Shown: positions 1 through 64,000 of the stretch, in pieces | Position numbering within the stretch: the stretch's first letter is position 1 | How the letters are laid out: each line of letters begins with the position of its first letter | From: Owenia fusiformis | Lineage: Eukaryota; Annelida; Polychaeta; Sabellida; Oweniidae | Reading direction: 5' to 3' | Length of the DNA: 64,000 bases | Assembly: GCA_903813345.2 (NCBI GenBank) | Contig: CAIIXF020000006.1 | Span: 18,356,348 to 18,420,347, forward strand | Notes under the pieces: model-generated | Seen by the model: only the letters and a program-made list of their open reading frames with translations | What the model was told of the DNA's origin: nothing | The model's database searches: none | Made by a program: the position numbers and the translations under genes

Positions 1-2862
1 CAACAGACAAGCATTTGAGTAAATAGAAAAAGTACAAAAAACATGAAGAGGAGAGTGAATGTCTGTCTCTAGTAAACACAATTTTTGGCTTTACATTAAA
101 CCCCCCTCTGATGCGATAAACTATTTAGTTATCAGTGTATTCTTTATGACTCAAGAGGTGTTCACCATATACGGGTTTAACGGCAAATGCCAAAATGGGG
201 TAGAAGGGCATCAAAAACAACAAGAAAAAAGAAACTAACTCGTCATTATGAAAGCAAAACCGAAATATCCAGTTTAATGCACGTATAATAAATGACTTAC
301 ATCCCCTCCGCCACAATTCAGGAATCAATCCCATGATCCAAGGCCACAAGACCATGGGGCGTTTCTTTCACACTGAAGTTATTACGTAAATACATGTGCT
401 TGAGGAACAAATTGAAAAATATGAAACTCTTGAAATCAAAATAATTATAGGGAATAACTCTGAAACAATGTACACATGTTATTAGGTTACAAGACGTGGA
501 CATTCAATACAAAGAGAGCATATCATTTATTTATCTTGAGGCCTGTATAATCATATCCTCTTACAAATGATAGGAAGAAATTATATTACCCAGTTTTCCA
601 GTTCCGGAGTTTCAGCAAGTTTGTCATTAACACAGTTCTTGTTGTTAATGCACCTTCATGATTGAATCTGTGGACGTATATGACTTATGACATGACCCAT
701 TACGAATGACTGCGTAATAATAGCATTAGTGTTAATCTCTGCATCGACAAACTGAGATGGCATTGCTCTTGTAAAATGGGGAGATGATTCCATACAGACA
801 GATTACCTTTACTTGTATCATTCCTGTTGCCAGAAAGAGTTCCGACAGTATACTTTGACATCACAAAATGAATGGCCTTCTCAAATTCTAATATACACAC
901 TGCGTGGTCAGTATTATAGTTGTTATTTATGTTATTATTTATGTTAAGATATTGATCTTTACTATTTGAAAGTTTCATACAGTTGCATTAAAATAGCAAA
1001 GTAATAGTGGAGCCTCCGAAACTTTTGGATCAGCACTGTATGCTTGGTCAGTATCAAGCGAAGGTAACGGCCGTAATCTAAGATGGCGGACGGCAATGAT
1101 GTCGATTTCAAATTGTAAAGATCAAAAACTTTGTGTAAAAATGTCACCAAAAATAATTTATTTTTTCGGTACTAGATTATTTTTAATATTGGGACCCAGC
1201 TACCCGTTCCCGGAGCTGCAAATGGCGTTACTACCGTTGATGTGGCAAATAACTGAAGGTGCGGTTGCACAATCTAACACCAGTCATTATATCAAGCCCG
1301 ATTTTGCAATCTGAGCGCCATCTGCAATTAGCATCTTCACGTGTCTTCACAATTTTCAACATGGTTTCCACGAATTTGAACACATTTTTTCGCGCTGCTT
1401 TACCCATGAACAGATGAATGGAACACTTGAAAACCACCCTTGCTTGGGTGATACAAACGATCCTTGACTACCTCTTTAACCTCATCCAATGAGTAAAAAC
1501 AATTACTTTCAACTATTCTTTCAACTCATTTGGGGAAAATTGCGGGCCCTATCTGGACTGTATGGCGCGTGCTGTAGCTGCTCTAGTTCAATAACAGCGA
1601 TGATATCATAATTCAGAGAAATAATGGTAAAGACTAGCGAAACAAGTCAAATAGCAACAGCATTTAAAGTGTGCGCCCGACCTGGCTACGTATATAACAG
1701 AGTTTATACTGGCGGATTAGACTAGTTCATTTTTTATATGTGTGTGAAAGCTTTCTCTTATTTGCGTTTTTTCGTTTAGTACGGTTTTGTTATAATTGCC
1801 GATGTCATATAACCGGGATAAAACAATGATTATCGTTGACTGCGCACACACAAAACATTTACGTCGAGTGACCAGTGTTATTAAAAACAACAAGCTTTAG
1901 AATACAAAGCCCAGTAGTGTGATAATAAGCTGTACATTACCACTGCTGCATGTACATATTAGGGCTCATAAAGAGTGGATAGGGAGGTTGTGTTTGTCAC
2001 TTTTAAATTTACATTTCAAAATTGCCATTTTACATGTCATAATTTCTTGGTTTTTTGGCTATCAAGCCGATTAAAACATTGTAAAACAATAAATCGTCTG
2101 TTACGTATAATCAATTTTGTTCAGTTTTGATAAGTTGTAAGAATGAAGTTACGTTCATCTGAATCCATGTTTCAAAACAAAAATCATATTTTCTTCACTT
2201 CAAAATACTTCAGTGAGATGAATGCTCGGAATTGTCGTTTGCCATAACTTATTGTCGTATCCGTTCTTTCATCTACTCGATAGAAGCATTTAGTCGTATA
2301 TTTGATGCCAGGTCACCTTCTCGCGTACCTCTTGGGGAGCCCCACATTTGTGTCTGTACTCATGGAAGTAAATTCCCCGGTGTAGCCGAGAGCCACAAAC
2401 TTTCAACAGGTTCGAAATGGCCAATTTCTCTCATATATACTCATATTTTATTTTATTAATTATCACCTACAAAGTATTGCTAATAACTATATGTAATTTC
2501 AATAAGGAAACTTATCTGGCTACATGTAAATTCAATATCAACACTAGATGTTCGCTCAACACGTCCTGGCTTACCTTGTGATGACAAACCCTGGGTTTTC
2601 GCTATTTATAGTTTATCAACACCTGGACGCATGCGCATTTTATAGTTTATCAGGCACTGACTGAAAGTTGCCATGTGCAAATACAATTTCGAATGGCAGA
2701 AAAATACAATGTTTCTTCATGACTTTAATACACAAAGTAGTGAAGTTGCATTTGTTGACTTTATTGTTGGAAAATTCCAAGTAATTTTTTCAAAAATCAA
2801 CAAAATTTGACCAAGATATCCAAAACTTTTCGATAGCCCCTCGTACTAATAGTCTTTTGATG
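1..2862. other. Non-coding stretch, no gene recognised
   Basis: Several short open frames exist on both strands, but none resembles a known protein and none has a convincing pair of splice sites with coding-like composition. A minus-strand frame at 125-355 has a GTAAGT beside it (near 299), but no family resemblance. I see no clear repeat here either. Confidence 0.5.
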
Positions 2863-3334
2863 TACACTCCCCTCCATAAGTTTGGCAACCTTAGCTTCCT
2901 CATTGAACTACGTGTTAAAGCCTCTTTACGTTTGAATTTTTATTTACTTACCTGCGACGGAATTACTTAACGAAACGTAACTTGACTTAATTTCCAATAC
3001 CTCCAGATTTTTCCAATTTTTTCCTCAATTTCAATGGGTCGAGCATTGATGATAAATTTGATGAATTTTTGAAAATCGTCATTCTCACGTAAACCAATGG
3101 GAAATGGTGGGTTCGGGGCAAATCGGAAATCAGGATATCTATTCAGTAAAAGATTCAGGAAAAAATATTTCTACATAGAAAATTGAATTGTCTAACTTTT
3201 TTTGTACACTTTGTGTTTAGTTTACTTGATGAATTCTAAGGTAACAGACCTTTAAAGTCATTTTTGAAAATCATTTTTCGCCTCTTGTGTTATTTCAATT
3301 GGAGAGGTTTTAAACAATTTTGACTTTAAAGTCT

Positions 3335-3414
3335 TACATCTTTGTAGAACCTAAAGAAACGTATATTTTTTTCCTACATCTTTGTAGAACCTAAAGAAAC
3401 GTATATTTTTTTTG
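3335..3414. repeat. Tandem duplication, two copies of 40 bp
   Basis: The block starting TACATCTTTGTAGAACC at 3335 is repeated almost exactly at 3375. The matching position in copy B (near 4125) has one unit, so the duplication happened in copy A after the two copies diverged. Confidence 0.8.
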
Positions 3415-3638
3415 TTAAATAAAGTTAGTAAATTTAATTCCCTACCTTGTATTTTTTGCAAGGACTCGGATGGATGGATATTTTGTCAAATGACTTGCGG
3501 CAAACCTACCATTTCCCATTGGTTAACATGGGATTGTCAATTTTCAAAAAATCATCAAATTTATCATAAATTTTCGACCTATTGTAATTGAGGAATAAAT
3601 TGAGAAAATTTGGAGGTATTGGAAATAAAGTCAAGTTA

Positions 3639-4513
3639 CACTCCCCTCCATAAGTTTGGCAACCTTTTTTCCCCATTGAACTATGTGTTAAAGCCTCTTT
3701 ACGTTTGAATTTTTATTTACTTAACCGGCGATAAAATAACTTATAATATTGATGGAAACGTAACTTGACTTTATTTCCAATACCTCCAAATTTAATCAAT
3801 TTTTTTCCTCAATTTGAATAGGTCGAAAATTGATGATAAATTTGATGAATTTTTGAAAATCGTCTTTCCCATGTAATCCAATGGGAAATGGAGGGTTCGG
3901 GGCAAATCAGAAATCAGGATATATTTTCAGTGAAAGATTCAGTAAACAATATTTTTATACAGAAAATTGAATTGTCTAGCTTTTATGAACACTAAGTGTT
4001 TAGTTTATTTGATGAATATTAAAGTTACAGTGCTTCAAAGTCATTTTAGAAAATAATTTTTCGCCTCCTGTGTTATTTCAATGGGAGAGGTTTTTTGAAA
4101 AACAATTTTGACTTTAAAACCTTATAACTTTGTTGAACCTGAAGAAACATATCAATTTTTTGTTAAATAAAGTTAGCAAATTCAATTGCCAGCCTAACTC
4201 GTATTTTTTGCAAGGACTTGGATGGACGGATATTCTGTCATATGACTTGCGGCAAACCTACCATTTCCCATTGGTTAACATGGAAATGCCGATTTTCAAA
4301 AATTCATCAAATTTATCATCAATTTTCGACCTATTGTAATTGAGGAAAAAAATTGAGAAAATTTGGAGGTATTGGAATTAAAGTCAAATTACGTTTCCAT
4401 CAATAGTTTACGTATTTTCATCGCAGGTTAAGTAAATAAAATTCAAAGGTAAAGAGGCTTTAACACGTAGTTCAATGGGGGAAAAAAGGTTGCCAAACTT
4501 ATGGAGGGGAGTG
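3639..4513. mobile_element. Mariner-like palindromic MITE, copy B, nested in copy A
   Basis: This 875-bp element has the same CACTCCCCTCCATAAG ends as copy A and is bounded by TA on both sides (3637-3638 and 4514-4515). The flanks are AAGTCAAGT-TA on the left and TA-CGTGTCCATCAATA on the right. They rejoin to give the uninterrupted arm sequence that copy B itself carries near 4380-4410. Copy B therefore inserted into a TA inside an existing member of its own family. Confidence 0.85.
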
Positions 4514-4637
4514 TACGTGTCCATCAATATTATAAGTATTTTCATCGCAGGTTAAGTAAATAAAAAACAAACGTAAAGAGGCTTTAACACGTAGTTCAAT
4601 GGGGGAGCTAAGGTTGCCAAACTTATGGAGGGGAGTG

Positions 4638-6764
4638 TGACTTCTTTAGTTATAATATTTAGTCTAACAATGTCTAATTGCACGGCAATCAAAGCAGAGT
4701 TTTGCGTCTCGACCTTCCATCTTGTTTCGCTGTGAAAAATGACCCATGAAAAATGAAGACAAGAAAGGGCCTTGCGGTGCCGGTATTGCATTTCCTCTTC
4801 TAGCTTTTGTACTGAGAGGGTTTAGATTTGAGCTCCTTCTTCATGTGATAATGTCTGATAAAAAGCAATCATCTCAATCCGGTTACGTTAAACACAGCGC
4901 AAGAGATCTGTTATTTAGTTCGATAAGTTGGAGGCAATGAAACCCCTTCAAATGAAATATTGAGTCTGTGTCAGTGTCACTTCTTGTCAAACCATTCGTT
5001 ATCTTTACATTTTAGACAATATTAGTTTGTTGTGGACATGAATGTGTCAATCATTTTCTTTTTATCTTTTATGCAGTAGTCAAATATATTTGACTCTTAA
5101 GGGCGTTCGATGTAATGCCATTTTGAGACGCATGTGAAGTCAGAAAATATGGCGTCACAAGAGGAAATCTCCCAAAGTTCGGAGATATTTGCAGCTGACT
5201 TGAACTCCTTCCACAACCCAACTAAGAAATTGGAATCGTTCGCCAGCACCAAGATTAATTTCAAAACGATACTGTTATAATATCTACCCGATTATCTAAT
5301 CCCATTGCATAGAAACTAGTCGCAAAATGTTTTACCATATGATGGCTCAAACTACGGCAATATTTGCAAGACACATGTCGTGTTTTAACACATATAATAT
5401 TTTAAACTTTTTTTTACCTGATTGCATCTCACATATCATTGCACGTTTTTATATGTAGCTAGATGGCAACTTAATTAGCAGAAAAAATGCCCTAGTTGCT
5501 AAGAATGTTTTAAAGTTAGTATGCAAGGTGCTGAACGGTATGTAACCGATGCTCACATTTGGTACATCCGACCATTCAGTCCCCGGCTATATGTATCATT
5601 GGGCTCTGCATTAGCGGAATCAGAAATTAGCTCGATCTTCTATAACATATAATTAACAGCAGAAAGTAATTCATGTAGGTATGCGCATGTATTTCTTTGT
5701 TAAATAGCATGACATTCTGAAATCACATTTGAATTCAGATGTCATTAATAAGAAGCTTTGTAGACATAAGATGACAAGAATTGTTTGGGAAACGAATTAT
5801 ATTCCAGATAATAATCTGAACGCCACTTAAACCGGTACTATTTAATAACAAATTACATTCATTCAATAATACGTTCGTCTAGATGAGAGTTAGTAAATTG
5901 AACAGTGTATCAATAGCATTTGTTTTGATCGTACGTAACACTCTCTATGCTTCAACAATACTTGTATTGAATAACATTGGTCATTTCTGAACAACATTGG
6001 TTATTATAGCGGAAATGGTCGATTGTGACCATTAATTACTCCCCATGGTGTGATTATTCCTTAATTAATTAATGAAGGGCACAGGTAATGATATCAATTA
6101 TTATAATAACCGGACATACTCAATAATCACAATCGGTAACATTTGTGTGGAACGAACAGATAAAAGTACATTGTTAGTCAACAGATTTTTCAAAGAATAC
6201 TAACTAGTGATATTTAATCAACTGTACTAGTACATTGTCGAGTACTTATTCAATATACGATCTTTGCATTTCAAGTTCCTTTCTCTCAAAACAGGTATTT
6301 AACAGTACTCTTGCAATGTATTGCCGTTCAATTTTCCATTTAGCAGTCTTATCAGGTCCTATCAGTATATTTTTGAATCCTGTTATCACTTGCAATTGCA
6401 TTAATTGCAATAATCATTACAGTGTAATTGTGATCCATGTCCTTCTTTATCCAGGGGTTCGGCGTTTTCTTTATATGTAAAAAGGAGAACACGATTGCGT
6501 TTAGTTTTTCTTAATGTAAATCAGCGGTTTAATAAAGTATTGACCATCGACAAGCCAGTCCATAAAGTGTCAACTTGAAAGTGTACATACGCCCTTATAA
6601 TCTGATTAAAACATGAAATAATTACTATTTTATTGTTATTCCTATGCATAAACATGAACGAAGCAATTTAGCCAAGCTGCGAACGAGACTAACTATAACC
6701 TGAGAGAATCAGCTATAACCAACGAGCTGTATTGTATGCTACTGTCTTGTATTGTTTTGTATCA
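4638..6764. other. Non-coding stretch with one small open frame
   Basis: Apart from the small frame at 5149-5280, I see no gene. Open frames such as 4552-4791 (minus) and 4746-4940 (plus) overlap one another and match nothing I recognise. Confidence 0.45.
5149..5280 (+). CDS. Possible small ORF or orphan first exon (43 aa)
   Basis: An ATG in fair context (A at -3, G at +4) opens a 43-residue frame beginning MASQEEISQSSE and containing FHNPTKKLESFAS, ending in TAA. Its mixed, hydrophilic composition looks more like a real coding exon than the AT-rich surroundings, but I do not recognise a family. There is no good GT donor inside the frame and no partner exon nearby. It could be the start of a broken gene or simply chance. 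Confidence 0.25.
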   Translation: MASQEEISQSSEIFAADLNSFHNPTKKLESFASTKINFKTILL

Positions 6765-7033
6765 TGGGCGTAGCCAGGGGGGTGCGATGGGTGCGATCGC
6801 ACCCCCCCCATAACCTTTAAAAATATGACCATTGGAGGTAGAAAAGAGCTTTAAAATGCTTTTTATTTGAAGCTTCTAGCTCAATTTTGAAGGAAGTTGC
6901 ATCAATTTTTGTAAAATTCAAAAGAAATCTTAATTTTTTGTGTTGCTTGTGGCAAAATCGCACCCCCCCCTGACCGAAAACTGAAAAATTTTCGGCGATC
7001 GCACCCCCCCTGACTGAAAGCTGGCTACGCCCC
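6765..7033. mobile_element. GGGCGTAGCCAG-type short MITE, copy 1
   Basis: The ends are GGGCGTAGCCAG and CTGGCTACGCCC, followed inward by C or G runs and a GCGATCGCACCCC motif in inverted copies. Two relatives lie at 43877-44140 and 52805-53012. The element sits inside a TGTAT-type microsatellite: TTGTATTGTTTTGTAT lies on the left and TGTATTGTATCG on the right. There is no coding capacity. Confidence 0.75.
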
Positions 7034-7120
7034 TGTGTATTGTATCGTATCGTAAATATATTGTATTGTATTGCAATTTAGCACTGCACTGCATTGGGCC
7101 GTATATTATTGTATTGTAAT
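7034..7120. repeat. Degenerate TGTAT microsatellite
   Basis: Repeated TGTAT/CGTAT words run on the right side of the MITE, and similar words lie on its left at about 6727-6762. This suggests one original microsatellite split by the insertion. Confidence 0.6.
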
Positions 7121-7800
7121 TGTAAATTGTGTTTAATTATGTGCTATTCTGTTATATATATCTATGTTGTACATATTGAGTTGATGTTCTTGCGAATAGA
7201 ACCTATTTTAAATGTTGATATATTGAATTGATGTTTTAGTGAATAGATTCTATTTTAAAAGTTAGAAATAAGCGTGAAAGATAAGTAGATTTTGAACAAT
7301 CGCCTCTCATTGCAATATAAATGTCAGAGCGATAAAGGGCGTCAAACAAGAACTTAAATCGCCATTAGGTCAGAGTTAATGACGAATGCTTCATAATTGC
7401 TTCAGATTCTATATTGAAGACACTGTCATTAACTGAGAAAATAGTTGAATTGCCCTCTATCTCTATCTCGTTACTTTGGCTAGATATAGTTAAACAGAGT
7501 CTAGTATCTGGAGATGTATTTGTAATCTAATGCGCGTTCCAAAAATAGGCCGAGCATATTAGATTATATATTTTTAACTGCGTAAAGGAAATTGTTTCGG
7601 GGAATGAATTAGATTGACTTCATTCTAAAATCTCGTATTTTATGTCAAAAATATTTCTCTTAATTGTGATGAATTTTCAAATATCGCCATTTCTACACAC
7701 ATATGGAAATTGAATGACATACGTGTAATATCCATTCATTCCAGCTTTCGTAAAACTATTTGTAGTCAATTGAAATTGCTTGAAGTTTATTTGATAATCA
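7121..7800. other. Non-coding stretch
   Basis: AT-rich sequence. I see no gene or clear repeat, apart from two similar phrases near 7170-7260 (ATATTGAGTTGATGTTCTTG and ATATTGAATTGATGTTTTAG) that look like a short duplication. Confidence 0.4.
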
Positions 7801-7801
7801 G

Positions 7802-8145
7802 TGCCTGATGTGTCTTCTTCGCCTGATGTGTCTTATTCGCCTGATGTGTATTTTTCGCCTGATGTGTCTTCTTCGCCTGATGTGTCTTCTTCCAGACAGT
7901 TAAAAAGTCACTTATTTTATGTTGAATTTTTGGAATCCTCTGTTCAATATTGCAAGGGGAATTCAATGCTGAAAGAGCTCACTCAGACTTTTTGTAATGA
8001 TTCTGTTATAACATCCCTAATTAACCAGAAATATATTTTTGAATGCACATTTCTGGGTCCTGGTTGGGCTAAAGATGATATAGAAAAACAAAAATATTTA
8101 ATGTATATTAAAGGCCGACTAGACCTGATATCACGAGTACTGTAA
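7802..8145 (+). CDS. Possible terminal exon of an unrecognised protein with PDVSSS repeats
   Basis: The open frame starts just after TTGATAATCAG, a plausible splice acceptor; a stop codon at 7795-7797 closes the frame upstream. The first 30 residues are five six-residue units (PDVSSS, PDVSYS, PDVYFS, PDVSSS, PDVSSS) encoded by an 18-bp minisatellite (GCCTGATGTGTCTTCTTC). About 80 residues of normal composition follow, with CNDSVITSLINQKYIFECTF and GPGWAKDDIEKQKYLMYIKG, ending at TAA. I do not recognise the family. No matching donor exon was found upstream. It may be the last exon of a host gene or a fragment of a mobile-element protein. Confidence 0.35.
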
Positions 8146-9153
8146 CATCTGAGACTTATCAGGGAAAACACTGGAAAGCACTTTGAGAACTGTTACCATT
8201 TATTCATATTTTCAAAAAGTCTTGACGTATTTTCCGAGGATGTGTTCCAATGAATAGATCAAGCAAACTGACCAATCCTTGCATGAATTCAAATAAGACA
8301 CAATGGGGTATTTTGCCAAAAGACTACCATTAAAGTTAATTTCGGAAATATTTCGATAAAAACAGGAGATGGGCTTGAACCGTAAAACGTAGTGAACTTT
8401 ACGTCACATCGCAAACAACTTAATTCCTCGTTGAATAACATCAGTAATAATTAATAACTTTTAATGACATTTTCATTTATTGAATGTAACTAATTGATTG
8501 TCGTTAGTTGGTCAGAAGTCGCAAATTTATCATGATGTCAAGCAGAACGAAAATTTGATGAAATATTGAATCCAGTGGGGCTCGACCATATCTATCAAGT
8601 GGATGATTCATGTACGAATTTAGAATTGCTGTTTTTATGACATTTAAGGGGAAGGTGAAATATTAATCAGCAATTATTTGCAACAAAAGTAATTCATAAT
8701 GTGTAAAAGGGACAACTTTTGAATGATTTTAAACTATCTTTAAATTTGTGAAACACAAACTAAATACCGCTTTGTAAGATAGTAATTATTTGATTCCCAG
8801 ATTGTTGACGAAATTATCGAATAATCTAGGCTACCACCTACCCAATGTGGAGGATGCATTTAAAATGTCAGATCACAGACGTCTCAATTAAAATGTTGAA
8901 TAATAGCTCAAACAAGTAAATGGATGGGACGTTGATTGAATGTATGTAACTTGGGATTTGTAATTGTTCTGAAAGCAAAATCAGAAACAGTTCAAAAGAA
9001 ACTAAGTTTCATTTTGATAGATTATCAAAAAAGGAACTAATATTGTCAAATGGAAGAGTTCTGAATTCATAAAATGATACGGAACGACAACACAGAATTT
9101 AAGCTCACATACATGATATCGACATCAAATAATATAGATATTGATTCATATTC
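8146..9153. other. Non-coding stretch, probable 5' intron of the neuropeptide gene
   Basis: No open frame of note. Because an acceptor sits immediately before the neuropeptide ATG, at least part of this stretch should be intron, with the 5' UTR exon somewhere upstream; I could not place that exon. Confidence 0.4.
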
Positions 9154-9168
9154 TTGATATTTTTTCAG
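9154..9168 (+). promoter_or_regulatory. Predicted 3' splice site directly before the neuropeptide start codon
   Basis: TTGATATTTTTTCAG precedes ATGATG. The pyrimidine tract plus CAG is a strong acceptor, implying that the 5' UTR is on a separate exon and that the coding exon opens exactly at the start codon. Confidence 0.6.
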
Positions 9169-9948
9169 ATGATGACCAAAACTAGCCTGCTTGAACTCGT
9201 AGCTGGACTGACGCTGCTGCTATGTATACTAGAGACAACGTATGTACATTGCGCAGTGGACAGTGACCTCAATGAACTGTCAGATAATACATTCTTAGAG
9301 AATGACGCTGACAAAAGAGGAATTGATTCCAATATGTTTCTAGGAAGCTTAGGAAAACGTATGATCGATTCTAATCTATTTAGAGGATCACTCGGAAAAA
9401 GGCGAATCGACTCGAATCTATTTGGAGGATCACTCGGAAAAAGGCGAATCGACTCGAATCTATTTGGAGGATCGCTGGGAAAGCGACGAATTGACTCGAA
9501 TCTATTTGGTGGATCACTCGGAAAGAGGCGAATCGACTCGAATCTATTTGGCGGATCACTCGGAAAGAGGCGAATCGACTCGAATCTATTTGGAGGATCA
9601 CTCGGAAAGAGGCGAATCGACTCGAATCTATTCAGTGGGTCGCTGGGAAAGCGGGGAATTGACTCGAATCTATTCAGAGGATCACTTGGAAAACGACGCA
9701 TTGATTCAAATCTTTTCAGGGGATCACTTGGGAAACGACTCATTGATTCAAATCTATTTCAAGGGTCACTTGGAAAACGACGCATTGACTCAAATCTTTT
9801 TCAAGGGTCACTTGGAAAACGACGCATTGATTCAAATCTTTTTCAAGGGTCACTTGGAAAACGACGCATTGATTCAAATCTTTTTCGTGGGTCATTGGGA
9901 AAAAGAGATGGAGAAACGCCAGGTGAGATTTCAACATCAAAGCTCTAA
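9169..9948 (+). CDS. Neuropeptide precursor, 14 tandem IDSNLFxGSL-amide units
   Basis: The product is a secreted prepropeptide of 259 residues. The start is the ATG at 9169; the open frame extends five codons upstream but only through a splice acceptor. Residues 1-29 are a signal peptide (core GLTLLLCIL, likely cleavage after VHCA). A short acidic spacer ends in DKR. Residues 51-246 are 14 consecutive 14-residue units: GIDSNMFLGSL, MIDSNLFRGSL, five RIDSNLFGGSL, one with FSG, GIDSNLFRGSL, RIDSNLFRGSL, LIDSNLFQGSL, two RIDSNLFQGSL and a final RIDSNLFRGSL, each followed by GKR. Gly before a dibasic site predicts C-terminal amidation, giving xIDSNLFxGSL-amide; where KRR occurs, the leading Arg may be trimmed. 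The tail is DGETPGEISTSKL. CAG/GTGAGA at 9920-9926 could be a donor, so the 3' end may instead be on another exon. I do not recall a family with the GSL-amide ending; SNLF faintly recalls SALMFamides, but the C terminus differs. Confidence 0.93.
   Translation: MMTKTSLLELVAGLTLLLCILETTYVHCAVDSDLNELSDNTFLENDADKRGIDSNMFLGSLGKRMIDSNLFRGSLGKRRIDSNLFGGSLGKRRIDSNLFGGSLGKRRIDSNLFGGSLGKRRIDSNLFGGSLGKRRIDSNLFGGSLGKRRIDSNLFSGSLGKRGIDSNLFRGSLGKRRIDSNLFRGSLGKRLIDSNLFQGSLGKRRIDSNLFQGSLGKRRIDSNLFQGSLGKRRIDSNLFRGSLGKRDGETPGEISTSKL
9319..9906 (+). repeat. 42-bp coding tandem repeat, 14 units
   Basis: Units of exactly 42 bp keep frame throughout. Two DNA subtypes are visible. Units 3-9 mostly use GACTCGAATCTATT with GGA/GGT, while units 10-14 use GATTCAAATC and share TTTCAAGGGTCACTTGG. 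This pattern suggests at least two local expansions. Confidence 0.92.
9920..9926 (+). promoter_or_regulatory. Possible 5' splice site within the neuropeptide tail
   Basis: CAG/GTGAGA (exon edge at 9922) matches the donor consensus well. If used, the last residues would come from a downstream exon, perhaps beyond the gap. If not, the frame ends at TAA 9946-9948. Confidence 0.4.
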
Positions 9949-10176
9949 AAGATTAATTCAATGTAAGACATTATTTTCAATGATGAATTCGTTGATCTGA
10001 CGACTGAATTGGTTTTCTTACACTGTTCTAGAGTTTACGAGAGCCATAAAACGGAATTCTATGCATATAGAGTTGATATTAAAGAAATGGCAACATTCAA
10101 TCGAATTAGTTTAATAAAAGATCTGATGTTGTATACTTATTAAAATAAGTTGGTTCTTTGACCATAAATGACAAAA
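9949..10176 (+). terminator. Neuropeptide 3' region with AATAAA
   Basis: AATAAA at 10113-10118 (and ATTAAA near 10077) lies about 165 bases after the stop codon, as expected for a polyadenylation signal if the open frame is the terminal exon. The assembly gap starts soon after. Confidence 0.45.
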
Positions 10177-10676
10177 NNNNNNNNNNNNNNNNNNNNNNNN
10201 NNNNNNNNNNNNNNNNNNNNNNNNNNNNNNNNNNNNNNNNNNNNNNNNNNNNNNNNNNNNNNNNNNNNNNNNNNNNNNNNNNNNNNNNNNNNNNNNNNNN
10301 NNNNNNNNNNNNNNNNNNNNNNNNNNNNNNNNNNNNNNNNNNNNNNNNNNNNNNNNNNNNNNNNNNNNNNNNNNNNNNNNNNNNNNNNNNNNNNNNNNNN
10401 NNNNNNNNNNNNNNNNNNNNNNNNNNNNNNNNNNNNNNNNNNNNNNNNNNNNNNNNNNNNNNNNNNNNNNNNNNNNNNNNNNNNNNNNNNNNNNNNNNNN
10501 NNNNNNNNNNNNNNNNNNNNNNNNNNNNNNNNNNNNNNNNNNNNNNNNNNNNNNNNNNNNNNNNNNNNNNNNNNNNNNNNNNNNNNNNNNNNNNNNNNNN
10601 NNNNNNNNNNNNNNNNNNNNNNNNNNNNNNNNNNNNNNNNNNNNNNNNNNNNNNNNNNNNNNNNNNNNNNNNNNNN
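10177..10676. other. Assembly gap, 500 N
   Basis: Exactly 500 unknown bases, probably a placeholder. The retroelement on the right runs into it. Confidence 0.99.
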
Positions 10677-11151
10677 ATTTAGTTTTCTCTATATTGAGTG
10701 AAAGCTTGTTATTTTTGAACCAATTGATTATACTTTTTATTTCAGTATTTGCCCTCAAGTAAAGATTGTCTAAGTTGTCATCTTCTAGGGAAATATTTGT
10801 GTCATCTGCAAAAATTACTAATTTTATCATATTGGAAACATTAAATATATCATTTATATACAAAGTGAAAAGGACTGGTCCTAAAACAGACCCTTGAGGG
10901 ACGCCACAGTGTAAAAAATGTTCGTCATCGGAATATGAGCCTGATATGAAAGTTTTCAATGGTCGATTCTTTAAGTAACTTTTAAACCAATTTAACACTG
11001 CTCCACGAAAGCCTAAAAGTTCAAGTTTATTTAATAATATCTTATGATCAATCGTATCGAAAGCTTTTGAGAGGTCCAAATACAATCCTAAAATATGTTT
11101 ATTATTATCCATTGAAAACCGAATTTGTTCCAGAAAAGTTAAGAGAGCCAT
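10677..11151 (-). pseudogene. Non-LTR retrotransposon reverse transcriptase fragment
   Basis: Reading leftwards from an ATG at 11151, about 158 residues show the fingers and palm of a LINE reverse transcriptase: LDLSKAFDTIDH (first catalytic Asp block), GFRGAVLNWFKSYLKNR, GVPQGSVLGPVLFTLYINDI and the active-site FADDT. The order and spacing match Jockey/CR1/L2-type elements. The frame is intact here but enters the gap, and no endonuclease domain is seen to the right, so the copy is 5'-truncated or split. The enzyme would copy element RNA into DNA at the target site. Confidence 0.88.
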
Positions 11152-11229
11152 GTATCAGAAAACATTGGAAAATGAAATAACTCATGAGAAAGGTAAGCGA
11201 TTTGCGTCAAAATAAGATAAGAAAGGGTG

Positions 11230-11400
11230 ATTTTTAGCGAATTAAAATTTTTTCAAAAACATCGATGTTTTGTAAAAGAGAACCCCCGATAAGGAGAGCT
11301 TTTTAGAAGGACATTGCTTTTTTATTCTGGAAGTGATCATCATGGAAATTTGACACCTTTTTAGAAATGAGGTGAATTTTGACATCCTGAAATATTATAT
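11230..11400 (-). repeat. Dispersed repeat, inverted relative to 36860-37020
   Basis: The phrases CCCCCGATAAGGAGAGCTTTT and TTAGAAATGAGGTG here recur as reverse complements near 36870-36990. It is an ancient interspersed element with no coding capacity visible. Confidence 0.65.
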
Positions 11401-12074
11401 TTGGATGATTAAAACTTCCGTTTCTAGAACGTTTTTTGTAAAACGATGAAATTCAATGTTCTATTTTGACCGTTACTTTCGATAAAGTGCAATACGTTTC
11501 CTTCAACTGTACATGCGAAATAAAATATGTCTAAGAAGGATTGTGATGCAAAGTCTTAGTTTCGTAAAGGAATTGAGGGGCGCGGTACCAGAAGTATGCT
11601 TAAAGAATTTTCTAAGAAGTTGTTCCACTATGGTCGTCATTCTCATTAGAAGAGTCTCGGAATTTTATACAAGTCATAGATAGAGGGCGTTTCACAGATC
11701 AAATAAGTTCATCTTTGGATAAAACTTGGTCATTTTTGAAAATCATTCAAATGCCCAAAATTAGATGTCTCTCCTGGACAATCAGTAATGTCACAGTAAA
11801 AGATTATCCTGTGCTATTTTGGTTTCAGGTACATAACAGCTGGATATAGAACTGATGTCTTAGAGGAGTGGGACACATATATCTCCCGCTGTATATTCCC
11901 CGGAAATGTTTTTTGTTCAGTGTTGAAATAGTAAAGACTGTCCGAATATCTTGCTATAGAATGAATGCAGCAGACGTAGAATATTTCATTGCCAAATGTT
12001 TATGAATTTTTCGAAAATAATGAAAATGAGAACACTGAAATCTTCACTTATGAAACCGAATGCTCGTTTTTGAA
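11401..12074. other. Non-coding stretch
   Basis: No gene or repeat recognised. Confidence 0.4.
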
Positions 12075-12139
12075 TATGGGGTATACCCCTAGGGAAATAT
12101 GATATCCTTTATCATATTTCCCGAGGGATATACCCCATA
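12075..12139. repeat. Near-perfect 30-bp hairpin with 5-nt loop
   Basis: TATGGGGTATACCCCTAGGG and the rest of the left arm pair with the right arm ending ATATACCCCATA, with two mismatches and a TCCTT loop. It could be a small foldback element or a hairpin RNA; nothing else supports a gene. Confidence 0.7.
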
Positions 12140-12194
12140 TACAAAACCTCCAGTGACATAACCCTTATGCATTGTGGTTAAAAAATAAATAATG

Positions 12195-12285
12195 AGAGTC
12201 AGCGTCGGGATTTGAACACGAACCTTTCAGAAAATTAAAGGGAAGACAAATTCCAACGCGCTATTATATGCGCCAAACGATCATT
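12195..12285 (-). repeat. tRNA-like sequence (tRNA pseudogene or SINE head)
   Basis: On the minus strand a GCGC...GCGC D-arm-like stem is followed about 30 bases later by GGTTCGTGTTCAAATCCC, which resembles a B box and T arm. The acceptor ends do not pair well, so this is not a functional tRNA. A tRNA-derived SINE head or tRNA relic is the best reading. Confidence 0.4.
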
Positions 12286-12807
12286 GTATTATGATTTATG
12301 TCTTTAACTATTCACGTTTGAATTAGGTACACGATTGAAAAGCGTATGAAGTCTACATTTTTCAAATCAAAGAATTCGAGCGTTCCTACTTTAACCTCAA
12401 GACTGTTGGCATCAGGCTTCTTATCTTAGCAATTCAACCAGTTGTTAGAGTAGATAGTCCAGGGTGTAAAGCAAAACTAGAGCGTTCTCAAATCTAGTAG
12501 AAACATATAGTTATTCAATACATACAAACATCGATTGGAAGTTGTATCTTTCTTCTTTGAAAAAGTATATTTCAAGATAAATTAATTATTTATTTTGATA
12601 TATTTATTTATAAAATTAACGTTGGCACATGTTTTATTATCCAATGCGTCGACATGCATTGTATAAAATATGAATGAAATAAAAAAAATCATAAATAATT
12701 TCTTGAAAACAACGTTACATACAAATAATCATAATCATGATTTTCGGGGCTGGTACAATTTGGTTAAAAAGCGTTTCAAATAATATAAAATAGTCTTGCC
12801 CCATTAT

Positions 12808-13277
12808 CACTCGGGATCAGCTCGATTACGCTGATGACCGTTTCGGTAACATAATGTCGGAACCTCGAAGGAACGATTTTTATTTTTTCCTTATTCCACG
12901 CGTTGTTGGCAAAATTCCCATGATATTTTTATAAAAAACGTGCGTCAGTATCATATGTTTAAAAAATGTACATGTTTGCGAACAGATAGTTAGTTCAGAG
13001 GACAACAGAACCATGATTCAATACCTCATTTAAGTTACTTAAACGGGATGGGTTAGATATGCAGATCCGTTTACGTAACTTAAGTGGTGTTTTAAATCGA
13101 CGATTCTGTAGTCTTCTGAACTAATTGTTCGCAAAGGTGTACATTTTCTTAAAGACACACATTTTTTATAAAAATATCATGGGAATTTTGCCTACAACGC
13201 CTGGAATAGGAAAAAAGAAAACTCGACCTTCGAGCCTGCGATATTTTGTTGCAAGCGTAATCGAGCGGATCACCAGT
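12808..13277. mobile_element. Long-inverted-repeat MITE (CACTGGTGATCC family), decayed copy
   Basis: The element is palindromic over about 470 bp. Its arms share CTCGATTACGCTG, ATGTCGGAAC, TTTGCGAACA and GACAACAGAA phrases with the much better copy at 30283-30818. The right end reads GGATCACCAGT. The open frame at 13125-13307 is produced by this repeat. Confidence 0.75.
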
Positions 13278-14564
13278 TATATGAAAAAATCTCATCGCGA
13301 GCATTAATGTCAAGTCGTCAGTTAGATTAATAGAAATATAACGTTGAGAACATTAAACGCATCGTTGAGAAATCAAACATATATACTTCAATAATAATTG
13401 ACGATTTATAAATAACATTGCAAACAAATGTAGATTATAACTTACATGATGTATAAAGTCATACAACGATTTCCATAAAACAAAAGAATAGATAAAATAA
13501 CCTATACTTTGGCTTGAGGCGCGTATGATGCTTATCATACATATTGTAGAAAGTGGTATTCGAAGACATCCCTGGGGGGGATCTCACATATGTACACGTG
13601 GTTCTGATAAGACAGACGAATGAGCCAAGTAGCCTCCTTGATAGAAAAGGGTTGATGAAGCAACGGACTCCCAACCAATCGACCATACTTGGACTAATAG
13701 CGAAAAGCTTGACTCCAAGACGAACATTTTGGTTGTGGAACATTTAAATCTAAAATATCTCAAGTGCTCCACTGTTGAATGCATGTTAGCATACATGTAT
13801 ATATAAGAAAAAACTATGAGCTTTGTTTAGAACACTAGGAGCAGACGCTCATATTGTATTAACATTTTTGAATCTTAGATAGCTTTCGCGAATTCAACTA
13901 CCAGCCGCTGTCGGATCAACCTCCTATTGTATGACTCATTTGACATTTCAAATGAGTCGAAACAGTTTGTTACGCCGTCATCTGATAGGTAGCATTTTAC
14001 TGTGACATGCTAGTGCTAGGTAAAATATGGATTCAAAGTGATTCACAATTCTCCTTTAAATATTTGGAAAGAGGGTTAGCATATAATAACTTGATCAGAG
14101 AAGTTAAAAAAGAATATTCATTTTACATATTAAGTCAGAAAAGCCATTTTTCGGTATGTTAGAATTAACCTGTTCATAATGGTGCAGAATTATGGTCCAC
14201 CAAGTAATGGTTGTAACATACGTCGTATTTATTTGTCAGATGCAGTGTAAAGGTAACAGATATGTAATTAGGTCCCTATCAAAACCAAGAGAGGGAGGAC
14301 CCTTAGGGTTATTATAGTACACGATCCTGTACAAGTTCCCTTTAAATACGTGAACTTGATAATAAGGCAGCTTTATGGTAATACTCTTTATCGTATGATC
14401 TGTAGAATGAAGCCTTCTGATTGGTCAGTTTTTGTGCTGTACCAATCTGTATTGTTACTGAGATTGTCAGCATTGATCATCTCCGTCGCAATACAGAAAA
14501 CATTGGTACGGAGGGGACATTCTCAGATGCAATACAGATGATCACACGATAAAAACGTTATAGA
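13278..14564. other. Non-coding stretch with one unassigned frame
   Basis: A plus-strand frame at 13553-13747 reads FEDIPGGDLTYVHVVLIRQT at its start and LDRKGLMKQRTPNQSTILG later. It looks protein-like but matches no family I know; it may be retroelement debris. Nothing else is seen. Confidence 0.3.
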
Positions 14565-14686
14565 ATGATTTGAAGTGCAATACAGGATATATTCTGTCTC
14601 GATATTCTGTATTGGCACTCGACTTCGTCTCGTTCCAATACGGAATTTCTCGAGCAGAATATATCCTGTATTGCACTTCAAATCAT
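14565..14686. repeat. Inverted repeat, about 33-bp arms
   Basis: The arms ATGATTTGAAGTGCAATACA (continuing GGATATATTCTG) and its exact reverse complement close a loop of about 57 bp. It probably belongs to a larger element that starts with the CAATACAG phrases near 14490. Confidence 0.75.
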
Positions 14687-14959
14687 ATGGTAACTTATAG
14701 TATTTGTACGTATTACTAAAAGTTAACACAGTTACAGGTACTTGTAAAGTAGGCTCTCTGATATTAAATAATTTATTGATGATATTTCAGGTTTCATCGA
14801 CGAACATAACTATTTTACAACATACGCATTCCCATTTAATGGTACCAACTACATGATGCTATGTTATTTATGAGTCATGGGATGCACAATGTGAAATGCA
14901 AATTCAGAATTGCATAAATATGTTTCAAAAAGTACAGGGTATTCTGAAGCGTATCGCAT

Positions 14960-15080
14960 CTTTATGTACTGCAATAATGCCTGGGTCACATTTGCACATT
15001 GTATTCAATTTTGAACAAATTACTCAGTCGCCCGGGCGCCGTAGCGAAAATCGGAGCAAATGTGACCAGGGCATAAGTAA
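14960..15080. repeat. Dispersed GCGCCGTAG repeat, copy 1
   Basis: The core TTTTGAACAAATTACTCAG, then GGGCGCCGTAG and GCAAATGTGACCAGGGCATA recurs at 19014-19086 and, inverted, at 34073-34143. In this copy the outer arms (ATGCCTGGGTCACATTTGC and its complement) form a hairpin, so this may be the most complete unit. Confidence 0.75.
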
Positions 15081-15691
15081 ACGATAGTACACTACAATGT
15101 TATATGGGTCAATGTCCTGCAAATTGATGAGCAGAATGGGATTTTCCAGATTCTTTGTGGATTTTCTATTTTCAAGAATATTTTTAAAGTAATTGTACTT
15201 AAATACTTATATAGACCATTTTCTCATAATTTCAGTCATGATCCACTTCAAATGGGAAATAACCCATTTACTGAGGAAATGTAAAGAAAATCTAAATATG
15301 ATCTGTCATATCTGAAAATATATCCTATCGCTAAGATATTGAAACATAGCCTATATAACTGAAATAAGTATACTACTGTAGAAGTGCATTCTGGGAACTA
15401 ATGAATATAAACCGAAGAACAAGGTTTATTTTTTGTTACACAGACTGTTGTGTTCCTCGAATGAGCGGAGCGAATGAGGAGTTCCGACACTTCAAAATGT
15501 TCATGATTTCCCGTTGAATCAAGTGACGTCATAAATGGTTCCGGCATGATTTGCTAGAATCAAGCCACGCCATAAATGGTTTGAGATCAACATCGGCATC
15601 TTTGAGTTGGCTATGGGATATTTTTATGGTTTTTAATTGTTATGATTGTGTTCGAATCAACTGTAATTGAACTTAGAGTGGCATAATAAGA

Positions 15692-15835
15692 TTATATAAT
15701 GGTTCATTCTGTATATCGTGCATTTTATACTCTCGTGAGAATATAATATATTCACTCGTTCGCTACGCTCACTTCTGAATATATCATATACTCACTCGAA
15801 TATAAACACGATATACAGAAAGACCCATTATATAA
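15692..15835. repeat. Inverted repeat, about 29-bp arms
   Basis: TTATATAATGG plus TCTGTATATCGTG at the left pairs with CACGATATACAGA and CCATTATATAA at the right. The interior has the smaller inverted words ATATATTCACTCG and CACTTCTGAATATAT. It is a small foldback element. Confidence 0.7.
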
Positions 15836-17639
15836 CCTCATAATATACAATATGGACACACCTTTTTTAAAACTCGTAATTGAACGTGTACAACAATGGT
15901 CCTCTGTGGATAATTTGTACTGTTTATTTGGCCAACTGAGTATAACGGTTTATGGGAAATGATTTTCATAAGGTCCCTTAAAAAGTTTATTCAGAGAGAG
16001 GCAGTAATTACTAATCACGTAGGCCGAAATGTTTCACGTAAAGGTTCTCAAAACGTGTAACTAAACTTCTGTAATATCCTCGAGAATCGTAAAGATAGCC
16101 ATGAGGTTTTATTTTATTTTTATCATTGGCTAGGCAAAGGTTGACTTTTTGACCCGGCTTTGAACTGCAACACGCATTAGTGAATACGTGTCTTTATATA
16201 ATTCATTACATAATAAAACTTAGAGTAATCCCCAGAGTGAATAATGAATGTGAAAGCGTAGGTACAGGTTCACGGTGTTATAGCATGGCGGTTACGCCAC
16301 CTCTGAAAACGATGTTGGACAGCTACGTTCACTGATTTATCCAATAAAATGGCCGCGATGGAAGAGAAAAGTAAGGTTGGTGCATTATTTTCTACTACTG
16401 TGTATCAATGAAAGGAAGAACGATTTATGTAAGCATCGCATTCGGTGATACATTCTGTAATGTATATTTTGAATGTAGTCTTTGCAAATTCATGCCCGGG
16501 GATAACATGAAATAAGAGAAAAACTGTCGAGTTTGAAATTCAAAACTACACAAAATTTTAGTAATTTGTTTATTTTTGTTGTTAGGGCATGGTCTACACT
16601 GCCTAAAAACCCTGTGGTATATATGTTGATGTACGGTTACGCGAACCTGATTCAAATATGAAACCCCGATTCATTGTTGTTAATTTTGTCATCTTGATCC
16701 TAAATCTTCTTTTGCCTCTTCATTGCTATCTTTTACACTTTCATCGGTTTCATAAATAAAGCAAGCAACAGTTTTTTCCTTGCCATATAGAGGCTGAAAC
16801 AAGAGCGTCTCTTGCGAGTCCTGAGAACAAATATTGAAAATTCAATATTCTATTTCTTACCCATTATAACAATAACATGGATAGAGGCTATCAGATCTAG
16901 CAACCTTGACTTGACAGATGTGCATGCACGTTACCGTCCGCTAAATATCTTATGTACAACTAATACAATACGTTACCGTCGAATTCGATAGAAGTCATAC
17001 GTAGTCGTCTAACGACATTGCGTTTGAAACCTTATTATTTACGTTATACACCACGTTCCCGTTCTGGATTTGTCATTTTATGCCTTGTTTATACACAGTT
17101 TACCTACAGTTAATATTGAGGCACATGTACTGAGAAAACACGAGAATGGACCAAAAATTATAAACTTGGATATCTCAGTCGGTAGGTTTACAGCTTATAT
17201 TCTGTTCCTTGTAGACCACCTGGCAGATTTGACCCAGTCTTTATAACCATCCATATATACGTCACCGAATGGAACTAGTTTAAAAGGAAATCTTATCTGT
17301 GAATATTGCCTACAGGCGAGAAAGAGTACATGCTGCCTTTCCAATCCGCCATTTTTTGTTATCGTTACCGCAAAATTTTGCAAATCGCCTTGACGTAACC
17401 GTCATGCTATAACACCGTGAGGTAGAGGTATTCAACGCTTTTGCAAGGATCATTTGTACCGTTGGGTTTGGTGAATATACACTGACAGAAACTAGAATGC
17501 AGTGCGCCAGGTGTGATTGTTCGTTGAAGAAAGTGGCAAGAAACAAAGTCATTGCTTTGAGATTTGACCTTCGATGACTTTCTCAAGATAAAAAAGTCAA
17601 AAAGGTATTTTTCAACTTGCTTCAAAAATGGGATCTTTC
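15836..17639. other. Non-coding stretch
   Basis: Short minus-strand frames (16425-16655, 17195-17625) overlap each other in different frames and match nothing. No gene recognised. Confidence 0.4.
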
Positions 17640-17689
17640 AAAATCTTCTACAAGTTCTCAGAAGTTCGAATCTGAATTTACAGTCTGTT

Positions 17690-18800
17690 AAACTGCTTCA
17701 AATACAATAGTCCATGGTATGACTTCCGAATATGAGGGATCCGTGGCACACTATAGCGCAGCAACATTTGAAGCAATATTTATGAAGATGTATATGTCTT
17801 AATTCTTATGAAATAACATTTGCTGAAAAAACTTCCGGCTTTCGGGTCGAAAAATGTCTCATAACAAACGTACAGTTGGGGACATAAATAAATGACAGGT
17901 GGATTTGCTGAAGTGAGGATTTCCCATGTTAAAAATAAGAGAATTTACAAGAGGCCATAAATCAGTGGATGAGATTATACAAAATGTAAAATATACAAAT
18001 TTTAAGGGATATGTATCTAGACAATATTGGAAATTATGGGCTTTCAGACCACCATAATTAGGAAATGGTGATCGAAAATCGACCTGTCATTTATTTTTGT
18101 CCCCAACTGTAAAAAAATTGATTCTAACTTTTATACATCTTATAAGACACAGACCGTTATTCTAAGCATACGAACAAAAATAGACTATCACAATGTTAAA
18201 ATATACTATAATTTTACTCTAATTGTCGGTGCTTAATAATTGTTAATTACGCAAGTGTGTTTTTCAGATTCTGTTTGATTTTTCAAATATGAGCCAAGCC
18301 AATTCAACAAAATTGTGTTTATCTCAAAACGTATTGAGACCCATTTTGGGAAAAACTAGCATAATTTAAGCATTTGTCATTCTAATATAAAAGTGATTCA
18401 TTTGTAGCATTTATCTTTTTAATACCTGAGTAACAATACAAAACGTCGATACACTGATTACATAATTTTTGGGCATTGATAATAACCTCAAACTCATGGC
18501 CTAGAAACCTAAAATCATATATTTAAAATCATTTTGTATTATTTTCCGTTGCATTGTGTACTCCAAATTGTGAAAATTGTAATTTTCTTTTTCAGTAATT
18601 TTTGACCTCTGTTAATGGCAGGCATAATTCAGCCTAAAAGCCGGAAGTATATTAAACGGTTATAATAACAATTATTCGGGAACATATGTAGGTATGTCAA
18701 TGTTAGGTCAAATATCGCTGCGCTATAGTGTGCTACCAGCTCCTTTATTAGACGTCCTAGAGATTTCATACCATAGACTACAAGCGGTTTAACCTGAGAA
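17690..18800. repeat. Long inverted repeat interrupted by a TA-flanked MITE
   Basis: The left arm holds CCATGGTATGA, GGCACACTATAGCGCAGCA and CTTCCGGCTTT. The right arm holds these inverted and in mirror order: AAAGCCGGAAG, CTGCGCTATAGTGTGC and TCATACCATAG. Arms are about 170 bp and diverged. The MITE at 17873-18109 lies inside. Confidence 0.65.
17873..18109. mobile_element. TA-flanked MITE, CAGTTGGGGAC ends
   Basis: The 237-bp element has inverted ends CAGTTGGGGAC...GTCCCCAACTG, continuing as ATAAATGACAGGT inverted. It is bounded by TA on each side (17871-17872, 18110-18111), the signature of Tc1/mariner insertion. No coding capacity. Confidence 0.85.
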
Positions 18801-19013
18801 ATAACAAATCTAGAGGTGCATACCAATGACATTTCGTCCAATTATTTCCACATTGTTACAATTGCATTTTCGCTGATATTAAGAAATCAGAGGTTGAAGT
18901 TTAGGTCTTCATAACTTTTGAGTAGTAATTTTTAAAAACTCATTTTTTCGTACAGGTAATCATGTGAATATGAACGCCTTACAGAGCAAAAATCACTAAT
19001 TAACAATAAATAA

Positions 19014-19086
19014 TTTTGAACAAAATACTCAATCGGCCGGGCGCCGTAGAGAAAATCAGAGCAAATGTGACCAGGGCATAAGTAAA
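19014..19086 (+). repeat. Dispersed GCGCCGTAG repeat, copy 2
   Basis: Matches the core at 15009-15080 closely. It directly abuts the start of the 89-bp satellite. Confidence 0.75.
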
Positions 19087-19099
19087 AATATATATGATT

Positions 19100-20875
19100 G
19101 ATGATGCTGACTTGGCATGAAAAGCATTTGCAAAGATAAAAACAGAATCATAACATGAGAGTGGAGATATTTTATTAGCATGGACAAGGAGTGAAAATTA
19201 ACATCTATAGAAACCTATTACTTCAAAAAGACCATGACATGAAGGTGGAATAAGCATTTGAAGAAAATGAGGAATAAATTAAATGTATCATTATGATTTG
19301 TTGAATTAGCATTTGTAGAAAGTAAAGATTTAGCAATTTGGCATGAAGGGGAAACAAGCAAATATATATCATCAAATATACAGGAAATAAACATTAAAAT
19401 AAGCAGTAAAAGGGTATTAGCATTTGTAAAAAATAAGTAATAAACGAAATATGCTATGAAATAAAGTTGACATGAGCTTTTTTAGAAGTAAAAAGTAAAT
19501 CAAAAATATGTAAATCATGCTTTCCATATAGATGTTATTCGCATTTGTAAAAGGAAATGAATGAAAAATGCCATGACACGACGCTTAAGGAGGGTCAACA
19601 TTTGTTGAAAATCAGACATGAACAAAGTATACCAATGCATTTGTAAAAACTGGGGTATGAAAAAATAAGCAAAAAAATGAAGAAGGAATTGGCTTTTTTA
19701 TAAAATGAAATTAACAAAATATATCCTCCATAACATTTGAGAGGAATTAGCATTTTTAGAAAATAAGGAATGAAAAATACCATTTATAAGATGAAGGAAT
19801 AAACAAAATATATCATGTATAACATTTGAGTGTAATTGGCACTTGTAGAAAATAAGGATTGAAAAATACGATTTATAAAATGAAGGAATTAACGAAATAA
19901 ATCATGTACAACATTTGAGTGGAATTAGCATTTGTAGAAAATAAGGAATGAAAAATACCTTTTATAAAATGGAGGCCGGAATAAACAAAACATACCATGT
20001 ATAACATTTGAGTGGAATTAGCATTTGTAGAAAATAAGGAATCAAAATTATCATTTATGAAATGGAGGAATAAACAAAATATATATTGTATATCATTTGA
20101 ATGGAATAAGCGTTTGTCGAAACACAGGAATTAAAAATACCATTTACAAAATAAAGGAATAAACAAAATACATCATGTATAACATGTGAGTGGAATTAGC
20201 ATTTGTAAAAAAGGAATGAAAAATACCATATATAAAATGAAGGAATAACAAAATACATCATGTAAAACATTTGAGTGGAATTAGCATTTGTAGAAAAAAG
20301 GAATAAAAATACCATTTATAAAATGAAGGAACAAACAAAATATATAATGTACAACATTTGAGTGGAATTAGCATTTGTAGAAAATAAGGAATGAAAATAC
20401 CATTTATAAAATGAAGGAATAAACAAAACATATCATGTATAACATTTAAGTGGGATTAGCTTTTGTAGAAATAAGGAATTAAAAATACCATTCATAAAAT
20501 GAAGAAATAAACAAAATATATCATGTATAACATTTGAGTGGAATAAGCATTTTTATAAAATAAGGAATGAAAAATACCATTCATAAAATGAAGAAATAAA
20601 CAAAATATATCATGTATAACATTTGAGTGGAATTAGCACTTATAGAAAATAAGGAATGAAAATACCATTTATAAAATGAAGGAATAAACAAAATATAACA
20701 TGTACAACATTTGAGTGAAATTAGCATTTGTAGAAAATAAGGATCAAAAAATCCCATTCATTGAATGAAGGAATAAACAAAATATATCACGTATAACATT
20801 TAAGTGGAATTAGTATTCGTAGAAAATAATGATTAAAAAATAATGTAGAATACCAAATTACTGGGATTAGCATAA
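19100..20875. repeat. 89-bp satellite, left block (about 20 units)
   Basis: The unit contains AACATTTGAGTGGAATTAGC, TTTGTAGAAAATAAGGAATG and TACCATTTATAAAATGAAGG. Successive AATGAAGG words are about 89 bases apart. Early units (19100-19700) are degenerate and later ones are tighter. Confidence 0.9.
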
Positions 20876-21338
20876 GTAGAATATAAGGGTTGTTAAAAGT
20901 AGTATGTGAAGTGTATATATGAAAACTGTTGGATCTACTGTAAAAAAGTTTGCCCGAAAGTAAGTATGAATTTTATGACATGTTAAATATCTAGTTTGAT
21001 CCTGTCAATTTGATCCAAAATATCTTCATGTGATTGGAACTTGTATGTTTCGTGTGTCCTACATGGAAGAAAGATCAGTATTTAAATTCATATATTAATC
21101 AGTATGCTCAGAATTAAGATAATGTGATTATAAGTTTTGATTGTGCATCACAATTTGCAGTACAAGTTCAATGTCTTGAGATACATTTTGTTATACTGAT
21201 ATGCAATTTCTAAAAAGATAATAGGAAATCCTTTCAAGGATAATATACTGGTAACATCAATGGTGTCAGAGTCTTCTATTGTATGTTAATAAAATAAGGA
21301 GAGCGAATTAAATCATGTATTATTGACAATTTTGACAG

Positions 21339-21467
21339 ATCAACACTGGTGTCATCACTGATAGTGATAGTGATGGGGATAGCGATGACAATACGCTGCC
21401 ACCAATAGACATGGACGCCCTCGGTGAATCCAGCAGTAGTGGCAGTAACCAAGACGACTCGTTCGAG
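21339..21467 (+). pseudogene. Acidic first exon of a transposase-type gene
   Basis: Between a TTTTGACAG acceptor and a GAG/GTGTGT donor, 43 open codons give an acidic, Ser/Asp-rich segment starting INTGVITDSDSDGDSDD and ending SSSSGSNQDDSFE. Composition and splice edges mark it as a real exon even though the flanks are satellite. It ends in phase 0, and the zinc-motif exon at 23607 starts in phase 0, so the two can join. Acidic N termini are common in such transposase-derived proteins. A further small exon near 22410-22436 (before GGTGAGT) is possible. Confidence 0.6.
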
Positions 21468-21489
21468 GTGTGTAGACTTAGCATAAGCA

Positions 21490-22395
21490 TTTAATATGAA
21501 GGAATACACAAAATATTATATCATGTATAACATTTGAGTGGAATTAGCATTTGTAGAAAATAAGAAATGAAAAATACCATTTATAAAATGAAGGAATAGA
21601 CAAAATATATATCATGTACGGTATAACATTTAAGTGGAATTAGCATTTGTAGAAAATAAGGAATGAAAAATACCATTCATAAAATGAAGGAATAAGCAAA
21701 ATATATCATGTATAACATTTGAGTGGAATTAGCATTTGTAGAAAATAAGGAATGAAAAATACCATTTATAAAATGAAGGAATAAACAAAACATATCATGT
21801 ATAACATTTGAGTGGAATTAGCATTTGTAGAAAATAAGGAATGAAAAATACCATTTATAAAATGAAGGAATAAACAAAATATTTCATGTAGAACGATTAA
21901 GTGGAATAAGCACTTGTAGAAAATAAAGAAAGAAAAATACCATTTATAAAATTGGAGAATAAACAAGATATACCATGTATAACATTTGAGTGGAATTAGC
22001 ATTTGTAGAAACTAAGGAATGAAAAATACCATTTATAAAATGAAGGAATAAACAAAACATAATCATGTATAACATTTAAGTGGAATTAGCATTTGTAGGA
22101 GATAAGGAATGTAAAATACCACATAAAATGAAGGAATAAACACATATTTCATGTAGAACAATTGAGTGGAATTAGCACTTGTAGAAAATAAGGAACGGAA
22201 AATACCATTTATAAAATGAAGGAATAAACAAAATATATCATGTAGAACAATTAAGTGGAATTAGCACTTGTATATAATAAGGAATGAAAATACCATTTAT
22301 AAAATGAAGGAATAAACAAAATATATCATGAAGAACAAATAAGTGGAATTAGCACTTGTAGAAAATAAAGAAAAAAAAACATTTATAAAATGTTG
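21490..22395. repeat. 89-bp satellite, right block (about 10 units)
   Basis: Same unit and period as the left block; the array stops near 22395. The two blocks flank the acidic exon. Confidence 0.9.
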
Positions 22396-23284
22396 GAACG
22401 CTAGACCACTTGGTTGAGGAGGAACCACACACGGTGAGTCAAAGTAAACCCAAATCTGTGAGAATACATAATCCCCAAAAGGGGATTAATTAGATCCGAA
22501 TTAGATTAACGATTTGTGATATAATACTTTAATATGACACATTTAACGCCAAGTCCATATTTTCGTATTTTCAACTGAGAAACAGATTGTACATAAATAT
22601 ATTATCTAATGACACAGAACAGAAGATTCCACAATTACAAATATTCTCATTAGATAGGAATCCAATCAATCCATGTGCTTAAGGTCGTATAATAAATATA
22701 AATCGAAATGTGGACCTAATTATTCTATCCAAAAAAAGCGTCAGTCTGATGCATCAATCCATTTATCCAAATCCTTTTATTCGGGAAGTAGTATAAAAAG
22801 AGGACACATGGGTTCATCCAAAAGTGATTGGAATTTCGACATTCAAAACTGCTACATCACAACCTATCCAAGTGATCCGTAGCATCATGTTTTTATATTA
22901 CTACAGAATAACACTGATTAACCTGAACTTACCGCAAAGAAATGGAGATAATGTTTCACAGATAGTTTGGCAGAGACCGCCCTAATTGCAAGAGAAATTC
23001 TTGCACAACAATGGCAATGTTAAGATCTTAACTATAATATTGTATTATTTATTCTTTCTCGGCTATTTTCTGCCACAACCGCGGGAATTCAGTTTTATCA
23101 ATATCTTGCTTTTACACAGTTTATATAATACTCATCATTGTCTCTTCAACCGCAGATAATACAGCTATATTTAGTACGCTGTTTTTATTCAACTTGACTT
23201 TCACACCCAATCGTTTTCAATGTTTATGTTACGATACTGCGAAGCACTATTGGATTATGTTAAAAGTTAAGTTTTGCATTAATT
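22396..23284. other. Non-coding stretch, probable intron
   Basis: No gene recognised, apart from a possible tiny exon ending at a GTGAGT donor near 22436. Confidence 0.35.
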
Positions 23285-23585
23285 TTTTCAAGATACAGAC
23301 TATCGCACAGACACTCGCACATACATTCACACAAATACTCACATAGATAATCACACAGACACTCACATATACACAGAAACGCACATACTCACTCTTACAG
23401 ACACTCATACATACACACACGCACACAGAAACGCACACAGATACTCGCATGGGCACTTCTACTCAGAGACTCACTTAGACACTCGCACAGACACTCACAC
23501 TGACATTCACACAGATACTCACACAGACTCTCACACATACACAGAAACGCAAACAAACACTCTCATATACACAGAAAATAGAAAT
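23285..23585. repeat. Degenerate CACA/ACTCACACAGA microsatellite
   Basis: Words such as CACACAGACACTC and ATACACAGAAACGCAC repeat over 300 bp. It creates the Val/Cys-rich minus-strand frames seen here, which are not genes. Confidence 0.85.
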
Positions 23586-23606
23586 ATTACTCATTATATC
23601 TTCCAG

Positions 23607-24345
23607 ATTGGACCCGAGTATCTTGGGCCGAGGTGCGGCATATGTGGACGGACCAGACGAACGGGGGATCCAATGGTCAAACTGGCGTGTGAGGTCCAGT
23701 TGAACATGGCGCGACTTCATCATATCATACTGGATCCACGTGTCAAGATTTGCCAGTCACACCTTTTAAATAATGGGGACCTTAAGCATGACACTGTTCC
23801 AATGAAACACTTCAATTTTGCCACAGGTGGAATTGAAGTTCTTCCTCAAAGCAGGGCAACCCCGATAATCAATGAGTTGTGTGGCGTTGTTATATGACAT
23901 TGCTAGGTAACAGAGCCCCGTTTGACTTCACTAGAATGTCTGACAACACTTGTCTTATACAGACGGGTTTTGACAAGGTCACCCTGTCCATCATGTCGAA
24001 ATACCTACCACATGTTAGGAACACAAAAAAACGTTCCAAAATGAACGCTTTGTTAATATTCTGGATGAAGGTGAAAAGTAACGACCCCTACCCCAATATT
24101 GCAAGTTTATTTAACATTACCGAGAAGTTGCTAAGCAGAACAGAAAATTCAGTAATGGATGACCTTTTCAAATACTTTGTACCTAACTACCTTGGGTTTA
24201 ACCATCTTTCAAGGAATGGCGCCAAAATCCATATGACAGACTTTGGCACAACTTTTTTCGGAAATGATTCAATAGCGTTAATTTTAGGCCTAGCTAGCGT
24301 ATCTCTTCCTTGCAACGATATGTCATCCATTCGCATGGGATAATG
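23607..24345 (+). pseudogene. Broken DDE-transposase-like gene with zinc motif
   Basis: After a TTCCAG acceptor the frame reads IGPEYLGPRCGICGRTRRTG, giving a CxxC, then DPRVKICQSHLLN, giving a CxxH: a compact zinc module typical of animal transposases with a C-terminal DDE domain (DDE_Tnp_4 type, Harbinger/IS5-like). The frame stops at 23895-23897; homology continues in another frame with GNRAPFDFTRMSD, LPHVRNTKKRSKMNALLIF, FKYFVPNYLGFNHLSRNGA and TTFFGNDSIALIL, ending near 24343. So one frameshift lies around 23876-23897, and the protein is cut off just before the first catalytic Asp would be expected. The function would have been cut-and-paste transposition; this copy cannot be active. Family assignment rests on recalled motif order. 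Confidence 0.75.
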
Positions 24346-25269
24346 CTTGGTCGAATGATCATATTTTGCAAAGTGGGCAAAATCGACAATCGCCTCTCGG
24401 ACAACTTTAAAAATCACTGAAGTCGGTGCATGGGACCAGCTGCTATTGAAAGAAAGTTTTGATACCATGCTCAACATGCAAGATTGCATCCCATGCATTC
24501 AATTATTCATATGACCACCATTTCTATACTGCTTCGCTCTTGTGGAGTAAACTTTTTTACTTTTCGTGGAATATTTCTTGTGATAATTCATAGTATATCA
24601 TCTCCATCATCCAGAAATGATCAACATCCAAAAATTATTTGACAATTCATTCATACTAAAGCGTTGAGAATAAATTGAATTCATAACTGATTATACTTGC
24701 CATCAAAAATGGTTGCAGTGTATCGACACACGATTCAAGTGCATTTAGTCCCAAATTATGTTGAACAGTCCAATCCCAAACTCCATTATACAGCATTTAC
24801 TTGCGAGACAATAATATCAATAGCTCGTATTTTGCATATTTTCACCTGGTGATTCCAGATTGAAACAGACATGTAATCATTTTAATGTTTTATTTTCGTC
24901 ATTAAAACCTATAAAATAAGATACCAAAAGACAACTATGCTGTATTTTATGAAAAATGTATCTACACTATACTCGAATGACATTTGTATATAGCTGGTTG
25001 TATTTGTTTTGGATAATCAAATGTGTAGGCTCTTATATTTAGATGTTTTTCTGCCATGTTATTTTCCAAAAAAATAACATGGTTGGAACATGACGTCACA
25101 GGTTTATTGCACATCAATAAATGAATGTGAAATATACAAAATGTTATAGGTGTACAATGGAATATTTTTCCATATATAAGGATTCTGTGGTCTTTTGATT
25201 CCCTATTTTTGTTTGATTTATAGACGAAAATGAAACATTTACTGTAATCCAGCTGTAGGTACGTATATT
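24346..25269. other. Non-coding stretch
   Basis: I could not find the catalytic half of the transposase here on either strand. No other gene recognised. Confidence 0.4.
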
Positions 25270-25435
25270 CACTGGTGATCCACTCGATTACGCTGGTTAC
25301 CGAAACGGTTCGTTTTGGTGAAAAAATGTCGGAACGTCGAAGGTACGATTTTTCTCTTTTGCTTATTTCGCTCGTTGTAGGCAGAATCCCCACGACATTT
25401 TTTAACAAACGTGTTTCAGTATCGTTACGTTGTTT
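25270..25435 (+). mobile_element. CACTGGTGATCC-family MITE, left-arm fragment
   Basis: CACTGGTGATCCACTCGATT through GGTTCGTTTTGG, ATGTCGGAAC and CGTGTTTCAGTATC match the left arm of the element at 30283. The right arm is missing. Confidence 0.8.
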
Positions 25436-25820
25436 TATGAAAGACAACATTGTAGTTGCTGTTATTCATTGTAGTTGAAGTCACGGGCGTTCTAATGTTT
25501 TAAGAAATGTTTTCTACGTTTTCGTACTTCTTGTAATGTCATCTCTCCTATGAACTTTAAGTCAGTGTTGACTTGTACATGCAATCACAAAACCAAAGAC
25601 CTCAACTGTCTCTCAATATCAGGAAGAGAACATGTGGGTGTAACAAGGTATTCATACAATAGTGCAAACTACCTTGTACCACTTGAAGTAGTTTCCCGTG
25701 TCATGATTTTTCATTCAGTAGAACCATGAGCTCTATCAGAGGTGGTAGAGCCCATGGTAGAACACTGGAAAATATAGGACATCGACGATTACTGAGACAT
25801 GGCGTTACTTTGTTACCCCT

Positions 25821-26594
25821 TATCACACCAAACTAGTTCTTACCCGTTCTTGCCAGTCCTACGAAAACTTCGTAAAACGGGCTCAATCTGGCTGTGGTCG
25901 GGAATTATGTCTAAAATAATTAGCTACTTCGTTCATAAACAGTCTTCAATACGTCCATCTCATTCACAGTTCGTTCAGGTCGCACCAGGTTGGTGTGCAA
26001 CGTCGTATAACGCGTCCCTTAGTCTAGAAGGTCATCATGACCTGATTACAGAACGGTATGGTCGCCATCGAATTTTGAATCGATTCAAAATTCTAAAATC
26101 ACCTTCCCGTCTGAGAGCGTTCATGAAGTTCGTAAATAGACCTTAGAAAGTTGCAGCTACGTTCATTCCGTTCGCACACATTGTAAAACCAGTTTTGAAA
26201 AACGCACTGGCAACTTGTTTGGTGTAATAGCTATATTTTTGCTACCTCGTTCATAAGCAGTTTAAACCCGTTTGCAATTAGTTCTACCTCGTTCTCAATA
26301 CGTCCTCAGACAGTTCAACTCGTTGTTAAAACGTCCCTAGTAGGATTGAAGTATGACGGCTCCGTTCGTAGTACGCCCAGCTCGTCGTTAGTAGGTTGTC
26401 ACTCGTTCTAGTTGTAGAACGTATCGACCACAAGAACATTTTGAGCATGTTCTAAGTTCTAGGGGACCTATCCGTTCGAGTACGTTCGATGAAGTTTGTA
26501 AATAGACTCCAAACGGTTTTAAGTACGTCCATTCCGTTCGTACACAGCTGAAGCCCGTTTTCGAGAACGTAGTGAAAACTAGTTTGGTGTGATA
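25821..26594. mobile_element. CGTTC-rich foldback element
   Basis: The ends are TATCACACCAAACTAGTT and AACTAGTTTGGTGTGATA. An internal partial copy of the right end stops at about 26229 (TTGTTTGGTGTAATA), and the phrase GAAGTTCGTAAATAGAC recurs, so the element has an internal duplication. It is unusually rich in CGTTC/GTTCG words compared with its surroundings. The frame at 25799-26146 is not a gene. Confidence 0.75.
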
Positions 26595-27345
26595 GTAGGG
26601 TTATGCAAATCTCACGCAGGTGATAAATACGTTCAACGAGACAGCAAAATTGTAGAAGTTTATGTATGTTGTTGATTCATGTATCCAATGAGTCCTCATT
26701 ACGTACACGTTTGTCTGCGGAAAACATGCACCGAAGTATGTAACCAAAGGGTTTTTCCTACGATGGTATGCTGAATATCTCTAGTCACTAATTGAGATTC
26801 AATAGATTTTCATTCAATGTTGATGATTTTCCCTATAGACATGGCTTCATATGAAAGCACATATAGTATACTATGTGGTTGTTCTGCAAGCTGTTAATTA
26901 ACTTTATGTTCACCATTTATTGTTATTATCACAATGTAATTTTTTATTGGTTACTCAAGAGATCGTTTTACAAGATAAAGCAATTCACTCAGGACAAACA
27001 AGTATTTCATTTCCCAGTTACATATATGTATGGGAACCGGTTGAGAACCAATAATAACACGGCGCACATTTTGCAGGTTGATTGACTTTATAATTAGCTC
27101 CATGCAAACTGCAATCAGACTCCAATTGTTGCTACAATTAACATAATTAACTAGCTGCCTAATAACAATTGTAACCAATAAGAGCCAGTCATTAACTTGA
27201 AGTATGGTTGCATAGTCTTGCTCAAAGACTGTATCCACCCCCCCCCCCCCCTCCCTGTCACCTTCACTCTCTTTAGCTGGCAATATATAGAGAAGGAGTC
27301 TTTTAAGCAAGACTAATGGTTGCAGTTTCAATAGATTAAGCGGTA
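26595..27345. other. Non-coding stretch with a C tract
   Basis: A run of about 14 C residues near 27238-27251 is present. No gene recognised. Confidence 0.4.
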
Positions 27346-27535
27346 TAGTCAGAAACCCATGCCTCTCTATCGTTTCAAAAAATTTACCCAACGTATCGGT
27401 CTCTGTTAATTTATGGCATCCATACTTTTTTGAAAGGTAACATTTTGAGGTTCAATTTTCTGCCGGATGCCCTTGCAAACTCTCATTGGTTGCTCTGTAT
27501 TGTAGCATTCCGTTACCATGGTTACGCATCTATAG

Positions 27536-28255
27536 ACATCTTACCTTGGAATCTTAAATCATTTGTACCTTTGTCATTATTTTGTCTATAGAAATGATAT
27601 TGGTATCAAATTAAACCTAAATAAATTTCCCATATAATTATAATATTCAATTATGCAAATTAGCTCATTTGCATAAATTGTGACGTCATGAATCTATTTT
27701 TGGTTCAGAATTTTCAAGTATAGCAATGTATCTTTAAGAACTGAAGCCGTACGGTAGAATTTCTTCAATGTTATGACTTTTATTCTATGAGCAGAAGGTT
27801 TAAACAACATAAAAGTGAAAACAGATTCAAAATTGGATCAGAGCTAACAAAGTTATTAAGCTTTCTAGGCAGCTACCATGAACGTTATCACTGAACAATT
27901 AACTTTAAACATCTTACCTAAGAATTGATATGTTTGGTAGCTTTGACATTATTTGGTCTATTAAAAGGAGATCTTGGTATCAAATTGATCCTAATTGAAT
28001 AATCGGTATGGAAACGATATTCAATTATGCAAATTAGCTAATTTGCATAAATTATGATGTCATCAACCTATCTTTGGTTCAGAACTTCCAAGTATAGCAA
28101 CATATTTATTAGATCCAAGGTTGTATGGCAAAGTTTCTGCATGTTTGTCATTTATTCTATGAGTGGAAGAGGTATGAGGAACATAAATATGATTCAAAAT
28201 TGAATTAGTATTAGTTAAGTAATTCAGCTTTTGAGGCAGCTACTATGAATGTTAC
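27536..28255 (+). repeat. Two tandem units of about 360 bp in the left arm
   Basis: Unit 1 begins ACATCTTACCTTGGAATC and unit 2 begins ACATCTTACCTAAGAATTG near 27909; each ends near GGCAGCTACTATGAA-type text. Each unit has a palindrome ATGCAAATTAGCTNATTTGCAT followed by a CRE-like TGACGTCAT or TGATGTCAT. Confidence 0.8.
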
Positions 28256-28899
28256 TATTTGACAATCAAAAATAAAACACTGAAATAACAAAAATGAAAC
28301 AAAGCTAATTCAAGCTTATCGAGTGAAATCTATATATTTTCCATGTCACTGAATTAGTTGGTGTATAGAAATGATACAAGTTTTTATAATTTTGACTATC
28401 ATTGACAGGGGTCAAAACAGTTTTTTTGATTTTGTAACATGATTTATTGTTTGTGAGAAAGTTATGGATCAATCAGTTAGTGAATGGGTGAATGGTATTG
28501 TGAAATCTGTTATGTAATCCATAAATTTTTAAACTGATTTGCTTCATAGGTGTCAATATATTTAAAGAGATGAAACATTATGCCTGGTCAAACATCAATC
28601 TGCGATTCAAGCAGTGAACATCTTCATGAATTTTTAAACATTATATTATATTATTATAGATTACATCATTGCTGTTTTTCATGTCATCACCAAAAGCGGT
28701 GACATATTGTTATGACGATGACTGCTGATTATGTTGCGCCATTCTTACACCTTACACCGAACTGATTTTACCATACTATATGCTTTTTGAAGAAATAAAT
28801 CTTATTTGTTGAATTGAATTTCTAGCAGAAATCACCTCCCCTTCACTCATTTTGTCAGATTACTGGCAGTGACATTAAAGATACAATTTTTATTTTGTA

Positions 28900-29874
28900 G
28901 GGTCTCAAAAATGTACCCAAAGGTATATCAACAGCAAAGATAAATCAATCAATATTTTCAGATATTTTTTGCATGGTCATTTAGGAAAAGCATGTAAGTT
29001 TTCTCTCCAATACTAAATTTTTAGTTCAGTCTTGCCTTTTTGATGCTTTTTAACCCTTTTTTATACCATGTGTTTAATTTAACCTCCTTATATTTTGATA
29101 AGAGCCTGCATCCTTACTGCTACATTGTTTATCATATATGATAATGTTTCTGTTGGAATGTTTTGAATTTCCTTTCACATGTTGATCTCAAGTTGTTCTA
29201 TGTCTCTAGGCTTGGGATAAGCATAAACATGGTTCTTGAAGTCATCCCAGAGAAAATGTTTGGTGTGTCAAATCTGTTGAATAGGGAGGCCCTCACAATG
29301 TCTATAGTAAATGTATATGCAGAGAGAAGAAACTCCTTTCATGGGAATTTTTGTGTGGCAATTGCTGTACATGGAGGAGCTCAAACTGTCTGGAACCACA
29401 GTGTTCTCATTTGGATATCATTCAGTCTCCGTAACTCTGGCAGATGGAACTCCATTATCAATTAACCGCTAAATCATTTGACGATAATTGACCTGGTTCT
29501 CTGTGATTGTTCTGCCATCTTCAACCTTGGAACTTCTTTCTCTAGGGCTATTTGAAGGAACATGTTAAGCTAATCCCAACCCAAAAGACCTAGAACAACA
29601 TAAGGCCAACACCCAAAGAGAAATTCAAAACATTCCACCTGAAACATTATCAAATGTGATGAACAATGTAGCACAAGGATACAGGCTGTCATTGAAATAT
29701 GAAGTAAAAAGTAAAGGGTTAAATCATCAAAAAGGCAAGACTGAACTAAAAACTTTGTATGGGGAAGGAAACGTACATGCTTCAGCAACATGACCATGCA
29801 AAAATGTCTGAAAATATTGATTGGTTTAACTGTGCCGTTTATATACTTTTAGGTACATTTTTTGAGACACCTTG
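28900..29874 (-). mobile_element. Degenerate Tc1/IS630-type transposon
   Basis: The inverted ends are GGGTCTCAAAAATGTACCC on the left and GGTACATTTTTTGAGACAC on the right, with inner mirror phrases AGTTCAGTCTTGCC / GGCAAGACTGAACT. On the minus strand (about 29150-29470) a decayed reading shows HTKHFLWDDFKNHVYAYPKP, then RDIEQLEI and KEIQNIP, resembling the C terminus of an IS630/Tc1 transposase (FLWxxxKxxVY...P). Stops interrupt it, so the copy is dead. Confidence 0.65.
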
Positions 29875-30282
29875 TATTATTTATCATACCAACGTATCAT
29901 AGTTCATAGATACCATTGCATTTTTATATTAAGTGTTAATGAAGCGTAGAAATGAATAGTGAGGGCTTTAACATGAGAGTTTCTACATCCATATGACACT
30001 GACATTGATATCCGCGTTAAAATCACCTATATGGCATTCATTCATGTTATAACCATCTACATGTATATGTAACATTGATATTCATGTAGCATTACCCATG
30101 TCTTGGACCCATATGGCAGTGGTTGAATTGTTCTTATGAGTATCTATTTCAGTGGTGACTTTCATTACAGGGATGCTTTTTATTCTTAATGTTTCCATGA
30201 TCTTTGTCACATCTCCATGAGTCCATGTTTACCTCACCAGTGTGATTTGACTCCCAAATATGTGTGTGACATTAATCTCCTT

Positions 30283-30818
30283 CACTGGTGATCCACTCGA
30301 TTACGCTGGTTACCAAAACGATTCGTTTTGGTAACAAAATGTCGGAACATCCGGAAGGTACTTTTTTCTCGTTTCCTTATTTTACACGTTGTAGGCAGAA
30401 TTCCCACGACATTTTTTAACACAAACGTGTATCAGTATCATATGTTTAAGAAATTGTACATATTTGCGAACAAATAGTTCAGAAGACAACAGAATCGTCG
30501 ATTTACTTCCTCACTAAAGTTACATAAACGGTTTGGGTTAAAAGTGCAGATCTTAACTATTTTTCGAAAAACCGTTTATGTAACTTAAGTGAGGAAGTAA
30601 ATCGACGATTCTGTTGTCCTCTGAGCTATTTTTTCGCAAACATGTGCATTTTCTAAAACATATAATACTGATGCACATTGTGAGAAAAAACGTCGTTGGA
30701 ATTCTGCCTACAACGCGTGAAATAAGGAAAAAAGAAAAATCGTGCCTTCGACGTTCCGACATTTTGTTACCAAAACGGTTCGTTTTGGTAACCAGCGTAA
30801 TCGAGTGGATCACCAGTG
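30283..30818. mobile_element. CACTGGTGATCC-family MITE, best copy, 536 bp
   Basis: This is an almost perfect palindrome with ends CACTGGTGATCCACTCGATT and its complement, flanked by TCCTT on both sides (a 5-bp target duplication). The centre includes the inverted phrases AACCGTTTATGTAACTTAAG and GAGGAAGTAAATCGACGATT. Decayed relatives lie at 12808-13277, 25270-25435, 34178-34527 and 61176-61205. The open frames at 30553-30940 are repeat-derived. Confidence 0.9.
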
Positions 30819-32279
30819 TCCTTGTTAACATCATCTATAGATGTGACTTTCATTCAGCTCCTCTCAGCACATCTTATTGTGATGACTTTTGGATAACTGC
30901 CCCCACATTCAGGCCTACATGTACATCTATGACTTTTTGATATAATCTGTTATATTGATCAGATCTTCAGAAACCCTTGTCTGAAAATAATTTAAATCCT
31001 TACAATGAAATAATATCTTGTACTGGTCTTCGTTCAGAATTGCAATCTATGCTCCCTAAACTACATACTGTATGCTATTTTCATTCCATATTAAAGCTTC
31101 TAAGCTATAAAAAGTGTATATTAAAATAGTTTATTCAACCTCTGTCAATCATACTACGTGATTAACTCCTTTATTTTGCGCTAAAATCTCCTGTTGTTAC
31201 TGTTCTCAGTTTTGAATGGTATCCATACTCTTTGGGATATACCTGAAATCCATCCATTTGAGACTCATATTTTTTCATAGATTTTTACATATTTTATATT
31301 TTGGAAACCCTTTAAAACAAGTTCAGATTATAAGTCCTATACCACACATACTTCCATAAGAGTTAAATGTAGGAAACCTATATGTAGATGTAGGAAGGGT
31401 TAGTTAAAGTCCTACAAAAATCACTTCTTTCAAAAATATTTTAAAGGGCATTTTTTCTTTGTGGCTATTTCTATCAATACACTTTAATTTCAGGATTACT
31501 AGTACTACTACTGAGCTCTTTGTATGGATTTTGTCATCATTTTTCATTGCATATCAAAGAGGTTATACTATGTAAAATTAAACTTTTCATTTTGCTTCCC
31601 GAAGTACCTACTTTCTGCTTATAGTCCATTTTCAGAAAAGCTATAACATAAACCATTCTAAGGTTGAATCAACAAGGATTTTGAAGGTTAAAAAATTCCC
31701 TTAAGTAGTTGGCACATTAGCTGTGTGGGCTAGCCATTTGCCACCGATTGACTTATTTTGGGCATTGTTTTTTATAATTAATTTACTTTTTATTTGATGT
31801 GATAGGGATATCTTTCTGTAAAACTATTTGTTTTGCCCACCCTGTATTCATGCTGTACCCTTCCATCATCTGTCGGAAAGTATTCACATGCTGGCGAATG
31901 ATGAGCTACAAGGCCTAAGTGTGACAGCTCCATCAAAGGAATGCATCCTGGAGGGTGTGATGTGACTCCCTCAATAATTGACACATTGGGACATGAGATG
32001 GAAATGTTAATATCTAAGTTCTAAAGTTGACACTCTATCTGTATTTTGAATATAAAATGGTAATTAAGATTTATCTAGCTTATGTCCAAATATCAACAAA
32101 ATTTTGTTTTCAGCTTTATCACGTGTTAGAAATCAAATGAAACCAGGAATACTCCTCCATATAAATTTTGTAAATATTGATATGTATATTTGTCAACATA
32201 TGTCAAAAAAGCATAATAAAGCATTACTATGTATTCATATGGATCATTGACAGTATATGGTGAATTATAAAATTGGATT
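30819..32279. other. Interior of foldback element 1, no gene
   Basis: AT-rich. A TTTTGCCCACCCTGTA phrase near 31832 resembles a mariner-type end, but no partner end was found. Confidence 0.4.
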
Positions 32280-32489
32280 TTCAAATACAGGATCGAGATC
32301 ACACGATTTTGACCCCTGTGAATGATAGTCAAAATACATATAACATATCCACATACTTACATGTTCAGTTCAATGGAAAAATATGAACAAGTCATGTGCA
32401 TTTTTACTCAATAAGATTGAAACAACTGTGTTTGTTTCTTTTTCTTTCGTTATTGTAATATTTTTTATAATTGTAAAACAATGACGTTC

Positions 32490-33200
32490 ACAGTAGCTGC
32501 CCAAAAAGCTGAATAACTGATAATTCTGATCCAATTCTGAATCTGTTGTCTCTTGAATGTTGCCTATATCTTCCACTCATCAAATAAAGGTCAAAACTAT
32601 GCACACATTCTGTCATACAGCCTAAGTTCTAATATATATGTTGCTAAACTGGGATATTCTGAACAAAAATTGATTGATGACATCACAATTTATGCAAATT
32701 AGCTAATTTGCATAATTGAATATTGTAATCATACAGGAAATAAGGTTTAATTTGATACCAATATCATTTCTATAGACCAAATAATGACAAAGCTACAAAC
32801 ATTTTAAACGTCCATGGTAAGATGTCTGAGTATAATGTCAAATAATGACATTCACAGTAGCTGCCTCGAAAGTTTAATAGCTTTGGTAATACTGATCCAA
32901 TTTTGAATCTGTTTTCACTTTTATATTGCTTATACCTTCTTCTTATAGTCTAAAGGACCAAACTTTGCAGAAATTCTGACATACGGCCTCAGTTCTAATA
33001 GATACGTTGCTATACTTGAAAATTCTGAATCAAAAATTGATTGATGACGTCACAATTTATGCAAATGAGCTAATTTGCATAATTGAATATCATTACTTTA
33101 TGGGAAATTTAATTAGGTTTAATTTGATACCAATATCATCTCTATAGACCAAATAATGACAAAGTTACAAATGATTTAAGATTCCAAGGTAAGATGTCAA
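32490..33200 (-). repeat. Two tandem units of about 360 bp in the right arm
   Basis: Mirror image of 27536-28255, with two more octamer palindromes (near 32690 and 33055), each preceded by TGATGACATCA or TGATGACGTCA. Confidence 0.8.
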
Positions 33201-33387
33201 TAGATGCGTAACCATGGTAACGGAATGCTACAATACAGAGCAACCAATGAGAGTTTGCAAGGGCATCCGGCAAAAAATTGAGCCTCAAAGTGTTACCTTT
33301 CATAAAAGTATGGATGCCATAAATTAACAGAGACCGATACGTTGGGTAAATTTTTTGAAACGATAGAGAGGCATGGGTTTCTGACTA

Positions 33388-34072
33388 GTAGCCGCATTGT
33401 GGGATCCACAGCCTTTACTATCCTTTTGGAATAGTTCTCTCAAAAGCGTTAGGTAAAGAGGGGCTCTGATAAATCAAGCGGTAGCCGTCATTTGAAATAA
33501 ATGTACAGGTTTCATCATCATGGAATTCGAATAAAATATCTTTAAATGAATTGTCATAGTTGCCATTACTGTATTTTGACAAATATCAGAAAATATTAGC
33601 TGCCATATATAGTATGAATTATAAAATGTTGTACTAGATCCTTACATTTTTCAAATAGTTGCCTAAAATGTCCACTTGACTCTATCTGTATATTGTTTCG
33701 ATTTATCAACAGCGAACTCATCGTATTTTATATATTAGTTTTACTTAAAATGTGATCATTTAACATACGGTAATTCTTTTGAACGTTTTCAACAAATTGT
33801 ACACTCCTTTCTCCAGTTCTAATGTTTGGGAATGTTTCATTCTCGTTTGCGTTGTCTTCAAAAGTGACATTTTCATGGCTCTCATTCATGTGCGCACATG
33901 TATTGTTATATTGTTGTATTTGTTATTGTTATCGAAAATTAGTTTTAGATTATGTAAGAAAATGTTCAATTTGGATAATATGTAATTATCATGTACAGGA
34001 TGGCAATTGACAAACTCTCACACGTTAAACTACTGCACTCTTCAAACAACATCTAGTTACTGAAAAGTACTC
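33388..34072. other. Non-coding stretch
   Basis: Two overlapping plus-strand frames (33779-34010) are Cys/Phe-rich and look like chance. No gene recognised. Confidence 0.4.
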
Positions 34073-34143
34073 GTTTATGCCTTGGTCACATTTCTTCCGA
34101 TTTTCACTACGGCGCCCGGCCGATTGAGTATTTTGTTCAAAAT
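34073..34143 (-). repeat. Dispersed GCGCCGTAG repeat, copy 3 (inverted)
   Basis: ATGCCTTGGTCACATTT, CACTACGGCGCCCGGCCGAT and TTTTGTTCAAAA are the reverse complement of the core at 19014-19086. Confidence 0.75.
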
Positions 34144-34177
34144 TAAATACAATGTTGAACAAAACACTCAATGATCT

Positions 34178-34527
34178 AGGCTTTTAGTGACAATATGTGG
34201 GAGCATCGAAGATTTAATGATGTTTCTTTTGCCTTATTTCACGATCTGTAGATAGTTTTCATGACATTTTTAGCAAAAACGTGTGTGTCAGAGTATGTTT
34301 AAGGGAATATGCAAGTTTGTGATGAACGATCGTTCAAAAGACGACAGTTTCATCAATATAATATCTCACTAGTATTACATAAACGGTAGGATGATTCTAT
34401 TGTCTTATTGTCATATGAAACTGACAAACGTTCGTAATAAAAATGTCCTCGAAATAATTCGTGAAATAAGGAAAAAGGAAATCTTAACTTCGAGATGACA
34501 TGACGATATTTTGTTACCGAAACGGAT
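34178..34527. mobile_element. CACTGGTGATCC-family MITE, strongly decayed
   Basis: TTGCCTTATTTCACG, CATGACATTTTTAGCAAAAA, GAAATAAGGAAAAAGGAAA and GTTACCGAAACGG place it in the family. Both outer ends are lost. Confidence 0.6.
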
Positions 34528-35840
34528 CCTAGTTTGAAGAGTACAGTGTAGTTCGATTGAAGTAGCTGCGATGAGGCTACACAGATAATTAATTGTTGCA
34601 GAATATCATCAACATAACTAAATGACATGTAGTATTGTCCGGATGTAATTAAATAACAGTTGTAGTATATGTAGAATAGAATTTTGAATAAAAAGATATT
34701 ATATATGATAGTTGATAAATCTGAATGTGCATTTTGTTTGTTCAATTAAGTAAGCTTTAGATTTATTTTATTTGAGATAGAATGCAAAAACAGCATAGTA
34801 CGAGAGATGAGCAATCCGGTTTGGTGAATGGATTCTCGTATTGGAAATGATTATTAGCAATTGTTATATTCAATTATACTCAAAAATGGAAACCGACCTT
34901 TATATAACTCATATAACGGATGATCACACTTGACAATTGTCATATCCGATATGCATGGCTTATGTTTAATACTTAACTTTATCCAACGATTATTGTGTAA
35001 TCTGTACAATAGCACCCATTGATGTTTCTGATATTCTCGTGTGCTACTCATACGGCTGATATCGTATATGTACAGCCATTTTGTAAACTTGAATGAAATG
35101 TTTTAATTTTATGAATTATTGAAAATCAACGTGTGATCAAAACCTAATACCAGATCATTTTGCCTCTTAGGTATGAAATATTTAATATCAACTCGGGAAT
35201 ACAAACATATCACTCAAAACAATCTTGGTTTTGTATTAAATCATCTTTGTGAAAAGCTGTATTTCATTTAGAGAGAATATTTTAATGCATTTTATGAATG
35301 GATTTTGGCAGTATTTAATTTTTGTTTTAAGTTTTATTTCCATTTTCATCTCCCATAAGGATCCTAATTCCCCTTATCATCTAGTAGTCACTCCCGAAAC
35401 TAATCAAAATATTGTTCTTAAAAACCTTTTGTTATCGAAACATAAATCGATATCTTAAACAAATCAAAAATGCCAATCAATAAAAAGAACCAATGGAATA
35501 ATTAATAAAGCAGGCATCACTAACGGCTTTTCGAGGAGGGGAAATATGAATATGAATTCGGGTATATGAGCTGGTATATGAGCTTCTGGTTGTTTAGATT
35601 ATCCAAAAGTCAATATAATACATTTCCCCAAGAACTCGAGGCATGGGTTTCAAGGACAGATATAGAATGGAACCGACTACAGATTGGTATTTTTTATCCC
35701 ATACCACTCTGATGGCGACGATTAACACTGATGGCGAGCGGCGGAGATTCTGTAAGAGACAGAATCAAAACATCTGCCCGCTTAGCAAGAAAGTAAAGAT
35801 TCCTGCCACATGTCGAAAGTACATAGAAATTATCCTATAT
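34528..35840. other. Non-coding stretch
   Basis: No gene recognised. The frame 34353-34745 (minus) overlaps repeat-derived sequence. Confidence 0.4.
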
Positions 35841-35971
35841 AAGGTTCGAGATATTTGGATTATCTCGAGGCCAATATACACTTCTATAATGATAACATTA
35901 TATCTGCCCGAAGGTCGTAGGTCCCGAGGGTAGACACATTATATTGGCCCAGGGATAATCCCAATATCCTT
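35841..35971. repeat. Imperfect inverted repeat, about 30-bp arms
   Basis: AAGG...GATATTTGGATTATCTCGAG and CCAATATA on the left pair with TATATTGGCC and GGATAATCCCAATATCCTT on the right. The loop holds ATATCTGCCCG. Confidence 0.65.
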
Positions 35972-36295
35972 AACTGACTATAAGATGATCTGTTTATTCC
36001 CCCAACAATCTTGCTCAACTAGTTACATTGTTCAATTGGCCGAGTTCAGAAAAAATCAACCGTAGGAATTTTTTTAGAATAGTCATGTCAAGTTTTGTTT
36101 TCTTGACCGTAGTAGGATTTTCCTGTTCTTTCAATCAGATATTATCCACATTTACATTTTCGTATCTTTGATCATTTACAGGGAATAGTACAGTATATTC
36201 CTTCCCTTGTTTCAATCAGCAAACAGATCGCGATCGTCTTCATTTTTCGCCATTCCACCAACATACGAACGGCGATTGTAACGTAGCGGGCAGAT

Positions 36296-36352
36296 ATCGG
36301 GGCAGATATAAAATACCCGCTCAGGCCGAGACGTTAAGCTATATCTGCCCGC
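36296..36352. repeat. Short inverted repeat GCGGGCAGATAT
   Basis: GCGGGCAGATAT at 36296 pairs with ATATCTGCCCGC at 36352. CTGCCCG words also occur at 35777 and in the inverted repeat at 35841-35971, so these may belong to one old element. Confidence 0.6.
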
Positions 36353-36859
36353 TGACCGTGAACTGTGATTAAATTAAAACGGATGTTTGAGGTGTGTAAA
36401 CGAGCCAGGATACGCAAATAACACATATGAAGCTACATTTTGATTAATCCGCAACACGAGACTGGACTCCGATTATAATATGTTGAATTTAATTCATTCG
36501 TTTTACTATCTACACATTCCCTTTTGACTTGAAACAATGAAACAGTGCTTCCCTCTTTAAAATAATTTATCATTAAAAGCGTAGAAAACTTGAAATATAA
36601 CTAGTCAATCCCCGGGAATCTGAGCCTCCTATATTTTAACATGGGAAAAGTGGAAAAAGGTCTCAAAAACACATTTCTAGGGACGCGCCTCTCATTTATT
36701 TTCGTTTTCTAAGATTTCTGATAACTAGGTATCTTCCAACTGTGACACTTTGCTTCTATCTTATAAGGCATTGCAATGATTGAATCACAAGTGAAGGGTC
36801 TAACCTTAAAAAATGAGTTCATGGCTTTGCTAAATATGTTCTTAAGAATTTTTTTTTTT

Positions 36860-37020
36860 TATTACACATGTTGTCTTTTGGTATATCAAAATCCACCTCA
36901 TTTCTAAAAAAGTGTCAAAATTCCATGATGATAACTTATAGAATAAAAGAGTTGCAGCATTCTAAAAAGCTCTCCTTATCGGGGGTAGACCTTTGTTTCA
37001 AACATCGATGCATCGCCAGA
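36860..37020 (+). repeat. Dispersed repeat, inverted relative to 11230-11400
   Basis: CACCTCATTTCTAAAAAAGTG and AAAAGCTCTCCTTATCGGGG match the reverse complement of the copy near 11280-11370. Confidence 0.65.
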
Positions 37021-37610
37021 ATCAGCTTTGGCGATGTATATCGCGATGTATCGATTAATCGCGACAACACTACTACACATACAAATAAGATGTATAGTCA
37101 TACTGTACAAGTGGTAGGCTAACTGCGAATCGAATTTCTCTTTTTGTCAGTGTTGCTTGGTAGCAATACAACTGTACATGTAGCTTACGTATAGTCATGG
37201 GCTTTCAATTGAAAGGGTATGCAACTCTGTGTAAAAACATGAGACCTTCAAAATGAGCAATGCCATGCTTCCTTTTTGTCTATGTCTATGTCAATAATCT
37301 GCAAAAGGCTAATAAGCCCATATAAAGCAGATATACTGTATAATTTAACAGTGATAGAATTTGAATAGAATATAATTTAAAACCTTAACATTTAAAAATA
37401 GATCTATGGTTTGCAACTCATTAAAATGGAAAGGAACTTTCCTGGTTGGCCCCTGTACCCCCTAGGAAGTTCCTTTATGTTGAAATACCCTGGGGTGACT
37501 GTCAGGCTACCGCGTTGACATCACCCCTCTTTACCAGTAGTGCAGGCTTGTTGTTGTGCACTGGGGACCTTTTACATTAAAACATAGATCTATATTAAAA
37601 ACACACCTAT
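37021..37610. other. Non-coding stretch
   Basis: No gene recognised. Confidence 0.4.
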
Positions 37611-37970
37611 TTAATTGCAGTTATTGACATAGGCATAGTATGATGATTTAAAACTACTTAGACTGTCACAGTCTAAGATTGTCCTAGGGAAATAGCTAAA
37701 TTTGTATACATCCGTTCTAGTTGATGGTTGTATGAACTTAGAAGGATGATACAGCCTAGTGTTGGTATTGATCTGTTGGCGGAAGTATGGAGGCACGTCG
37801 ATAGCTGCTAGGTTTTGCTTTCCTTTGTAGAAAAGGAAAACTCTAGCAGCCTCTCGACGCTCCTTCAGTGGCTCCCACTGTAGGTCTTGAAGAGCTTTGG
37901 TGACGCAGCCTGGTTCCCTTGAGTGGCATTTGGTTACAAACCTTGCTGCTCTTCTCTGTACCTGTTTTTA
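37611..37970 (-). pseudogene. C-terminal end of a non-LTR retrotransposon ORF2
   Basis: Reading leftwards from about 37968 an uninterrupted frame gives QVQRRAARFVTKCHSRE, LQWEPLKERREAARVFLFYK, PPYFRQQINTNTRLYH and STRTDVYKFSYFPRTILD. This is the characteristic region after the reverse-transcriptase domain in Jockey/L2/CR1-like elements (QRRAARFV, L.W..L..RR, YS/FFPRT). A stop lies just upstream, so only the tail remains; the element is 5'-truncated, as usual for LINEs. Confidence 0.85.
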
Positions 37971-38900
37971 TGGTAATATTTCAAAAAGTATTAGATAAAT
38001 ATATATGTTTTTGTATTATTTTGAATAAAAATCAATTTTCAATATGATTAAAGCATAGAATATATTCAATCTCATGTAAAACTAAACAAAAAAGACCAAT
38101 AAGAATGAGAGGTATCAAGATGTTCTCTTCAAGTATTGCATTGTGGGTAATTATTCAAGAACACATTCCAATAAAAATATAATTTGTGGGAGAATGTTCA
38201 CTTTCTGTATTGTCATTATTTCGATGAATTCCATTTTTTATTAAATTATCAACATGTATGTAGATAATCATGGTTTATCTTTGAGTGATTTCTTTAAATC
38301 ATCCATAAAAAGGACAAAATAAGATTTTCTTGGAATGTGTACATTCTCCAATTTTGAAAACCCAAAGGCAATGCTTATGTGTGAAATATGGGAAGTTGCC
38401 TACCCTTCTAGTTGAAAGCCCATGTTATAGTGCAGGGCAGACAGCATGTAATTCTGGTAGACAGTGGCGATGTCAACGCGGGTCCCAAAATGTTTTTTAG
38501 CTTCAACAACTGGGCCTTTTGAGGCCAAATTATTAAAAATGGACCGTTAAATTTTTATAAGTTAGGTTCAATTTTGGGGTTTAGGGGCCCAAATCTCAAA
38601 AAGAAAAAAATTGGGCCTCTGGTTAGCTTCAATTTTTACATTATGGACATGTGTCTTCTTTGAACCCCGTAGTAACCCCTCCCCCCTCTTGGAATGATCC
38701 AGTGATTTTGGTGGAATCCCCAGGGTGTATCATACATACATGTACATTGGACATCTGGATACATTTCATCAATAAATTAATCCACCTTGCGATATCGGAA
38801 AGATTTATCCACCATATTTAGGATAAATTCAAGTATTAGTTCCACTATGCATTATTAGGTAGATATCCATCCGGATCGGATTTTGGATCGCATAAATTCA
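37971..38900. other. Non-coding stretch
   Basis: No gene recognised. AT-rich with short GGGCC phrases near 38510-38630 (TGGGCCTTTTGAGG, GGGCCCAAATC, TGGGCCTCTGG). Confidence 0.4.
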
Positions 38901-38927
38901 CCCCCACCCCCCCCCCCCCCCCCCCCC
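38901..38927. repeat. Poly-C tract
   Basis: A run of C, interrupted once by A. Its length is uncertain in assemblies. Confidence 0.9.
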
Positions 38928-39010
38928 TTGAATTATTCCTTGACATATACTTATGATTATCTTCCAAATGCATTTAAAATAAAAGGTTCAGGAGACTGTT
39001 GTTAATAATA

Positions 39011-39266
39011 GAGATATTTCGCAACTCACTATAGCATGTTTACGTTTATTATTCCCGTATAACATGTAACTTATGAATCGTTTGATTACGTCATTATTTA
39101 TTGCGCAGCTAGATACGTCCATAAGTGTGATATTCTTACGTATAGACGACGATTTATAAGAACAACACACTTATGGAAGTATAGAGCTGCGCAGTAAATG
39201 ATGACGTAATCAAACGCTTTATAAGTTATACGTTATGCGCGAATAATAAGTGAGTTGCGAAATCTC
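39011..39266. mobile_element. TA-flanked palindromic MITE, GAGATATTTCGCAACTCACT ends
   Basis: GAGATATTTCGCAACTCACT at the left and AGTGAGTTGCGAAATCTC at the right, with TA outside each. The inner arms (CGTTTGATTACGTCAT, CAGCT...CATAAGTGTG) are also inverted. The 256-bp element is nearly a full palindrome. Confidence 0.85.
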
Positions 39267-40032
39267 TACTATGCCGGGGATGCCCTATAGAGAAGTTCCA
39301 GTTAATTTGATTCTGAATATGAATATGTGAAATATGATGTTTCATTTTGATGAATGTAATTAACTAATATGATTTATGATAGGTCTAGTTTGTGTAGTTT
39401 ATTATTTTACTTAAATGTTTATTTTCTTCTTAGATGTTGTCCTAGTCTCAATTTATAATACTAAGTGACAATAGGTCAGAGTAAGTTGGACTATTAGTTT
39501 GATAAGAACATGCCGATTCTCCCATGTTGACCTAAGTACTTGATTCCCAAGCCTTCAAGATATGCATACTGGCATACAATATAAACACAAACATTTACTT
39601 GTAATCTATAAAAGACTTATTGGTGTTTTATTCAAATATGAAGCGTATACATAAGATATCAGATATTGTATTACATTTTTCAAGAATGCTTTTAACTATG
39701 ATTCCATTGAATAAGAAATATTGGATTTGTCCAAATGTTTAAGCCTTTCAATTCAATGATTTAGGCATCAGGCATTATTTATGCACAGTGGAGGCAGTCT
39801 CAAATACATAACCTGAAAATAAACGATTTCGATTTTTTAATAACACTTTTAATATTGACCAATGGATCCCATTTTGCTGACCTTAATATCAAGAAATAAA
39901 AAGTGGAGTTCAATTCTAGAAGCGAGTTGAATTCTCTCTGATAGTGAAAATACATTACAGCTTTATCACAAGTAATTCTGTTTTGATGACCTTACATATG
40001 TCAAAAACTTGTCAAACAAAGATAATAAAACA
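39267..40032. other. Non-coding, probable 5' region of the ClC gene
   Basis: No gene recognised; a promoter could lie here, but I see no clear motif. Confidence 0.35.
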
Positions 40033-40176
40033 ATGGTATCAGGAGATATGGATGGGTCATCGTTTGCCAAAAAAGCATTTGATCCCTGGCGATTGCGTTG
40101 TAAACATATACACAGGCAGGGAATACGTTTGGATCGACAGAGGCCTGCTTCGGGCAGATCGGAGTTGCCAAACCAG
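40033..40176 (+). CDS. ClC exon 1 (candidate, start codon)
   Basis: ACAATGG gives a good start context. The frame MVSGDMDGSSFAKKAFDPWR ends at CAG/GTAAAG in phase 0, matching exon 2. Two other frames are also open, so the choice rests on phase and context. Confidence 0.45.
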
Positions 40177-43100
40177 GTAAAGCTTATAAATGTTATAAAC
40201 ATTCGAAAATACTATTACAAGTTGTACTATAAAGCACTTTTTAGATGAGATTTTTCAAATAATATTATTTTGATGATTTTTATTTTGTCGGAATACATCG
40301 CTGACGCTTCCCCTTCCCGTTGGTTTTTCAATTTTGAAACGAACGTTTTATCTTCCCTCGTTTTTATATTTTTTCAGTTTCGGTTCAATTCCAGGATCAT
40401 TTGAATAAGTTATACATTTCCTAGAATACAGAGTGGGCCACTAATGTTACTGATTTTAAAATGTAATAACTCAATCAGTATTGTCATGAATGGTCTCAAA
40501 CTTTCTGAGATGACTAAGAATTGATGTAAGTTTTGTTTCACATTAATAGTTTTATGTATGACTCTGCATTTTTGGTGGCTGCGAATTAAATTATCATGTC
40601 CATTTTAGTGAATGGTTTGCTATATTATGCCATTCTGATTCGAATATGCTAAAGGAAACCAACGTTGAATTTCGAAAGGAACCAGAACCAAGCAACAGTT
40701 GGCCAGCGTGGATGGAACACTAAAATGGGCATGCTGATTTGATTGGCAGCCACCAAAAATGGGATATTACATTTTTAAATCAGTAACATTTTTTGGCCAA
40801 CTCTGTATATGAATTATCTATATTCTTGTAAATCGTTTGGGCAAAATCTTGGAACTGAAGTCTTTACTATGATTCTAAGATGTTTTGAAAAACAAAAATA
40901 AATGGTTGATTTTACACACTCTCTCATAGACCATCTATTCTGTAGATGCTTTTCACCAGAATTATTAATATGTCTACGGTTTCGATAAGACAAATCTTTA
41001 TTGTCAAACCATTGGTCTACAATTCATGATATTGATTAGGATATGTCAAAACATCCTTACTATCAGTTGACATTATTTGAACCGGGCTCTTAAATGACGG
41101 ACCTCGATAGTAAATGCAATTTATAAGGTAGTGACATCATATTATGGCATGGACTACCAAATGTTCAGAAAAATATAACTACGGTATTGCTTGACATAAT
41201 TAGATAATTTTAAGTGTCCACACTTTGCGGTGACAGGTTACGAGGCATCACGCTTAATGTTTATATACTTCAAAACAAGTGTATGATCTTAAATTTTCTA
41301 TTCGCAGGGTTTTATCTATAAAAAACACTACTCGCCAAATATAGATGAACAACTGAACATGTCTAAAGAATCATCAGGCAAGGGGTTCCTTAGAAGAGGG
41401 AGCAGTGGTATATGGATAAAACGAAACAGCAGTAAGGATAAGGTGAAGGATATAGAACGCGAAGACTCAGAAACTCGACTCGCCAAGAGGGCAAGACTTC
41501 AGTCAAGGGTCAGCATCACTTTGAAAGACTTGAAGAATTTCCAACCTGAAAAACACGATGCAAAATTTTTCGCAAGTGTAAGTAGAAATTATGAAATGAA
41601 CATGTTTTAATTAATATCTATTTAAAATCCTTGATATACGAGGCTCGATCAGAAAGTTTCTTACCAAATCCTCTCAATGCTCATATCCTTTCAGTTTTGC
41701 AGTTTGCGCTTGAAACTGTAACACTATCACCGTGCCTATAATACATGCACACCGGAATAGCCTGACAACGGTTAAGTCTGATACGAGGGTTGTCCCATAA
41801 GTCTTGAAATTTTTATTCTAATTCAAAAAGATTTTAATGAATTTGGCTGAAAATTTGTATGTATCAAGATCAACCAATTATCTTCAACATGTGATAGTTT
41901 CATAACAAAATTATGAACTTGAGTAATTATTATGGTTGCTGTGGTAACTGGGGGAGTCGGGGGGTGGGGCAGTAATGAAATATAGTAAAAATGTAAAATG
42001 GAGCCATGGGAGTATTAAGGATTTTAAAGGATGGTATGCATCTTAAATTGTGAATCACCTGTCAAGATTGACAAAAACACTGTATTCTTGGTAAAATCTG
42101 ATGAAATACCTCTGTGATGTCACAATACACTAGCACAATTGCTCAATTTTGGTACAGAGCCACAGCATTTTGAAAATCAAAAGGGCAGGGACATAACCGT
42201 CGTTTCAACTGTTAAAGCTACGTTCACACCAACGGCGCTTTGATGGCGCTTTAAAGCGGCTTGCAAAGCGGCACCAAAGCGTAACAAAGCTTGATTAATG
42301 TGTCGGGGTCGTAATAGGTCGTAGAAAAGCTCGGAGTAAAGCGGGATATTCGGCAAACTGTTTAAAAATTTTGGGCGCTCTGTTACGAATTGATTAAAGC
42401 GCGAGGGCGTATCAAAGCTTAACAAACCGTAACAAAGCTCAGCAAAGCTTGGCCCGAAGCGTAGGAAAGCTTAACAGAGCTTGGTTCAAAGCGGGGACTC
42501 CAGTCTCTTCACGGTCTGTTACCACTTGACACGCTTCGTTAAGATGTCTCAAGATTTGCTACGATCTGGCATGAAGATCTGACACGAGGTCAGACGCTTT
42601 CATCAATACTTGACACTCTTTGTTACGCTTTCATGAAGGACTCTCTTGAAAGCTTTCCAACGAATTGAGACGCTTTAATCAAGGATTGAACGCTTTTTAG
42701 GCTTTGTTACGCTTGACAAGCTTCCTCACGCTTTCTCACGCTCTTTCACGCTGGGTGACAAACGTCATGTCTTCTTCAGATAGGTCATGCTCTGGTCCAT
42801 CTGGAATTTTTGGATCTTGTTGTTCTGCCATCGTCTTCCATTGCGTGGATAGGAATGTCCCTCGTTAAATCTGATTTGTCAAGCCTTATTTTGGTATGGC
42901 ACAAACTAAATGTACATTTAGCAGCATTTAAAAGCGGAAAACAGTAACATTGTTTGTAAAGGAGCCAATAGCTGCCATTTAAAATAAACTGATGTTGTCC
43001 AAACATTTTCCTGGAGAAATCATTATTTAAATTCATAACCTAAAAAGCTTTCAAATTAATCAACCATATTTGATAACTTGGAAAATACAATTATTCCTGT

Positions 43101-46100
43101 TCTATTGATATCAGCTAGATTGCTCCACCTATAGATACTCTGGTTATAGAATTAGAAACACATGATCTCGGAAAATTTAACATGACAGTGTTTGTGGCCA
43201 GCCATAATTCAATACCATATCAAAACTTTAGGTTAATCTTAAAGCGCATTGGGTAATAAACTTTCTAATTACGCCTCGAAGGTTCAGTCAAAATGTACTT
43301 AGTTTCCTTTTTAATCAGTGATTAATTTCAATTATGCCAATAAGTCAACTTGCCACTTGTACTCTACAGTTCGAAGTGCATAGAACTTTGCATAAATGAC
43401 AAATGGAGTATCTTTGCTCATCTAACGTGAGTTAAAACTGAAGTTAATAGAACACATATGAATATTATCTGGAGGAAGAGTCATTTCCTGGAACATTCAT
43501 TTTCAGATTTCTCAAAATGGAGACAGGAACAATTTGCAAGTGGTAGGAATACAAGTCATTGGGAAACATATATCCCTTGTTTTCGCAGTGTTTTGTGTCA
43601 TTTGTTCTGATTACTGCACATGTTAAAAATAGTTATTCCTTGTTTAATGAATAGGGGACAAATATGTCACTAAAAAGCCATGAAAAGGGGATTTAAAAGG
43701 TCTAAGTTGTAATTTTGGAGCTCTGTTAATTGGAAAATGTATGGGTACAATAAAGAAAATGTAGCCTACAGCAGCGCAGTCTCATTTTCTTCTCTTGTTA
43801 TAACGTAATCTTACCTAGTATATACAATGTGGGCCAAAAAGCATGATACACATGCATGTTAAACTATGCCATGTAGGAGCGTAGCCAGCTTTCAGTCAGG
43901 GGGGGGGGGGGTGCGATCGACAAATTGTTCATTGGGTTTTCAGATGGGGTGGGGGGAGATGCGATCGCGGCATAAGCAAGCTAATGAAAATTCAGATTTG
44001 TTTTGAAATGTACAAAAAATTGATGTTATTTCAAAATTGAGCTAGACGCTTCAAATAAAAGCATTTTAAGCTCTTCTCTTCTTCTATCTTGTGGTTCTAT
44101 ATTCATTGGTTATGGGGGGGGGGGGGGTGCGCCCATCGCAATTGGTGGGAAGTGGAGGGAAATTTGAGCGTTTGCACCCTTCAAAAACAGGTACATTTAT
44201 ACAAGTTTAGTGCATAATTCAACCGTAATACTTCGATCAATTATGTATTACTCTTAAATAAATTTATAATGATTTAGTCAAGCATATTAATTGTAGCTGT
44301 GACTGCAATATGGAAGGAAATGTGGGATTTTTCATTTACTTATTTTGGTCGCTCATGACACTCCTATTAGACGGGTAGGAAGGAGGGGTTCCCATGCACC
44401 AGAAAGATGTATTTTTTTAATGTACATTTTTGTAATCCTAAAGGTCCATACTAAAGATTTTTGCATGTTCCCAGAATGAAATATTGTCCCATGGTATCTA
44501 TTGGCGGCCATCTTGTCGGCCATCTTGGATTTTTGAAAGAGTTGATGTTAATTATCTCAAAGTATAATAACTTCCAGAGTTTTGAGATTTGAAAGCTGTA
44601 AGTGGTACCAAAATGAAGCTATTATAGTATCCTATATTATCAGATGCAATAATTATGCAAATTGTCTCATTTGCATAAAATGTGACATCATCAATCATAA
44701 TTCTTGCCTCTTTACAACGGTATCACATTATACCTTTCTGCCTGAGTGATCAGTCTTAGTCATTCATTCACATAAATGAATTTAAATATATAGGTACATT
44801 AATTTTGAACATATTTGCAACAAAAAAAATCGAAACTTTTGGAAAAACATTGTCAGACACACGATAATGTTACTGAAAAGAGGCGTGGCACTTCTTGTGA
44901 AAGAATTGATTTTAATCATCTTAAAGTATAATAACTTCCACAGTTTTGAGAGTTGAAAGCTGTAAGTGGTACCAAAATGAAGCTATTATAGTATCCCATA
45001 TTATATAAGATGTAATAATTATGCAAATAGTCTCATTTGCATAAAATGTGACATCATTAATCGTAATCTTTGCCTCTTTACAACGGTATCACACAATACC
45101 TTGCTGCCTGAGTGACCAGTCTTAGTCATCCATGAACATAAATGAATTTGAATATATAGGTACATTAATTTTGAACATATTTGCAATTGAAAGTTTTGGA
45201 AAAACATTGTCAGACACTAACTTATAACACTTCACATGATTATGTTACTGAAGAGGGGCGTGGCACTTCTTGAGAAAGAGTTGATGTTAATCATTTCAAA
45301 GTAGAATAACTTCCACAGTTTTGATAATTGAAAGCTGTAAGTGGAACAAAAATGGAGCTATTATAATATACTTATAAAAATGCAATAATTATGCAAATTT
45401 TCCCATTTGCATAATATGTGACAACCTCTATTATTTTTGGCATTTTTCAATGGTAACGACCAATATCTCTCCCTCTAGGTAACAGTCTTGGTTATTCATG
45501 AGCATTTATGATTTTGAATATATAGGTAAATTAATTTTGAACATATTTGAAATTGAAATTTTGGAAAAACTTTGTAAGAAATTAAGTGTTGACACTTCAC
45601 ATGATTATGTAACTGAAAAAGGGGGGGGCACTTTTGTTCAAAATGTTAACTTCTAAACACTAATATCAAATTCAAGGGCTGAAGCTCCTCTAGCAGAGTC
45701 AAGTAGATAGAGCCCAATGTTGCTCATTGGTGAAATTTTGGCCAAATTTTGCATCTTGTATGCACTGCTTACAAGTACATGAAGTGTTCATTATGATAGT
45801 GTAATTCCATTATGACAGCACAATACAAGTCAGGCTATTTTATTGTCACATGTGCAAAAGTCGATCTGATGAGACATGTTAAAAGTGGTAGTGGTTAATA
45901 ATGCCCAGATCAAATTAACACGAGATAGATATTGAAGGTAGGCCCAGATCAAAGTATGGGCATCCTTAGCATCAATCATGACGCCATCTGTATTGTCCAT
46001 TAGTGGGAGCTGTAACCCAAATAATGATCGTATATGATTTAATGTATGTGTCATTCAGTTGCCATGCACTTGGGGCAGTTGGCGGTTTCTTCCTTCCCCC

Positions 46101-49100
46101 AAAGTCTGAGGTTTGATGGAGTTGAGACCAGGTCAGGGAAAGCTCTTAATAGGAAATTGAGCCTTGGACCAAAGGTCATTCCATTTCAAGAAGTGCTGAA
46201 GTGAGGGTTCCCAGGTAATGTCAGGTAATATAATGTCAAGTAATTCCCAGGTAATGTAAATCTGGAAAGGCACCTAAAATCGTGGAGTAATATCATAACA
46301 CCCCAATATATGACTTGAGTCAATGGCTTTAAGCCACTTGTCCAGGTCCCTTGACACTTCAGCTGTTTTGTTCAAACCACACATAGTTCTTCTCTAGACA
46401 TTTGTTTTTTTATCTTGCCCTGTTGGTATTTGCTTGCCATTTATTTTGAACTGCATTGGAGAAAGCTTGCCATCAACCAAAACCATGCTTCTTGACCTGG
46501 TTGGTTTTTAACTTCATGCAAGTACCCACTTTCATCTTGTACCCACTACTGAACTGGTCATAACTTTGATGTCATCCATGAAAGCTCTGTATGGTAAGTG
46601 TTTTGCACCTTCGTTTGCTTTTGAAACCTTACACTGCATCATCCCTGCCTTGAGCAGTAAGTTCATTGATGTTACGAAGAGAACTACTGATACAGTGCAG
46701 TCTGCCACTATGCCTTTCTCTGAACTCTGCTAATTAGTGGTATTATTGCCAAATGTATTGTGCAACTTCAAGGAGTTTGTGTGTCCCATTGTCAGATTGA
46801 CTACATCTGTTGGTTTTGGTACGTGAAAGTTAACTTGTACCTCTAGTATCAGTTGGTGAGGGACACTAGGTAGACCTTAGGTCCAGCCAAACTACTTATT
46901 CTCTTCCTTGGCTTCCTTCACAAGTTGGCTTATTGCTGCTATATGCACCCTTGATGTCTTGGGATACCACTTTTCTGAATGCTTGGCAGGCCAGTAGGAA
47001 ATAACTGTGAGACTTGACTACAATGGCCCAGAAGATCTTTCCCTCAGCATCCAATAATGATGTCTACTTGAACTGGTTCAGTCCCTCAAATTTTAGCTCC
47101 TTTGGAATGAAGCACCTTTCCGCCAAAGCCCAAGTCCTTGCTAGATTTTTCTTGTTCTGGATGCTTGTTAGCAATCACCATAGGTGTATTAACAGCTTAT
47201 GGCTGTTCTTGTACACCATGTATGCCTTCCTGATGATTGTTCTTACCTCATCAAGCTTGAAATCTGACTGGTCAAACGGTTTTGATGATAAATATGGTGA
47301 GATGTCAATTGGGAAATTACTCGATGGCATATTTCGATCTGGGTCACTGTGTGCTGCCAAAGTATTTGCTTCTGCTTGATCCTGCGTATATGCCATACGG
47401 GCACTCTTTGGTTCCCTAACAAGTTTGATGTGAGCCTATAGAGATTTTCAAAGAATGTCTTCCTACGCTTCTCTTTAGATTTTCTCTAAGATGAAGTAAT
47501 CTCTTAAGAAGCATCTGTTGGAGCTCTCTGATCGTTTTCCATTGCCAGTGTTGAAGCCATCCACGAACACTGTGGGCTTCATCTCTCTTTCCCAAGAGAA
47601 GCTTTTGTCTTCTACTTGGCCCAACACAATGGTGTTTCACAGATGTTTCCTCCACTCACTGTCCTCGCATCTGGGATGGAAATAGTTCTAACTTGGACAA
47701 GAGGTAGCATAGTGAAGAGGCTGGGCTCTGCATCCCACTTCTATTGGGTGCATAACTGCATACCACCCTCTTGTCTTAGCCTCATCAAATAGGTCTTGGA
47801 TTTTTAAGCTGGTCAGATATTTTAATCAGTCAACTCTGCTGAAGGTACCATGAGCTCATTGAAGATGTTGGATCTCTGTGTTTTGACATCAGCACTGAGT
47901 TTCTGTAAGAAGTCAGCTGAGAGTCCAGTCGGATGTCTTGGATAAAACATTGAACTGAGGTAGAGGCTTAATACATATTGAGTTGATTATATAGCTTTAA
48001 CAACTAAATACTGTGAGTACCCATTTCAGTCCATTGCCTATCCTAAAATGATATGGGGATATGTGGTCATTCGTATCTGTATAGTACTTAGTCCAAAAGC
48101 GATACAGATTATATATCTTTGGCTGAAATTCAAATGTCTGCCAAACAGACCAACAAGAATTTCTGAACAAGCTAGGAATAAGGAACATCACTGGGCTACT
48201 TTCTAAAAGTCAAAAGCTACATTTTACACCCGAGGGATTCACTCTATATAAACATTGACAGGGGGTTCCTCTTTTGACATTTGGTATGGCAATGGATCCA
48301 AATTTTAGGATCTGGAATGAGAATGCCCCCATTTAATTATGACTTTTGAGGTATGACAATGGTCGGATTTTTCTACTTTGTGGTACAAGAATGGTCATGG
48401 AGAATATGTTACCTCTCACTTGTGGTATGGGATTGGTCTAGTTTTTACAAATGTCCTTAATTTGAGGTTGTTTTCATTTTCATAAAAGTTCTGCTTCTTC
48501 CAGGGGCTTTAGACATTTTGCATTCCAATGGTCTTATATTTTTGGGATATTTGGTAATTGGCATGAGTCCTATATTTGGACATTTGGTATAGCATTGGTC
48601 TTATATTTGGATATTTGGTATGGCTTTTGGGCGTTATTTTGGTTGGTATGTGAACACATTCAAATTTGAGAGATTGGTATGGGAACATAATGATTATGGG
48701 AAAATAATGATATCTTAGGGCTCAGCCTAGGACAACTACAGAATTGTGTATTCAGTGAACCCCTGGGTATTTTACAGATGATACATCGACTATATAATAA
48801 CATTACGCATTTTCACGCCCCTTTTCAGAACAATAATCATTTGAAAGGTCATACCTTGATTTCTGACAATGTTTTTCTAAAACTTTCAATGCAAATATGT
48901 TCAAGCTTTCAATTGCAAATATGTTCAAAATGAATGTATACATTTAATATCTTTTATATTCATGAGAGACCAAGACTGGTCACTCAGAGGAAAATGCAAT
49001 ATGCATTACCGTTGAAAAGGGGCAAAAATAATGATTGATAATGTCATATTTCATGCAAATACAGTGATTTACATAATTATTGTATCTTATAATGTGGGAT

Positions 49101-52100
49101 ATTGTGATACCTTCAGTTTGGTACCCCTTGCAGCTTTCAACTCTCAAAACTGTGGAAGTTATTGTACTTTGAAATGATTAACATCAATTCTTTCACAAGA
49201 AGTGCCACGCCCCTTTTCAGTAACATAATCATGTGTCTGACAATGTTTTTCCAAAACTTTCGATTGCAAATATGTTCAAAATTAATGTACCTATATATTT
49301 AAAATCATTAATGTTCATGAATGACTAAGACTGATCACTCAGGCAGAAAGGTATAATGCGATACCGTTGTAAAGAGGCAAGAATTATGATTGATGATGTC
49401 AAATTTTATGCAAATGAGACAATTTGCATAATAATTGCATCTGATAATATAGGATACTATAATAGCTTCATTTTGGTACCACTTACAGCTTTCAATTCTC
49501 AAAACTGTGGAAGTTATTATACTTTGAGATGATTAACATCAACTCTTTCAAAAATTCAAGATGGCCGACAAGATGGCCGCCAATGAGTACCATGGGACAA
49601 TATTTCATTCTGGGAACATGCAAAAATCTTTAGTATGGACCTTTAGGATTACAAAAATGTACATTAAAAAAATACATCTTTCGGGTGCATGGGGACCATA
49701 CCTTCCTACTAGACTATATACTCTTGTGAGAAAATTAAGCCCCACGAGAAGTTTTTTTTCATCAGTTGGTGTCATATTGTATATACGAGTGACATGACAT
49801 GATTTAGCTTCATGATTACTTCATGTCATATTCATCTTTAAACTTAGGTATTGTTTTTTGGCCCACCCTGTCTGTAAATATTGACTCACCTTTGAGTGCC
49901 ACAGCTATAAAAGTGTTTGCCAAATAAACAAAAATATAAACAATACACAGAGTTACATTTCTCTTATTCTTGCAATATACTGACGCATTTCTCATATTCT
50001 TGCAATATGCTGACACCAATGGGTTTACAAATAAAGCTGTCCAAAGGTGGTCGTCACACTAAGAAGTTATCAACTTTTAGTACAGACATGTTTTATCAAA
50101 TTATGCACTTTGATCTATGGTTTAAAAATGGTGATAGTGAAATTAAATATTTGTCCGCTAACTCATCAACACATTTTAGTTTGAAAGTGATACTTCACAT
50201 TTGAACAGGTTGTGTTATTCCCGTTTCTGAGTGTAATAAAAGAAAATGCCAAGGACAATAATACACAATGGAACAGTTTGTATATAGTTTATTGTTGTAG
50301 TGTTTAAAAGGCATTTTGTTGCATACTCCATAAGAGCCGTTCTCTACCCCATGCAAGGAATCCCTTTTAAAGAAGTAACAATACACGCAAAAAAAGTAAA
50401 TATACAATTTAACACAATTGTTAGTTACACCCCTGGTCAATGCCTCGATTTACAACACACGTCATATAATTCATCATCATTCAAAGAGTAACATACCAAA
50501 TAGCAAAATTGAAGATTATCTTAAAAACCGTAATCAACAGTCGTAATCAAAATAACAGATCAAAATTATTAATTTGTGGGGGATATCTCAAACACACGTC
50601 GTAAGATTTATAGCATGAACTCTTCTAGATTAAAGAGATCGAGGTGTACGGTAGGCATGATTATATTATCGTAAATATAAAATAAAATAAAAATAATCAA
50701 AATAACGACGATTAATTTTAGGTACAAAAATTCAGAGGCATCTGTAACTCTGATTTTTGAAATTCACAATATGTGATTAGAATTGGAAAGTGAATTAATT
50801 GCATATTAAAAATTTAAAAGAATGAGAATATTAAGACCCCATTTCAATTTACAACTTTTCATGTGCTGTTTCTATTATAAAGTTAATTTGTTCCAAATAT
50901 TGACTTTGCAAGCTACAAATCACAGTGAATTAAAGATAATTCCGGATAATTAGGATCAGAATTACAAATAATGACAGCCTTTAATTCCAGTAAATTCTAA
51001 TGAATATAATGTTTGAGACATTCCCTTTGCATTGATAAATTTTATCGCAATACACCCCTTATTAAGTTACTGTCGATTGATAATGAGAAAGCTATACAAC
51101 TTCTGTTTAACTAGTGAATTTTGAGATCAAATTAAGTCAGAAATCTTATCGTTTACATGGTATTGGGTTGAGTTCAGATTTTGGTAACAAGTGTGTCACG
51201 AGTTTCACACGTGAAATATTGGAAATACCCGTTTACACAATTACAGAGTGGGCCAAAAACATCCACATTTTTGTTTTTGTTGCAGCATCGTTGATATTAC
51301 AGACACAGGTATAAATCATATATCATTGGAACGACAATTCAATTTCCAAACAAGCTTAAAAGTGTTGATTAAGTAATGTAATATTATGCAATGAGCTCAA
51401 AACATATAGTAAAATCTTGTTTTCTACTGTTCTTACCTCAAGATATGGAAAATACCATGTAGTGACCAATAGACATTCAGACTTTATAAATCATATATCA
51501 TTTTGTGGGAAATTGAATTATCTTTCTAATGATACATAATTTATGCATATTTTCAACATATCAGCAAAGGTATTACAAAAATAAAAATGTGGACGTTTTT
51601 TGCCCTCCCTGTAAATTATATTCTTTAAACTGTTTGGGAAGTTGGACTCTTCAGAAAAGAATGACGAGAGTAGAAAAATTGACATTTCTTCCGAAGCGTA
51701 CTCTCAACTCGTCCATATCCATTCTACTTAATTTAAGCTTACCATATTGAACTTCGCATTTTGAAATTTTATAAAACATATACCGGTACTAGGAAGGCAT
51801 AGGTAGTGCTGAGACTGCTGACGTTGTTGGTTCTCATAATTATAATCTTGTGAGAAAATTAAACATTTATATCTACAGTCATGTGACACGATGATTTACA
51901 TAAGTACATGTATTAAGATAATAGCCCCTTCGTTGATATTTGTCTCACCCACCGTGCAAGATGCTTTAAATGATTTAGTAAAAGTTGCTGTCCCGGGATT
52001 TTAAAGCTCAGTATTTTATTATTGTTGTGTGACTATACCTTTTTGCTGACTATCTGCACTGAAATATAAAGTGGTTCTCAACTGGCTGTACGGGATACTA

Positions 52101-55100
52101 ATTTGCTATCCAAGGAAAATTTCATAATATTTTTTGTACAACATTTTTCAAATAATTGAGATATTATTGTAACAAGTCTGTATTCGTGGCTGTCGGATTT
52201 TTCTCCTCTCTCTATTTTTGAAGATTTAAATCAATATTCCATGCTTCCATTATTTTTCAGTAAGAATTTTATTTAAAAAATCAGCAAATATTTGTTCATC
52301 AATAGATACAACGCTCATAGTAAGCATTTGATTTCATCAAGCCCCCTCCCACGTTTTGATTTATCCAGGTCAACTATTGCTTTAAATGTTATGTTCTCTA
52401 TTTCTGGAATGGTAGATCATTTGTTTCATTAATACTCATAATTGTAATTTGCCCACAAACAATTTCAAACATTTTGTTTCGTTTATTTTAATCAATTCTA
52501 CATACATTTGTCAAGAATGTTTCTCAAAATGGGGCAAAATGTCCATGTGTATTTGAATTGCACCCCAATAAATAAAAGTGTTCACCGTTTGAGCAAGTTT
52601 GAAAATTTTCACAGATTTGTTTCACAGTTTGTTTTGCCTTGTTGGTGAGATTACCTGAACGTACAACAAATCAATTGTGCTATTTTTGTTATAATATTTG
52701 CCATGATAAGTTATTGCTTTTCTGATTTCATAGAGTTTGAATGAAGTGCTCTGCGGTGTGACAATAATATGCCGAACATGTATTTTATTTCCATGATTCT
52801 ATATCAGGGGAGTAACCAGCCAGTTCGAGGGGGGGGGGGTGCGATTGCGGCATATAAACAAGCCAAAAAATAAAACGTTTTTGACTTTTACAAAAATTGA
52901 TGCAACTTCCTTCAAATTGAACTAGAAATTCGAAATAAAAAGCATTTTAAAGCCATTGTCTTCTTCTTTTCATGGTACTATTTTCGCACCAATCGCACCC
53001 CTGGCTACGCCTTTGTTTATTATTCTAAGCATTTAAATTAATGTAGTTTAGTATTTTTCTCTAATTTTATCTATGGCCTATCACCTACCAGCTTATTAAC
53101 TTCTATTATTAAGGGTCGTGACTTTGCAAGTGTCTACACAAATCACCAGTACACAACCGAAGAGAAAGAAATCCTCTCTAAATATGACAGTTTGGACTAT
53201 TTGCCTTCACATAGCGAAGTCTACAGAGAATGGCTCAAAGAGTTGCCCGCCAGGTTAGTATAGTCACATAACGTTAGTCCAAGCTTCATCATATTCACCG
53301 TACCCTTAGCATAAACGTCATCTCATTCATCTGCAATGCAGCGGAAATATTCCACGACACATTCATTGATCGTGACACTTTACTATGACAATCCCTCATC
53401 ATTTGATACCGAATGCTGTATCCTGTTTTGTTATCCACGCGTGGTGTTCTTCATTAAATTATCCCCCTACATCTATTGCAATCATGGTTTCAGTGTAGCT
53501 TAACTGTTCGAACATGGAATTCCATGGTATCGTGGCTTCTGAATAGTGTGGGGGTGTTATACACTATTTTTGCATCATTGTTTTGGATATTTGGGACTGT
53601 TTGCTTATCAGAGGTGATTTGCCTCAACGATTCTTTTTCTAACTTTATTTTCCATATACCACTTGGTTTCTTCCCTTTTAGACTGGACTGGGACAGGTGG
53701 GTGATGATGGCATTTATCGGGTTTTCCGTAGGGGTCACTGGGTTCATGCTCCACCAGATTACTCATCTTATAGCGGAAGTGAAGTGGCATTACGCAGAGA
53801 AGTTTGTCATCGTAAGTAAGATTGTTTTTCAATTAAAATAGCCATGTGTTTGATAAGAGTGTGCCAGATAAATATTTACATTTTTAAAAAACTCACAAGC
53901 ATTTTATAATCCACACTTTCTTTTAGTCAATTTGTTGTTGACGGATTTTACGTTCTTGAATGTGCAGAACTGTGTAACGTCTCGAATATCACCGATGAAA
54001 TAGAAAACATTCAATACATAATGTTAAGACGTTCCAGGTCAAAGTTACCATCTATGTATGTAGTATATAAATTTTAATTCATTTCAGGATAGTCACGTAA
54101 AAGCATACCTGTGGGTGCTTGGTTACAGTCTAGTCTTTGCCAGTCTAGCTGCCAGCACGGTTGCAGTAAGTACAAAATACGAGGGTCAATCAATGAATAA
54201 TGGACGACTTTTCACAGTTCTACTAGTCTAATACTTATGTGTCTGGTTCATTGGGAGCATATGTGTAAAAAGCATCCATTACACATTGACCAACCTCAAA
54301 AATAAAGTTGGACGAAGCATGTGTACGCATTCCATGGCTATAAAGGTAGACATTTGTTATGGGCTTCTAACGCCATGTGTACATGTAACTGGATGTTCGC
54401 TCTTTAGCTTATGCATGGCTTTTTATTGCCTAACATCAGACCTATGGTATTCAATTTCATATTGTTATAGTCTCCAATTTTTTTTGCGGTTGGAGTTCGG
54501 CGTTCGGCAGTTGGCGACTGTAACAAATGACAGGTGGTGACATTTTGCATGTTAATGCCTTCCTTGTTGTAACTTGTCTGACTTTATGTTGTGTTTGCTA
54601 TGTTTAGTACCTATATCCGTCCGCTGCTGGCTCGGGAATACCAGAAATCATAGGCTTCCTCAACGGAACTGCAATACGTTATGTGCTCAATTTCAAAGCC
54701 TTCATTGTCAAATTCTTCTCCTGTGCTTGTGCTGTCGGGTCGGGAATGCCAGTTGGACCAGAGGGACCAATGATTCACATGGGGTAAACATTTAACAGTT
54801 TGTTGATCAATGTTTTTCAAATATGGGTCTGGGGATTTATCGTATTCTTTATTAAATGTTGAATTTTAGTATTGCAACTCATCGCAGCATGCCTGAAAAA
54901 TAGTGGAAAGGTTTAAATCAAAATAAGAACAGTTGGATAGCACGTGGTGCTGCATTTGAAAAACACTAACATGTAACACATCTCATAAAGTATAAACCGT
55001 ATCTATGAATATTTAAAAAGTTTTGATTGTTTTTTTTTCAGTGGTATCATTGGTTCAGGGCTTAGTCAATGTAAATCTCGAACATTTCGATGTACACTCC

Positions 55101-58100
55101 CTTTCTTTGAGAGATTCCGGAATCCAGAAGATAGGTATGTCCTCTGATTTGCATTTCTCATTTCAACATATCTTTGGCTTGAAAATATCTATATACTGTA
55201 TATCTCACAAATCCAAAAAGGTGATGAACATACTAAACGTTTCGTTTACCATATAGGCGGAACTTCACGTCAGCCGGTGCAGGAGCTGGCGTGGCTGCGG
55301 CATTTAGTTCCCCTGTGGGCGGTTTATTGTTCGCAATGGAAGAGGTCAGCTCCTTCTGGAGTGATAAGATGTCCTGGATGACGTTCTTCTGCTGTATGGT
55401 GGCAACGTTCACGGCTGATTTCTTCAACACCGCGTTTGGCAGTTTCAAAATCGGCAAGAATTTTGGATTGTTTCAGACAGACAAATATATTTTGTTTCAG
55501 GTACGGTAGATAAGTCTAAAATACCTACAGTGAAATCTGTAAAGTGAAACACATCTGCTGATTGAACACTTCAGATTTTCAAGACCATCTGACTCAATAC
55601 TAAATGAACTTCTATAGTGGAATGCCTCCCAAGTAGAACACTTTTTAGAGGTATCACTTAGTGTTCCACTTAGACAGGTTTTATCGTATACATAACATAT
55701 TTTTTGTAATGCCACCTCTTGACATTGGTCTTTCGTGTTACCTAATCTTTCGAGTAATACATTGTATATACGATAACATCAATAAAAACGACGCTGGACA
55801 TTTTCTATTTTATATCATTTACCTTATGGATTTAGGTCACAAAGGGCATTCCTGTCAACGTGATTATGTTTATACCAGCTGTTGCATTGGGAGTTTTGGG
55901 AGGTCTCTTGGGAAGTGCTTTTACGATCATGAATGTGAAGATATGCCGAACTCGAATAAAGCTTACTGAACATGTTATAAAGAAACCTCTACTTCAAAAG
56001 ACAGTCAGCTTTCTAGAACCAATTTTAATCACGGTAAGAAGATGAGGGATAACAGATATTGATTATAAACAATAGAATAGGTTACATAATATCAATCATG
56101 ATAAGATTTGAGAACTATACAGATATATGAGAACATATTTTGGCCTGAGTTACATGATCATTGAATATATAGTTTTAAAATTTACTTAAATTTCCATGTC
56201 TTATTACAGGTCATATTTACTACTATATCAGTATATCTGCCCATTGCCTTTGACTGTAAGGCAAATGTGTGCCCATCCAACGCAACATACGCTGCCGCAC
56301 ATCGTCCAACATTACACCCATTGGATCCTCACAGACATAAACGAGCTGGATTCTTTGAATCTGAACATTCATACGATGATAAGAAACATCTTTATGTGGA
56401 TCCAAGTGATCCAATGTTTGATCAAATAAGGTTTGTACTGTCATATCACCCACTAGGGTAACATCGAAAAATACAAACGCAAGATGCACTGACAAAATAT
56501 TTTGTGTATACTCTTTTTTATTGTTAGATATGACAAGAGAAAACTGGCAAGTAGTCATATGATTTCACTACCTAGATGACTTTCTTGTTAATTATAGGGA
56601 TGTTTGCAATAACTCAAAGTTTACTTATAAAGTAGAGCCTAATCTACCTCATTTGGGCTGCAAGATAAGCAACAACATAAAAGGTGCTTACACAAACAAA
56701 TCATTGGACCACAATGGACACACATATCATTTTAATGATTTCAATGAGAGTAAGTACCATTTATAATATCATATCAATCACATATTGATAACGTTTGATA
56801 ACAATATGCAAGCCCTTATTACGCTGATGTAGATGTGATAGAAGCAGTGGACACAACTACACAATGATATGTTAGCATTTTATATGAGAGAAACGTAACT
56901 AGCGCGCGTTTATACGAACATGTTACATTCTCTATAAATAAACAAATAAAATATCTAATATATGTGTTTTATACTTTCAGTTTCGGTGTTACTTAATGTC
57001 CCCGGGGCTGATGCAATACGCCATCTATTCTCACGTCAAACCCATCTACAGTTTGATTATATCCCATTACTCGTAGTCTTTCCCATCTACTTTATCATGG
57101 CATGTTGGGCAGCTGGTAGTTCAGTTTCTAGTGGATTTGTAGTCCCCATGCTGTAAGTAGCGTAATGATGTTATTTATTATCATATACATACGAACACCA
57201 AATGTAAGTGTTAACGTTATAGGAGATAATACACCCATCGATGGTACATTCATTTCTTTGAATCAACGATGGCCCTAGTTTTGCATACATAAGACAAACA
57301 GAAATATTCTAATGTGGTAGTATACTGTTTTTTGGGAAATAAAGTAAGGTACACCAAAGTTGATTAAAAAATAAATGCCAATATACATGATCATTATTCT
57401 AACAACGTACACGATGTTATTTAGATTTATAGGTGGTGTATATGGTAGGATAGTTGGAAGAGCAGCAGTGGACATATTTGGTGAAACATCTGAAGACGAT
57501 TATTGGAGATGGGTAGACCCAGGTGCATTTGCCTTAATAGGGGCAGCGTCTTTCTTTGGAGGCGTTTCTCGACTCACAATGTCTCTTACAGTCATAATGG
57601 TGATTGCTTGGTTCAATGATCCATGGTTTTCCGCATCAGAATCTTTATTATATAATTACCAGTAAAATCATTTTAATCTATTAATATTTTGTGATTAAAT
57701 AAATGAACTTATACATTTTTTATACAGAATTGTTAAATGACAATTACATTTTATATTTCAGATTGAGTTAACCAATGATGTCCTTTTCTTACTGCCAATT
57801 ATGGTCACGATAATGGTTTCCAAATGGGTTGCTGATTATATCACTCATCCTTTATACCACTCCCTTCTAGAGCTTAAGTGTATGCCCTTCTTGCCAAATG
57901 AACCAGTTATCGTCGACAATAAACAAACTGTGTAAGATATAAATTAATTTTAAAAATAATTTTGAAATAAAAAGTAGATAAATAAAGATATCAATTGAAT
58001 TATAATTTATGCCATCGTGGTAGTAACTAAGAACTGTTAAACAGAATTTATTTAAAGATTCTAAAACAAAATATTACGAAACGTGATCACATAGTACTAA

Positions 58101-59599
58101 GTTATATATGAACTGAGAGTATACTACGTAGTAGTTGTTTTGCGTTTCGCTGGTGGTTTCACCTTGTTGTGACTATAAACTTATGAACTTATAAACACGT
58201 GTTTCAGTATTAATTTGGAGCAATATCAAGCACAAGAGGTCATGGCAAGCCCCGTCTGCACAATAAAGACTGTGGAATCAGTCAAAGAATTGGCACAGTT
58301 GCTAACGGAAACAGATCATGGTGGATTTCCTGTAGTGACTCATGACAAAGAGACAGATCATTATGTTTCCTATGGAATTATAGGACGTACAGAGCTGTAT
58401 ATTATTCTCTGTTCGAAGTCAATTTCAAGTGCTGCTGATAGTCAGTCAGAGGTGCTGGTGTCTCCAAAGCTTACATACCAAGAGGTGATATTCGCAGTCA
58501 TTTTTAAGTTGAAATTTTTTTATGTTTACATTCCTAAAATACAAGTCAAGTTCAACAAGCACGTTGAACCACGAACGTTTCTTCCGATAATTGTTTAACA
58601 CAAGCAACAAGTTTTCTTATGATAACTGTATAGCAAAAAGATTTCTTCTTCAATAGCCAGTTTCTTGCACTAATTAGCATATGCAACCTTCTTCTGGTAA
58701 TTGATAGCATCAGTAGGATTCTTCCACTTAGGGTGCAAACGTTTTTTATATGCTACAACATTTAAGTGGCACATTAGGTATCACATTATTATTCAAATAG
58801 TACGTCCTTTGTTTTATCTTCGCAATGGTATTAAAGAATTAATATGTTTTGCACTGAATAGTGGAATATTTGATGATTAAAAATTTCAACTTTTATTTGA
58901 AAAGTGGCGGGAAATATGAATATTTGAAAAGTAAAGAACTTTTTCCCTCAATTTTGTTTTTCAAAAATCCTTAAATAACTTTTACAGTCATGAAAATAGT
59001 AAATGAATGATAAAACATATTTTCAAACTTTAGATGGGCCTTTAAAGTTAAACTGAAAACGCGGAATTAAATAAGGATATGTATTTATAGGTGTCTCAAG
59101 TAAAAGGAACCTTAGATTTGGGAGAGGTCTTCGATTCACTCAATAGCCTAGCAAATGACCAAAGATATCAACATGTACATGTCAATTTGGTAAGAAAGAA
59201 CTGTTGTGTTCTTATAGTTTGGTAAAATAATGGTAATGTTAGAGTAAATTAATTTATTATATTTAAACTAATCAGTACTATACAATGATAATGATAAATC
59301 ATGACATGTGCTATTAATTTAACCATTTTTCCTTGCAGTCTCCATTTATTAATAAATCTGCTCCAAATATCGACCAGAACTTTTCACTCCATCGGACCTA
59401 TTTAGTCTTCCGCACCCTGGGTCTGCGCCATCTGACGGTGGTTGATAGAAACAATAGAGTAGTTGGTATGATTACAAGAAAGGATTTAATGGGGTATAAT
59501 TTAGAGAAAAAACTTGATGTGCATGGTCGAAATAAAGCCAGTAAGGAGGAGCGTGAAGAAAAGTTACGAATGATCAATGGACGTGAAATGGAACTTTAA
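40033..59599 (+). CDS. ClC-6/7-type H+/Cl- exchange transporter, multi-exon gene
   Basis: Seventeen exons join in phase with GT-AG introns to an open 999-residue model: 40033-40176, 41308-41577, 53114-53253, 53682-53811, 54088-54165, 54608-54783, 55042-55134, 55257-55500, 55836-56033, 56210-56430, 56598-56749, 56981-57152, 57425-57599, 57762-57931, 58208-58484, 59091-59189, 59339-59599. The product is a late-endosomal or lysosomal membrane antiporter exchanging chloride for protons. Selectivity motif GSGIPE at 262-267 has Ser (chloride type). Gating glutamate E306 lies in GPEGPMIH, proton glutamate E373 in FAMEEVSSFW, 67 residues apart as in human ClC-7. GFVVP is at 667-671; the two CBS domains are in exons 15 and 17. 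Model length exceeds ClC-7 (about 800) because of a long basic N terminus and a larger lumenal loop (exons 10-12) with NAT, NNS and NKS glycosylation sites. YDSLDY before helix B fits ClC-6/7. Exon 1 is the least certain. Confidence 0.9.
40439..40805. mobile_element. Mariner-type MITE, CAGAGTGGGCCA ends, 367 bp
   Basis: CAGAGTGGGCCACTAATG with GTTACTGATTT on the left, inverted on the right (AAATCAGTAAC, TTGGCCAACTCTG), and TA outside each end. It sits in intron 1 of the ClC gene. Confidence 0.85.
41308..41577 (+). CDS. ClC exon 2, cytoplasmic N terminus
   Basis: Acceptor TTCTATTCGCAG and donor AGT/GTAAGT bound 90 codons: GFIYKKHYSPNIDEQLNMSK, then basic and Ser-rich text (RRGSSGIWIKRNSSKDKVKD) and FQPEKHDAKFFAS. 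If exon 1 is wrong, translation could begin at the internal ATG at 41359. Attachment to exon 3 crosses 11.5 kb of repeats and is inferred from phase and direction. Confidence 0.65.
41634..41840 (+). mobile_element. Two mariner-like ends in ClC intron 2
   Basis: TATACGAGGCTCGATCAGAA (41634) and GATACGAGGGTTGTCCCATA (41780) resemble mariner terminal repeats beginning TACGAGG. A third, TACGAGGGTCAATCAATGAA, is in ClC intron 5 at 54179. Partner ends and transposase were not found. Confidence 0.4.
42220..42765. repeat. AAAGC / GCTTT-rich element with mirror-image halves
   Basis: The left half repeats AAAGC, AAGCG and AAGCTT words (for example CAAAGCGTAACAAAGCTTG). The right half repeats CGCTTT and GCTTTGTTACGCTT, the reverse complement. 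The pattern is that of a decayed foldback element built of short words. It is CpG-rich in AT-rich surroundings. Confidence 0.55.
43877..44140. mobile_element. GGGCGTAGCCAG-type MITE, copy 2
   Basis: GAGCGTAGCCAGCTTTCAGT followed by a G run and GTGCGATCG, with the same interior as copy 1 (ATTGAGCTAGACGCTTCAAA). The right end is altered. Confidence 0.7.
44560..45620 (+). repeat. Three tandem units of about 360 bp in the left arm of element 2
   Basis: Each unit has AACTTCCA, GTTTTGA, GAAAGCTGTAAGTGG, then ATTATGCAAAT...ATTTGCATAA, then TGTGACATCAT, then AATATATAGGTA and TTTTGAACATATTTG. Palindrome spacers differ: TGTCTC, AGTCTC and TTTCCC. Confidence 0.8.
46050..47660 (-). pseudogene. Decayed reverse-transcriptase gene inside element 2
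   Basis: Reading leftwards, scattered frames give SSKPFDQSDFKLDEVRTIIR, KNSHKLLIHLW, FIPKELKFEGLNQFK, LDAEGKIFWAIV, VVWLDL, RAFMDDIKVMTSSVVGTR (catalytic FMDD at 46571-46582), KINGKQIPT and LDKWLKAID. The order matches a non-LTR-type reverse transcriptase family common in marine invertebrates (EVR..VRKA, P..L...W, ..EGKIFF, LDL, FMDD). There are many stops and frameshifts and no intact domain. Confidence 0.7.
48830..49540 (-). repeat. Two tandem units of about 360 bp in the right arm of element 2
   Basis: Mirror copies of the left-arm units; octamer palindromes near 49045 (decayed) and 49410. Confidence 0.75.
49875..51243. other. ClC intron 2, non-coding
   Basis: No gene recognised; short frames at 49917-50491 are AT-rich chance frames. 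Confidence 0.4.
51244..51611. mobile_element. Mariner-type MITE, CAGAGTGGGCCAAAAA ends, 368 bp
   Basis: CAGAGTGGGCCAAAAACATC plus CACATTTTTGTTTTTGT at the left mirrors ACAAAAATAAAAATGTGG and TTTTTTGCCCTCCCTG at the right; TA on each side. Its size and ends match the element at 40439. Confidence 0.85.
51614..52804. other. ClC intron 2, non-coding
   Basis: No gene recognised. The phrase ATCTTGTGAGAAAATTAA near 51845 repeats one at 49730, suggesting a shared old insertion. Confidence 0.4.
52805..53012. mobile_element. GGGCGTAGCCAG-type MITE, copy 3
   Basis: CAGGGGAGTAACCAGCCAG with a G run and GTGCGATTGCGGCATA, ending CGCACCCCTGGCTACGCC. It lies about 100 bp upstream of ClC exon 3. Confidence 0.75.
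53114..53253 (+). CDS. ClC exon 3
   Basis: Starts after TATTAAG (weak acceptor) and ends at CCAG/GTTAGT. Encodes GRDFASVYTNHQ and SKYDSLDYLPSH, the YxSLDY region just before the first helix of ClC-6/7 proteins. Confidence 0.85.
53682..53811 (+). CDS. ClC exon 4, first membrane helix
   Basis: Acceptor TTCCCTTTTAG, donor ATC/GTAAGT. Encodes LDWDRWVMMAFIGFSVGVTG and KWHYAEKFVI. Confidence 0.9.
54088..54165 (+). CDS. ClC exon 5
   Basis: Acceptor AATTCATTTCAG, donor GCA/GTAAGT. Encodes DSHVKAYLWVLGYSLVFASL. Confidence 0.9.
54608..54783 (+). CDS. ClC exon 6, chloride filter and gating glutamate
   Basis: Encodes AAGSGIPEIIGFLNG and GSGMPVGPEGPMIHMG. Ser of GSGIP coordinates chloride; Glu of GPEGP is the external gate. 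Pro replaces the Lys of GKEGP found in human ClC-6 and ClC-7. Confidence 0.95.
55042..55134 (+). CDS. ClC exon 7
   Basis: Encodes GIIGSGLSQCKSRTF and LPFFERFRNPEDR between CAG acceptor and AG/GTATGT donor. Confidence 0.9.
55257..55500 (+). CDS. ClC exon 8, proton glutamate
   Basis: Encodes RNFTSAGAGAGVAAAFSSPV, GGLLFAMEEVSSFW (second Glu is the internal proton site) and TFFCCMVATFTADFF. Confidence 0.95.
55836..56033 (+). CDS. ClC exon 9
   Basis: Encodes GIPVNVIMFIPAVALGVLGG, a helix, and KKPLLQKTVSFLEPILIT. Confidence 0.92.
56210..56430 (+). CDS. ClC exon 10, lumenal loop
   Basis: Encodes VIFTTISVYLPIAFDCK, then a polar, His-rich loop with PSNAT (glycosylation) and HKRAGFFESEH. The AG/GTTTGT donor is weak, but exon 11 joins in frame. 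Confidence 0.88.
56598..56749 (+). CDS. ClC exon 11, lumenal loop continued
   Basis: Encodes RDVCNNSKFTYKVEPNLPH and AYTNKSLDHNGHTYHFNDF with two further glycosylation sites. Confidence 0.88.
56981..57152 (+). CDS. ClC exon 12
   Basis: Encodes SVLLNVPGADAIRHLF, a helix (LLVVFPIYFIMACWAAG) and SSGFVVPML, the conserved GxFxP anion-binding motif. Confidence 0.92.
57425..57599 (+). CDS. ClC exon 13
   Basis: Encodes FIGGVYGRIVGRAAVDIFG and FALIGAASFFGGVSRLTMSL, ending TVIM at a GTGATT donor. Confidence 0.92.
57762..57931 (+). CDS. ClC exon 14, last helix and start of cytoplasmic tail
   Basis: Encodes IELTNDVLFLLPIMVTIMVS and KWVADYITHPLYHSLLELKC, aligning without gaps to the same stretch of ClC-7. 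Confidence 0.92.
58208..58484 (+). CDS. ClC exon 15, CBS domain 1
   Basis: Encodes AQEVMASPVCTIKTVESVKE, GGFPVVTHD and GIIGRTELYIIL, a CBS module. Confidence 0.92.
59091..59189 (+). CDS. ClC exon 16, linker between CBS domains
   Basis: Encodes VSQVKGTLDLGEVFDSL and ANDQRYQHVHVNL. Confidence 0.85.
59339..59599 (+). CDS. ClC exon 17, CBS domain 2 and stop
   Basis: Encodes SPFINKSAPNIDQ, RTLGLRHLTVVDRNNRVVGM, ITRKDLMGYNL and a charged tail ending NGREMEL, stop TAA at 59597-59599. Confidence 0.95.
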   Translation, partial: SPFINKSAPNIDQNFSLHRTYLVFRTLGLRHLTVVDRNNRVVGMITRKDLMGYNLEKKLDVHGRNKASKEEREEKLRMINGREMEL

Positions 59600-59685
59600 T
59601 CTATGACGTGGCCTGTAATGTGGAAACGCTGGGAAGAACCATTAATTTGAACACAAATCACGGAAAACATATTATAGCATGTTGA

Positions 59686-59691
59686 AATAAA
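59686..59691 (+). terminator. Candidate polyadenylation signal of the ClC gene
   Basis: AATAAA about 87 bases after the stop codon. A second AATAAA is at about 60031. Confidence 0.45.
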
Positions 59692-60384
59692 GAATTGACA
59701 CCACATATAATTAGGAATTGATAAATATAATATTATTTGTTCCTTTCCTTTTCTATATGACATGGCAGAGTATGGCACATGGCATATTTTATCCGTCAAA
59801 ATATAAAAAGGCGTCATGTTTATTAAATCTGGTTCCCATCTGATACCTACCCGTGATTTGCTCGCCCTTTGAGAAAAGTGTTTGGCGGAAAACTTATGTC
59901 TCAAATATTGGCCGCCTTGGATGAATAAAAATGTTATTTTATATGTATATTATTCCAACTTTGCTAACACATTTAGGTAGACATGTTCATCTAAGATACT
60001 ATCATGCCTAACTGAGATGTTTTTGTTCTAGATTCAATAAAATTTAAAACAACATTTAAACACACCAGCCCCTTCGATGGGAAACTGGGTAGTGTACAAA
60101 ACCTGCCTAGATACTAATATGTAATAAGTTATGACTTCCATTCATGGATAATACAAACGGCGGAGACATGCTAACGTTTCATCGTTTGCAAAAAATCATG
60201 TATACATCGATGAAAAAGTCCAGAAGTCAGCATAGTAACTTAAAATGGTAAAAGTTGTTTTCAAAAATAAAATTGATTTCAAAACAAGAAGATCACGATA
60301 AAAGCCGTTCTGGAAATATTTTCAAGTCAGGCAGGCCTCCTACACTCCCACAAATGCGATCATCAGTTCCGACCACGAGACATA
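59692..60384. other. 3' UTR or intergenic, no gene
   Basis: The minus-strand frame 59596-59904 overlaps the ClC 3' end and matches nothing. Confidence 0.4.
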
Positions 60385-60632
60385 CACCCCCTCCATAAGT
60401 TTGGCAACTTTAGCTCGAATTTTTATTTACTTAACCTGCGATGAAAATACTTCTATTGATGGAAACGTAATTGGACTTTAATTCCAATACCTCAAAATTT
60501 CTCAATTTTTTCCTCAAAAAATTAATGATTTTGATGAATTATTGAAAATCGACATACTACTCCCATGTTAACCAATGGGAAATGGTAGGTTTGCCGCAAG
60601 TCATATGACAGAATATCCTATCCAGTCTAAAT
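60385..60632 (+). mobile_element. Truncated copy of the 2865-4637 MITE family
   Basis: CACCCCCTCCATAAGTTTGG at TA, then ATGGAAACGTAATTGGACTT, CCAATACCTC, CCAATGGGAAATGGTAGGTT and GCAAGTCATATGACAGAATA match one arm of copy B. The second arm is missing. Confidence 0.8.
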
Positions 60633-61409
60633 AAGTTTTCCCCCAAGGAATCATGAAAAAGAACAATGAGTACGTCCATGCGTTGCAAATTACATGCTTA
60701 GACGTTTTCAACAAAAGCAGTTCATCCAAGCGCACTTAAACCGTTTATTACGCTGCAAAATCCTTGTTGGCTGCTCGCGTGTGTCATCTGCGTCTGCTCG
60801 TTGCTAGTGCACCACGGGAGTTCTTTTCAAAAGAATTATGTGGGTGTATGGGCGCTTGGATAAGCTATAGTTGAAAACACATGCGCATGTAATTTTGCAA
60901 CTCACTAGCACCACGGGCATACAAAAATACAGTCTTGATCAATAATGAAGATAGTAACCCGAATTCATAATTGTTTTATTCTAAAGAATGCACAGTAACA
61001 AGAGAAGGGTACATGTACATCTGTAAATTGGGAAACGAGGAAAACTATCAAAAACGATCAGGTGTCCATTCTTTAAAAACAATAGAAAGGGAATCTTCTT
61101 TCCTTTTGATACAACCATACATTCTTAGAAATAACAGACAGCCCATTCTCAGATTCTACTGTTGCTACCTACACGGTTCCAGCGTAATTGAGTGGATCGC
61201 CAGTGTATAAGCGCACAAAGCCGAGCATTCATGATTGAGATGCCAGTGAATATAAACATCGGGTAAATAACTTAAAACGAAACTAAAAAGCATTTATTAG
61301 ACAATACTTGTTTATATAGTTATTGATATTCGATTACCTGACTCATAAATGCTACTTTCGTTTTGACTAAAAGGCTTTGTTCGACTGTGCAGAGTGAACA
61401 TTTACAGAC
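60633..61409. other. Intergenic, possible promoter region of the downstream gene
   Basis: No gene recognised. A CACTGGTGATCC-family right-end remnant lies at 61176-61205. Confidence 0.4.
61176..61205 (-). mobile_element. CACTGGTGATCC-family MITE, right-end remnant
   Basis: CAGCGTAATTGAGTGGATCG then CCAGTG matches the right end at 30790-30818. Confidence 0.65.
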
Positions 61410-61494
61410 ATGGTTAGAAATATTAGAAGAATTACGTTTGTTGCATATTTCTTATGGTTACATATTCACAATATCGCAACATGGGAAGACACAG
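61410..61494 (+). CDS. Exon 1, signal peptide
   Basis: 28 codons plus one base. The hydrophobic core is ITFVAYFLWLHI, with likely cleavage near NIAT/WED. Confidence 0.7.
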
Positions 61495-62653
61495 GTAATA
61501 ACATATTAATTTCATATATTACTTTGTACTACTATATGTAAATACCTTGGCTGTATTAGTTTTTTTTGTCTTCATGTTTTCATTCGATTCTTTTCAGGAG
61601 ATTGTTATCACGGCAACTTCGTCTTGGTGAAACAAGCCATGCAAATTGCTACCAGTTGCCCTGAAACTCATACACCACTATGGGGTTTAAACGTAGAAAA
61701 TTGCCTTAAATCAGCTTGTGCATTTATCACCAATTTGGTAATATACAAACATTATTTACATGGGCATTCTTCTTGTTCGATGTATAACTGTGAATCAAAT
61801 GAAAATGATACTGATTGGGAATATGGTTGGCGACATTGGTGGGAATTTAAGCAAACAAGTGCATATGTTTTGCCCCACCATTCTACACCAAGATGTCATG
61901 ATTCGTACTTTATAAGGAGAAGTTGGGATACTAGAAGAAATGTCAATAGCATTTGCTCCAATGTGACACATTTGGCTGTGAATAACGTCAGTTCGTGTAT
62001 GTCATTTGCATGTGAAGTAAAAGCTAATGTTTTAGACTATGTTAAGGACAACCACACCTGTAGAGTAATGCATTGCAATTGGAATTTTAAGCCATGGCAA
62101 AATAATTTTTATTTCACGAATAAAATAGTAACTCAAAAAGTTGCAACATATAGTTTATTGTCACTTTCAAATATATCGAAAGAAGCATATACCCACAACA
62201 AAAACAATGAACAGTGTGAAACCCGATTCGACAATAGAAAGTGTAGCCGTAACCTCGTCAATGACTCATTTTGAAACGTTAAATAGTGAAAATAATGGTG
62301 AAACGTGTAGTCCTTCATCAAACCAGCTTGATCTTCTCCGAACTCAAAACATTCATTTCAAAGCCCTCGCAATTATAATGACAGGATCTACAGCAATCCT
62401 ATTTGGATTTATATTCTTAATTTTGATATACATGTACCGTGTATCTAAACATAAACGATTAAGAATCAGAAGAATGACACCTATATCTAGGAGAGGCCTT
62501 CCAAATAGTTCCTCTGTGGGATTTGCTGCAGATCGTTCAGGTGTTTCAACGAGGTCATATCGTTCCGATGCGTCCACCTATGTTTCGCCTTACTCATTAA
62601 TAGATGAATCGAAGATGCTTCCATTGGTTCAAACGGAACAGTCAACTTTTTAG
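61410..62653 (+). CDS. Type I membrane protein with two six-cysteine repeats; ectodomain and TM helix in different frames
   Basis: Exon 1 (61410-61494) begins MVRNIRRITFVAYFLWLHIH, a signal peptide, and splices at ACAG/GTAATA to exon 2 (61598 on; acceptor TTTTCAG). Two homologous ectodomain repeats follow. Repeat 1 has Cys at 31, 49, 64, 69, 88, 93; repeat 2 at 128, 148, 162, 167, 183, 188. Both end C-x4-C ... C-x4-C and share NNVSSCMSFAC / LNVENCLKSAC and CSMYNC / CRVMHC. The pattern recalls MANSC (seven-cysteine) or Apple-like ectodomains, but I cannot assign it. This frame stops at 62274. The overlapping frame, open from 62132, supplies a Ser/Thr-rich stalk, a helix (62363-62437, ALAIIMTGSTAILFGFIFLI) and a basic then Ser-rich tail, stop 62651-62653. 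A +1 shift or small intron between 62132 and 62274 is needed to join them. Likely a cell-surface receptor or adhesion protein. Confidence 0.7.
61598..62274 (+). CDS. Exon 2, ectodomain frame
   Basis: Encodes both six-cysteine repeats, separated by a Trp/His-rich linker (YGWRHWWEF). If the frame is used to its own stop, the product is a secreted protein without a membrane anchor. Confidence 0.75.
62132..62653 (+). CDS. Stalk, transmembrane helix and cytoplasmic tail frame
   Basis: The stalk SVKPDSTIESVAVTSSMTHF is followed by one strong helix, the stop-transfer KHKRLRIRR, and a tail with SRRGLPNSSSVGF and STRSYRSDASTYVSPYSL. It has no signal peptide of its own, so it makes sense only as the 3' part of the gene above. 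Confidence 0.7.
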   Translation, partial: LKKLQHIVYCHFQIYRKKHIPTTKTMNSVKPDSTIESVAVTSSMTHFETLNSENNGETCSPSSNQLDLLRTQNIHFKALAIIMTGSTAILFGFIFLILIYMYRVSKHKRLRIRRMTPISRRGLPNSSSVGFAADRSGVSTRSYRSDASTYVSPYSLIDESKMLPLVQTEQSTF

Positions 62654-62749
62654 AGACGACAGAAAGAATTTTACATCCATAGTGATGTATCTTGAAGTCA
62701 TCTGAGAAATATAAATGTATCCCGTTTCATTTGACAAACAAGGCATTAA

Positions 62750-64000
62750 CATGACAAAATGTCACCACCTAAAACAATTTGGTCAATTTAAAGCAGTTGA
62801 AAAAATACCTCTTTGACTTTTTTAGACATTGAGAAGGTCATTGAAGGTCAAATATCAAATGTAAAGTCAGATTTGAACTTCTGAGAACATGTAAAGTCAA
62901 ATTTGAACTTCTGAAAAGATGTAGATGATTTTGAAAAAAAAATTAAGTAAATTTGAAGCAAGTTGAAAAAAGACCTTTTTGACCTTGAAAAGGTCATTGA
63001 AGGTCAAAAGTCAAATCTAAAGTCAGATTTGAACTTCTGAGAACTTGTAAAGTCAAATTTGAACTTCTGAAAAGATGTAGATGATTTTGAAAAAAAAATT
63101 TGGTCAATTTGAAGCAAGTTGAAAAAAGACCTTTTTGACCTTTTTTTGACCTTGAGAAGGTCATTAAAGGTCAAATGTCAAATCTAAAGTCAGATTTGAA
63201 TTTCTGAGAACATGTAGATGATTTTGAAAAAAAAATTTAGTCAATTTGAAGCAAGTTGAAAAAAGACCTTTTTGACCTTTTTGACCTTGAGAAGGTCATT
63301 GAAGGTCAAATGTCAAATCTTAAGTCATATTTGAATTTCTGAGAACATGTAGATGATTTTGAAAAAAAAATTTAGTCAATTTGAAGCAAGATGAAAAAAT
63401 ACCTTTTTGACCTTTTTTGACATTGAGAAGGTCATTGAAGGTCAAATGTCAAATCTAAAGTCAGATTTGAATTTCTGAGAACATGTAGATGATCTTGAAA
63501 AAAAAATTTAGTCAATTTGAAGCAAGTTGAAAAAAGACCTTTTTGACCTTTTTTGACTTTGAGAAGGTCATTGAAGGTCAAATGTCAAATCTTAAGTCAA
63601 ATCTAAAGTCAGATTTGAATTTCTGAGAACACGTAGATGATTTTGAAAAAATTTTTTAGTCAATTTGAAGCAAGTTGAAAACAGACCTTTTTGACCTTTT
63701 TTGACCTTGAGAAGGTCATTGAAGGTCTTATGTCAAATCTTAAGTCAGATTTGAATTTCTGAGAACACGTAGATGATTTTGAAAAAAAAATTTAGTCAAT
63801 TTGAAGCAAGTTGAAAACAGACCTTTTTGACCTTTTTTGACCTTGAGAAGGTCATTGAAGGTCAAATGTCAAATCTAAAGTCAGATTTGAAGGTCAAATG
63901 TCAAATCTAAAGTCAGATTTGAATTTCTGAGAACATGTAGATGATTTTGAAAAAAAATTTAGTTAATGTGAAGCAAGTTGAAAAAAGACCTTTTTGACCT
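62750..64000. repeat. 136-bp satellite dense in AGGTCA/TGACCT, running off the window
   Basis: About nine units. The marker GAGAAGGTCATT (or variant) falls at 62831, 62987, 63154, 63289, 63425, 63561, 63709 and 63845, so the basic period is 135-136 bp with some longer units (148-167) carrying internal duplications. Each unit has TGACCTTTTTTGACCTTGAG, AAGGTCATTGAAGGTCA, AAATCTAAAGTCAGATTTGA, a TGTAGATGATTTTG phrase and an A run. Confidence 0.92.

Follow-up and report, generated by a model that had tools for sequence, protein, structure and literature searches.

The window analysed here is a 64,000 bp stretch of the genome of the annelid Owenia fusiformis (G000:C6:18356348-18420347). On its forward strand lies an open reading frame at 9169-9948 (positions are those of the window) that is translated into 259 amino acids and a stop codon, within a stop-to-stop frame spanning 9145-9948. 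The first segment (9169-9252) is a predicted signal peptide, MMTKTSLLELVAGLTLLLCILETTYVHC, whose cleavage site is a guess; the Kyte-Doolittle profile peaks at 2.81 (11-residue mean) within residues 10-21, which fits a signal peptide. There follow an acidic spacer with a terminal Lys-Arg (9253-9318; VDSDLNELSDNTFLENDADKR, with 7 acidic and 2 basic residues), 14 tandem units of the form xIDSN(L/M)FxGSL-GKR (9319-9906), whose predicted products are 11-residue Leu-amides, and a C-terminal tail, DGETPGEISTSKL (9907-9945). An acceptor-like ttttttcag (9160-9168) sits directly 5' of the ATG, and an intron in the 5' UTR is possible. A donor-like CAG|GTGAGA (9923-9928) lies 3' of the last unit; if it were used, the tail would be partly replaced and the gene could have an alternative coding 3' end. 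An AATAAA polyadenylation-like signal is found 165 bases past the stop codon, at 10113-10118, also on the forward strand. The gene is followed by a run of 500 N (10177-10676) that resembles an assembly gap or a withheld stretch and, directly downstream, by part of a retroelement reverse transcriptase on the reverse strand (RVT_1, E 2.3e-23, 10684-11154). Elsewhere in the window, we noted an 18-bp repeat in five copies within an open frame (7803-7892, forward strand) that encodes SPDVSS-like units and had no match in a Pfam search, two tandem arrays (19697-22392, unit ~89 bp, 30.1 copies; 63048-63891, unit ~136 bp, 6.1 copies), and an exon-like frame (58179-58598, forward strand) that contains a CBS domain (E 2.4e-05) and by eye looks like the C-terminus of a chloride channel.

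Exactly 14 units end in GSLGKR, always at a spacing of 14 residues, and Tandem Repeats Finder independently reported a period of 42 bp with 13.1 copies at 9352-9903. The layout given in the preliminary description, with a signal peptide, an acidic spacer and 14 in-frame units of 14 residues ending in GSL-GKR, is thus borne out by translation, hydropathy and the unit count, and its reading of the product as a secreted precursor of many peptides, cleaved at Lys-Arg and supplied with glycines for amidation, is supported. Of the 14 unit columns, 11 show a single amino acid throughout, 10 of them with more than one codon. Comparison of the units counted 535 synonymous and 130 non-synonymous codon-pair differences. 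For the GSLGKR columns the counts are 274 and 0, and for the IDSNLF columns 225 and 13, whereas the two variable columns have 36 synonymous and 117 non-synonymous differences. Mean pairwise dN is 0.10 and mean pairwise dS 1.07 (57 of 91 unit pairs with a computable dS above 0). We conclude that purifying selection has preserved the peptide together with its processing signal, whereas the silent sites of the repeats have diverged.

Prohormone convertases cut after Lys-Arg, a carboxypeptidase trims the two basic residues, and peptidylglycine amidation turns the exposed Gly into a C-terminal amide. Processed in this way, the precursor would yield peptides of the form (R/G/M/L)IDSN(L/M)F(G/R/Q/S/L)GSL-NH2. 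The first residue is Arg in ten units, Gly in two, and Met and Leu in one each; residue 8 is Gly in five, Arg in four, Gln in three, and Ser and Leu in one each. The preliminary description lists the same variants, but the Leu it gave at position 6 is not universal, since unit 1 reads GIDSNMFLGSL, with Met at that position. Eight distinct amidated peptides are predicted from the 14 units. The most frequent are RIDSNLFGGSL-NH2 (5), RIDSNLFRGSL-NH2 (2) and RIDSNLFQGSL-NH2 (2); GIDSNMFLGSL, MIDSNLFRGSL, RIDSNLFSGSL, GIDSNLFRGSL and LIDSNLFQGSL are each predicted once. The calculated [M+H]+ masses of the amidated forms are 1177.632 (RIDSNLFGGSL-NH2 and the isobaric GIDSNLFRGSL-NH2), 1248.670, 1276.712, 1251.651, 1152.572, 1205.652 and 1207.643.

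The preliminary description knew of no family with this ending and regarded the peptide as unfamiliar. Published work indicates otherwise. A C-terminal GxL-amide is reported for the allatostatin A (buccalin) of molluscs, and five GSL-amides for the scallop, two of which, RMPFFGSL-amide and KLRPSFYGSL-amide, are confirmed by mass spectrometry (PMC5996578); a GSL ending before GKR is present in 14/14 Owenia units. The resemblance extends over the whole 11-residue peptide, which aligns in register and without gaps with a synthetic Biomphalaria buccalin, RLDRFGFAGQL-NH2 (PMC9114394). Counting from the C-terminus, Asp at -9, Phe at -5, Gly at -3 and Leu at -1 are common to both, as is the N-terminal Arg in 10/14 units; RIDSNLFGGSL and RIDSNLFRGSL are each identical to the Biomphalaria peptide at 5/11 positions, and the second residue is Ile in RIDSNLFRGSL and Leu in the buccalin. 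All 14 units also fit a gastropod buccalin pattern of 11 residues, hydrophobic-D-x3-F-x-G-x-L, which is our own reading of RLDRFGFAGQL and of Aplysia buccalins; the scallop peptides compared lack that Asp.

The architecture of the precursor points the same way. Like molluscan buccalins, it combines a signal peptide (by hydropathy), many copies, Lys-Arg cleavage sites and C-terminal Leu-amides with an FxGxL or GSL ending, and it shares with the gastropod peptides both the length of 11 residues and the Asp at -9. Molluscan buccalin precursors are multicopy, with 7 to 29 peptides (PMC8514136). The Owenia units differ from them in being near-uniform (8 peptides from 14 units), in their invariant IDSN(L/M)F, and in coming from an annelid rather than from a mollusc. 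In arthropods, allatostatin A is likewise a multicopy L-amide, with a presumed related receptor group (PMC9263205), but it has Gly at -2 and a Y/FxFGL-amide ending, whereas the Owenia peptide has Gly at -3 and FxGSL in 14/14 units, which does not fit the arthropod type.

We scored three of the eight distinct peptides (RIDSNLFRGSL, RIDSNLFQGSL and RIDSNLFGGSL) against 46 neuropeptides, a self-chosen, non-exhaustive set assembled by hand, with some of the sequences taken from papers. For RIDSNLFRGSL and RIDSNLFQGSL, all seven buccalins outrank every other peptide in this set. For RIDSNLFGGSL, ranks 1-5 are all buccalins, and a sulfakinin then reaches 14, a score that the fifth of these and Aplysia buccalin B also have. 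The two best buccalins score 20 to 23, and the weakest score 12 to 14, near the best tachykinin (11 to 12). In 5000 shuffles, uncorrected for the 46 comparisons, RIDSNLFRGSL gave p 0.0018 against the Biomphalaria buccalin and p 0.0004 against Aplysia buccalin A. The per-comparison values for the seven buccalins range from 0.0004 to 0.0092 for this peptide and from 0.002 to 0.032 for RIDSNLFGGSL, and most single-comparison values would fail correction for 46 comparisons.

Most molluscs usually have one buccalin precursor per genome (PMC8514136), and nemerteans have two such precursors. We searched the whole Owenia assembly (498,259,871 bases, 525 contigs) with degenerate patterns for FxGxL-GKR and FGL-GKR. 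These patterns, like those for tachykinins used below, match more than their targets (YTN covers Phe as well, MGN Ser and MRR Gln), so match counts are upper bounds; the searches miss split genes, split sites and other or unusual cleavage sites. FxGxL-GKR gave 80 matches, 14 of them in the array described here, against 41 for the reversed-pattern control; elsewhere there were never more than two matches within 1 kb, and no second array was found. FGL-GKR gave 58 matches, of which 36 are one identical sequence, against 30 for the control; no two lie within 1 kb of each other, and no array of this type was found genome-wide. Within the limits of the patterns used, the genome thus yielded a single array and no other that resembles allatostatin A. 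A genome search with the precursor itself returned 105 matches with E values of 10 or less, of which only the best candidates were scored. We extracted five further loci (L002-L006) and inspected three of them, none of which looks like a paralogue: L002 has 13 internal stops in the match and no GKR in its two longest frames, L005 carries YNDPETFKGMEPKR-type units that lack GKR, and L006 has threonine-rich repeats. L005, together with L022, belongs to a 1914-residue open frame on the reverse strand of C11 (~5362180-5367920). Lys-Arg pairs delimit 120 segments in it, 99 of them with a length of 14 residues (for example YNEPETFKAMEP-KR and YNDPKTFKGMEP-KR); these come after a stretch of SRRYSPLLLKDAQL-type units. 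GKR is absent from the part checked (L005), and the frame may represent a multicopy peptide precursor of very large size.

We looked for a receptor using a human galanin receptor 1 (GALR1) sequence, which matches a PDB entry over its full length, and obtained 123 matches with E values no higher than 1e-6. The best, at C9:29251406-29252299, has 43% identity and E 1.1e-62; the next has E 5.8e-45. The same gene was the best match of a fragment of the fly allatostatin-A receptor (151.6 bits, versus 105.3 for the next gene). The best PDB matches of its 411-residue frame are galanin receptors 1 and 2 (229.7 and 213.9 bits), and the best opioid receptor reaches 190.8 bits. In a blastp comparison among eight receptor frames of this genome, the gene stands apart, its best match being L010 (33% identity, 181 bits). 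A second gene has two exons, at C6:22549673 and 22561022; it matches galanin receptor 1 first and the kisspeptin receptor next. Annelids are reported to keep buccalin, galanin-like and kisspeptin-like receptors, and two galanin-type receptor genes fit that report; since galanin-like receptors are among those kept, the C9 gene could instead be of the galanin-like type (PMC8514136). It is the best candidate in this genome for an allatostatin-A/buccalin receptor. A private, lineage-specific receptor, which the preliminary description had put forward as a possibility, is unnecessary, because a candidate of the galanin/allatostatin-A group exists in the same genome.

Taken together, these comparisons suggest that the gene is probably a buccalin/allatostatin-A-type neuropeptide precursor of a lophotrochozoan. 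Because its peptide looks like buccalin, the molluscan form of allatostatin A, the precursor most likely adds a member to an established signalling family and does not represent a new transmitter. This assignment to a known family, which the preliminary description had set against its own reading, is now largely made by the peptide motif and not through a sequence-verified orthologue of a related species: membership rests on 11 residues. The terms "allatostatin" and "buccalin" are absent from the main text of one Owenia paper (PMC10880339) and "neuropeptide" from that of another (PMC9977687), and Platynereis allatostatin-A peptides were not found in a main-text part of PMC3890597. The Aplysia buccalin strings had no occurrence in the literature searched, and the match to "DSNLFR" was a paper on the fruitless gene in an insect.

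The reading that competes best is that of an L-amide neuropeptide confined to this lineage and acting on a receptor of its own, in which the likeness to buccalin would be chance in a short motif. The shared motif is indeed short, the string "IDSNLF" had no occurrence among the papers listed by a literature search, and a Pfam and NCBIfam search of the precursor gave no match above cut-off. The units are also more uniform than mussel buccalins, which are 16-72% identical among themselves, though a Nautilus precursor with 29 peptides has only 3 types (PMC8514136). However, the 11 residues are in register with a published buccalin, and the patterns used found no other FxGxL-GKR or FGL-GKR array to serve as allatostatin A, though a receptor candidate is present; we consider this reading unlikely.

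Considerably less likely is a derived tachykinin-related precursor in which an FxGxR-amide ending became FxGxL-amide. Protostome tachykinin-related peptides end in FxGxR-amide and have the Phe (-5) and the Gly (-3) in common with the Owenia peptide, and for two of the three scored units a Urechis tachykinin ranks right after the seven buccalins. Two tachykinin patterns yielded no tandem FxGxR-G-dibasic array in the genome, which counts in favour of this reading; their 18 and 95 matches represent no excess, since the controls gave 35 and 175. Two sites on C8 have no [FY]-x-G-x-x-G-[KR]-[KR] reading at their loci, probably a result of the degeneracy that lets the pattern accept Ser, and two nearby sites on C3 lie in short frames of 24 and 38 residues. 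Against a tachykinin origin, the C-terminal residue is Leu and not Arg in 14/14 units, and the tachykinin scores 11 to 12 where the top two buccalins reach 20 to 23; the weakest buccalin, however, scores no more than 12 to 13.

Membership of the molluscan LASGLI/V-amide family, formerly called buccalin-like, is very improbable. PFDRLASGLV-amide also has an early Asp, amidation and a multicopy layout (PMC8514136), and the ungapped local score is 13 for two units; however, this family differs in both core and C-terminus, ending in V/I-amide with LASG where the Owenia units have FxGSL-amide, and the C-anchored scores are 6 and 7 for two units and outside the top 12 for the third. That the gene encodes a repetitive secreted protein and not a neuropeptide precursor is scarcely credible, given that Gly-Lys-Arg closes all 14 units and is kept under synonymous change.

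The buccalin/allatostatin-A assignment is good on motif and tentative on function, because a review finds no clear evidence, molecular or functional, for orthology between lophotrochozoan L-amides and allatostatin A (PMC9263205). After release from neurons, the peptides would act on a receptor of the rhodopsin type from the galanin/allatostatin-A group, with C9:29251406-29252299 as the best candidate. Buccalins reduce contraction of the accessory radula closer muscle in Aplysia and are tied to feeding (PMC9263205); by analogy, the Owenia peptides are likely to be inhibitory modulators of muscle, as in feeding and the gut. There is an outside chance that the IDSNLFxGSL-amides have left the allatostatin-A receptor and signal via a different one, perhaps the product of another galanin/somatostatin-like gene, in which case their likeness to buccalin would be a relic or convergence. 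The gene provides a simple set of predicted ligands and the genome one leading candidate for their receptor, so that a connection of lophotrochozoan L-amides with allatostatin-A receptors, as yet unproven, becomes directly testable in Owenia.
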